Positions 1 through 64,000 of a stretch of 64,000 nucleotides of DNA are shown in pieces. The position numbers were made by a program, and so were the translations under genes. Source of the DNA: Lentzea tibetensis (GTDB lineage Bacteria; Actinomycetota; Actinomycetes; Mycobacteriales; Pseudonocardiaceae); the NCBI RefSeq assembly GCF_007845675.1, contig NZ_VOBR01000011.1, positions 148,682 to 212,681 of the forward strand, written 5' to 3'. Each line of letters opens with the position of its first letter. Position 1 is the first letter of the stretch. A model generated the notes under the pieces. That model was not told where the DNA came from, ran no database searches, and worked only from the letters and a program-made list of their open reading frames with translations.

Positions 1-490
1 GCAGGCTGACCGCCTCGCGGCCCGCGTGCCGCCCGACCATCTCGACCCACGGCCCGTACGCGGGCTGCTCGGCGAGGCTGCTGTAGACCTGCACGCCGAC
101 CGTGCCGCCGGACACCCGGCCCATCTCGCGCAGCGCGGCGGTGGCGTCCAGGAAGAACATCAGCGCCGACTGGCACAGCACCACGTCGAACTCGCCGGTC
201 TCGAACGGCAGGTCGGTGACGTCTCCCCGGCGCCACTCCAGGTCGGGACGCACCCGGCGCGCGACCGTCAGCATGCCCTCGTTGAGGTCGACGCCGACGA
301 CGTCGCAGCCCCGGTCGGCGGCGGTGCGGGCCAGCACGCCGGTGCCGCACGCGACGTCGAGCACGCGCTGGCCCGGTCGCAGGCCCGCCGCGTCGGCGAG
401 CGGTGCCGCCCAGTCCGCGAAGAGCGCGGGCACGAACTTCGACTCGTAGACCTCGGCCTGGTCGGCGGAGATCTGGAACGCCTCGGTCAT
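1..490 (-). CDS. SAM-dependent methyltransferase (3' end cut by window)
   Basis: Class I SAM-dependent methyltransferase; 163 codons are visible and the C-terminus lies outside the window. The Rossmann motif I reads VLDVACGTGVLA at about residues 44-55. An acidic motif II (VVGVDLNEGM) and a motif near DVTDLPFETGEFDVV follow, as in Methyltransf_11/25 proteins of the UbiE type. The start is the ATG at 490. It diverges from the LuxR-type regulator at 565, with 74 bp between them. The substrate cannot be read from this fragment, and a link to the nearby NRPS operon is possible but unsupported. Confidence 0.85.
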   Translation of the reverse strand, partial: MTEAFQISADQAEVYESKFVPALFADWAAPLADAAGLRPGQRVLDVACGTGVLARTAADRGCDVVGVDLNEGMLTVARRVRPDLEWRRGDVTDLPFETGEFDVVLCQSALMFFLDATAALREMGRVSGGTVGVQVYSSLAEQPAYGPWVEMVGRHAGREAVSL

Positions 491-551
491 GCGGGTGAGC
501 CTGCTCGCTCGCGGATCGCCGAGGATGGGGCAGTTGCCCTGTTTCCGGGGC

Positions 552-557
552 GATAAT
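552..557 (+). promoter_or_regulatory. -10 box, predicted leaderless start of the LuxR gene
   Basis: GATAAT lies 7 nt upstream of the GTG at 565 and no Shine-Dalgarno sequence is present. This spacing puts the transcript start at or next to the start codon, so a leaderless mRNA is inferred. No good -35 box is visible. Confidence 0.45.
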
Positions 558-564
558 CGTCGGC

Positions 565-2058
565 GTGGACGGGACACCCGAGGCACTCGACGCGCTCGCG
601 GAGACCCGCTACCGCGAAGGCGACTACGCCGCCGCCATCGACCTGCGGGAACGCGCGTACGCCGGGTTCCGCGCCCGCGGCGACACCCGCTACCCGGCGG
701 TGCTCGCCGCGTACCACCTGGCGTTCGACTACGCGGCCGTGCACGGGAACTTCGCGGCCGCGAGCGGCTGGCTGGAGCGCGGGAAACGGCTGGCGTCGGT
801 GTCCGGTGACTGCGCCGAACGCGGCTGGGTCGAGCTGGCGTGCGTGCTGGCGACCTCCGACCGCGACGAGAAGGACCGGCACATCGCCGCGGCGCTGGAG
901 ATCGCGCGGCGCTTCGGTGACCACTCGCTCGAGTTCGACGCACTGGCGTACGCCGGGGTGGCTCTGGTGGAACGCGGGCACGTCGACGAGGGCATGCGCA
1001 GGCTCGACGAGGCGGCCGCGGCCGCGCGCGGCGGTGAGGTGCCGAACTTCGCCGCCGCGGGCGAGATCTACTGCAAGATGCTGCTGGCGTGCGAGATGGT
1101 GCTCGACGTGCGGCGCGCCGAGCAGTGGACGGACGCCGCGAACGCACCGGACTGGGCGTCGGCGATCTGCCGCATGTACTACGGCGGCATCCTCACCGCG
1201 GCCGGGCGGTGGGCCGAGGCCGACCATGAGTTGGCGACGTCGGCGCGGCTCTACGCGGTCAGCTACCGCGCCTTGTGTTCGGGTGCCGTGGTGCGCCTCG
1301 CTGATCTTCGGGTCCGGCAGGGCCGTCTCGAGGAGGCCGAGGCGCTGCTGACCGGCTACGAGCACGACTCGTACGCGGTGCGTCCGCTGGCGCGCACGCA
1401 CCTGGCGCGCGGGTCGGTGGAGCTGGCGGCGACCCTGTTGCGGCGGCACGTGTCCCAGCACGGGGACGGGATGACGCAGGCGCCGGTGCTCGCCCTGCTC
1501 GCCGAGGTGGAGGCGTTGGCCGGGCGCTTTTCCTCCGCGCTGGAGCTGTGTTCGCGCCTCGTCACACCGACGCCCGCGTTGCGTGCCGTCGCCTCGTTCG
1601 CACGCGGGTTCGTGGCGGCGCGGTCCGGTGCGGACGCGGTTGGTGATCTCGAGGCGGCGCTCGCCGGGTTCGGCGCGGCCGGGTTGCCGTTCGAGGAGGC
1701 CCGCACCCGGCTGGAGCTCGCGCGGCTGGCCGCTCCGGAGATCGCGGTCGTCGAGGCGAAGGCGGCGTTGACAGTGTTCTCCCGGCTCGGTGCCGCCCGT
1801 GAGGCCGATGAGGCGGCGGCTCTGTTGCGCTCGCTGGGTGCTCGCGGGCGGACCGGGCCCAAAGACGTCGGCGTGCTGTCGAAGCGCGAGCAGGAAGTGC
1901 TCGCGTTGCTCGGGCTCGGGTTGTCCAACCCGGAGATCGCGGCGCGGTTGTTCATCAGCAGGAAGACCGCGTCGCACCACGTCAGCAACGTGCTGGCGAA
2001 GCTCGGTCTGCGCAACCGCGCCGAAGCCGCTGCGTTCGCCGTGCGTCCTGTCAGCTGA
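565..2058 (+). CDS. TPR-LuxR family transcriptional regulator
   Basis: A 497-aa DNA-binding regulator. The C-terminal ~60 residues form a LuxR/GerE helix-turn-helix (LSKREQEVLALLGLGLSNPE, then ISRKTASHHVSNVLAKLGL). The ~430 residues before it are alanine-rich helical repeats of the TPR/MalT-like kind. There is no Walker A motif, so this is not a full LAL/MalT ATPase; the input domain is helical repeats only. The GTG start fits an upstream GATAAT at leaderless spacing. Its 3' end overlaps the convergent hydrolase gene by 8 bp. The target is unknown; it could act on the adjacent methyltransferase or the NRPS operon. Confidence 0.85.
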   Translation: MDGTPEALDALAETRYREGDYAAAIDLRERAYAGFRARGDTRYPAVLAAYHLAFDYAAVHGNFAAASGWLERGKRLASVSGDCAERGWVELACVLATSDRDEKDRHIAAALEIARRFGDHSLEFDALAYAGVALVERGHVDEGMRRLDEAAAAARGGEVPNFAAAGEIYCKMLLACEMVLDVRRAEQWTDAANAPDWASAICRMYYGGILTAAGRWAEADHELATSARLYAVSYRALCSGAVVRLADLRVRQGRLEEAEALLTGYEHDSYAVRPLARTHLARGSVELAATLLRRHVSQHGDGMTQAPVLALLAEVEALAGRFSSALELCSRLVTPTPALRAVASFARGFVAARSGADAVGDLEAALAGFGAAGLPFEEARTRLELARLAAPEIAVVEAKAALTVFSRLGAAREADEAAALLRSLGARGRTGPKDVGVLSKREQEVLALLGLGLSNPEIAARLFISRKTASHHVSNVLAKLGLRNRAEAAAFAVRPVS

Positions 2059-2809
2059 AGAACTCGGCCATCACGGGTGCCAGTTCGGTCGCCGCCACGC
2101 CGTGCCACTCGCCGGGCAGCGTGCGGTGCGTGCCGCGGGGGAGTGCGGCCGCGACGCCCTTCGCCCACGCGTGGAGGCGTGCGTCGCTCGCCTCGCTGTC
2201 CACGACGAGCGTCGGCGTGGCGATCTCCGCGAGCCGGCCGAGTGGGAGCGTCGAGGCGATCACCGTGTCGTACACGAGGGTGTGCGCGAGCGCTTCGAAG
2301 GCGGGCCACTGCGGCGACTCGCGCCTGCCGGTGACGTACTCGTCCGGCACCCCGATGCTGTGCTGGAAGTGCAGATACGCGTCCCCGCGGCGGCCGTCGG
2401 CCAGCAGGGCTTCCAGCTCGCCGCGCAGCGGATCCTCCGCGGAGTCCTCGCCGAGCGGGGGTTCGAGCAGGGTGAGCGCCCGGATCGGCAACCCGTGCGC
2501 GGCGGCGTGCAGAGCCAGGACCGCGCCGGACGAGAAGCCGTGCACGAACGCCTCGCCTCCCGCCAGGTCGATGACGGCCGCCAGGTCCTCGACCTCGCGT
2601 TCGACCGCGTACGGCGGAGTGTCGGTGCTCTCGCCCCGGCCGCGCCGGTCGTAGGTGTAGACCGTGAAGCGCTCTTCGAGCGCGTCCGCCAGCTCTCCCA
2701 TCGGGCCGAAGCCCCGGTAGCAGCTCGCCGCGTCCACCAGCACCACCGCCGGACCGCTGCCGACCTGCGAGTACGCGATCGCCGTCCCGTCGCGTGACAT
2801 GACCTTCAT
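2051..2809 (-). CDS. alpha/beta-fold hydrolase
   Basis: A 252-aa cytosolic alpha/beta hydrolase. The nucleophile elbow is G-F-S-S-G with Ser93 as the likely nucleophile. The oxyanion-side motif near VVLVDAAS, the strand motif YTYDRRGRGES, and a late His in the EWHGV segment complete the expected triad. The ATG at 2809 has a GGAGG box 8 nt upstream. The gene diverges from a TetR repressor, and its promoter carries two tandem operator copies. It is therefore most likely the repressor's regulated target, perhaps for removal of an ester or lactone ligand. The substrate is unknown. Confidence 0.88.
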   Translation of the reverse strand: MKVMSRDGTAIAYSQVGSGPAVVLVDAASCYRGFGPMGELADALEERFTVYTYDRRGRGESTDTPPYAVEREVEDLAAVIDLAGGEAFVHGFSSGAVLALHAAAHGLPIRALTLLEPPLGEDSAEDPLRGELEALLADGRRGDAYLHFQHSIGVPDEYVTGRRESPQWPAFEALAHTLVYDTVIASTLPLGRLAEIATPTLVVDSEASDARLHAWAKGVAAALPRGTHRTLPGEWHGVAATELAPVMAEFFS

Positions 2810-2824
2810 CGCCCACCTCCAGTC

Positions 2825-2867
2825 AGTACTGGACGGTACAGTACTGAGAACTGGACGGTCCAGTACT
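2825..2867. promoter_or_regulatory. Tandem TetR operators between divergent hydrolase and tetR
   Basis: Two 21-bp near-palindromic copies sit at 2825-2845 and 2847-2867, 22 bp apart (two helical turns). Both share the core ACTGGACGGT followed by CAGTACT. They fill the divergent promoter region, and the second overlaps a -10-like TACTAT (2864-2869) placed 6 nt before the tetR ATG. Binding by the adjacent TetR protein is inferred from position and symmetry. Confidence 0.7.
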
Positions 2868-2875
2868 ATGTTGCC

Positions 2876-3496
2876 ATGGAGATCGAGGGACGGTCGGCCC
2901 GCAAGCGGCGCGCGATCGTGGAAGCCGCGCGGACGGTGTTCCTGCGCAGCGGGTACGCCGGCGCGAGCATGGACGAGGTCGCGGCACTGGCCGAGGTGTC
3001 CAAGCAGACGGTCTACAAGCACTTCGCGGACAAGGAACGGCTGTTCACCGAGATCATCGTCGGCGACATCAAGACGACCGAGGAGCGGTCCGACGAGATC
3101 ATCGAGTCGCTGCCCGCGAGCGACGACATCGACGGCGACCTGCGCGCGCTGGGCAGGCAGATCGTCGTCAACGTCATGCAGCCGCGGCTGGTCCGGCTGC
3201 GGCGGATCATCATCGGCGAGGTCGACCGCTTCCCGGACGTGGCGCGCACCTGGTTCGACAGCGCGCCCGGCCGTTCCTACGCGATGCTCGCCGACCGGTT
3301 CGGCACGCTGCACTCGCGCGGGTTGCTGCACACACCCGACCCGATGCTGGCCGCGCAGCACTTCCTGTGGCTGGTGCTGTCGATCCCGATGAACAAGGCG
3401 ATGTTCGAGGTCGACGAGAACCCGTTCACACCGGAGGAGCTGGAGCGGTTCGCGGACGAGGGCGTCCGCGTCTTCATGGCCGCTTACGGGCGCTGA
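2876..3496 (+). CDS. TetR/AcrR family transcriptional repressor
   Basis: A 206-aa repressor with an N-terminal TetR helix-turn-helix: VFLRSGYAGASMDEVAALAE followed by VSKQTVYKHFADKERLF (about residues 22-58). The C-terminal ligand domain is of the AefR/TetR_C type (PRLVRLRRIIIGEVDRFPDV). No ribosome binding site precedes the ATG at 2876 and a -10-like TACTAT is 6 nt upstream, so the mRNA may be leaderless. The tandem operators upstream predict autoregulation and control of the divergent hydrolase. It converges on the NRPS operon across a long hairpin. Confidence 0.9.
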   Translation: MEIEGRSARKRRAIVEAARTVFLRSGYAGASMDEVAALAEVSKQTVYKHFADKERLFTEIIVGDIKTTEERSDEIIESLPASDDIDGDLRALGRQIVVNVMQPRLVRLRRIIIGEVDRFPDVARTWFDSAPGRSYAMLADRFGTLHSRGLLHTPDPMLAAQHFLWLVLSIPMNKAMFEVDENPFTPEELERFADEGVRVFMAAYGR

Positions 3497-3552
3497 ACAC
3501 TCGAACCTGGTGTTGGGAACGGGCCGTTCACTCGGTGAGCTGGGACGCCTGA

Positions 3553-3607
3553 CGCCTGACGCGGGACGATCCGGTGTCAGGCACCTCGATCGTCCCGGCG
3601 TCAGGCG
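3553..3607. terminator. Bidirectional hairpin terminator between tetR and mbtH
   Basis: A long inverted repeat pairs 3554-3570 with 3589-3606 (17 bp, one bulged G). The loop contains a second small hairpin, GGTG-TCAGG-CACC. It lies between the convergent tetR and mbtH stop codons. There is no T tract, which is usual in high-GC actinobacteria. Confidence 0.75.
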
Positions 3608-3615
3608 CCGCGAGC

Positions 3616-3813
3616 TCAGCCGGCGGCCATGCGCTCGCGCAGGCTGCGCGGCCGCATGTCGGTCCACACCTCGTCGACGTGGGCGGAGCACTCGTCCTTG
3701 GTGCCGCGGAAGCCGTCCGGGCGCCAGCCCGCGGGGACCTCGTGCGAGGCGGGCCAGAGCGAGTACTGGTCCTCGTCGTTGACGAGCACCTGGTAGGAGA
3801 TGTCGTCCCTCAT
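3616..3813 (-). CDS. MbtH-like NRPS accessory protein
   Basis: A 65-aa MbtH-family protein, which binds NRPS adenylation domains and is often needed for their folding or activity. The signature is complete: [10 protein letters not shown], the PAGWRPDGF segment, and the closing [12 protein letters not shown] with its conserved Trp residues. It is the last gene of the NRPS operon. Its ATG at 3813 overlaps the stop of the upstream MFS gene (ATGA), implying translational coupling. Family length is typically 60-75 aa. Its presence suggests at least some of the seven complete A domains upstream depend on it. Confidence 0.95.
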
Positions 3814-5023
3814 GCCATGACGTCCTTTCGCGGATATGCGCGGAGAACGGGGTTCACGGTCACCATGACCGTGACGATCGCGATGCCGCCCGCGCACAGC
3901 AGCACAGCGCCGGATCCGGGGAGCAGCTCGACCAGCACGCCGCCCAGCGCCGGGCCGAGTGCGGCGGCCGTGCCGACGACGACGTTCATCACGCCGCTCA
4001 GCCGTCCGCGCATCGAGTCCGGGGTGAGCAGCAGCTGGTGCGTGCTGATCGTGGTGTTCGCGGTCGGCGCGAGCAGCGCCATTCCGGCGAACAGGGCGCC
4101 CATGAGGTATCCGTTGTGGACGAACACCGCCATGGGCGCCAACAGGGTCAGTGCCCAGAACACGCCTGCGATGCACACGTGCGGGGAGAGCCGGGACACC
4201 AGGTGGGGCGCGATCAGCGCACCCACCACTCCGCCCACACCCAGCATCGCGGCCATCACGCCGATCTCGGACGACGGCACGCCGCGGCCCTGCGCCAGCA
4301 CGATGATCACCAGGTAGTAGGCGGAGAAGAACAGGTTCAGCACCACCGCGCACACCGCGGTCGCGCGCATCTCCGGCCGTTGCCACACCCAGCGCAGGCC
4401 GTCGAGCATCTCGCGGCCGAGGTGGCGCATCGGCGCACGGGTCACCGGGCGCGGTGCCACGCGCAGGAAGCACAGGCCGACGAACGCGACCACGTGCGTG
4501 AAAGCGTCCACGGCGAACGGCACCCAGCGGCCCAACGCGACCAGAAAGCCACCCAGCGCCGTGCCCGCCATCTGCCCGACCGACGAGCGCGCCGAGTTCA
4601 TCGCCACGGCCGTCGCCAGCTGCGAGTCCGGTACGACGGACGGCAGCGTGGCGTCCTCCGCGGGTTCGAACAGAGCGCGGCACGCACCCATCACCGCGGC
4701 GACGAACACCATGTGCGGCAACGAGGCCGAGCCCTGCCAGAGCGCCAGCGCCAGGCTGACGAGCGACACCGCCTGCACGGCCTCGCACCACAGCATCACC
4801 CGGCGGCGGTCCCACCGGTCGACCAGCGCGCCGCCGGGCAGGCCGACGACGAGCTGGGCGATCGCGTCCGCGGCGAGCACGACGCCCGACGCGGCGGGCG
4901 ATCCGGTGACCGCCAGCACCACGAGCGGGAACGCGATCAGCGACGCGTTGAACCCGACCTCGGACACCGCCTGGCTGCCCCACAGCAGGGTGTAGTTCCT
5001 GTTGCGGGACAGAGGAACCGCGG

Positions 5024-5027
<4 letters not shown>
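3810..5027 (-). CDS. MFS exporter of the NRPS operon
   Basis: A 405-aa major facilitator with about 12 hydrophobic segments, in the EntS/MFS_3 group of exporters found in siderophore and peptide clusters. It starts [20 protein letters not shown] and carries the loop motif [15 protein letters not shown] after TM2. The GTG at 5027 overlaps the NRPS-B stop (GTGA), and its own stop overlaps the mbtH start, so it is embedded in the operon. It most likely exports the finished peptide and may confer self-protection. Nothing in the sequence defines the substrate beyond this position. Confidence 0.9.
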
Positions 5028-23398
<18,371 letters not shown>

Positions 23399-23409
23399 GG
23401 AAGCTTCCT

Positions 23410-30987
<7,578 letters not shown>

Positions 30988-31031
30988 CGTCGAGGTTGCC
31001 TTTCGGAGGACAAGGCTGAAACTGGGGCGGA

Positions 31032-32306
31032 TCAGGCGGCGGTGTGGCGGCGCGCTAGCCTGCCGCCGACCTGCAACCAGCTGATCTCCGCGTCGTGCGA
31101 ATCCCGCAGGAACCGGCCGGTCTGGTTCGTCTCCCCGGTGTCAACGTCTCGCATGGCGAACACGAGGTCGTTGTAGAGAGTCAACTCGGCGAATGGCTCG
31201 CCGTCTACCACGAGGCGCAGCGGAGCATCGACACCGGGCACCACGGAATACTCCGTGTCGCCGTTGAAGAAACGTCCCATGAATTCCCGCGTGGATTCTA
31301 GGGGTTTACCTAGTTGACGAAAACCGTCGTAATCACCTATACCCAGCTCACGTGCGAACTCGCGCCACATCGTGAATCCGGTGCTGCCGTTCGTCGTGAG
31401 CGCGGCGACCGTCCCGCTTTCCGGGTGCACCCGCAGGTGGCACGACGTGCCGTCACCGGTGCCGTCGTGCCCGAGCCAGCCGCCGTCGTACAGCGCGACC
31501 CCGAGTCCCCACCCGTCGGCCATCCCGAACGGTTCGGCGCCGGGCACCGGCACCCTCATCCCGGCGAGCACGTCGTCGTCGACGAGCCCCGGCCCGAGGC
31601 CCGCGAGCAGCTTGCCGAGCGCGACGAGGTCCAGCGCGCTGGCGGCGATCGAGCCGGCGGGCGCGTCCACGAGCGTGAGCGACTGCTCGACCGGCACGAC
31701 CCTGCCCGTGGCCGGGTTGACGGCGTGCCCTGGGACCGTCGCCTGGCCGCCGTCCGGCGCCACGACGAAGTGCGGATCGATGCCCAGCGGCCGCAGGAGT
31801 ACCGACGACATGGCCTCCCACCAGCTCATACCCGTGACGATCTCGATCAGGTGGCCGGTGAGCACGTAGCCGCTGTTCGAGTACGAGAACCTCCGGCCGG
31901 GCTCGTGCATGGGCGCGGTCCGCCGGCACAGGTCCTGCGCGTGCCGCCGCAACGACGTCGCTCTGACCTCGTCGGGGTCCGACGGCAGGCCGCCGGTGTG
32001 GCTGAGCAGGTGGCGCGCGGTCAGCCCCTCGCTCAGCCCGGCGGGCAGGCACTCGGCGAGCGGCTCGTCGAGGTCGAGGTCCCCGTCGGACACCAGGACC
32101 ATCGCGAGCGCCGCGGTGAACGTCTTGCTGATCGACCCGACCGGCACCCGTGCCTGCCCGGTCATCGGCACTCCGCCCGCGTGTTCCTGTTCTCCGAACT
32201 CGACGGCCTGGGTCCGGCCGTCCCGGTGAACCGCGAACTGCGCACCGGGAATCAGATGGTGTCGGGCGAGTTTCTCCAGCAATGGGGAGAGAAGGGAGTC
32301 ATCCAT
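31032..32306 (-). CDS. PBP-type thioesterase (SurE-like trans-acting peptide cyclase)
   Basis: A 424-aa serine hydrolase of the beta-lactamase/penicillin-binding-protein fold. Motifs: SxxK at Ser58-Ile-Ser-Lys61, YxN at Tyr142-Ser-Asn144, and HxG at His280-Asp-Gly282. The last ~80 residues are a beta-rich, lipocalin-like domain, as in SurE. There is no signal peptide, so it is cytosolic and not a cell-wall enzyme. Known PBP-type TEs release and macrocyclise peptides from NRPSs that end without a TE, and they need a D residue at the C-terminus. It is the first gene of the NRPS operon, 44 bp before NRPS-A, and NRPS-B ends in an E domain, so this is the predicted offloading enzyme. A plain esterase or resistance enzyme is the less likely alternative. 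Confidence 0.85.
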
Positions 32307-32737
32307 GGTTCCTCGCGAGCATGTCGAACCCCCAGAGGATCAACTCATTAGGCCGTTCAGCTTCAGTCGTACGTTGTCAAACACGTATAGACGAACGGGA
32401 CCGCCGAATGGAGCATACGACAGGGATTATCCAATTAAGACGTTGCTCGTCTTCGGTTGTCACAGGCTGTTCGCCGCTCTTTGGCGGGAGTTCACCTGAA
32501 TGGCCGTGTTTGGACCGAAACGTCTCGTAATGCACGGCCGGCTAGGTGATATCCCGGAGAACCGTGTGCGCTGCCCGACATTGACGCGGAGTAACTGAGC
32601 GATGCTCAGTCTACAAGCAAATGTCGACTTTTCGGGATTGGGCGGAAGTGTGGAAGTTCTTTCAGTGTGTGAGTGCTTAGGGTGCCCGCTCGCCGCGCTG
32701 GTCGGCTGAGACGGGGCGCCGAAGCTAATCTTGCCGG
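32307..32737. promoter_or_regulatory. 431-bp AT-richer divergent control region (NRPS operon / trkH)
   Basis: No credible gene is present. The stretch is visibly richer in A/T than its surroundings. It must hold the NRPS operon promoter (minus strand) and that of trkH (plus strand). A consensus -35 TTGACA for the minus strand lies at 32375-32380, but no well-spaced -10 is seen, so an activator may be needed. A perfect 7+3+7 palindrome (actgagc-gat-gctcagt) occupies 32594-32610 and could be an operator. Confidence 0.5.
32726..32731 (+). promoter_or_regulatory. -10 box, predicted leaderless start of trkH
   Basis: TAATCT lies 6 nt before the GTG start at 32738 and there is no ribosome binding site, so a leaderless transcript is inferred. 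Confidence 0.45.
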
Positions 32738-34075
32738 GTGCATGGGCGGACAACCGGGTGGCGGCATCCCGCCCGGCTCGTGGTCATGGCGTTCCTCGCC
32801 GCGACCGTCGTCGGCTGGCTGCTGCTGATGCTGCCCGCGGCGGCGGAGAGCGGCAGGCCGACCGCCGCGATGACGGCGTTGTTCACCGCCGTCTCCGGCG
32901 TCACCGGCACCGGGCTCGCCGTGGTCGACACCGCGTCGCACTGGTCGGCGTTCGGTGAGGCCGTCGTGCTGCTGCTGTTCCAGATCGGCGGGTTCGGGAT
33001 CATGACGCTGGCGTCGCTGCTGGCGATGCTGATCTCGAGCCGGATGGGCCTGCGCATGCAGCTCACCGTGAAGACCGAGACGAACACGCTCAACCTCGGC
33101 CAGGTGCGCCGCCTGGTCGCGGGCGTGATCCTGATCAGCCTGGCCGTCGAAGCGGTCGGCGCGATCCTGCTCGGACTGCGGTTCTGGCTCGGCTACAGCC
33201 GTTCACCCGGCCGCGCGCTGTACGAGGGCGTGTTCCACTCGGTGTCCGCGTTCAACAGCGTCGGGCTCGCGCTCTACCCGGACAACCTGATGCGGTTCGC
33301 GACGGACCCGTTCATCTGCCTGCCGATCGCGGCCGTGGCGATCACCGGCGGCCTCGGCTTCCCCGTGCTGCTGGAGCTGATGCGCAGGCGCGGGCACCGC
33401 AGGTACTCGCTGCACACCCGCATCACGGTGCCCGTCTACCTGGGCCTGATGGCGTTCGGCACGCTCGTCGTGCTCGTCGTCGAATGGGGGCGCGCAGGCA
33501 CGCTCGGACCGTTCAGCGTGCCGGAGAAGCTGCTCATCGGGCTGTTCCACGGCGTCATGCCGGGGACGTCCGGGTTCAACACCGTCGACATCTCCCAGCT
33601 CCAGCCCGCCACGCTGCTGGTGAACGACGTGCTGATGTTCATCGGCGGCGGCAGCGCGGGCACCACGGGCGGCATCAGGGTCACCACGTTCGCCCTGCTG
33701 GCGTTCGTGCTGCTGGCCGAGGTGCGGGCCGAGCCGACCGTGCACGCGATGGGCAGGCGGATCGGCAACGAGGTGCAGCGGCAGGCCGTCACCGTCGCGT
33801 TGCTCGGCGTCGGCGCGGTGATGGCCGCGACCCTGATCCTGCTGGGGACCACCTCGTTCCGCCTGGACGACGTGCTGTTCGAGACGACGTCGGCGTTCGG
33901 CGGCGTCGGCATGTCGACGGGCATCACGCCGAAGCTGCCGGTGACCGGCCAGGTCGTCATCATCCTGCTGATGATCGTCGGCAGGCTGGGCCCGATCACG
34001 CTGGCCTCCGCGCTCGCGCTGCGCGAACGCACGCGGCGCTACGAACTACCCGAGGAGCGACCCATTGTCGGATAA
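32738..34075 (+). CDS. trkH: TrkH/KtrB family potassium uptake channel subunit
   Basis: A 445-aa membrane protein forming the K+-translocating subunit of a Trk/Ktr system. Four pore-loop repeats can be seen: TAVSGVTGTGLAVVDT, HSVSAFNSVGLALYPDN, GVMPGTSGFNTVDI and TTSAFGGVGMSTGITPKLP, each with a filter Gly between hydrophobic helices. The GTG start has a leaderless-type -10 upstream. It overlaps the following trkA start by 11 bp, so the two subunits are coupled. The length is typical for actinobacterial KtrB-like proteins. It appears unrelated to the NRPS genes apart from sharing the divergent control region. Confidence 0.92.
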   Translation: MHGRTTGWRHPARLVVMAFLAATVVGWLLLMLPAAAESGRPTAAMTALFTAVSGVTGTGLAVVDTASHWSAFGEAVVLLLFQIGGFGIMTLASLLAMLISSRMGLRMQLTVKTETNTLNLGQVRRLVAGVILISLAVEAVGAILLGLRFWLGYSRSPGRALYEGVFHSVSAFNSVGLALYPDNLMRFATDPFICLPIAAVAITGGLGFPVLLELMRRRGHRRYSLHTRITVPVYLGLMAFGTLVVLVVEWGRAGTLGPFSVPEKLLIGLFHGVMPGTSGFNTVDISQLQPATLLVNDVLMFIGGGSAGTTGGIRVTTFALLAFVLLAEVRAEPTVHAMGRRIGNEVQRQAVTVALLGVGAVMAATLILLGTTSFRLDDVLFETTSAFGGVGMSTGITPKLPVTGQVVIILLMIVGRLGPITLASALALRERTRRYELPEERPIVG

Positions 34076-34724
34076 GGCGTCCCGCGTCGTCGTGATCGGG
34101 CTGGGCCGGTTCGGCAGCTCGCTCGCGATCGAGCTCATCGCGCACGGGTCGGAGGTGCTCGGCATCGACTCCGATCCCAAACTCGTCCAGCGGCACGCCG
34201 ACGAGCTGACCCACGTCGTCGTCGCCGACAGCACCGACGCCGACGTCATGCGGCAGCTCGGGGTGGACGAGTTCACCCGTGCCGTCGTCGGCATCGGCAC
34301 CGACCTCGAGGCCAGCATCCTCACCACGGCGGTGCTGGTGGACTTCGAGATCCCGCACATCTGGGCCAAGGCGATCAGCCGGGAACACGGCCGGATCCTC
34401 TCCCGGATCGGCGCGCACCACGTGGTGCTGCCCGAGCACGAGATGGGGGAGCGGGTCGCGCACCTGGTGACCGGCCGGATGCTCGACTTCATCGAGTTCG
34501 AGGACGACTACGCCATGATCAAGACCCGGCCGCCGGGCGAGGCGCTGGGCCGTTCGCTCGGGGTGTCGCGGCTGCGGGCGAAGTACGGCGTCACGGTCGT
34601 CGGCGTGAAGCGGCCCGGCGAGGGGTTCACGTACGCGACCGTCGACACCGTGGTCAATCCCGGTGACGTGCTGATCGTGGCCGGCAGGACCGGCGAGGTG
34701 GAGCGGTTCGCGGACCTCCCCTAG
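34065..34724 (+). CDS. trkA: TrkA/KtrA-type potassium regulatory subunit (RCK domains)
   Basis: A 219-aa cytosolic gating subunit. The RCK-N domain has the nucleotide motif VVVIGLGRFGSSLA (residues 8-21) and a downstream acidic residue in EVLGIDSD. The RCK-C domain follows in the second half (SRLRAKYGVTVVGVKRPGEG). The start is a TTG at 34065 with a GAGGAG box 8 nt upstream, inside the end of trkH. It gates the TrkH channel in response to NAD(H)/ATP, as known for the family. Confidence 0.93.
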   Translation: MSDKASRVVVIGLGRFGSSLAIELIAHGSEVLGIDSDPKLVQRHADELTHVVVADSTDADVMRQLGVDEFTRAVVGIGTDLEASILTTAVLVDFEIPHIWAKAISREHGRILSRIGAHHVVLPEHEMGERVAHLVTGRMLDFIEFEDDYAMIKTRPPGEALGRSLGVSRLRAKYGVTVVGVKRPGEGFTYATVDTVVNPGDVLIVAGRTGEVERFADLP

Positions 34725-34726
34725 TG

Positions 34727-34745
34727 TGCATTGAAGATCAATGCA
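34727..34745. promoter_or_regulatory. 19-bp perfect palindrome before the rhamnosidase gene
   Basis: TGCATTGAAGATCAATGCA has 8-bp perfect arms and a 3-bp centre. It lies just after the trkA stop and 11 bp before the GTG of the rhamnosidase gene, upstream of its GGAGG box. It could be an operator for a sugar-responsive repressor, or an mRNA hairpin separating the two transcription units. Confidence 0.55.
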
Positions 34746-34756
34746 TCGGAGGCCGT

Positions 34757-37700
34757 GTGCGCAGGCGTGACTTCCTGAAGACCCCGGCGGTGGGTGTCGC
34801 CCTTTCGGCGCCCCTGTTCTCGGCCGGGTCCCGGTTGAGAGTCACCGGCACCACCGTCGAGTACGCCGACGCGTTGCTGGGCACGGATGTCGAACGGCCG
34901 CGCCTGTCGTGGGTGCTGGCCGCCGACGGGACCGGTGTGCGGCAGACCGCGTACGAGATCGAGGTCGACGGGTGGTCGTCCGGGAAGGTCGACTCCGGGG
35001 AGACCGTCGGCATCGCTTACGGCGGACCGGCTCTGCGGCCGCGCACCCGGTACCACTGGCGGGTTCGCGTGTGGGACGGCGACGGGTGCGCGTCGGAGTG
35101 GAGCGAGCGGAGCTGGTGGGAGACCGGCCTGCTCGGCGCCCCGTGGCAGGCGCGCTGGATCGGCGCGGCCGACGCGTCGCCCTCCCTGGCTGGCGCGTCG
35201 TGGATCTGGTCGGGCGACCCGGTGGGAACGCGCTGGTTCCGCGGGGTCGTGACAGTTCCTGACAACGTTGTCACCCTGGTCGCGACAGCGGATGACGACT
35301 TCACGCTGTTCGTCGACGGACGTGAGGTGCTGCGCTCACCCGAGACGGCCGACGGGTGGAAGATCGGCCGCCGGGCGGAGGTCACCGGTGGCCGGCTCGT
35401 GGTGGCCGCGCGCGTCACGAACCGGGCGGGCAACGGCGGTTTCCTGCTGCGGCTGGGGAACTCGCCGGTGACCGGCTGGAAGGCGTCGGCGACAGAAGTG
35501 CCCGGCTGGGAGCAACCGGGCTTCGACGACGGCGCGTGGCCCGAGGCGACCGTGCTGCACCCGTACGGGCAGGGGCCGTGGGGGAGCGGCGTCACCGTCG
35601 AGGAGGATCCGGGACCGTTGCTGCGCAAGGAGTTCGTCCTCGCGAAGCCGGTGTCCCGCGCCCGGTTGTACATCAGCGGCATGGCGTACCACGAGACCGA
35701 GATCAACGGGCTGCGCGTCGGCGACCGGGTGCTGGAGCCGGGGTTCACCGACTACGACCGGACCGTCCTGTACTCGGTGCACGACGTCACCTCGTCGCTG
35801 CGGCCCGGCGGGAACGCGATCGGGGTCGCGCTCGGCCGCGGGTTCTACGGCATGCGCACGCCGAACGTGTTCGGCTGGGAAAGGCCGTCGTGGCACGGCG
35901 AACCGCGACTGCTGGCCCAGTTGGAGATCAGTCACCCGGACGGCACGACGACCACCGTCGCGTCGGACGGGACGTGGCGCGTCACCGCCGGGCCGACCCG
36001 GTCGAACTCCCTGTACACCGGCGAGACGTACGACGCGCGGCTGGCGCCGAGCGGGTGGACGTCACCGGGGTTCGACGATCGGGAGTGGGAGCCGGTCGTG
36101 CCTATGGCGGCACCGAAAGGTGTTGTGCGGGCACAGGAACACGAACCGATCCGGGTGGTCGAGACGGTCACCCCGGCCGGGGTGAGCGAGCCGAGTCCCG
36201 GTGTGGTCGTGGCGGACATGGGCCGCACGATGTCCGGCTGGACCCGGATCACGGTCGACGCCCCGGCGGGCACGGTCGTCCGGCTGCTGCACGGCGAGAC
36301 GCTCAACCCGGACGGCACGGTGCGGATGGCCAACCGCTACGTCACCGGGCCGCGGCAGCAGCTCGACGAGTACGTCTGCGGTGGTGCGAGGGAAACGTGG
36401 GAGCCGCGGTTCTCCTACAAGGGCTTCCGGTACGTCCAGGTCACCGGTGCGCGTCCGGTCGAGCTGGCGGGCCGGGTGGTGCACAGCGACGTGCGGAAGG
36501 TCAGCGCGTTCCGCTGCTCGGAGCCGCTGTTCGAGCGCTACGACGCCGCGATGCGCCGGACCGTGACGAACAACCTGCACGACATCCCCACCGACACCCC
36601 GGTGTTCGAGAAGAACGGCTGGACCGGTGACGCGCAGCTCGGCGCGCCGTCGATGCTCGCCGAGTTCGGCATGGCGCGGTTCCTCACCAAGTGGATCGGC
36701 GACCTCGCGGACAGCCAGGAGCAGTCCGGGCAGCTGCCGCTGATCGTCCCGAGTGGAGGGTGGGGCGGCAAGGAGATGTCGCCCGCGCCCGAGTGGACGA
36801 CCGTGTACCCCTTCCTGCTCAGGGAGATGTACCGGGTGTACGCCGACACCCGCGTCGCCGAGCGGCACTGGCCCGCGCTCGTGCGCTACCTCGACTGGGA
36901 GATCGCCCGGCTGCGCGACGGGCTCGCGGTGACCGCGCTCGGCGACTACCACCCGCCCGGCGTGCCGGGCGTCCCGCCGGAGGACACCCGGCTCACCGCC
37001 ACCACCTACCTGTACCGGGGCCTGGTGCTCACCGCCGAACTGGGGGAAGTGATCGGGAAGACCACGCGGTACCGCTCGGTCGCCGACGGGCTGCTGAAGA
37101 CGTTCAACGCCACCTTCCTCGACCCGTCCGGCCACTACCGCACCGCGAAGGACCCCGGCTACCGGCAGACGTCCAACGCGGTGCCGCTGGCGTTCGGGAT
37201 GGTCCCGCCGGGATCGGTGGCCGCCGTCGCCGGACGGCTCGCCGACGAGCTGAAGGCGCGCGGCAACCGGCTCGACGTCGGCTGCCTCGGCGCGCACGTG
37301 CTGCTGCAAGCTCTGTCCGACAACGGGTACGCGGACCTCGCGCACGCCGTCGCGGCCGAGCGGGCGCACCCGAGCTGGGGCTACTGGTTCGACAACGGCG
37401 CCGACACGATGTGGGAGATGTGGGACACCGCGACCAGGTCGCGCAACCACTACTACAAGGGCACGGTCGTGGAGTGGCTCTACACCAGGATCGCCGGGCT
37501 GCGACCGGGTGACGCGGGCTTCCGCACGTTCACCGTCCGTCCCGAGATCACGAAGGTGTCGTGGGCGCGGATGGATTTCGAGTCCGTGCGCGGCCGCATC
37601 TCGGTGGCTTGGTCCGTTGTGGACGGACGAATGCGCCTCACCGTCGAGGTGCCGGTCGGTTCGACGGCGGAGATCCACGTGCCGGGTTCGACTGAAGCCC

Positions 37701-37780
37701 CGGCCGGTGCTCGACACCTGAGGACCGACCGGGGCTATCACGTGTTCAGCGCCCCGCAGGGCCGCTGGACCTTCGGCTAG
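34757..37780 (+). CDS. Secreted alpha-L-rhamnosidase, GH78 family
   Basis: A 1007-aa extracellular glycoside hydrolase that removes terminal alpha-L-rhamnose. The N-terminus (RRRDFLK, then a hydrophobic stretch) resembles a Tat signal. Next come a fibronectin-like segment with PRLSWVL, beta-rich Bac_rhamnosid_N and concanavalin-like domains, and the (alpha/alpha)6 catalytic domain. The GH78 catalytic motif reads DTPVFEKNGWTGDAQ at about residues 613-627, with Glu and Asp in the positions of the general acid region. A C-terminal beta domain closes the protein. The GTG at 34757 has GGAGG upstream. Its stop overlaps the stop of the convergent secreted barrel gene by 4 bp. It likely serves plant-glycoside scavenging. 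Confidence 0.92.
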   Translation: MRRRDFLKTPAVGVALSAPLFSAGSRLRVTGTTVEYADALLGTDVERPRLSWVLAADGTGVRQTAYEIEVDGWSSGKVDSGETVGIAYGGPALRPRTRYHWRVRVWDGDGCASEWSERSWWETGLLGAPWQARWIGAADASPSLAGASWIWSGDPVGTRWFRGVVTVPDNVVTLVATADDDFTLFVDGREVLRSPETADGWKIGRRAEVTGGRLVVAARVTNRAGNGGFLLRLGNSPVTGWKASATEVPGWEQPGFDDGAWPEATVLHPYGQGPWGSGVTVEEDPGPLLRKEFVLAKPVSRARLYISGMAYHETEINGLRVGDRVLEPGFTDYDRTVLYSVHDVTSSLRPGGNAIGVALGRGFYGMRTPNVFGWERPSWHGEPRLLAQLEISHPDGTTTTVASDGTWRVTAGPTRSNSLYTGETYDARLAPSGWTSPGFDDREWEPVVPMAAPKGVVRAQEHEPIRVVETVTPAGVSEPSPGVVVADMGRTMSGWTRITVDAPAGTVVRLLHGETLNPDGTVRMANRYVTGPRQQLDEYVCGGARETWEPRFSYKGFRYVQVTGARPVELAGRVVHSDVRKVSAFRCSEPLFERYDAAMRRTVTNNLHDIPTDTPVFEKNGWTGDAQLGAPSMLAEFGMARFLTKWIGDLADSQEQSGQLPLIVPSGGWGGKEMSPAPEWTTVYPFLLREMYRVYADTRVAERHWPALVRYLDWEIARLRDGLAVTALGDYHPPGVPGVPPEDTRLTATTYLYRGLVLTAELGEVIGKTTRYRSVADGLLKTFNATFLDPSGHYRTAKDPGYRQTSNAVPLAFGMVPPGSVAAVAGRLADELKARGNRLDVGCLGAHVLLQALSDNGYADLAHAVAAERAHPSWGYWFDNGADTMWEMWDTATRSRNHYYKGTVVEWLYTRIAGLRPGDAGFRTFTVRPEITKVSWARMDFESVRGRISVAWSVVDGRMRLTVEVPVGSTAEIHVPGSTEAPAGARHLRTDRGYHVFSAPQGRWTFG

Positions 37781-38787
37781 GAGCAGGCGAGGACGGGGGC
37801 CTGCGGGCGGCCGCCGCCGTTGAGGTCGGCGAGGCCGACGCCGCTCAGGCCGAGGATCGCCTGCGCGGTGGCACGCGGTGCGGTGGCCGGGTTGAAGCCG
37901 GACGCGTCGTGGGCGACGGCGCCCCGGTCGGCTGCCGGGCCGGTGCAGCCGACCTGGAGCGAACGCAGGAACGCGCGGCCCTTGGCCGCCGCGGCCGGGC
38001 GGTGCTTCGCGAGTGCCTCCGCGGCGAGACCGGTGCTGTTGGCGTTCGTCGGGCCGTTGGCGACGGCGCGGAAACCGCCGTCGGCCTGCTGCTGCGTGAC
38101 GAGCCACGCGACGCCCTCACGCGCGTCGGTCGCCCGGCCGGTCGCGAAGAGCGCCTGCACGACCATCGCGGTCGAGTCCACGTCGCTGGTGCAGGTGGCC
38201 TGGCCGAAGTTCAGCGGGAAACCGCCGTCGGCGCACTGCGTGCCCGCGAGGAACGTGACGGCCGGCGCGGGTGCACCGGCCTGGGTGCGGTCGAGCGCGA
38301 GCAGTGCCAGCGACTGGGTGAACGCGTTGCTGAAGTCGCCGAAGTCCGAGCGGTCGGAGAACCGGCCGGACGGGGTGAGCAGGCCGCGCAGGCCGGCGGG
38401 CAGGTCGACGCCGCCGAACGACGCGGGGTTCTTGTGCTTGACCAGTGCGGCCAGCATCAGCTTGGCGTGCGCACCGGCGTAGGCCTCGGTGCCGCTGCCG
38501 ACGTAGCCGGTCGTGATCTCCGGCCTGGCCAGCCAGGTGATCGCCTTCTCGGCATTGGCGTCCGACACCCGCGCCGACGCGAACGCGAAGATCGCGTCGA
38601 TCGTCAGGCCCTGGTCGGGGAACTTCTCGCCGCCGAAGTCCGCCTCGAAGCGTTCACCGTCGACCAGCTGGCGCGCGAGCCAGCCCGCGGCGGCCTCGGC
38701 CCGGTTGTGGGTTCCGGCGACCGCGGGTGCGGCCAGGCCGGTCGAGATGCCGCACAGCACGGCGACAGCGAGCACGAACCGTCTCAT
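37777..38787 (-). CDS. Secreted single alpha6/alpha6-barrel protein (transcobalamin alpha-domain-like)
   Basis: A 336-aa secreted protein. The signal peptide is about residues 1-25 (MRRFVLAVAVLCGISTG... AVAG). The mature part has repeats of the prenyltransferase/squalene-cyclase type, for example QCADGGFPLN, DVDSTAMVVQAL, QQADGGFRA and NANSTGLAAEAL, which build an alpha6/alpha6 barrel. No membrane anchor or catalytic Asp cluster is seen, so it is more likely a binder than an enzyme. It diverges from the cobalamin-riboswitch operon, whose first product carries two such barrels. Human intrinsic factor and transcobalamin use this same barrel. A soluble B12-capture role is inference. The ATG has a GGAGGAAG box. 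Confidence 0.75.
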   Translation of the reverse strand: MRRFVLAVAVLCGISTGLAAPAVAGTHNRAEAAAGWLARQLVDGERFEADFGGEKFPDQGLTIDAIFAFASARVSDANAEKAITWLARPEITTGYVGSGTEAYAGAHAKLMLAALVKHKNPASFGGVDLPAGLRGLLTPSGRFSDRSDFGDFSNAFTQSLALLALDRTQAGAPAPAVTFLAGTQCADGGFPLNFGQATCTSDVDSTAMVVQALFATGRATDAREGVAWLVTQQQADGGFRAVANGPTNANSTGLAAEALAKHRPAAAAKGRAFLRSLQVGCTGPAADRGAVAHDASGFNPATAPRATAQAILGLSGVGLADLNGGGRPQAPVLACS

Positions 38788-38924
38788 GAGACTTCCTCCC
38801 CCTCGGCCGCTCCGACGCGGCCGGACCGCATCAGGCTAACCACAAGATCCACTGCCCCGCGGTCGTGAGATCCGCCACGTGGAAACGTTGTGGCCAGGGT
38901 GAATGGGGGTCGGAGAGCCCAGAT

Positions 38925-39060
38925 CTTGGTGTTAGTCTCACTTCGCCGCCCGTGACGGGGAAGCCGGTCGAAGTCCGGCACTGTCGCGCAACCGTGGGTC
39001 ACTCATGTGACGAGTCGGGTCACCGCACGGGTGGATCACGAAGTCAGACCACTGCCGCGA
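38925..39060 (+). ncRNA. Cobalamin (B12) riboswitch
   Basis: The conserved B12 core is readable: GGGAAGCCGGT (38958-38968), AAGTCCGGCACTGTCGCGCAACCGTG (38971-38996) with its CGCAAC loop, and the closing AAGTCAGACC at 39041-39050. The order and spacing match actinobacterial cobalamin riboswitches. Cobalamin binding should switch off the downstream uptake operon. Exact ends are approximate. Confidence 0.9.
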
Positions 39061-39093
39061 GAGCAGGGGTGACGTTCGGCGCACGCGCCGGTC

Positions 39094-39119
39094 TCTCCTC
39101 CGAGCCGCAAAGGAGGAGA
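39094..39119 (+). promoter_or_regulatory. RBS-sequestering hairpin of the B12 riboswitch
   Basis: TCTCCTCC (39094-39101) pairs perfectly with GGAGGAGA (39112-39119), which is the ribosome binding site 2 nt before the GTG at 39122. An 8-bp stem over the Shine-Dalgarno sequence, directly after the aptamer, indicates control at translation initiation rather than by termination. Confidence 0.8.
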
Positions 39120-39121
39120 AC

Positions 39122-41674
39122 GTGAACCACACCCGGCGCAGGCACGTCGCAGCGCTGTCGTCCGTCGTCAGCATCGGCCTGGTCGTGGCCGTGGTGGCCG
39201 GTACGGCCTCGGCGGCGAGCGACCGCGTGGCGGCGAGGTCCAACTCCCAGTGGCTGGCGAAGCAGCTCAAACCCGACGGCACGCTCGAGAACCCGAACGG
39301 CGGGACGCTGCCCGACCACGGGTTGATGATCGACACGCTGTTCGCGCTGCACGCGTCGGGTGACGGCGCGCTGGCCGCGCCGATCGCGGGCTTCCTCGAC
39401 GAGGGCGGCCACGCGACCGACTACTTCACCTGGGACGGGCTCGTCCCCGGCGAGGGTTACGAGGCGATCATCGTCGGCGGTGCCGCCGCCAAGGTCCTGG
39501 TCGCGGCCGAGGTGTCCGGGCACGACCCGCGTTCCTTCGACGGCTACGACATGGTCGCCGAGACCAAGGCCGCGATCATGCGCTCCGGCCCGGACAAGGG
39601 CCGGGTCAGCGACTACACGAAGAACCCGGACTTCGCGGACTTCGTCAGCAACAACGCCAACATGTTCGGCCAGGCGCTCGGCGTCATCGGGCTGGCCGCG
39701 GCGGGCGAGAACGACCAGCTCGCGATCGACAAGCTGATCACCCAGCAGTGCTCGGAAGGCTACTTCCGGATCTTCTTCGGGCTCATCCCCACCGACGAGA
39801 CGGGCGACCACGTCACCCCGAACGGCCAGAAGATCTCCACGTGCGACGAGGGCAAGCCGTTCGGCCAGTCAACGCCGGACGGCGACGCGACGGGACTCGC
39901 GCTGTCCGCGCTGGTCGCCGCCCGTTCCGCGGGTGCTCCCGGCCTCGACGCGCCGATCGCGCGCACCGTCGCGTGGCTGAAGGCGAACCAGACCGCGAGC
40001 GGCGGGTGGGGTGGTGGCGTCGGCACCGAGGCGGCCAACACCAACAGCACCGGGCTGATCGCGCAGGCGCTCGCGGACGCCGGTGGGTCCGGCGCCGAGG
40101 TGGACCGGGGCGTCGGGTTCCTCAAGTCGGCGCAGGCCAACGCGGCCGCGGACGCCGGAAACGCGCTCGCTGGTCACATCGGTGCCATCGCGTACAACCC
40201 CGACTCCTACCTCGCCGGGCGGACCAGCGGGATCACCGCGCTCGACCCGTGGATCCGGGCGAGCGCGCAGGCCTCGCTCGGGCTCTCGCAGGTCGGGTTC
40301 TTCGCGCTGGCCAAGGGAGAGATCCCAGGGGACCCGTCCTCGACGACCGGCACGACGTCGACCACCACGACCACCACGACAACGACGACGATCCCGCCTG
40401 GGCCGCCGACGACCACCACGCCGACGACGACCACCGCACCGACCACGACCACGACCACGACCACGAGTCCGGAGGTCGTCCCGAACGCGCAGGGCGAGGC
40501 GCCCGGCAACGCCACGTCACCACCGCGCACGGTCGTGCGCACGGTGGTGCTGCCGCCGCCGACGAACAAGGCGCAGCCCGCCACGCCGACGCCCGCGTCG
40601 CGCCTCGGCGCGTACCTGGCGAACCAGCTCCTGGGCGGCGACCACGTCGAGGTCACGCAGGACGGCAAGACCTTCGTCGACTACGACGCCACGGCCGAAC
40701 TCGTGCTCGCGTTGCGCGCACTGGGTGAGCAGCCGACGGCCGTCGAGCGCGCGTCGAAGTTCCTGCTGACCCCGGAGTCGGTCAAGGCGTACGCGCACGG
40801 CGCGCCGTACGAGACGGGCGCGGCGTCCTACGCGGAACCGCTCGCGAAGCTGCTGATCGTCGCGAGGTTCGCGGCCGCGGACGAGGCCGCGAAGCAGCTG
40901 CACGACGACCTGACCGCGTTGCGCGGCCCGGACGGGAAGTTCACCGACAAGGGCTCGTTCGGCGACGCGGACAACACGGTGCGCAGGCACGCGTGGATCG
41001 CGATGGCGACCACCGACAGCACCGCGATCGACCTGCTGACCAAGCACCAGTGCGACGACGGGACGTTCCCCGCCGAGCTCACCACGGACAAGTGCGCGTC
41101 CGGCGACACCGCCGCGACCGCGGCCGCCGTGCTGGCGCTGAACAGCGGGCCGCGCACCGATGACCCACCCGCCACCGAATGGCCGGACGCCTGGTCGGAG
41201 CATCGCGCGACCGCACTCGTGGCGGCTGCGGCCGCGCTCACCGCGAGGACCGACGGCAAGGGCCTCATCACCGGTGACGTCGCGCTGAGCTCGGCCGTCG
41301 CGGGCGCCCGTCAGTTCGCCGGACTCGACGCCAGCGCCACCGCGCGCTCGCTCGGCGAGCTGGTGCCCGCCACCGGCGGCGTGCCGAACGCGGACGGCAG
41401 GGCCGATCTCTTCACCAGCCTGGCCGTCGCGTCCGGTGTCGCGGGCCGGTCGTGGGCGAGCGCGACCGGGTCGCCGGTCTCGCCGGTCGTGCGGCTGCCG
41501 CTGGCCGCGCACAAGGCGGAGCAGGCCGCGCAGGAGCCGCAACCGGTGCAGGCGCGGGCGCTGGCGGTCCACTGGCCCGCGTTGCTCATCGGGCTCGGCG
41601 GGATCGTGCTCGTCATCGCGCTGGGGCTCGTCGCGGGACGGGTTGTCGCGAGGAACAAGGGGGTAGCACCATGA
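39122..41674 (+). CDS. Surface-anchored two-barrel protein of the B12 uptake operon
   Basis: An 850-aa exported protein. Signal peptide about residues 1-32; first alpha6/alpha6-barrel region about 33-395 (NSQWLAKQLKPDG, TASGGWGGG, NTNSTGLIAQAL); Thr/Pro-rich spacer about 404-450; second barrel about 490-805 (RLGAYLANQLLGG, HQCDDGTFP); one C-terminal TM about 817-842 followed by RVVARNKG. It is thus held on the outer face of the membrane by its C-terminus. It is the first gene after the cobalamin riboswitch, and its GTG lies just past a hairpin that can mask its RBS. A role in capturing cobalamin or a cobalamin-carrier complex is inferred. The next gene starts within its stop codon (ATGA). Confidence 0.8.
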   Translation: MNHTRRRHVAALSSVVSIGLVVAVVAGTASAASDRVAARSNSQWLAKQLKPDGTLENPNGGTLPDHGLMIDTLFALHASGDGALAAPIAGFLDEGGHATDYFTWDGLVPGEGYEAIIVGGAAAKVLVAAEVSGHDPRSFDGYDMVAETKAAIMRSGPDKGRVSDYTKNPDFADFVSNNANMFGQALGVIGLAAAGENDQLAIDKLITQQCSEGYFRIFFGLIPTDETGDHVTPNGQKISTCDEGKPFGQSTPDGDATGLALSALVAARSAGAPGLDAPIARTVAWLKANQTASGGWGGGVGTEAANTNSTGLIAQALADAGGSGAEVDRGVGFLKSAQANAAADAGNALAGHIGAIAYNPDSYLAGRTSGITALDPWIRASAQASLGLSQVGFFALAKGEIPGDPSSTTGTTSTTTTTTTTTTIPPGPPTTTTPTTTTAPTTTTTTTTSPEVVPNAQGEAPGNATSPPRTVVRTVVLPPPTNKAQPATPTPASRLGAYLANQLLGGDHVEVTQDGKTFVDYDATAELVLALRALGEQPTAVERASKFLLTPESVKAYAHGAPYETGAASYAEPLAKLLIVARFAAADEAAKQLHDDLTALRGPDGKFTDKGSFGDADNTVRRHAWIAMATTDSTAIDLLTKHQCDDGTFPAELTTDKCASGDTAATAAAVLALNSGPRTDDPPATEWPDAWSEHRATALVAAAAALTARTDGKGLITGDVALSSAVAGARQFAGLDASATARSLGELVPATGGVPNADGRADLFTSLAVASGVAGRSWASATGSPVSPVVRLPLAAHKAEQAAQEPQPVQARALAVHWPALLIGLGGIVLVIALGLVAGRVVARNKGVAP
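40346..40470 (+). repeat. ACC/ACG-type microsatellite encoding the Thr/Pro-rich linker
   Basis: Low-complexity runs of ACG/ACC codons encode two poly-Thr tracts with a PPGPPTTTTPTTTTAP bridge. The stretch joins the two barrel domains and is likely an extended cell-wall-spanning linker. Copy number may vary between strains. Confidence 0.8.
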
Positions 41675-42252
41675 GAAGGGCACTGTCCGTCGCGTCCGTC
41701 CTCATCGGACTGATGGTCGCGGCGACACCGCAGGCGTCCGCTGTCGACCAGGCGTTGGGGTACGCGGGGATCTGCACCGGCGCGGACGCGCTGACCGGCA
41801 CCACCGTCGTGATCGACTTCCAGGAGCTCGACGGCAACGGCGGCGTCGCGGCGCCGACCATCACCCGCTGCTCGCCGAACGCCAGCCCCGGTACGAACCG
41901 CACGGGCATCAAGGCGTTGCAGGACGCGGGCATCGCGGTGACGGGTGTCGCGCAGTGGGGGCTCGGTTTCGTGTGCAGGCTGGAGAACCGGCCGTCGTCC
42001 ACCGAGGTGATCCGGCGCGCGAGCAACCCGAACTACAAGGAGGCCTGCGTGCGCACGCCGCCGGCCGAGGCGTACTGGAGCTACTGGCACGCTGACGGCG
42101 CGGGCACCACGTGGACGTACAGCAACTTCGGCGCGTTGAACCGCAATGCGATCCCCGGTGGTTTCGAGGGCTGGTCGTTCTCGCTGAACAAGACCGCGAC
42201 CACGAACCCGCCGCCCCGCGTCACGCCGCGGAACCCGGCCGTCAACCCGTGA
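41671..42252 (+). CDS. Secreted DUF4430-like protein (transcobalamin beta-domain-like)
   Basis: A 193-aa secreted protein with a signal peptide (about 1-24, ending ASAVDQA). The mature part has GTTVVIDFQEL, a 'TGIKALQDAGI' helix, FVCRLENRP, and the aromatic YWSYWHADG segment with WTYSNFG. This arrangement resembles the DUF4430 beta domain found at the C-terminus of intrinsic factor and transcobalamin. Four Cys residues suggest disulfides in the exported protein. No anchor is visible. It lies in the B12 riboswitch operon and overlaps both neighbours by four bases. A cobalamin-contacting role is inference by analogy. Confidence 0.7.
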   Translation: MRRALSVASVLIGLMVAATPQASAVDQALGYAGICTGADALTGTTVVIDFQELDGNGGVAAPTITRCSPNASPGTNRTGIKALQDAGIAVTGVAQWGLGFVCRLENRPSSTEVIRRASNPNYKEACVRTPPAEAYWSYWHADGAGTTWTYSNFGALNRNAIPGGFEGWSFSLNKTATTNPPPRVTPRNPAVNP

Positions 42253-43160
42253 GTCGAGTCCTGTGCGCGGTGGCCTTCCTGGTGTTGGCCACCGCGCCTC
42301 CCGCGCACGCGATCGACCAGAGCAAGGGCCACCCCGGCTACTGCAGGGACGGCACCGGCGTCACCGTCGTCGTCGACTTCCAGCAGCTGGGCGGCACGAC
42401 GATCGTGCGGTGCAACCCGCAGACCACGCGCGGCACCGGCCTGGACGCGTTGAAGGGCGCGGGTTTCCAGATCGCGGGCGTGCAGCGCTGGGGCGAGGCG
42501 TTCATCTGCCGCGTCGAGAACCGGCCTTCGGCGACCGAGGAGCTCCCGGTCAAGGGGCGTGACCGCTACCGGGAGATGTGCGTCGACACGCCACCGGCCG
42601 CGGCCTACTGGTCGTACTGGCACGCGGGCAACAACTGCGGCTGGGAATACAGCCAGTGGGGTGTGAAGAACCGCGACTTCAGCGCCGGTGGTTTCGAGGG
42701 CTGGTCGTTCTCGCTGAACGCGGGGGCGGACACGAACCCGCAGCCGCGGATCGCGCCCGTCCGGCCGGGCACCGAAGGCGGCGGGTGCAACGCGAAAGAA
42801 GAGCCTCCGCCGGTGTCCAACGACCTGAACGAGAAGCAGCCCGTGCAGGGCAGGCAACCTGGTGAGCAGCAGCGGCAACAGACCGAGGACACGTCCGCGC
42901 CGCAGCCGGGCAGTCCGACGTCGGCCGCGCTGCCACCACCGAAGCCGCGGCCGAGCGCGTCGGCCAGGCCGTCCGCGCCGAACCCGGCGGACAACGTGAA
43001 GTTCACCGGCGGCGAGGACGCCGAGGACGTCACCGTCGCGATCCAGCGGCAGTCCGGCGCCAGCGACTACGCGCCGTGGGTCGCGGGCGCCGGCGTGCTG
43101 GCGCTGGGTGCGGGGGCGTTCTTCGTCGGACGAAGGCGCAAGCGCGCGCAGGAGTCCTGA
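42249..43160 (+). CDS. Membrane-anchored DUF4430-like protein
   Basis: A 303-aa paralogue of the preceding protein. Signal peptide about 1-22 (ending AHAIDQ); the same core (VTVVVDFQQLGG, TGLDALKGAGF, FICRVENRPS, YWSYWHAGNN, WGVKNRDFSAGG, FEGWSFSL). A Pro/Gln/Ser-rich stalk of about 100 residues follows, then a C-terminal TM (about 276-297) and RRRKRAQES. It is therefore a stalked surface protein. The GTG start overlaps the previous stop (GTGA), and its stop overlaps the ecfT start. The pair of soluble and anchored forms suggests hand-over of ligand to the membrane transporter. Confidence 0.72.
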   Translation: MSRVLCAVAFLVLATAPPAHAIDQSKGHPGYCRDGTGVTVVVDFQQLGGTTIVRCNPQTTRGTGLDALKGAGFQIAGVQRWGEAFICRVENRPSATEELPVKGRDRYREMCVDTPPAAAYWSYWHAGNNCGWEYSQWGVKNRDFSAGGFEGWSFSLNAGADTNPQPRIAPVRPGTEGGGCNAKEEPPPVSNDLNEKQPVQGRQPGEQQRQQTEDTSAPQPGSPTSAALPPPKPRPSASARPSAPNPADNVKFTGGEDAEDVTVAIQRQSGASDYAPWVAGAGVLALGAGAFFVGRRRKRAQES

Positions 43161-44269
43161 TGGCCCGGTACTTCCTGCCGCGCGACCTGCACCCGGCCGC
43201 GTGGTGGGTGTGGGCGCTCGGCCTGTCGGTGGCGGCCACGCGGACGACGAACCCGTGGCTGCTGCTGATGATCGTGGCGGTCGCCGGGTACGTGGTGGTC
43301 GCGCGGCGCACGGACGCGCCGTGGGCGATGGCGTTCCGGATGTACCTCTACCTCGGCGCGGTCATCGTGTGCGTGCGGGTGTTCTTCCGGCTCGTGTTCG
43401 GTGGCGCCGAGGGGTCGACGATCATCCTGCGGCTGCCGGAGATCCCGCTGCCCGCGTGGGCGGCGGGCATCCGGTTGCTCGGTGACGTGTCCGCGGAGTC
43501 GTTGCTGGGCGGGCTGTACGACGGTCTGCGCCTCGCGACGATGGTGATCTGCCTCGGTGCCGCGAACGCGCTGGCCAACCCGAAGCGGCTGCTCAAGGCC
43601 ATGCCGCCCGCGCTGTACGAGGTGGGCACGGCGGTGATCGTCGCGCTGTCGGTGTTCCCGCAGCTCGCCGAGAGCGTGCTGCGGGTGCGCCGGGCGCGCA
43701 AGCTGCGCGGTGGCGCGAGCGGGAAGCGCGTCGCCGCGCTGCACGCGATCATCATCCCGGTGCTCGAGGACGCGCTGTCGCGGTCGTTGCAGCTGGCCGC
43801 GTCGATGGACTCGCGCGGCTACGGCCGGGCGGGACTGGTCGAGGCGCGCGCCCGGCTGCTCACCGGTGCCCTGATGATCGTCGGACTGATCGGCGTGTGC
43901 GTCGGCGTCTACGCCACTTTGGACGGTTCGACGCCGCGTTTCCTCGCCGCACCAGTGCTTTCCTCCGGCGTCCTGGTCGCGCTGGCCGGGTTCCGGCTGG
44001 CTGGCCGCCGCGTGCGGCGCACCCGGTACCGGCCGGACCGCTGGCACCTGCCCGAACTGGTGGTCGCCGCGAGCGGCATCGGTGTCGCCGCGGTCATGTT
44101 CGTGACGTCCACGGTGAACCCGATGAACCTCAACCCGTCGCTGATCACGCTGTCGTGGCCCGCGTTGTCGTGGTCGCCGCTCCTCGGCGTGCTGCTCGGC
44201 GTGATCCCCGCCGTGCTCACCCCGCTGCCCGCGTCACCGCACGTCCCCGCCGAGAAGGTCGCCGCATGA
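43160..44269 (+). CDS. ecfT: ECF transporter T component (EcfT/CbiQ family)
   Basis: A 369-aa membrane protein with several TM segments at both ends. The T-component coupling helices carry Ala-Arg-Gly-type motifs: RRARKLRGG and the later DSRGYGR, which dock onto the ATPases. It couples ATP hydrolysis to movement of the substrate-binding S subunit. It starts at an ATG overlapping the upstream stop and is followed by ecfA with ATGA coupling. The riboswitch upstream predicts a cobalamin or corrinoid substrate. It is longer than typical T components, with extra C-terminal TM segments. Confidence 0.88.
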   Translation: MARYFLPRDLHPAAWWVWALGLSVAATRTTNPWLLLMIVAVAGYVVVARRTDAPWAMAFRMYLYLGAVIVCVRVFFRLVFGGAEGSTIILRLPEIPLPAWAAGIRLLGDVSAESLLGGLYDGLRLATMVICLGAANALANPKRLLKAMPPALYEVGTAVIVALSVFPQLAESVLRVRRARKLRGGASGKRVAALHAIIIPVLEDALSRSLQLAASMDSRGYGRAGLVEARARLLTGALMIVGLIGVCVGVYATLDGSTPRFLAAPVLSSGVLVALAGFRLAGRRVRRTRYRPDRWHLPELVVAASGIGVAAVMFVTSTVNPMNLNPSLITLSWPALSWSPLLGVLLGVIPAVLTPLPASPHVPAEKVAA

Positions 44270-45867
44270 TCGAACTGGACCACGTCAGCTTCACCTATCA
44301 CGGGCAGACCGAGCCGGTGCTGTCCGATGTGACGCTGTCCATCGGCGAGGGCGAGCTGGTGCTGTTCGCCGGCCAGACCGGTGCGGGCAAGTCGACGTTG
44401 CTCGGCACGATCAACGGCCTCGTCCCGCACTTCACCGGCGGCCACCTGGAAGGCACCGTCTCGGTCGACGGCGAGACCACGCGTTCCCGCCCACCACGCG
44501 AGTTCGCCCACCTCGTCGGCGTGGTCGGCCAGGACCCGCTGGCCGGGTTCGTGACGGACACCGTCGAGGACGAGCTGGCGTACGGGATGGAACAGCTCGG
44601 CCTGGCGCCGCAGGTGATGCGCCGCCGCGTCGAGGAGACGCTCGACCTGCTCGGCATCGCGGAGCTGCGCGGCCGGGCGCTGCGCACGTTGTCCGGCGGC
44701 CAGCAGCAGCGCGTCGCGATCGGGTCGGTCCTGACGACGCACCCGAAGGTGCTGGTGCTGGACGAGCCGACGTCCGCGCTCGACCCGATCGCGGCCGAGG
44801 AGGTGCTGGCCACGCTGGCCCGCTTGGTGGAGGACCTGGGGACGACGGTGCTGATGGCCGAGCACCGGATGGAACGCGTGATCCCGTTCGCCGACCGGAT
44901 GATCTACGTGCCCGGCACCGGCGGTGTCGTGGACGGCACGCCCGCCGAGGTGCTGCGGGACACCCCGATCGCGCCGCCGATCGTGCAGCTGGGCAGGCTC
45001 GCCGGCTGGGACCCGCTGCCGATGTCCGTGCGCGACGCGCGTCGTGCGGCCGGCTCGCTGCGTTCTTCACTCGGCTCCGCGCCGTCGCGGCCGGTTGGGG
45101 CCGGCCCGGTGTTGCTGAGCAGCTCCGACGTCGTGGTGCGGTACGGGCCGAAGGTCGCCGTGCGGGCGGTGTCGCTCGACCTGTGCGCGGGGTCGGTGCT
45201 CGCGATGATGGGGCGCAACGGGTCCGGCAAGTCGTCGCTGCTGTGGGCGTTGCAGGGCTCCGGTCCGCGGCGGGGTGGGACCGTGCGGGTCGACGACACG
45301 GACCCCAAGTCGCTGGACAGCGCGCGGGCCCGCAAGCTCGTCGGGATGGTGCCGCAGACCGCCAGTGATCTCCTCTACCTGCAGACGGTCGCGGACGAGT
45401 GCGCCGCCGCCGACGTCGAATCCGGTGCCACGCCGGGGTTCTGCAGTTCGCTGCTCGACCGGCTGGCGCCGGGGATCTCGCGTTCCGCGCACCCGCGTGA
45501 CCTGTCCGAGGGGCAACGGCTGGCGCTCGTGCTCGCGGTCCAGCTGTCCGCCGCGCCGCGGATCATGCTGCTCGACGAGCCGACCCGCGGCCTGGACTAC
45601 ACGGCGAAAGCGGCACTGGCGACCATGATCACCGACCTGGCGGCGGAGGGCCGGGCGGTAGTCGTGGCGACGCACGACGTCGAGTTCGTCGCGTCGGTCG
45701 CGGACCGGGTCGTGGTCATGGCCGAGGGCGAGATCGTCTCGGACGGCCCGACCGGCGAGGTGCTGGGCGGCTCGCCCGCGTTCGCCACCCAGGTCGCCAA
45801 GATCATGGGGGAGTCGTGGTTGACCGTGGACGACGTGCGTTCTGCGCTGCCGCAGGTGGTCCGGTGA
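44266..45867 (+). CDS. ecfA: ECF transporter double ATPase (fused EcfA-EcfA')
   Basis: A 533-aa protein with two ABC ATPase domains in tandem. Domain 1: Walker A GQTGAGKST (about 36-44), Q-loop GQDPLAGF, signature LSGGQQQR, Walker B VLVLDEPTSALD, switch His in AEHRM. Domain 2: Walker A GRNGSGKSS (about 318-326), Q-loop PQTASDL, signature LSEGQRLA, Walker B IMLLDEPTRGLD, switch His in ATHDVE. The second signature has Glu in place of the second Gly. It energises the EcfT/S complex in the cobalamin-riboswitch operon. The start overlaps the ecfT stop. Confidence 0.93.
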   Translation: MIELDHVSFTYHGQTEPVLSDVTLSIGEGELVLFAGQTGAGKSTLLGTINGLVPHFTGGHLEGTVSVDGETTRSRPPREFAHLVGVVGQDPLAGFVTDTVEDELAYGMEQLGLAPQVMRRRVEETLDLLGIAELRGRALRTLSGGQQQRVAIGSVLTTHPKVLVLDEPTSALDPIAAEEVLATLARLVEDLGTTVLMAEHRMERVIPFADRMIYVPGTGGVVDGTPAEVLRDTPIAPPIVQLGRLAGWDPLPMSVRDARRAAGSLRSSLGSAPSRPVGAGPVLLSSSDVVVRYGPKVAVRAVSLDLCAGSVLAMMGRNGSGKSSLLWALQGSGPRRGGTVRVDDTDPKSLDSARARKLVGMVPQTASDLLYLQTVADECAAADVESGATPGFCSSLLDRLAPGISRSAHPRDLSEGQRLALVLAVQLSAAPRIMLLDEPTRGLDYTAKAALATMITDLAAEGRAVVVATHDVEFVASVADRVVVMAEGEIVSDGPTGEVLGGSPAFATQVAKIMGESWLTVDDVRSALPQVVR

Positions 45868-46706
45868 GGGCGCCGTCGGTGGTGCGGCTAGGCCCGCGCT
45901 CGGCCGCGGTGCTGGGCCTGGCGTCGCTGGCCGGCCTGATGATGTTCGTGTGGCCGCTGCTGGTGCGCGTCGAACCGCAGTCGATGCAGCACGGCCCGGA
46001 CGCGCCGTTCGTGTTCATCGGGATCCTGCCGATCCTGATCATCGTGGTGCTGGCCGAGCTGTCCGAGGGCGGCATGGACTCGAAGGCGCTCGCGATGCTC
46101 GGCGTGCTGTCGGCGGTGAACGCGGCGCTGCGGCCGCTGGGTGCGGGGACCGCGGGCATCGAGACGGTGTTCTTCATGCTCGTGCTGTCCGGGCGGGTGT
46201 TCGGCGCGGGCTTCGGTTTCGTGCTGGGCTGCACGTCGCTGTTCGCGTCGGCACTCCTCACCGCCGGTGTGGGCCCGTGGCTGCCGTTCCAGATGATGGC
46301 GTCGGCGTGGATCGGCATGGGCGCCGGTCTGCTGCCGCGGCGGGTGCGCGGCAAGGCCGAGATCGCGATGCTCGTCGGGTACGGGATCGTGGTGGCGTAC
46401 CTGTTCGGGTTCATGATGAACCTGTGGTTCTGGCCGTTCATCACCGACGCCGAGGTGCCGTACCACGACGGCCACATCTCGTACGTGCCCGGTGATCCGG
46501 TGCTGGAGAATCTGCACCGGTTCGCGGTGTTCACCCTGCTGACGTCGACCGCGGGCTGGGACACCGGCCGCGCGATCACCAACACCATCGCGATCCTGGT
46601 GCTCGGCCCGGCTGTGCTGGCCACGTTGCGCCGCGCGTCGCGGCGCGCCTCGTTCGGTGCGGTGGCGACGTTCGATCAGGACCTGCGGGCCACCGCGCTC
46701 AAGTAG
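45864..46706 (+). CDS. ECF transporter S component (predicted cobalamin-specific)
   Basis: A 280-aa integral membrane protein with about six TM segments, coded directly after the double ATPase with GTGA overlap. The N-terminal region SAAVLGLASLAGLMMFVWP carries small residues of the kind S components use to bind EcfT. It is the best candidate for the substrate-binding subunit. Cobalamin specificity is inferred from the upstream riboswitch, not from visible binding residues. The last 31 bp overlap the convergent methyltransferase gene. Confidence 0.8.
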   Translation: MRAPSVVRLGPRSAAVLGLASLAGLMMFVWPLLVRVEPQSMQHGPDAPFVFIGILPILIIVVLAELSEGGMDSKALAMLGVLSAVNAALRPLGAGTAGIETVFFMLVLSGRVFGAGFGFVLGCTSLFASALLTAGVGPWLPFQMMASAWIGMGAGLLPRRVRGKAEIAMLVGYGIVVAYLFGFMMNLWFWPFITDAEVPYHDGHISYVPGDPVLENLHRFAVFTLLTSTAGWDTGRAITNTIAILVLGPAVLATLRRASRRASFGAVATFDQDLRATALK

Positions 46707-47482
46707 TTGATGTGGCCGTAGAACTCGCCCTCGTCCGACCGGCGCCGTGCCTCGGACTTGAGCGCGGCGGCCATGTCGCCGCTGATGCGCCCGGCGCTGT
46801 GCAACGCGTCCGCGCCGCGGTCGATGACCGCGAGCAGGTACCCGCCGGACGACGGCGCCTCGACGTAGCTGTGGCCGCGCAGCCGGATGTCGCCGAACCC
46901 CGCGTCGCGCAGCAGCACCGGTAGCTTCCGCGCGAGCCACGGGTCGTGGATCAGGTTCTCGGCGCACGCGTCCGCGCACGCCTGCAGCGGGTCGTTCGGG
47001 CTGTGCGCGACGCTGACCGTCACGTAGTCACCGTCGAACACGGCGAGCGTTCCGCCCGGCCTGAGCAGCCTGCGCGCCTCGGCCAGCGCCTCGTCCGGCG
47101 AGGGGATGTGGCACAGCGTGGTGTGGAAGACGACCACGTCGAACGAGTCGTCCTCCAGCGGCACCTCACGCCCGTCGCCGAGGACGAACGTGAGGTTCGG
47201 CAGGTCCCGTGCCAGTTCGCGCGCCTTCTCGACGAAGAGGGGCGACGGGTCGACACCGACCACCTCACCCACGCCGGGCAGCGCGGCGAGCGTCCGCGCG
47301 ACCGGGCCGGTGCCGCACCCGATCTCGGCCACGCGGGCGCTCGGCGGAAAGTCCACATCGGACAGATACGCCGTGCGCATCTCTTGCTGCTGCGGGTCTG
47401 CTGCCCGCAGCTCGAGTATCCCGGCCAGCTGCTCGACCACGGCTGCGTCGGCCTGGCTGATGGTGGCGTAGACGTCCGGCAC
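46676..47482 (-). CDS. SAM-dependent methyltransferase (UbiE/COQ5-like)
   Basis: A 268-aa class I methyltransferase. Motif I is VAEIGCGTGPVARTLA (about 51-66), motif II EVVGVDPSP, then GDGREVPLEDDSFDVVVFH. The C-terminal part is longer than the catalytic fold and may cover the substrate site. The start is a GTG at 47482. It reads against the ECF S-component gene and overlaps it by 31 bp. It is 10 bp beyond the stop of the solute-binding protein gene and could be co-transcribed with it. The substrate is not identifiable. Confidence 0.85.
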   Translation of the reverse strand: MPDVYATISQADAAVVEQLAGILELRAADPQQQEMRTAYLSDVDFPPSARVAEIGCGTGPVARTLAALPGVGEVVGVDPSPLFVEKARELARDLPNLTFVLGDGREVPLEDDSFDVVVFHTTLCHIPSPDEALAEARRLLRPGGTLAVFDGDYVTVSVAHSPNDPLQACADACAENLIHDPWLARKLPVLLRDAGFGDIRLRGHSYVEAPSSGGYLLAVIDRGADALHSAGRISGDMAAALKSEARRRSDEGEFYGHINYLSAVARRS

Positions 47483-47492
47483 GACCCGGATG

Positions 47493-48728
47493 CTACTTGG
47501 CCCTGGTGCCCTTGGCCTTCACCAGTTCGGACTCGCGCAGCGGCTCCACGACCGACAGCCCGCCCGGCACCCCGGCATCGGGCCGGACGATGTACGACTG
47601 GGTCGCGGACGGCCGTCCGACCAGCGAGAACCGCAGGGGACTGGTGATGCCCTTCGTGTCGATGCCGTTGGTGTCGTGGAACGCGCGGAGCACGCCGTCG
47701 CGGGTCAGGTCGTTCTTCCCGCAGGCCTTCTCGAGCACCGCGACGTACGCCATGGCCACCACGTACCCGTGTACGACGTTGATGGACGCCTTCTCGCCGG
47801 GGAACTTCGCCTGGTAGCCGTCGCGGACCTCGCGGGGACCGGGCGCGTCGGCGACGAACGGGGCGACCGGGGACGCGATCAGCACCTGCTTCTGCACCGC
47901 GGCGGCGGCCGGTGACTCGAGGATGGCCGGGTCGAACCCGACCGCGCTCGCCAGGAACGGCACGTCCCAGCCGATCCGCGCGGCGATGCCGACCGCGATG
48001 GCGGTCTGCGGCGGGGTGGTGCTCAGCACGACGGCCTTGGCGCCCGCCGTCTTCAACGCGGTGATCTGCGTGGTGAGGTCGGCCGTCGAGTCACCGATGG
48101 GCTGCTCGGAGACGTTCATGCCCCAGTTGGTCGCGGCGAACTTGGTGCCGTCCAAGGCGTTGTCGCCGTAGTTGCCCTTGATGTAGACGTGGCCGACCGT
48201 GTCGCCCTGCTTGATCACACCGGTGCGGCGGTAGTGGTCGAGCCCGTTGAGCACGTCGAGGTCGTACGTCGTGCCGACGATCATCATGTGCGGGTTGCCC
48301 AGCAGCGCCGCCGCCCACGAGCCCGGCACGGTCAACGCCCTGGTCTGCATGAGGTCGGGTTCGATGGCCGCCGTCATCTGCGCGCCCGCCACGTCGATGA
48401 ACCCGAGCACCTGCGGCTCCAGCTCGAAGTAGCCGTCGAGCGCGCGCTGCACGTCGAACCCGTGGTCCTTCTGCTTGAGCTCGATTTTCCGTCCGCACAC
48501 ACCGCCGCGCTGATTGACCTGATCGAGGTAGAGCTCATACCCCCGAATGCGCAGAATGGCGGAAGACTTGAACGGGCCGGTCATATCGGTCAGCACGCCG
48601 AGCGCGATGGAGCTCTCGGTGACACCGACCCCGGATCTCATCGGGACCGGTGGCTGTTGTTCGGCACAACCGCTGGTCAACGCGGACAACAACAGTGCGG
48701 CGCTCACCACGACGCGGGGGATGGACAT
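47493..48728 (-). CDS. ABC transporter solute-binding lipoprotein (Leu/Ile/Val-binding type)
   Basis: A 411-aa extracytoplasmic binding protein. The lipobox LTSGC places the acylated Cys at residue 21. The mature part is a type 1 periplasmic-binding fold (IALGVLTDMTGPFKSS, RIRGYELYLDQVNQRGGVCGR), as in LivJ/urea/amide-binding proteins. No permease or ATPase genes of this family lie nearby, so it is an orphan that either works with a distant transporter or senses ligand. A well-formed promoter lies upstream. It precedes the methyltransferase on the same strand. Confidence 0.87.
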   Translation of the reverse strand: MSIPRVVVSAALLLSALTSGCAEQQPPVPMRSGVGVTESSIALGVLTDMTGPFKSSAILRIRGYELYLDQVNQRGGVCGRKIELKQKDHGFDVQRALDGYFELEPQVLGFIDVAGAQMTAAIEPDLMQTRALTVPGSWAAALLGNPHMMIVGTTYDLDVLNGLDHYRRTGVIKQGDTVGHVYIKGNYGDNALDGTKFAATNWGMNVSEQPIGDSTADLTTQITALKTAGAKAVVLSTTPPQTAIAVGIAARIGWDVPFLASAVGFDPAILESPAAAAVQKQVLIASPVAPFVADAPGPREVRDGYQAKFPGEKASINVVHGYVVAMAYVAVLEKACGKNDLTRDGVLRAFHDTNGIDTKGITSPLRFSLVGRPSATQSYIVRPDAGVPGGLSVVEPLRESELVKAKGTRAK

Positions 48729-48775
48729 CGGCAGGCCTCGGCTCGTTCAACGTAAGTTACCGGTGGGTAGCGCGG

Positions 48776-48804
48776 ATTATTGCCAATTCCAGCCGACCGT
48801 TCAA
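48776..48804 (-). promoter_or_regulatory. Sigma-70-type promoter of the solute-binding protein gene
   Basis: On the minus strand, TTGAAC (48804-48799) and AATAAT (48781-48776) are separated by exactly 17 bp in an AT-rich patch. The predicted start is near 48769, about 40 nt before the ATG at 48728. Confidence 0.6.
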
Positions 48805-48858
48805 ACAATGTGGCGCGAAACACCGGTGAGCCCGAGAAGCTTCAATAACCAATCAAAT

Positions 48859-49944
48859 TCATTCGACGTCGAGCCGGGCGCGGACGCCGAGGAACCTGCC
48901 GATGTCCGCGACCTCGGCGCGGATCGCGGGGAGCAGCTGTTTCGCGATCACGCCGAACGGCTCCAGCGTCACCACCATCAGGTCCTGCTTCTGCTCCTTG
49001 CGCCACGCGTGCTTCCACAGCCCGGCGATCCGCCCGTTCACCGACACGGACGGCATGATGAACCCGCCACCGGTCTGGAGGACCTTGGCGTACTCGGCGG
49101 GCACCGCGTTCTCCCGCGTGCGGTACCCGAGCAGGTACGTCTCGAAGTGCCCGAACAGCCGCACGGTCGTCCGGTCGTCCAGCACCGGATCGTCGAGCAC
49201 GTAAGCGACTCGGCCGTCGGCCACCACCTCGCGCAGCTGTGCGGCGATCTCGGCGAACCCCGCTCGCGCCGGACCGAGCGGCAGACCCGACCACGCCGCG
49301 AAGTCCTCCGCGGTGGCGGGCCCGTAGGCGGCGAGATACCGCTGCGCCAGTCGCGCCTGCGCCTTCTCCTCGGGCAGCACCTCCGACGGGCCCGCCCACT
49401 CCTCGAGCAACGTGTAGGCCGGCTCCGCGTCGGACATCTCCGGCCCCCGGCAGATCACCCCGGTCAGCGCCGCGTAGCCCAGCAGGTGCGCCTGGGCCTG
49501 GCCCTGAACGTCGACGTCGATCGCGGCCATGATCTCGGCCCTGGTCAGCACCTTCCCGCCGGCCAGCACCTCCCGGATCTCGCCCGTGGCGCGGTCGCAC
49601 GTCGCCTCGTCGAGCCCCAGCTGGAGCCTGCGCGACCGGAAGGCGAACGCGAACCGCGGCCCGAGCAGGCCGACGACCCAGCCGACGTCCTCGGCGGCCA
49701 GCATGTGCAACGTGCCGCGCATCGCCCACGTCCGCACCACGGATCCGGCGGCGCACGCCGCGTCCACGTCGGCTCCCGTGAGGCCGTTCGTCCGCACGCG
49801 CACGGACATCCGGTTGGCGCGCACGTCCTGTCCCTGCAACGCGACCACGTGCCGCACCGCGTCCGCGACCTGGTCGCTCCGCGGGCCGGCGAGCAGCTGG
49901 GCGTGGGTGCGCGCGACGCGCGTCTGGGCGGCCGTCAGTTCCAC
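48859..49944 (-). CDS. AlkZ/YcaQ-like winged-helix DNA-binding protein
   Basis: A 361-aa protein of the HTH_42 family, which includes the DNA glycosylases AlkZ and YcaQ acting on alkylated bases and crosslinks. The N-terminal section has the family pattern VALQGQDVRANRMSVRVR; the Q-G-Q triplet sits where AlkZ has its catalytic Q-x-Q. The segment RTWAMRGTLHMLAAED is also characteristic. The GTG at 49944 was chosen because longer frames reach into the divergent promoter. In Streptomyces, AlkZ relatives give self-resistance to DNA-alkylating products; here the neighbourhood gives no such product, so housekeeping repair is as likely. Confidence 0.8.
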   Translation of the reverse strand: MELTAAQTRVARTHAQLLAGPRSDQVADAVRHVVALQGQDVRANRMSVRVRTNGLTGADVDAACAAGSVVRTWAMRGTLHMLAAEDVGWVVGLLGPRFAFAFRSRRLQLGLDEATCDRATGEIREVLAGGKVLTRAEIMAAIDVDVQGQAQAHLLGYAALTGVICRGPEMSDAEPAYTLLEEWAGPSEVLPEEKAQARLAQRYLAAYGPATAEDFAAWSGLPLGPARAGFAEIAAQLREVVADGRVAYVLDDPVLDDRTTVRLFGHFETYLLGYRTRENAVPAEYAKVLQTGGGFIMPSVSVNGRIAGLWKHAWRKEQKQDLMVVTLEPFGVIAKQLLPAIRAEVADIGRFLGVRARLDVE

Positions 49945-50025
49945 GAACGTGACGGTAGCGGTGAATGGCCACTGCCGTACTGGGTATCCGGATGGCATCA
50001 TCCGCGGTACCGAGGAGGCCAACGC

Positions 50026-50925
50026 GTGGTCAGCCAACTGCTGGGCATCTACCTCAACGACCACCTGGCGGGCGCCACGGCGGGCGTCGAGCTCGCCCGG
50101 CGCGTCTCAGCCAGGAACACCGAGCTGCGCGACCTGGCGCGGGACGTGGCCGACGACCGGCTCGCCCTGCTCAGGCTCATGCGCGAGCTGGACGTGCCGG
50201 TGCGCCGCCACAAGGCCGCCGCCGGCTGGGTCGCCGGGAAACTGGGCCAGATCAAGCCGAACGGGCGGCTGCTGAGCCGATCGCCGCTCAGCGACCTCGT
50301 CGAGCTGGAGGCCATGCGGCTCGGCATCGAGGGCAAGAGCGCGTTGTGGCGTGCGGTGCGCGAGCTGAAGGACGTCGAGCCCGCCGCGTTCGACCGCCTG
50401 TTGTCGCGCGCGGAGTCGCAGGCCCGCGTCGTCGAGGACGCGCGCGTCCGCGCGGCCGAGACCGCGTTCAGCAGCCCGGTGGCGGGCGTGGACGTCACGC
50501 GCACGTTCACCGTCGGCACCGCACCCGACGAGGTCGCCGACTACCTGCGCGACTTCTCCCGCACCGAGCAGTGGGATCCGGGCACCGTGTCGTGCACGCG
50601 GATCGACACCGGCCCGGTCGCCGTCGGCGCGCGCTGGCGCAACGTGTCGATGTTCCTCGGCAGGAAGACCGAGCTGGTCTACGTGCTGACGCGCAGCGAG
50701 CCGGACCGGCTGCGGTTCGTCGGGACCAACAAGACCGCCACCTCAACCGACGACCTCTCGTTCAGCGCGGGGGAGTCACCCGGCACCACCGAGATCGCCT
50801 ACCACGCGCACGTCGAGCTCAACGGGCTCGCGAGGCTGGGCACGCCGGTTGCGAAGATCGCGATGGAGAAGCTCGGCAGCGACACCGAGAAGAGCCTCAC
50901 CCGCATACTCGGGGCAGGCCGATGA
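50026..50925 (+). CDS. Ferritin-like helical domain fused to an SRPBCC domain
   Basis: A 299-aa cytosolic protein in two parts. Residues 1-145 are helical and ferritin-like: a GIYLNDHLAGATAGVELARR start, an RDLARDVADDRLALLRLMREL helix, and later LEAMRLGIEGKSALWRAV. Residues 155-299 form an SRPBCC/polyketide-cyclase-like cavity domain (VTRTFTVGTAPDEVADYLRD, TEQWDPGTVSC). The GTG at 50026 has a strong GAGGAGG box 8 nt upstream. It is coupled (ATGA) to a small lipoprotein gene. The function is unknown; the helical part lacks an obvious complete di-iron motif set. Confidence 0.7.
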   Translation: MVSQLLGIYLNDHLAGATAGVELARRVSARNTELRDLARDVADDRLALLRLMRELDVPVRRHKAAAGWVAGKLGQIKPNGRLLSRSPLSDLVELEAMRLGIEGKSALWRAVRELKDVEPAAFDRLLSRAESQARVVEDARVRAAETAFSSPVAGVDVTRTFTVGTAPDEVADYLRDFSRTEQWDPGTVSCTRIDTGPVAVGARWRNVSMFLGRKTELVYVLTRSEPDRLRFVGTNKTATSTDDLSFSAGESPGTTEIAYHAHVELNGLARLGTPVAKIAMEKLGSDTEKSLTRILGAGR

Positions 50926-51287
50926 GATACCTGGCGGCGGTGTTGCTGGTGGTGCTCGCGGCATGCGGGCTACCGGCGCAGACATCGCCGCCGTCCTCTT
51001 CGTCCTCCTCTGCTTCGCAGTCGCGGACGTCGTCCTCATCTCATGCGCAGCCGACACCGACGCCGTCCGCGGGCGAGCTGACGTTGCGCGGCACCGTGGA
51101 GCCGGGCGTCGAGTCCGGGTGCCTGATCCTGGTCACCGGCGGCCAGGAGTACCTGCTGCTCGGCGGCGACCGGAACGTGGTGACGGCCGGCGCGGACGTG
51201 GTCGTGCAGGGCGTGCCCCGGCCCGGTGAGCAGACGACGTGCCAGCAGGGTGTCCCGTTCGAGGTCAAGAACGCCGAACCGGGCTGA
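50922..51287 (+). CDS. Small secreted lipoprotein
   Basis: A 121-aa lipoprotein: hydrophobic leader, lipobox LAAC with Cys15, a Ser-rich linker (about 20-45), and a compact beta-like domain (ELTLRGTVEPGVESGCLIL ... QEYLLLGG). The domain has two Cys residues that could form a disulfide. It overlaps the end of the ferritin-like/SRPBCC gene (ATGA) and its stop lies 1 bp from the convergent USP gene. It is a hypothetical protein; the beta pattern resembles OB-fold-like small lipoproteins of actinobacteria. Confidence 0.75.
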   Translation: MRYLAAVLLVVLAACGLPAQTSPPSSSSSSASQSRTSSSSHAQPTPTPSAGELTLRGTVEPGVESGCLILVTGGQEYLLLGGDRNVVTAGADVVVQGVPRPGEQTTCQQGVPFEVKNAEPG

Positions 51288-51288
51288 G

Positions 51289-52161
51289 TCAGCCGCGGAT
51301 CACGGCCACCGAGCAGTGGGCGTGGTACAGCACGGCGTGGCTGACCGACCCGAGCAACGCCCTGCGCACCGCGCCCCTCCCGTGGCTGCCGAGCACCAGC
51401 AGCGCGGCGTCCGCCGCCTCCTCGATCAACGCGTGCGCCGGGCCGTCGAACGACACGAGCTGGCGCACGTCCACGTCGGGGTGCGCCTTGCGGTGGGGGG
51501 CGAGTGCCTCCTCGAGCACGGCCTCCGAGCCGGCCTTGAGCTGTTCCCAGTCGTAATCCCACGTGCGCACCGGCGACAGCGAGTCGAGCGGCAGGTCCGC
51601 CCACGCGTGCACGGCGACGAGCTCGCGGCCGTGCCGGGCCGCGAAGTCGAACGCGAAGGCGACCGCGTGACCGCCGCGTTCGGATCCGTCGACCCCGACG
51701 ACGACCTTCCCGGCGGTGTTCTCACCGCGCACGACCACGGTCCGCTCGTGGTGGTGCACCACGTCGGCCGACGTGGAGCCGAGCAACGCCCTGGTGAGCG
51801 CCGAGCGCCCGGACGCGCCGACGACCAGCAGCCCGGCGCCGTCGTCGACCACCTCCGCCAGCCGCCCCTGTTCGAGCCGGGTGGCCACCTCGAGGTCCGG
51901 CCACCGCTGCCCGCAGTCGGCGGCGACGGCGGCGAGCTCCTTCTCGGCCTGCTCGCGGACGACGTCCTCGCTGAACACGTCGGGCACCGGCGCGGAGACC
52001 GGCGTGAACACCAGGTCCGGGACCGGTGTGGGCAGCGCGGTCACGATCAGCAGCCGCCGTCCCAGGCTCATCGCTTCCCTTGCGGCCCATCCGATCGCGC
52101 GCCGTGCCTGCGCGGAACCGTCGAAACCGGCCACCACCGGACCCTGCTCAGCGCTGGTCAC
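51289..52161 (-). CDS. Universal stress protein with two UspA domains
   Basis: A 290-aa tandem USP. Domain 1 (about 1-140) starts PVVAGFDGSAQARRAI and ends with the ATP-binding loop VVGASGRSALTRALLGSTS. Domain 2 starts VVVGVDGSERGGHAV and ends VLGSHGRGAVRRALLGSVS. Both G-2x-G-9x-G-S/T loops look complete, so both sites should bind ATP, as in dormancy-type USPs of actinobacteria. The start is a GTG at 52161. It diverges from the SPW-repeat membrane protein gene. Confidence 0.92.
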   Translation of the reverse strand: MTSAEQGPVVAGFDGSAQARRAIGWAAREAMSLGRRLLIVTALPTPVPDLVFTPVSAPVPDVFSEDVVREQAEKELAAVAADCGQRWPDLEVATRLEQGRLAEVVDDGAGLLVVGASGRSALTRALLGSTSADVVHHHERTVVVRGENTAGKVVVGVDGSERGGHAVAFAFDFAARHGRELVAVHAWADLPLDSLSPVRTWDYDWEQLKAGSEAVLEEALAPHRKAHPDVDVRQLVSFDGPAHALIEEAADAALLVLGSHGRGAVRRALLGSVSHAVLYHAHCSVAVIRG

Positions 52162-52237
52162 ACGTCACCTCCGCTCGTCCGGCGACGGGTACCCGGCAGC
52201 CGGATTCAGCACACTTCGCGGTGAATAGGCCGACTAT

Positions 52238-52247
52238 GCAACGTTGC
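52238..52247. promoter_or_regulatory. Palindrome GCAACGTTGC upstream of the SPW gene
   Basis: A perfect 10-bp palindrome in the 118-bp gap between the divergent USP and SPW genes. It could be a regulator site; no partner is evident. Confidence 0.3.
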
Positions 52248-52279
52248 CTCCCGCTGTTGCACAGGGCAAGTATTGCGGC

Positions 52280-52657
52280 GTGCGCGCGGTGGAGAGCAAG
52301 GCCGGCGTCATCACGTTCCTCTCGGGTGTGTGGCTGATCATCGCTCCGGCCGTGTTGCACTTCGACGCGGCCGACATCGGCTTCCGCCCGTACTGGCCCG
52401 CGATGGCGGTCGCCGTCGTGGTCATGATCGTCGGGATGCTCCGGGCACTGGCGCCGCTGGAAGTGCCGTGGCTCGGCGCGATCACGTTCGTCCTGTCGCT
52501 CTGGCTGGCGGCCGCGCCGGTCCTGTGGCGCGACGACGCCGCCGCCACGGGTGCCGTCGTCAACCAGGTGGTCATCGGGACCGGACTGGTGGTCACGTGC
52601 GTGGTCACCGCGCTGATGAACCGGCAGCGTCGGCACACGAGGTCCACGGCCTCCTGA
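52280..52657 (+). CDS. SPW-repeat integral membrane protein
   Basis: A 125-aa membrane protein with four predicted TM segments arranged as two repeats. Each repeat carries an SPW-like signature: SGVWLIIAPAVL near residue 15 and LSLWLAAAPVLW near residue 76. The family has unknown function. The GTG at 52280 was chosen because the mature helix begins shortly after it; a GTG at 52289 is an alternative. The charged tail RQRRHTRS is presumably cytoplasmic. It is followed by the tetR-1 gene on the same strand, 63 bp away. Confidence 0.75.
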   Translation: MRAVESKAGVITFLSGVWLIIAPAVLHFDAADIGFRPYWPAMAVAVVVMIVGMLRALAPLEVPWLGAITFVLSLWLAAAPVLWRDDAAATGAVVNQVVIGTGLVVTCVVTALMNRQRRHTRSTAS

Positions 52658-52678
52658 GTGCGTCTCAGTTCACATCGT

Positions 52679-52714
52679 GCAAACTTGCACGGCGTGCACA
52701 ATTCCACCTACCGT
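52679..52714 (+). promoter_or_regulatory. tetR-1 promoter with palindromic operator (copy 1)
   Basis: The 13-bp palindrome TGCACGGCGTGCA (52686-52698) overlaps a -35-like TTGCAC (52685-52690). TACCGT (52709-52714) is 18 bp on and the GTG follows at 52721, so a leaderless start is likely. A 20-bp block around the palindrome recurs with one change before the P450 gene (56872-56891). Confidence 0.7.
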
Positions 52715-52720
52715 GGACAC

Positions 52721-53335
52721 GTGACCATCCAGCAGGGGGAAAGCCTGCGCGACCGCAAGAAGCGCCGCACCCGTGCGGCGCTGGTCGGCGCGACCCTGCG
52801 GCTCGCCGCGCGGAAGGGACTGGACCAGGTCACGGTCGAGGAGATCAGCAGCGCCGCCGACGTCTCGACCCGCACGTTCTTCAACTACTTCGCCAGCAAG
52901 GACGAGGCCGTCACCGGGTCCGATCCGGAAGCCGGGCCGCGCCTGCGCGACCGGGTGCTCGCCCAGCCCGCCGACCTCTCGCCGATCGCCGCGCTCAAGG
53001 TCGCGCTGCTCGCCGAGGTGTCCGACGAGCTGGCCGAGGACCGGGACGTCTGGCTGCTGCGCAAGCAGGTCATCGGGCAGCACCCGGAGCTGCTGGCGCG
53101 GGTGTTCGCGAGCGGTGAGGAAGCTGAACGGCACCTCGTCGCCGCACTCGCCGAACGGTCCGGCCTGGCCGTGACCGACACCTTTCCGATGTTGCTCACC
53201 GCCGCGACGGGCGCGGCGTTCCGGGTCGCGATGGCCCGCTGGGCCGTGGTGGACGATCCGCCGCCGCTCGCGGACCTGCTCGGCGAGGCGCTCGACCTCC
53301 TCGCCGCCGGCCTGACCACCGTTCCGCAGAACTGA
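52721..53335 (+). CDS. TetR family repressor 1
   Basis: A 204-aa TetR protein. The helix-turn-helix spans about residues 14-60 (RDRKKRRTRAALVGATLRLA ... VSTRTFFNYFASKDEAV), followed by a TetR_C/MftR-like ligand domain. The GTG at 52721 lies 6 nt after a -10-like box with no RBS. A palindromic operator overlaps its own -35 and a near-identical copy lies before the P450 gene, so it probably represses itself, the downstream MFS pump (12 bp away) and the P450. It is a paralogue of TetR-2 at 54975 and shares the RTFFNYFASK recognition segment. Confidence 0.9.
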   Translation: MTIQQGESLRDRKKRRTRAALVGATLRLAARKGLDQVTVEEISSAADVSTRTFFNYFASKDEAVTGSDPEAGPRLRDRVLAQPADLSPIAALKVALLAEVSDELAEDRDVWLLRKQVIGQHPELLARVFASGEEAERHLVAALAERSGLAVTDTFPMLLTAATGAAFRVAMARWAVVDDPPPLADLLGEALDLLAAGLTTVPQN

Positions 53336-53346
53336 TTGGGGGGACC

Positions 53347-54921
53347 ATGACGGTCAACACCGCTCCGGCAGAAGCTTCACCAGAAACGCCGCCCGAGGTG
53401 CGCTCGCGGCGTGACGTCATCCAGGCGATGTCCGGCCTGATGCTCGGCATGTTCGTGTCGATCCTGGCGTCGACCATCGTGTCGAACGCGCTGCCGCGGA
53501 TCATCGCCGACCTGAACGGCTCGCAGTCCGTCTACACCTGGGTCGTCACGACCGAGCTGCTGGCGATGACCGCGACCGTGCCGCTGTGGGGCAAGCTCGC
53601 GGACCTGTACAGCCGCAAGTTCCTCATCCAGGCGTCGCTCGGCCTGTTCGTGATCGGCTCGCTCATCGCCGGGTTCTCCCCGAACGTCGAGGTGCTCATC
53701 GCGAGCCGCGTTGTGCAGGGCCTCGGCGCGGGCGGCATGACGGCGCTCGCGACGATCGTGATGGCCGCGATGATCCCGCCGCGCGAGCTCGGTCGGTACT
53801 CCGGCATCTTCGGCGCCGTGTTCGGCGTCGGCACGGTCGCGGGCCCGCTCATCGGCGGCCTGCTGGTCGACACCTCCTGGCTCGGCTGGCGCTGGTGCTT
53901 CTTCATCGGCGTCCCGTTCTCGCTCGCCGCGATCTACCTGCTCCAGCGCACGCTGCACCTCCCGTTGGTGCGCAAGGAGAACGTGAAGATCGACTACCTC
54001 GGTGCCGCGCTGATCGTCGGTGGCGTGTCCACGCTGCTGGTGTGGTCGACGCTGGCGGGCAACAAGTTCGACTGGTGGTCGGGCTGGACGGCCGCGCTGG
54101 TGCTGACCGGTGTCGTGCTGCTGGCGCTGGCGGTGTGGGTCGAGTCCCGCGCGGCCGACCCGATCGTGCCGCTGTCGATCTTCCGCAACCGCACGGTCTC
54201 GCTGGCCACGGTCGCGAGCGCGCTCGTCGGTGTCGCGATGTTCGGCGGCACGGTGTTCCTGTCGCAGTACTTCCAGATCGGTCTCGGCAAGACGCCGACC
54301 CAGGCCGGTCTGCTGAGCCTGCCGCTGATCTTCGGCCTGCTGGTGTCGTCGACCGTCGCCGGTCAGCTGATCACCAGGTACGGCCGCTGGAAGGCGTTCC
54401 TCGTGGCCGGTAGCGCGATCATGGTCGGCGGCATGCTGCTGCTGAGCACGATCACCGCGCAGACCACGGTGTTCGTGGTCAGCGTGCACATGGTCGTGCT
54501 GGGCATCGGCGTCGGCCTGCTGATGCAGAACCTGGTGCTGGCGGCGCAGAACGACGTGCCCGCCAAGGACCTCGGCGCGACGACCTCGACGCTGACGTTC
54601 TTCCGCAGCCTCGGCGGCGCGATCGGCGTCAGCGCGCTGGGTGCGGTGCTGGCCAACAAGGTCACGTCGCTGATGACCGAGAAGTTCGGCCCGCTGGCCA
54701 CCTCGTCCGGTGGGGACTCGGTGCCCGACCTGTCGGCGCTGCCCGCGCCGGTCAAGGCGATCGTGTCCGAGATCTACGCGACCGCGACCGCCGAGATCTT
54801 CCTGGTCGGTGCCCCGTTCGCGGTGCTCGCACTGCTCGCGGTGCTGTTCATCAAGGAGAAGCCGCTCAAGACGCAGAGCGGTGACGAGCGGCTGGCAGCT
54901 GAGATGGCCGCCACGCACTGA
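53347..54921 (+). CDS. DHA2-family (EmrB/QacA) MFS drug efflux pump, 14 TM
   Basis: A 524-aa exporter with about 14 TM segments. Motif A is LWGKLADLYSRKF after TM2, and the antiporter motif C is the GAVFGVGTVAGPLIGG stretch in TM5. D-rich motif SILASTIVSNALPRIIADL in TM1 fits the DHA2 group. It follows tetR-1 by 12 bp and is bracketed by tetR-2, an arrangement typical of inducible efflux. The substrate is unknown. It could serve either nearby biosynthetic cluster; dithiolopyrrolone clusters usually encode an MFS exporter, but this link is only positional. Confidence 0.93.
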   Translation: MTVNTAPAEASPETPPEVRSRRDVIQAMSGLMLGMFVSILASTIVSNALPRIIADLNGSQSVYTWVVTTELLAMTATVPLWGKLADLYSRKFLIQASLGLFVIGSLIAGFSPNVEVLIASRVVQGLGAGGMTALATIVMAAMIPPRELGRYSGIFGAVFGVGTVAGPLIGGLLVDTSWLGWRWCFFIGVPFSLAAIYLLQRTLHLPLVRKENVKIDYLGAALIVGGVSTLLVWSTLAGNKFDWWSGWTAALVLTGVVLLALAVWVESRAADPIVPLSIFRNRTVSLATVASALVGVAMFGGTVFLSQYFQIGLGKTPTQAGLLSLPLIFGLLVSSTVAGQLITRYGRWKAFLVAGSAIMVGGMLLLSTITAQTTVFVVSVHMVVLGIGVGLLMQNLVLAAQNDVPAKDLGATTSTLTFFRSLGGAIGVSALGAVLANKVTSLMTEKFGPLATSSGGDSVPDLSALPAPVKAIVSEIYATATAEIFLVGAPFAVLALLAVLFIKEKPLKTQSGDERLAAEMAATH

Positions 54922-54928
54922 CACCCCG

Positions 54929-54961
54929 GTGCGGTGATCGTCTGTTCGACGGTCACCGCAC
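54929..54961. terminator. Strong hairpin between MFS pump and tetR-2 (terminator and/or operator)
   Basis: A 14-bp stem (one G-U pair) with a 5-nt loop: GTGCGGTGA...TCACCGCAC outside, CGTC/GACG inside. It begins 8 bp after the MFS stop and abuts the tetR-2 -10 (TACTGT, 54962-54967). It may end MFS transcription and also serve as the TetR-2 operator. Confidence 0.6.
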
Positions 54962-54974
54962 TACTGTGTGCCGC

Positions 54975-55571
54975 ATGACGGGCCTGCGGGAACGCAAGAA
55001 GGCGGCAACACGTGCCGCGCTGGCGGACGCCGCGCTCACGCTGTGCGTCGAGCACGGCGTCGACGCGGTGACCGTCGAGCAGGTCGCCACCGCCGCGGGC
55101 GTGTCGCTGCGGACGTTCTTCAACTACTTCGCCTCCAAGGAGGAGGCCGTCGTCGCCGGTGACATGGCCACGGCGGGCGCCTTCGTCTCGGCCTTCGCCG
55201 CGCGACCGGCCGGCGAGGCCGTGCTGGTCGCGCTCGGCGCGGCGTTGCACGAGGTCATCCCCGAGCACATCGAGCTGTCCCGGCTGCACCAGCTGAGGAC
55301 GTTGCGCCGCACGCCTTCCCTGCTGCCGCACCTGATGGCCGCCTACGCGGTGCGCGAGCAGGAGCTGGCGGCGGCGATCGCCGCGCGGTCCGGGGTCGAC
55401 GCCTCCGCCGACCCCTACCCGCAGATGTCCGCCGCCGCCACCATGGCCTCGCTGCGCGCCATCCTCCAGTGGTGGGTGGACGTGCCGGACGCGATGTCGC
55501 GCTACAACTCCGCCGAGCTGATCGACCGGTTGATCGCCCAGCTCGGCGCGGGTTTCACGCGTCCCAGCTGA
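54975..55571 (+). CDS. TetR family repressor 2
   Basis: A 198-aa TetR protein with the helix-turn-helix at about residues 5-52 (LRERKKAATRAALADAAL ... VSLRTFFNYFASKEEAV). It is clearly paralogous to TetR-1, with near-identical recognition helices. The ATG at 54975 is preceded by TACTGT at leaderless spacing and no RBS. The long inverted repeat just upstream is its candidate operator. Its end overlaps the convergent P450 gene by 17 bp. The target could be the MFS pump between the two repressors or the P450. Confidence 0.9.
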   Translation: MTGLRERKKAATRAALADAALTLCVEHGVDAVTVEQVATAAGVSLRTFFNYFASKEEAVVAGDMATAGAFVSAFAARPAGEAVLVALGAALHEVIPEHIELSRLHQLRTLRRTPSLLPHLMAAYAVREQELAAAIAARSGVDASADPYPQMSAAATMASLRAILQWWVDVPDAMSRYNSAELIDRLIAQLGAGFTRPS

Positions 55572-56805
55572 CCGGCAGGGAATGCACGCCGAAGACCACC
55601 ATCGTGTCGCGCGTGGGCACCTGGCGGGCCGGAACGTCCAGTCGCAGCCCCGGCAACCGCCGCAGCAGCTCGGTGAAGCCGACGGCCATCTCGACCCTCG
55701 CCAGCTGCTGCCCGAGGCACTGGTGGATCCCGTGCCCGAACGACAGGTGGTGCCCGCGCGGCCGGTCGACCGCCAGCGCGCCCGGATCGGGGAACTGCTC
55801 GGCGTCCCGGTTGACGGCGGGCACCGAGATGATCACCGTGCTGTCGGCGGGGATCACGACCCCGCCCAGCTCGACCTCGGCGGTGGCGAACCGGAACGGT
55901 CCCATGTGGATGATCGACAGGTAGCGCAGCAGCTCCTCGACCGCACCCTCGGCGAGTGACGGGTCCGCACGCAGCTTCGCCAGCTGGTCGGGGTGCTCGA
56001 GCAGCGCGAAAGTGCCCAGCCCCAACATGTTCGCGGTCGTCTCGTGCCCCGCGACCAGCAGCAGGTTCGCGACACCGGCGAGCTCGTCGTCGTCGAGGTC
56101 GCCGTCCTGGATGAGCCCGGACAGCAGGTCGTCCGCGGGATGCTCGCGCTTCGAGCGCACCAGTCCGATCATGTACGCGCGCAGCTCGTCGCGGGCCTCG
56201 ATCAGCTGCTCCAGCGGGGTCTCGAGGTTCAGCAGCTGCGCGGTCCGGTGCTGGAACGAGTCCCGGTCGTCGTAAGGAACACCGAGCAGCTCGCAGATCA
56301 CCAGCGACGGCACCGGCAGCGCGAAGTCGCGCACCAGGTCGGCGGGCGGCCCGGCGGCGATCATCGCGTCGAGCCGGTCGGTGACGATCTCGTGGATGCG
56401 CGGCGTGAGCATCCGCATGCGCCGCACGGTGAACTGCCCGGTCAGCAGCCTGCGGTACCGGGTGTGCTCGGGCGCGTCCATGGCGATGAACCCGCCCGCG
56501 CGGGCCTTGGGGGAGAGCAGTTGCTCACGCATCTCCTGGGGCACCCGCGCCAGCAGCCGCGGGTTGCGGAACCGGTCGGCGCTCATCCTCGGATCGCTGA
56601 GCACGGCACGCGCTTCGTCGTGCCCGGTCACCAGCCACACGACCTCGCCGTTCGTGGCGGTGACCTGGTGGACGGGGCCGCGTGCGCTGAGGTCGGTCAC
56701 GCCCGCTGCCGGGTCGAACGGGCAGCCCGTGCGGTCGACCAGCTCGGGCGGCAGCTGCGTGCGCATGCTGTCGGTGGTGGGGCGTTGCCGGGAAGCCGCG
56801 GTCAT
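55555..56805 (-). CDS. Cytochrome P450
   Basis: A 416-aa soluble bacterial P450, class I, needing ferredoxin. The I-helix oxygen motif is LLVAGHETTANM (about 250-261), ExxR is in EELLRYLS, and the heme loop is FGHGIHQCLG with Cys363 as the thiolate ligand. It resembles CYP105/107 oxygenases of secondary metabolism. No ferredoxin gene is adjacent. The ATG at 56805 was preferred to upstream frames that lack an RBS. Its promoter carries the same 20-bp operator as tetR-1, so it is probably in that repressor's regulon. The substrate is unknown. Confidence 0.92.
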   Translation of the reverse strand: MTAASRQRPTTDSMRTQLPPELVDRTGCPFDPAAGVTDLSARGPVHQVTATNGEVVWLVTGHDEARAVLSDPRMSADRFRNPRLLARVPQEMREQLLSPKARAGGFIAMDAPEHTRYRRLLTGQFTVRRMRMLTPRIHEIVTDRLDAMIAAGPPADLVRDFALPVPSLVICELLGVPYDDRDSFQHRTAQLLNLETPLEQLIEARDELRAYMIGLVRSKREHPADDLLSGLIQDGDLDDDELAGVANLLLVAGHETTANMLGLGTFALLEHPDQLAKLRADPSLAEGAVEELLRYLSIIHMGPFRFATAEVELGGVVIPADSTVIISVPAVNRDAEQFPDPGALAVDRPRGHHLSFGHGIHQCLGQQLARVEMAVGFTELLRRLPGLRLDVPARQVPTRDTMVVFGVHSLPVSWDA

Positions 56806-56863
56806 CGGGCAGTCCTGTTCCCGACCCGGAGTAGTCGGGTCGTAGCTCGGCGTCGTCGACCCC

Positions 56864-56892
56864 ACAGTACTCAAACTTGCACGACGTGCACT
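56864..56892 (-). promoter_or_regulatory. P450 promoter with palindromic operator (copy 2)
   Basis: The palindrome TGCACGACGTGCA (56878-56890) sits in a 20-bp block that differs from the tetR-1 copy at one base. On the minus strand a -10-like TACTGT (56869-56864) follows with the operator over the -35 region, as expected for repression. Confidence 0.65.
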
Positions 56893-56903
56893 TTCTTTTC
56901 CGG

Positions 56904-57569
56904 TCAGCGGATCGGGGACGACAGCGGCTGGCCCGCGAGCTGCCACTCGAGGATGCCGTCGGCCAGCCGCGTGGCGTGGAACCCGTGCGCGTTGAGCAGT
57001 CGCACGGCGTCGTGCGAGAACGAGCAGTAGACGCCCCGGCAGTAGACGACGATCTCCTGGTCCGGCGGCAGTTCGGACAGACGCGACTCCAGCTCGTCCA
57101 TCGGGATCGACACGGCCTTCGGGATGTGCGCGGCCTCGTACTCGGACGACGGCCGCACGTCCACGACGATCGCCTGTCCCGCGCTGACCCGGCGCAGCAA
57201 CTCGTCGCGGCTGATCTCCTCGGTGTCGTCGGGGCCGAGGTAGCGACGGGCGGCCGCGTCGACCTCGGCCATCTGGGTCGACGCGACGGTGAGCAGCTGG
57301 CCGTACAGGGCGGCGACGGCGTCGGACGCGATGCGGTAGCGGATGGTCGTGCCGTCGCGGGTCGTGGAGACCAGGCCCGCGTGCTTGAGGGTCTGCAGGT
57401 GCGCGGACGTGGTGGTGACGTTCAGCCCGGCCGCCTGCGCCAGTTCGACCACGGCGTACGGGCGCTGGACGAGCAGGTCGACCAGCTCCAGCCGCTTGCC
57501 GTTGCCCAGTGCCTTGCCCACCAGTGCGATCAGTTCGTACAGCGCGGGCCTCAGTCGCCTTTCGGGCAC
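56904..57569 (-). CDS. ArsR-family repressor fused to a rhodanese domain
   Basis: A 221-aa protein. Residues 1-95 are an ArsR winged helix (NGKRLELVDLLVQRPYAVVE, TTTSAHLQTLKHAGLVSTTRDG). Residues 120-221 are a rhodanese domain with the Cys loop VVYCRGVYCSFSHDAV. Fusions of this kind sense sulfur or redox state through the rhodanese Cys. The GTG at 57569 has a GGAGG box 8 nt upstream. It diverges from a GliT/HlmI-like flavoprotein gene and a palindrome lies between them. It probably represses that flavoprotein until reactive sulfur or disulfide stress appears. Confidence 0.88.
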   Translation of the reverse strand: MPERRLRPALYELIALVGKALGNGKRLELVDLLVQRPYAVVELAQAAGLNVTTTSAHLQTLKHAGLVSTTRDGTTIRYRIASDAVAALYGQLLTVASTQMAEVDAAARRYLGPDDTEEISRDELLRRVSAGQAIVVDVRPSSEYEAAHIPKAVSIPMDELESRLSELPPDQEIVVYCRGVYCSFSHDAVRLLNAHGFHATRLADGILEWQLAGQPLSSPIR

Positions 57570-57590
57570 CTGTCGCCTCCTAGGCGATAG

Positions 57591-57608
57591 TTCCAAAGAT
57601 CTGTGGAA
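57591..57608. promoter_or_regulatory. Candidate ArsR-rhodanese operator
   Basis: TTCCAAAGATCTGTGGAA is an 18-bp palindrome with one mismatched pair, centred in the 83-bp divergent region between the ArsR-rhodanese gene and the flavoprotein gene. It is a natural site for control of both. Confidence 0.6.
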
Positions 57609-57652
57609 TAGTGTAACTGGAAGGCGGGAAAGTCAATCCGAGAGGGGACGGC

Positions 57653-58552
57653 ATGGGTGACGTGCGCGACGTCGTGGTGATCGGTGGCGGGGCTGCCGGG
57701 TTGAGCGGCGCGCTGCTGCTGGCCAGGGCGCGGCTGCGGGTGACCGTGGTCGACGCGGGCACGCCGCGCAACGCGCCCGCCGCGCACATGCACGGCTTCC
57801 TCTCGCGTGACGGCATGCCGCCCGGCGAGCTGGTCGCGGCCGGACGGGACGAGGTCGCCGCGTACGGCGGTGAGCTGGTCGACGACGCGGTGACGGAAGT
57901 GCTGCCCGGCTTCGAAGTCCGGCTGGCGAGCGGCCGCGTGCTGACCGCGCCGCGGCTCCTGGTGACCACCGGCATGCGCGACGAGCTGCCCGGCGTGCCC
58001 GGTGTCGCGGAACGCTGGGGGCGCGACGTGCTGCAGTGCCCGTACTGCCACGGCTACGAGGTGCGCGACCAGGCGCTCGGCGTGCTCGCCACCTCGCCCG
58101 CCGCCGTGCACCAGGCGCTGCTCGTGCGGCAGTGGTCGGCCGGCACCTCGTTCTTCGAGCACACCTACGAGCTGACCGACGCCGAACGCGCCCAGCTCGC
58201 CGCGTGGGACATCCGGATCGTGCCGGGCGAGGTCAAGGAGCTCGTCGTCGAGGACGCCGTGCGCGCCGTGCGGACCGCGGACGACGAGGTGCCCGTCGAC
58301 GCGGTGTTCGTCTTCCCCCGGTTCGTGCCCGGCCTGCTCGGCGGACTCGGGCTCGCGACCGACGAACGGGGCTTCGCGGTCGCGGACGGCAACGGCGCGA
58401 CGAGCGTGCCCGGCGTGTGGGCGGCGGGCAACGTCGTCAACTCCAGGGCCCAGGTGCTCATGGCCGCGGGCGCCGGTGCGGCCGCCGCGATGTCCATCCA
58501 CGCCGATCTCGTGCAGGACCTCACCCGGCGGGCTGTGCAGAACGCCAGCTGA
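57653..58552 (+). CDS. Thioredoxin-reductase-like flavoprotein (GliT/HlmI-type dithiol oxidase candidate)
   Basis: A 299-aa FAD protein. The FAD Rossmann motif is VVVIGGGAAGLSGALL (about 7-22) and the redox pair is C129-P-Y-C132 followed by HGYE. The region that holds the NADPH motif in thioredoxin reductases reads GVLATSPAAVHQALLVRQWS, without GxGxxA, as in GliT- and HlmI-like oxidases. Such enzymes use oxygen to close disulfides, including the one in holomycin and gliotoxin. It diverges from an ArsR-rhodanese gene and lies 4.9 kb before dithiolopyrrolone-like genes. It may be the cluster's self-resistance oxidase, but similar proteins with this regulator also occur outside such clusters. 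Confidence 0.8.
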   Translation: MGDVRDVVVIGGGAAGLSGALLLARARLRVTVVDAGTPRNAPAAHMHGFLSRDGMPPGELVAAGRDEVAAYGGELVDDAVTEVLPGFEVRLASGRVLTAPRLLVTTGMRDELPGVPGVAERWGRDVLQCPYCHGYEVRDQALGVLATSPAAVHQALLVRQWSAGTSFFEHTYELTDAERAQLAAWDIRIVPGEVKELVVEDAVRAVRTADDEVPVDAVFVFPRFVPGLLGGLGLATDERGFAVADGNGATSVPGVWAAGNVVNSRAQVLMAAGAGAAAAMSIHADLVQDLTRRAVQNAS

Positions 58553-58676
58553 GACGGCTATTGCAGCCACTTTTCCAAGGCAACGGGAAATATTACCCGG
58601 CTATCTGTTAGTGGCTCCCCTAAGACGGCAACTCGTATCCTGTGAGGGGGATTCGGATTGATTCGGGGGACCTGAA

Positions 58677-59642
58677 TTGCTTCGGTGCGTTGAGTTCAGC
58701 CGGCCGGACGATCCGGATCACGATGAGAATGCGTCCTCGCTTCCTTCGGATAAATGCGTGCTGGTGCCGATAAGCGAACTGCGGCCTTCTGACTCACCGC
58801 GGTTGTCGGGCGAGAGTTGTGCGCACGCGCGCACTCTCGCCGAATCGGACGCCGAGCTGCCGCCGTTGCTCGTGCACCGGCCGACCATGCGCGTGATCGA
58901 CGGGATGCACCGGCTCCAAGCGGCGACGCTGCGCGGCGAGCGGGCGGTGCTCGTGCGGTTCTACGACGGCGCCGCCGCGGACGCGTTCGTCCTCGCCGTC
59001 AAGGCGAACGTCGCGCACGGCCTGCCGTTGTCGGTCGCGGACCGCCGGGCGGCCGCGCTGCGCATCATCGCCTCGCACCCGCAGTGGTCGGACCGGGCGA
59101 TCGCCGAGGCCACCGGGCTCACCGCGAAGACGATCGGCTCGATCCGCCGGTGCGCAACTGGCGAGGACGCGCAGTTGCGCACCCGGATCGGCCGTGACGG
59201 CAGGGCCCGCCCGCTGAGCAGCTCCGACGGCCGCCTGCGGGCCTGTGCGCTGATGAGGGAGAAACCGGACGCGTCGCTGCGGCAGATCGCCGGCGAGGCC
59301 GGGATCTCGCTGGGGACGGTGCGCGACGTGCGCGACCGGCTCGCGCGCGGTGAGGACCCGGTGCCCCGGCAGCAGCGGGACCGCCGCCCCGCCGAACCGG
59401 TGCAGATGCGGACCGAAGACGTGATGTCGCTGCTCGTGCGGCTCAAACGCGACCCGTCGCTGCGGTTCACCGAGACCGGCCGTTCGCTCATCCGGCTGCT
59501 CAGCCTGCACGCGCTCGGCGAGCGGGAACGCGAGCAGCTGCTCGACTCCGTGCCCGCGCACTGCAGGCGCGTCGTCGCCGAGCTGGCGCACGCGTGCGCG
59601 CAGACGTGGCAGGAGATCGCGGACAAGTTCGAGTGCCGTTAG
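58677..59642 (+). CDS. StrR-like (ParB-N) pathway-specific transcriptional activator
   Basis: A 321-aa regulator of the StrR/NovG/Bbr type. The ParB-like N domain includes ISELRPSDSPRLSGES, ELPPLLVHR, VIDGMHRLQAATLRG and DAFVLAVKANVAHGLPLS. A central helix-turn-helix follows (WSDRAIAEATGLTAKTIGSI) and a second one is near LRQIAGEAGISLGTVRDV. Members are cluster-situated activators for streptomycin, aminocoumarins and glycopeptides. The start is uncertain: the TTG at 58677 has a GGGGGA box, and a GTG near 58753 is an alternative. It ends at a strong terminator. It could drive the flavoprotein/Cy-A-T genes, the large NRPS operon, or both. Confidence 0.85.
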   Translation: MLRCVEFSRPDDPDHDENASSLPSDKCVLVPISELRPSDSPRLSGESCAHARTLAESDAELPPLLVHRPTMRVIDGMHRLQAATLRGERAVLVRFYDGAAADAFVLAVKANVAHGLPLSVADRRAAALRIIASHPQWSDRAIAEATGLTAKTIGSIRRCATGEDAQLRTRIGRDGRARPLSSSDGRLRACALMREKPDASLRQIAGEAGISLGTVRDVRDRLARGEDPVPRQQRDRRPAEPVQMRTEDVMSLLVRLKRDPSLRFTETGRSLIRLLSLHALGEREREQLLDSVPAHCRRVVAELAHACAQTWQEIADKFECR

Positions 59643-59685
59643 GGCACCCTCGCGGCCTTAACGCCGCGAGGGTGCCCTAACGGCA
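59634..59685. terminator. Bidirectional terminator with a 23-bp perfect stem
   Basis: Positions 59634-59656 pair perfectly with 59663-59685 around a 6-nt loop (cttaac), followed by TTT. It spans the stop codon of the StrR-like gene and ends 2 bp before the convergent flavoprotein stop, so it insulates both. Confidence 0.9.
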
Positions 59686-59687
59686 TT

Positions 59688-60239
59688 TCAGCTCAGCAGG
59701 TCGCCGACGATCTTGGCGACCTCCGCCGGTGACGGCATCGTCGGGTGGTGCGTGACGGTGCCGGAGCCGGGGTCGTAGCTGTCGTGCCACACCGGCTCCG
59801 GCACGTGGCCGCCGTCCGCGCGGATCTGGGCGACGTTGCGCCGCACCGCGGGCTTGGCCCACATCGCCGCGCCCATCGACGCGAAGTAGACGACCGGGAA
59901 CGTGGCGGCCAGCACGATCGTCGCCAGCCGGTTCGGCGCCGCCCCGGCCGCGGCGGCCGCGAGGACGTTCGCCGTCGCGGGCAGGACGACCAGCACGTCG
60001 TGGTCCGCCACGAGCCGCGACGGCTTGTCGGTCGGCCAGTCCTCAGGTGACTCACCGCTCACCACTCGTTCGGCCGAAATCGCGACGGTGGTCGGTGGCA
60101 AGAACTGAGCAGCGGTGTGCGTCATAAGGACCGTGTACGTGCCACCCAAATGGCTGCGCATCTCGTTGATGTACGTCGGTAAGGCCGTGATGGCGACCGA
60201 TCCGGTTGCGCCGATCAGGATGCGAGGTGATGTGCTCAT
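59688..60239 (-). CDS. HFCD flavoprotein (EpiD / PPC-decarboxylase family, HlmF-like)
   Basis: A 183-aa FMN protein of the homo-oligomeric flavin-containing Cys decarboxylase family. It has the N-terminal ILIGATGSVA loop, PATAN at residues 87-91 (PASAN in EpiD), and ASMGAAMW at 120-127 in place of the clamp motif PxMNxxMW. Two key residues differ: the catalytic His (His67 of EpiD) aligns with Pro73, and the clamp Asn with Gly123. Homologues make enethiols from C-terminal Cys, and holomycin clusters encode one. It diverges from the Cy-A(Cys)-T gene. The ATG at 60239 has no clear RBS; an ATG at 60257 is possible. Confidence 0.82.
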   Translation of the reverse strand: MSTSPRILIGATGSVAITALPTYINEMRSHLGGTYTVLMTHTAAQFLPPTTVAISAERVVSGESPEDWPTDKPSRLVADHDVLVVLPATANVLAAAAAGAAPNRLATIVLAATFPVVYFASMGAAMWAKPAVRRNVAQIRADGGHVPEPVWHDSYDPGSGTVTHHPTMPSPAEVAKIVGDLLS

Positions 60240-60377
60240 GCACGAATGGAAATGCATGTGCGTTCAGTTGACAAGACTGAGCGCTGCTGATGCCATCAGT
60301 GGGCGATCGACGATTCGTTCGAGGGGCGAGTGATCGTCGTGCCTGTTTGTTGAAAGCATTCCTGAAAGGTCGGGGCC
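60240..60377. promoter_or_regulatory. Divergent promoter region of flavoprotein and Cy-A-T NRPS genes
   Basis: A 138-bp gap containing an imperfect dyad GTTCAG-N9-CTGAGC (60261-60281). Its half-sites loosely resemble the GTTC/GAAC arms of known StrR sites, but spacing and sequence do not match the StrR consensus. An AAAGG box at 60364-60368 serves the ATG at 60378. Confidence 0.35.
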
Positions 60378-63300
60378 ATGGATGATCCCTTTGGGCAGTT
60401 GATGAATTTCCTGAATTGTCCGGCGGGTTCGGGCCCAGCGGAGAAGCCGGCGGGCGAGCCGTTCGAGCTGACCGACGTCCAGCACGCCTACCTCGTCGGG
60501 CGGCACCGCGGGCTCGAGCTCGGCGGCGTGGCCGCCCACTCGTACTTCGAGTTCGACTGCCCGGAGTTGGACGTTCCCCGGCTCACCGCCGCGCTGCGGA
60601 AGGTCGTCGACCGGCACGACATGCTGCGCGCGGTGATCGACGACGGCCGCCAGCGGGTGCTCGGCCGCGTCCCCGCCTACGACATCGAGGTCACCGACCT
60701 GCGCGGTCGTTGCTACGCGGAGCAGACGGCCGCGCTGGAGCAGGTCCGCGCGGAGCTGGTCGCCGAGGTGCGGCCGGTCGACCAGTGGCCGCCGTTCGAC
60801 GTCCGCGCCACGCTGCTCGCGCCCGACCAGGTCCGCCTGCACCTCAGCGTCGATCTGATGTTCATCGACGTCCGCGGTCTGTTCCTGATGCTGAACGAGT
60901 GGCGCAACCACTACGACGACGCCAGCTGTGCGCCCGCGCCGCTCACCACGTCGTTCCGCGACCACGTTGCCGCGCAACGGGCACAGGACACCTCCCGCGA
61001 GGAGCGCTACTGGCTCTCCCGCGTCGACGACCTGCCGCCCGCCCCCGACCTGCCGCTCGCCACCCCCCCCGAACGGCTCGGCACGCCGAGCTTCCACCGG
61101 TTGAGCACGACCGTCGACAAGGAGCACTGGGCCGCGCTCACCGCCGCCGCGAAGGGCCGCGGCCTGAGCCCGAACGCCGTGCTGCTCACCGCGTACTGCG
61201 AGGTGCTGCGGACGTGGTCGAAGCGGCCGGACTTCACCGTCACGGTGACCTCGCTCGACCCGCGCGCCGAGGACGTGATCGGCGACTTCCTGTCGCTGAC
61301 CCTCTTCGCCGCCCACGACAACACGGCCGAGACCTTCGAGGACCGCGTCGCCGCGGTGCAGAGCAGGCTGCGCGACGACCTCGACCACTCCGCGTTCGGT
61401 GGCATCGAGGTGCTGCGAGAGCTGGCCCGCAGGCGGGGCGACGGCCGTGGTGTCTCGATGCCGGTCGTCTACTCGAGCGTGCTCGGCAGCGAGCTGAACG
61501 CCAACGCGCTGCGCGTGTTCGGCGAGCTGGTGCGCACCGAGAGCCAGACACCGCAGATCTGGCTGGAGAACCAGGTCGTCGAGGCGGACTGCGGTCTCAC
61601 CGTCAACTGGAACTCCGTCGACGGGCTCTTCCCCGACGGCGTGCTCGACGCGATGTTCGCCGAGTACCGGGCGGTGCTCGACCGGCTGGTCGACGACGAG
61701 GACGCGTGGGAGCTGACCGGCAGCCTGGTGCGCCTGCCCGACGCGGACGCCGCCGAGCGGCGCGAGGCCAACGCGACCGCGAAGGACCTGCCGAAGGTCC
61801 GGCTGCACGACCTGGTCGCACGGGCCGCCGCACGCACGCCCGACGCGGTCGCGGTCATCGCGGACGACGTGGAGGTCACCTACCGGCAGCTCACCGAGGA
61901 CGCGCACCGCTTGGCACGCGGCCTGGACGGCGAGCCGAACACGCTGGTCGCGGTGTCGATGCGGCCCGGCGCCCAGCTGTACTCCGCGCTGCTCGGCGTC
62001 CTGCACTCCGGCTCCGCGTACGTGTCGATCGACCCGGACCTGCCGGAGCAGCGGCGGCTGGCGCTGCTGAAGCGGTGCGCGGCGAAGGCCGTGATCACCG
62101 AACCGGCGCTGCGCGACGAGCTGACGTGGCCGGATGACATCGCCGTCGTGACGCTCGACGACGTCGCGCACCTCAGTGCGGAACCCTTGCGGAGCAGCCA
62201 AACCGAGGACGACCTAGCGTACGTGATCTTCACGTCCGGCTCGACCGGTGAGCCCAAGGGCGTCATGATCGCCCACCACGCGGCGGGCAACACGGTGCAG
62301 GACATCAACGAGCGGTTCGGCGTCGGTCCGACCGATCGCGTTCTCGCTCTGGCCCCAACGGGTTTCGACCTGTCGGTGTACGACGTCTTCGGCGTGCTCG
62401 GCGCGGGCGGCACCGTGGTGGTCCCGTCGCCGGGCCGGGTCAACGACGTCGACCACTGGACCGAGCTGGTCGCCCGCCACGGCGTGACGATCTGGAACAG
62501 CGTGCCCGCGCCGATGCGGCTGTGGGTCGAGTCGCTCGGCGACGACGCGCCGGACACCGTCCGGCTCGCACTGCTCAGCGGTGACTGGATCCCGACGAGC
62601 CTGCCCGGCCAGATCCACGCCCGGTTCCCGGAGATGGACGTGATCAGCCTCGGCGGCGCGACGGAGTGCTCGATCTGGTCGGTGTTCTTCCCGATCGGCG
62701 AGGTGCCGCCGGAGTGGCCGAGCATCCCGTACGGCAAACCGCTGTGGAACCAGACGCTGCACGTGCTGAACGACCGGCTCGACCCGTGCCCGGCCTGGGT
62801 GACCGGCGAGATCTACATCGGCGGCACGGGGGTCGCGCTCGGCTACTGGGCCGACGAGCAGCGCACCGCGGAGCGGTTCGTCGACGTCGGGGGAGAGCGG
62901 CTGTACAAGACCGGCGACCTCGGCCGATACCTGCCCGGCGGCGACATCGAGATCCTCGGCCGCACCGACTTCCAGGTGAAGATCAACGGTTACCGCGTCG
63001 AGCTGGGCGAGATCGAGGCCGCGCTCGACCGTCAGCCGGGCGTCCGGCAGGCGCTCGTCGCGGCACCGGCGCACCCGCAGACCGGCCACCGCCAGCTCGC
63101 CGCGTACCTCGTGCTCGACGACGAGGTCGACACGACGTTGGTGCGCAAGGCACTCGCCGAGGTCCTGCCGAGCTACATGGTGCCCAACCACTACGTCACG
63201 ATCGACGCGCTGCCGCTCACCACCAACGGCAAGATCAACCACGGCGCGCTGCCCGCGCCGTGGAGCGACGGCGGCGAGGACGAGGAGCGGGTGTCGCCGC

Positions 63301-63545
63301 GCAGCGACGTCGAGGAACGGCTGCTGCGGATCTGGGCGGCCCAGCTCGGCCACGGCGATCTCGGTGTCGAGGACGGGTTCTTCGACATCGGCGGCGACTC
63401 GTTGCACGCCGTCGGCATCCTCAGCCACCTGCGCGCGGAGTTCGGGCTCGACTCGACCGCCGAGCAGCAGGTGATCGAGGGGCTGTTCATGAACGCCACC
63501 ATCGCGGAGTTCGCGGACGTCGTCCGATCGGCCGCCGGGTCATGA
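60378..63545 (+). CDS. NRPS: Cy-A(Cys)-T, dithiolopyrrolone-type (HlmE-like)
   Basis: A 1055-aa single-module synthetase. The Cy domain (about 30-440) has LTDVQHAYLVGR, RHDMLRA, LPPAPDLPLA and NWNSVDGLFP. The A domain (about 475-970) has FTSGSTGEPKG, and its specificity residues read DLYNLSLIWK, a standard cysteine code. The carrier domain has GGDSLHA with Ser near residue 1008. Several Cy catalytic positions are altered: DxxxxDxxG at 159-167, PVVYSS at 362-367 and QTPQIWLENQ at 390-399. Holomycin and thiolutin are made from two cysteines by exactly this Cy-A-T layout. It overlaps the GMC oxidoreductase start (ATGA) and diverges from the HFCD flavoprotein. Confidence 0.93.
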   Translation: MDDPFGQLMNFLNCPAGSGPAEKPAGEPFELTDVQHAYLVGRHRGLELGGVAAHSYFEFDCPELDVPRLTAALRKVVDRHDMLRAVIDDGRQRVLGRVPAYDIEVTDLRGRCYAEQTAALEQVRAELVAEVRPVDQWPPFDVRATLLAPDQVRLHLSVDLMFIDVRGLFLMLNEWRNHYDDASCAPAPLTTSFRDHVAAQRAQDTSREERYWLSRVDDLPPAPDLPLATPPERLGTPSFHRLSTTVDKEHWAALTAAAKGRGLSPNAVLLTAYCEVLRTWSKRPDFTVTVTSLDPRAEDVIGDFLSLTLFAAHDNTAETFEDRVAAVQSRLRDDLDHSAFGGIEVLRELARRRGDGRGVSMPVVYSSVLGSELNANALRVFGELVRTESQTPQIWLENQVVEADCGLTVNWNSVDGLFPDGVLDAMFAEYRAVLDRLVDDEDAWELTGSLVRLPDADAAERREANATAKDLPKVRLHDLVARAAARTPDAVAVIADDVEVTYRQLTEDAHRLARGLDGEPNTLVAVSMRPGAQLYSALLGVLHSGSAYVSIDPDLPEQRRLALLKRCAAKAVITEPALRDELTWPDDIAVVTLDDVAHLSAEPLRSSQTEDDLAYVIFTSGSTGEPKGVMIAHHAAGNTVQDINERFGVGPTDRVLALAPTGFDLSVYDVFGVLGAGGTVVVPSPGRVNDVDHWTELVARHGVTIWNSVPAPMRLWVESLGDDAPDTVRLALLSGDWIPTSLPGQIHARFPEMDVISLGGATECSIWSVFFPIGEVPPEWPSIPYGKPLWNQTLHVLNDRLDPCPAWVTGEIYIGGTGVALGYWADEQRTAERFVDVGGERLYKTGDLGRYLPGGDIEILGRTDFQVKINGYRVELGEIEAALDRQPGVRQALVAAPAHPQTGHRQLAAYLVLDDEVDTTLVRKALAEVLPSYMVPNHYVTIDALPLTTNGKINHGALPAPWSDGGEDEERVSPRSDVEERLLRIWAAQLGHGDLGVEDGFFDIGGDSLHAVGILSHLRAEFGLDSTAEQQVIEGLFMNATIAEFADVVRSAAGS

Positions 63546-64000
63546 GCACCGAGTACGACGTCGTGGTGGTCGGGGCAGGCTCGGCGGGCGCGGTCGTGGC
63601 GAGCCGTCTCGGCGCGGCGAAACGCGTGCTGCTCATCGAGGCCGGTCCCGACCAGCCCGACCCGAACCCGTTGCTGGACGGCACGAAACTCCACCTCGAC
63701 GGCTTCAACTGGGACCACCTCGCGAACCTGCGCACGAAGACCCGGCACAGCTCGCGGGCACTGTGGGGCCGGTTCCCGTACCGCGTCGGCAAGGTCGTCG
63801 GCGGCTCGTCCGCGGTGAACGGCGCGGTCGCGATGCGGGCGCTGCCCAGGGACTTCGACGACTGGGTGAAGCTCGGCAACCCGGACTGGTCCTGGGAGGC
63901 CGTGCAGCCGTTCTACGACCGGGTGCGGCTGCCGATCCGGCGGCCGGACGACCTGCACGAGCTGGAGGTCGCGTTCCACGACGAGTGCACGCGGATGGGG
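63542..64000 (+). CDS. GMC-family FAD oxidoreductase (3' end cut by window)
   Basis: The first 153 codons of a glucose-methanol-choline oxidoreductase. The N-terminal FAD-binding motif is VVVVGAGSAGAVVASRL, then LLIEAGPD, and the GMC signature GKVVGGSSAVNGAVAMR at about residues 81-97. The catalytic His region lies beyond the window. It is translationally coupled to the Cy-A(Cys)-T gene. Dithiolopyrrolone clusters contain an oxidoreductase of this family that helps oxidise the Cys-Cys intermediate, so this assignment supports the cluster call. Confidence 0.9.
   Translation, partial: MSTEYDVVVVGAGSAGAVVASRLGAAKRVLLIEAGPDQPDPNPLLDGTKLHLDGFNWDHLANLRTKTRHSSRALWGRFPYRVGKVVGGSSAVNGAVAMRALPRDFDDWVKLGNPDWSWEAVQPFYDRVRLPIRRPDDLHELEVAFHDECTRMG

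What the first reader, a model, noticed from the sequence alone, without database searches (positions are those of the whole stretch)
37777..46706. Bacterial intrinsic-factor/transcobalamin-like capture system feeding an ECF transporter
Under a cobalamin riboswitch lie a two-barrel surface protein, two DUF4430-like secreted proteins (one free, one stalked), EcfT, a double EcfA and an S component. A secreted single-barrel paralogue diverges from them. Animal B12 carriers consist of an alpha6/alpha6 barrel plus a DUF4430 beta domain on one chain. Here the two halves are separate exported proteins. A cell-surface B12-scavenging relay in a monoderm bacterium would explain the whole operon.
Basis: partly seen in the sequence, partly recalled or inferred. 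Interest (0 to 1): 0.85.

Follow-up and report, generated by a model that had tools for sequence, protein, structure and literature searches.

The report
Split bacterial vitamin B12 carrier operon
This stretch of an actinobacterial genome most likely encodes a B12-repressed uptake system in which exported proteins resembling the two halves of the animal vitamin B12 carriers catch B12-type compounds outside the cell and pass them to a membrane pump.

Summary
A cobalamin riboswitch (38932-39077) precedes an overlapping operon: two-barrel surface protein, two small exported proteins (one free, one anchored), EcfT, double EcfA, S component; a secreted single barrel diverges. New evidence: (1) the small proteins are remote DUF4430/transcobalamin-C relatives (profile score 37.6-40.2; best of 300 permuted controls 20.7); (2) barrel and small domain co-occur in 44 genomes of 46 and 47 bearing them (200 examined) and share one chain in 7 ORFs of 80 relative loci; (3) riboswitches precede 65 of 66 relative operons with enough upstream DNA and 37 of 44 separate barrel/small-protein units; (4) one relative carries a canonical DUF4430 gene just behind its barrel. 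Novelty is limited: Burroughs et al. (2007) predicted toroid plus transcobalamin-C proteins with CbiO/CbiQ for B12 scavenging in low-GC Gram-positives. I found no description of this actinobacterial, mostly split, riboswitch-ruled version, whose proteins are named only SCO2321/SCO2322 families. The host keeps corrin-synthesis genes, so this looks like scavenging beside synthesis.

The parts
37777..38787 (-). B1: secreted single alpha/alpha-toroid (SCO2321-like) protein, divergent from the operon; one N-terminal hydrophobic segment, no C-terminal anchor
38932..39077 (+). adenosylcobalamin riboswitch aptamer
   Evidence: RF01482 48.9 bits, E 9.4e-7; R1 78.6 bits at 38951-39028
39094..39119 (+). 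8-bp hairpin covering the Shine-Dalgarno sequence of B2: candidate expression platform
   Evidence: fold of 39078-39140: -29.2 kcal/mol, z -2.84, 2 of 200 shuffles fold as well; switching itself inferred
39122..41674 (+). B2: two toroids (about 39233-40306 and 40595-41536) joined by a Thr/Pro-rich linker, C-terminal membrane segment (residues 820-838)
41671..42252 (+). D1: free exported DUF4430-like (SCO2322-like) protein
42249..43160 (+). D2: exported DUF4430-like protein with Pro/Gln-rich stalk and C-terminal membrane segment (residues 275-293)
43160..44269 (+). EcfT
   Evidence: PF02361 2.1e-11; start from overlap
44266..45867 (+). EcfA-EcfA' double ATPase
   Evidence: ABC_tran, two stretches, 2.7e-50
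45864..46706 (+). S component

Best explanation
A cobalamin-repressed corrinoid-scavenging system. When adenosylcobalamin is scarce the riboswitch frees the ribosome-binding site (aptamer and hairpin shown; switching inferred) and the operon is translated as a coupled unit (overlaps shown). Barrel and DUF4430-like proteins are exported: B2 and D2 stay at the membrane by C-terminal helices, B1 and D1 are released (hydropathy shown; location inferred). A barrel and a DUF4430-like domain, here on separate chains, close over one corrinoid as the alpha and beta domains of transcobalamin do (inferred from homology, co-occurrence and natural fusions). The ligand passes to the S component and is imported by the EcfT/EcfA-A' module (inferred from known ECF transporters).
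For: Aptamer and Shine-Dalgarno hairpin. Cobalamin-class aptamers upstream in 12 of 12 relatives' stretches, 11 at or over gathering, and before 65 of 66 main runs with room plus 37 of 44 separate B/D units in 80 loci. D family against DUF4430: probability 86-90%, score 37.6-40.2, 300 permuted controls at most 20.7. DUF4430 alignment against solved chains: transcobalamin-1 E 0.015, transcobalamin-2 E 0.29. D and B in one chain in 7 ORFs of the 80 loci. S, D, B co-occurrence in 200 genomes: S+D 39, S+B 39, D+B 44, of 46, 46 and 47. Canonical DUF4430 gene next to the barrel in L172 and ahead of T-AA-S-B in L177 and L179. The other five cobalamin riboswitches of the genome precede cobalt/B12 or B12-independent isozyme genes.
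Against: No binding data and no fold. D matches no solved chain better than E 3.2 and DUF4430 in 1 of 57 members, E 0.0056. In the DUF4430 search of solved chains an unrelated-looking SUI1 factor (E 0.019) scores like transcobalamin-1. Barrels are nearer cyclases than transcobalamin. The S component matches no solved S component at E 10, so its ligand is not given by homology. Some genomes have S without B or D (5 of 46) or B/D without S (8 of 200). B1 of the window lacks its own riboswitch. The host has CbiC and other corrin genes, so it may not need uptake.
Confidence: 0.77

Rival explanations
1. Same machinery, other ligand: it catches a B12 precursor or relative (cobinamide, other cobamides) or another tetrapyrrole rather than cobalamin itself; the riboswitch only reports B12 status.
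For: Riboswitch control does not fix the imported species; the S component has no characterised relative by sequence. ECF-CbrT takes both cobalamin and cobinamide (PMC5997447, passages).
Against: Toroid plus DUF4430-like domains point to a corrinoid of cobalamin size (homology).
Confidence: 0.12
2. A cobalt importer of the CbiMNQO kind under a B12 riboswitch, with exported proteins that bind metal or protect the surface.
For: EcfT is of the CbiQ family; cobalt feeds B12 synthesis, which the host appears to have.
Against: S matched no CbiM-type family at E 0.1 in Pfam or NCBIfam; the genome has a separate riboswitch before CbtA, a probable cobalt transporter; toroid/DUF4430-like fusions would be unexplained.
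Confidence: 0.05
3. The barrels are exported enzymes (cyclase- or corrinoid-modifying), not carriers.
For: Best solved relatives are squalene-hopene cyclases, whole-sequence E 1.2e-31 summed over repeats. At the place of the cyclases' DXDD motif (its role recalled) 39 of 44 barrels keep D-x-D.
Against: The last D of that motif is kept in 0 of 44. Export, fusion to D domains and riboswitches before most separate barrel units fit binding better.
Confidence: 0.05

Closest known systems
Bacterial transcobalamin-C/SLBB proteins with alpha/alpha toroids and CbiO/CbiQ genes (Burroughs et al. 2007, PMC1796856; passages, first part of the context section)
   Same: Exported SLBB domain, toroid (fused N- or C-terminally), second SLBB paralogue in the operon, CbiO/CbiQ-type transporter, predicted B12 scavenging
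   Different: Described from low-GC Gram-positives, planctomycetes and euryarchaea, with hosts usually lacking key B12 synthesis enzymes; here Actinomycetota, sequence too far for DUF4430 to match, halves mostly on separate chains, two-barrel stalked proteins, riboswitch control shown, host with corrin-synthesis genes
Animal transcobalamin, intrinsic factor, haptocorrin
   Same: Toroid plus DUF4430-type domain; natural fusions in relatives
   Different: One chain in animals; barrel sequence nearer cyclases; binding untested here
ECF-CbrT of Lactobacillus delbrueckii (PMC5997447; passages)
   Same: ECF-type uptake, B12 as likely cargo
   Different: CbrT works with a shared ECF module and no exported carrier is mentioned in the passages seen; the S component here has no sequence match to solved S components
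Bacteroides surface B12 lipoproteins (PMC6143338; search listing and start of abstract only)
   Same: Surface capture of B12 ahead of a transporter
   Different: Gram-negative outer-membrane system with other folds (recalled)

Membership tests
DUF4430 / transcobalamin-C clade of the SLBB superfamily | significant profile similarity to DUF4430 | tested here: met
   A2 against A5: probability 86-90%, score 37.6-40.2; 300 permuted controls at most 20.7, reversed 10.8. Single-sequence Pfam search fails: 1 of 57, E 0.0056
DUF4430 / transcobalamin-C clade of the SLBB superfamily | beta-grasp fold with the beta-hairpin insert | not testable with these tools
   structure prediction switched off
Animal B12 carriers (transcobalamin kind) | alpha/alpha toroid | tested here: met
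   homology to cyclase and thioester-domain toroids; number of helix pairs not tested
Animal B12 carriers (transcobalamin kind) | membership of the animal carrier family by barrel sequence | tested here: not met
   no animal-carrier family among Pfam matches of 44 barrels at E 0.01; no transcobalamin among 42 solved sequences at E 1
Animal B12 carriers (transcobalamin kind) | both domains on one chain | tested here: not met
   separate chains in the window; one chain in 7 ORFs of 80 relative loci
Animal B12 carriers (transcobalamin kind) | B12 bound between the two domains | not testable with these tools
   needs binding assay or complex structure
ECF transporter with its own module | EcfT, two EcfA domains and an S component in one operon | tested here: met
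   T and A by Pfam; S by weak family matches and seven hydropathy peaks, two of them overlapping
Cobalamin riboswitch | full-length match to an Rfam cobalamin-class model at gathering | tested here: inconclusive
   48.9 bits against gathering 50, E 9.4e-7, full length; relatives mostly over gathering
Cobalt ECF transporter (CbiMNQO) | CbiM-type S component | tested here: not met
   no CbiM-type match for S at E 0.1 in Pfam or NCBIfam

The most novel reading that the evidence does not exclude
A two-chain B12 clamp used as a relay: B1 and D1 are released and together form a diffusible corrinoid carrier, a bacterial counterpart of haptocorrin working like a protein siderophore, which hands its load to the anchored pair B2/D2 and then to the S component. 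A monoderm vitamin relay built from separable halves of the animal carrier design, made even by a host that can probably synthesise B12.
Probability: 0.3. Interest if true: 0.85.

Novelty: new variant of a known kind. Interest (0 to 1): 0.62.

Why it matters
How monoderm bacteria catch B12, a large and scarce molecule, at their surface is poorly known. If right, it names a B12 uptake route for genera such as Streptomyces, Amycolatopsis, Micromonospora and Nocardioides, shows the animal-type two-domain clamp in bacteria in both split and fused forms, and makes directly testable whether two separate chains can form one B12 clamp.

Tried and rejected
Default Rfam scan gave no riboswitch because the match lies 1.1 bits under gathering; the E-value scan found it. 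Direct searches did not tie D to transcobalamin: Pfam and NCBIfam, solved chains (best E 3.2), Pfam for 57 members (one at 0.0056). The S component has no solved relative at E 10. The SCO2321 family found only this locus in the own genome (4 matches). A barrel from a canonical-DUF4430 operon also matched cyclases and prenyltransferases, not transcobalamin, at E 1. Idea that the system marks B12 auxotrophs: only partly borne out. S is commoner in genomes without cbiC (22 of 50) than with it (24 of 150), p 1.5e-4, kinship not corrected, but the window's host has cbiC. Cobalt importer and enzyme readings are rated low (rivals). Literature: 11 search calls, 10 answered; I saw no listing of a study of this actinobacterial operon or of SCO2321/SCO2322 function. 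The one paper naming SCO2321 uses a peptide derived from its signal sequence (PMC9237094, passages). PMC3766115, PMC4428469, PMC8914203 and PMC12452182 do not mention it in the passages shown.

Full report
Observation. The operon runs B2-D1-D2-T-A-S (39122-46706); neighbouring genes overlap by 4 nt at four joints and by 1 nt at the D2/T joint, so it is very probably one coupled unit. Upstream sits a full-length adenosylcobalamin aptamer (38932-39077), then an 8-bp hairpin over the Shine-Dalgarno sequence of B2 (39094-39119; z -2.84, 2 of 200 shuffles fold as well): a plausible translational off-switch, the switching being inferred. B1 diverges on the other strand. By hydropathy B1 and D1 have only an N-terminal hydrophobic segment; B2 and D2 also have a C-terminal one (B2 has one further borderline peak inside the first barrel). 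So there is a free pair and an anchored pair.

What the barrels are. The profile of 44 barrels (A3) matches squalene-hopene cyclases (whole-sequence E 1.2e-31, summed over repeats) and thioester domains of complement and alpha-2-macroglobulin; 28 of 44 members match PF13243 and 18 PF00432 at E 0.01; 42 of 44 match the NCBIfam SCO2321 family at E 0.001. Hence alpha/alpha toroids. They are not the animal alpha domain by sequence. Two invariant Cys (C185, C199 of B1) suggest a disulfide.

What the small proteins are. The D family (57 rows, A2) has one invariant Cys and three nearly invariant ones. DUF4430 is matched by 1 of 57 (E 0.0056) and no solved chain better than E 3.2. From 296 genomes of the phylum, 51 had DUF4430 matches; I aligned 32 proteins, 30 from the loci returned plus two found in the regions L172 and L173 (A5). 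A2 against A5 gives probability 86-90% and score 37.6-40.2; 300 column-permuted versions of A5 reach at most 20.7, the reversed one 10.8, three comparisons with unrelated alignments 10.3-13.2. A5 in turn matches transcobalamin-1 (E 0.015) and transcobalamin-2 (E 0.29) among solved chains; its best match is 3u7z, a putative metal-binding protein (0.0018), and unrelated-looking proteins lie between (SUI1 0.019, two P-II proteins 0.17-0.18). The last step alone would be weak; it agrees with the published placement of DUF4430-type domains in transcobalamins (PMC4350170, passage; PMC1796856).

Linkage. Their commonest layouts are B-D-T-A-S (26 runs) and the window's B-B-D-D-T-A-S (18). Seven ORFs of these loci carry D and B in one chain, six with D first and one with B first. 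In 200 genomes of the order S, D and B occur in 46, 46 and 47; S+D 39, S+B 39, D+B 44; 5 genomes have S alone and 8 have D and/or B without S.

Riboswitches. Of the 13 genomes with a D2 relative in 41 searched, one is the host; the upstream stretches of the other 12 all carry a cobalamin-class aptamer, 11 at or over gathering and one at 29.1 bits against 31.5; seven are of the short AdoCbl-II kind. A core model from 13 sequences (A7, window included) gave 119 matches in the 80 loci. Of 66 main runs with at least 800 nt upstream, 65 have a match within 700 nt on the same strand; 14 more lie too near a contig end. Of 44 further B or D units with room, 37 have their own. From the density of matches about 3% would be expected by chance (my arithmetic). 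Cautions: runs were split where a riboswitch lay between genes, which favours the count somewhat, and many loci are close kin. Exceptions: five first barrels in Nocardioides, one D in Kribbella, one D in Micromonospora, and one main run (L113). Sixteen of the 119 matches lie before none of these units. Rfam's own model, run on the genomes of 40 of the 80 loci, confirmed the two places that I checked, the divergent pairs in L068 and L071 (its listing was cut).

Bridge to canonical DUF4430. In L173 (G326) a canonical DUF4430 gene without the other genes nearby has a riboswitch core before it (R1 66.5 bits; Rfam 27.1 bits, under gathering). In L177 and L179 a canonical DUF4430 gene stands ahead of T-AA-S-B; the 1.4-1.7 kb searched around its start hold no cobalamin riboswitch by Rfam, though weak R1 matches lie about 3 kb further upstream (31.4 and 25.3 bits).

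Host. RF00174 finds six places at E 0.01 in the own genome, this one below its cut-off. The other five precede CbtA, metE, nrdA/nrdB, a chelatase-like gene with cobO, and cobN. CbiC is present. So the host probably makes B12 and scavenges it as well, unlike the usual state reported by Burroughs et al. for their bacteria. Across the order S is in 22 of 50 genomes without cbiC and 24 of 150 with it.

Mechanism and limits. Best reading: an exported toroid and a DUF4430-like domain clamp a corrinoid and deliver it to a dedicated ECF importer that adenosylcobalamin represses. Shown here: genes, order, aptamer, homologies, fusions, co-occurrence. Inferred: binding, a clamp of two chains, hand-over, exact ligand. 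A fold of a fused relative would have tested the clamp, but the tool was off.

Prior art. Burroughs et al. 2007 proposed that toroid plus transcobalamin-C proteins of low-GC Gram-positives, encoded with CbiO and CbiQ, scavenge B12 or its precursors. I therefore call this a new variant of a known kind: actinobacterial, divergent, mostly split, with two-barrel stalked proteins and pervasive riboswitch control, hidden under placeholder names.

Noticed in passing
L046-L049 (own genome): Five further cobalamin riboswitches precede CbtA, metE, nrdA/nrdB, a chelatase-like gene with cobO, and cobN: a coherent B12 regulon.
   Followed up: partly
L123:2-2062 (-): D-B fusion in an Acidimicrobiia MAG whose C-terminus shows repeats that look by eye like S-layer homology motifs, another way to hold the carrier at the surface (sequence).
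   Followed up: no
L184:5613-9257 (+): D-B fusion ending in LPETG and a hydrophobic segment (by eye) in a genome where no S component was found.
   Followed up: no
L063:11015, L065:11728, L067:11317, L075:10082, L122:10047, L125:10046 and ten other matches: Riboswitch-core matches near the operon that lie before none of the B/D/T/A/S units; the genes they serve were not identified.
   Followed up: no
G024 (L035), G142 (L186): D-T-A-S without a barrel: none seen in the 14 kb read of G024, which keeps a riboswitch upstream; none in the whole of G142 at E 1e-20.
   Followed up: partly
B1 residues 202-207 and equivalent columns of A3: The barrels keep D-x-D (39 of 44) where squalene-hopene cyclases have DXDD, but never the last D; whether it is structural or binds ligand is open.
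   Followed up: partly
L177:12207-12265 (-), L175:12362-12484 (-), L179:5677-5741 (+): Weak riboswitch-core matches (25-31 bits) in regions with canonical DUF4430 genes.
   Followed up: no
window 46676-47482 (-): SAM-dependent methyltransferase (PF08241, 2.7e-26), convergent with the S gene; no sign that it belongs to the system.
   Followed up: no
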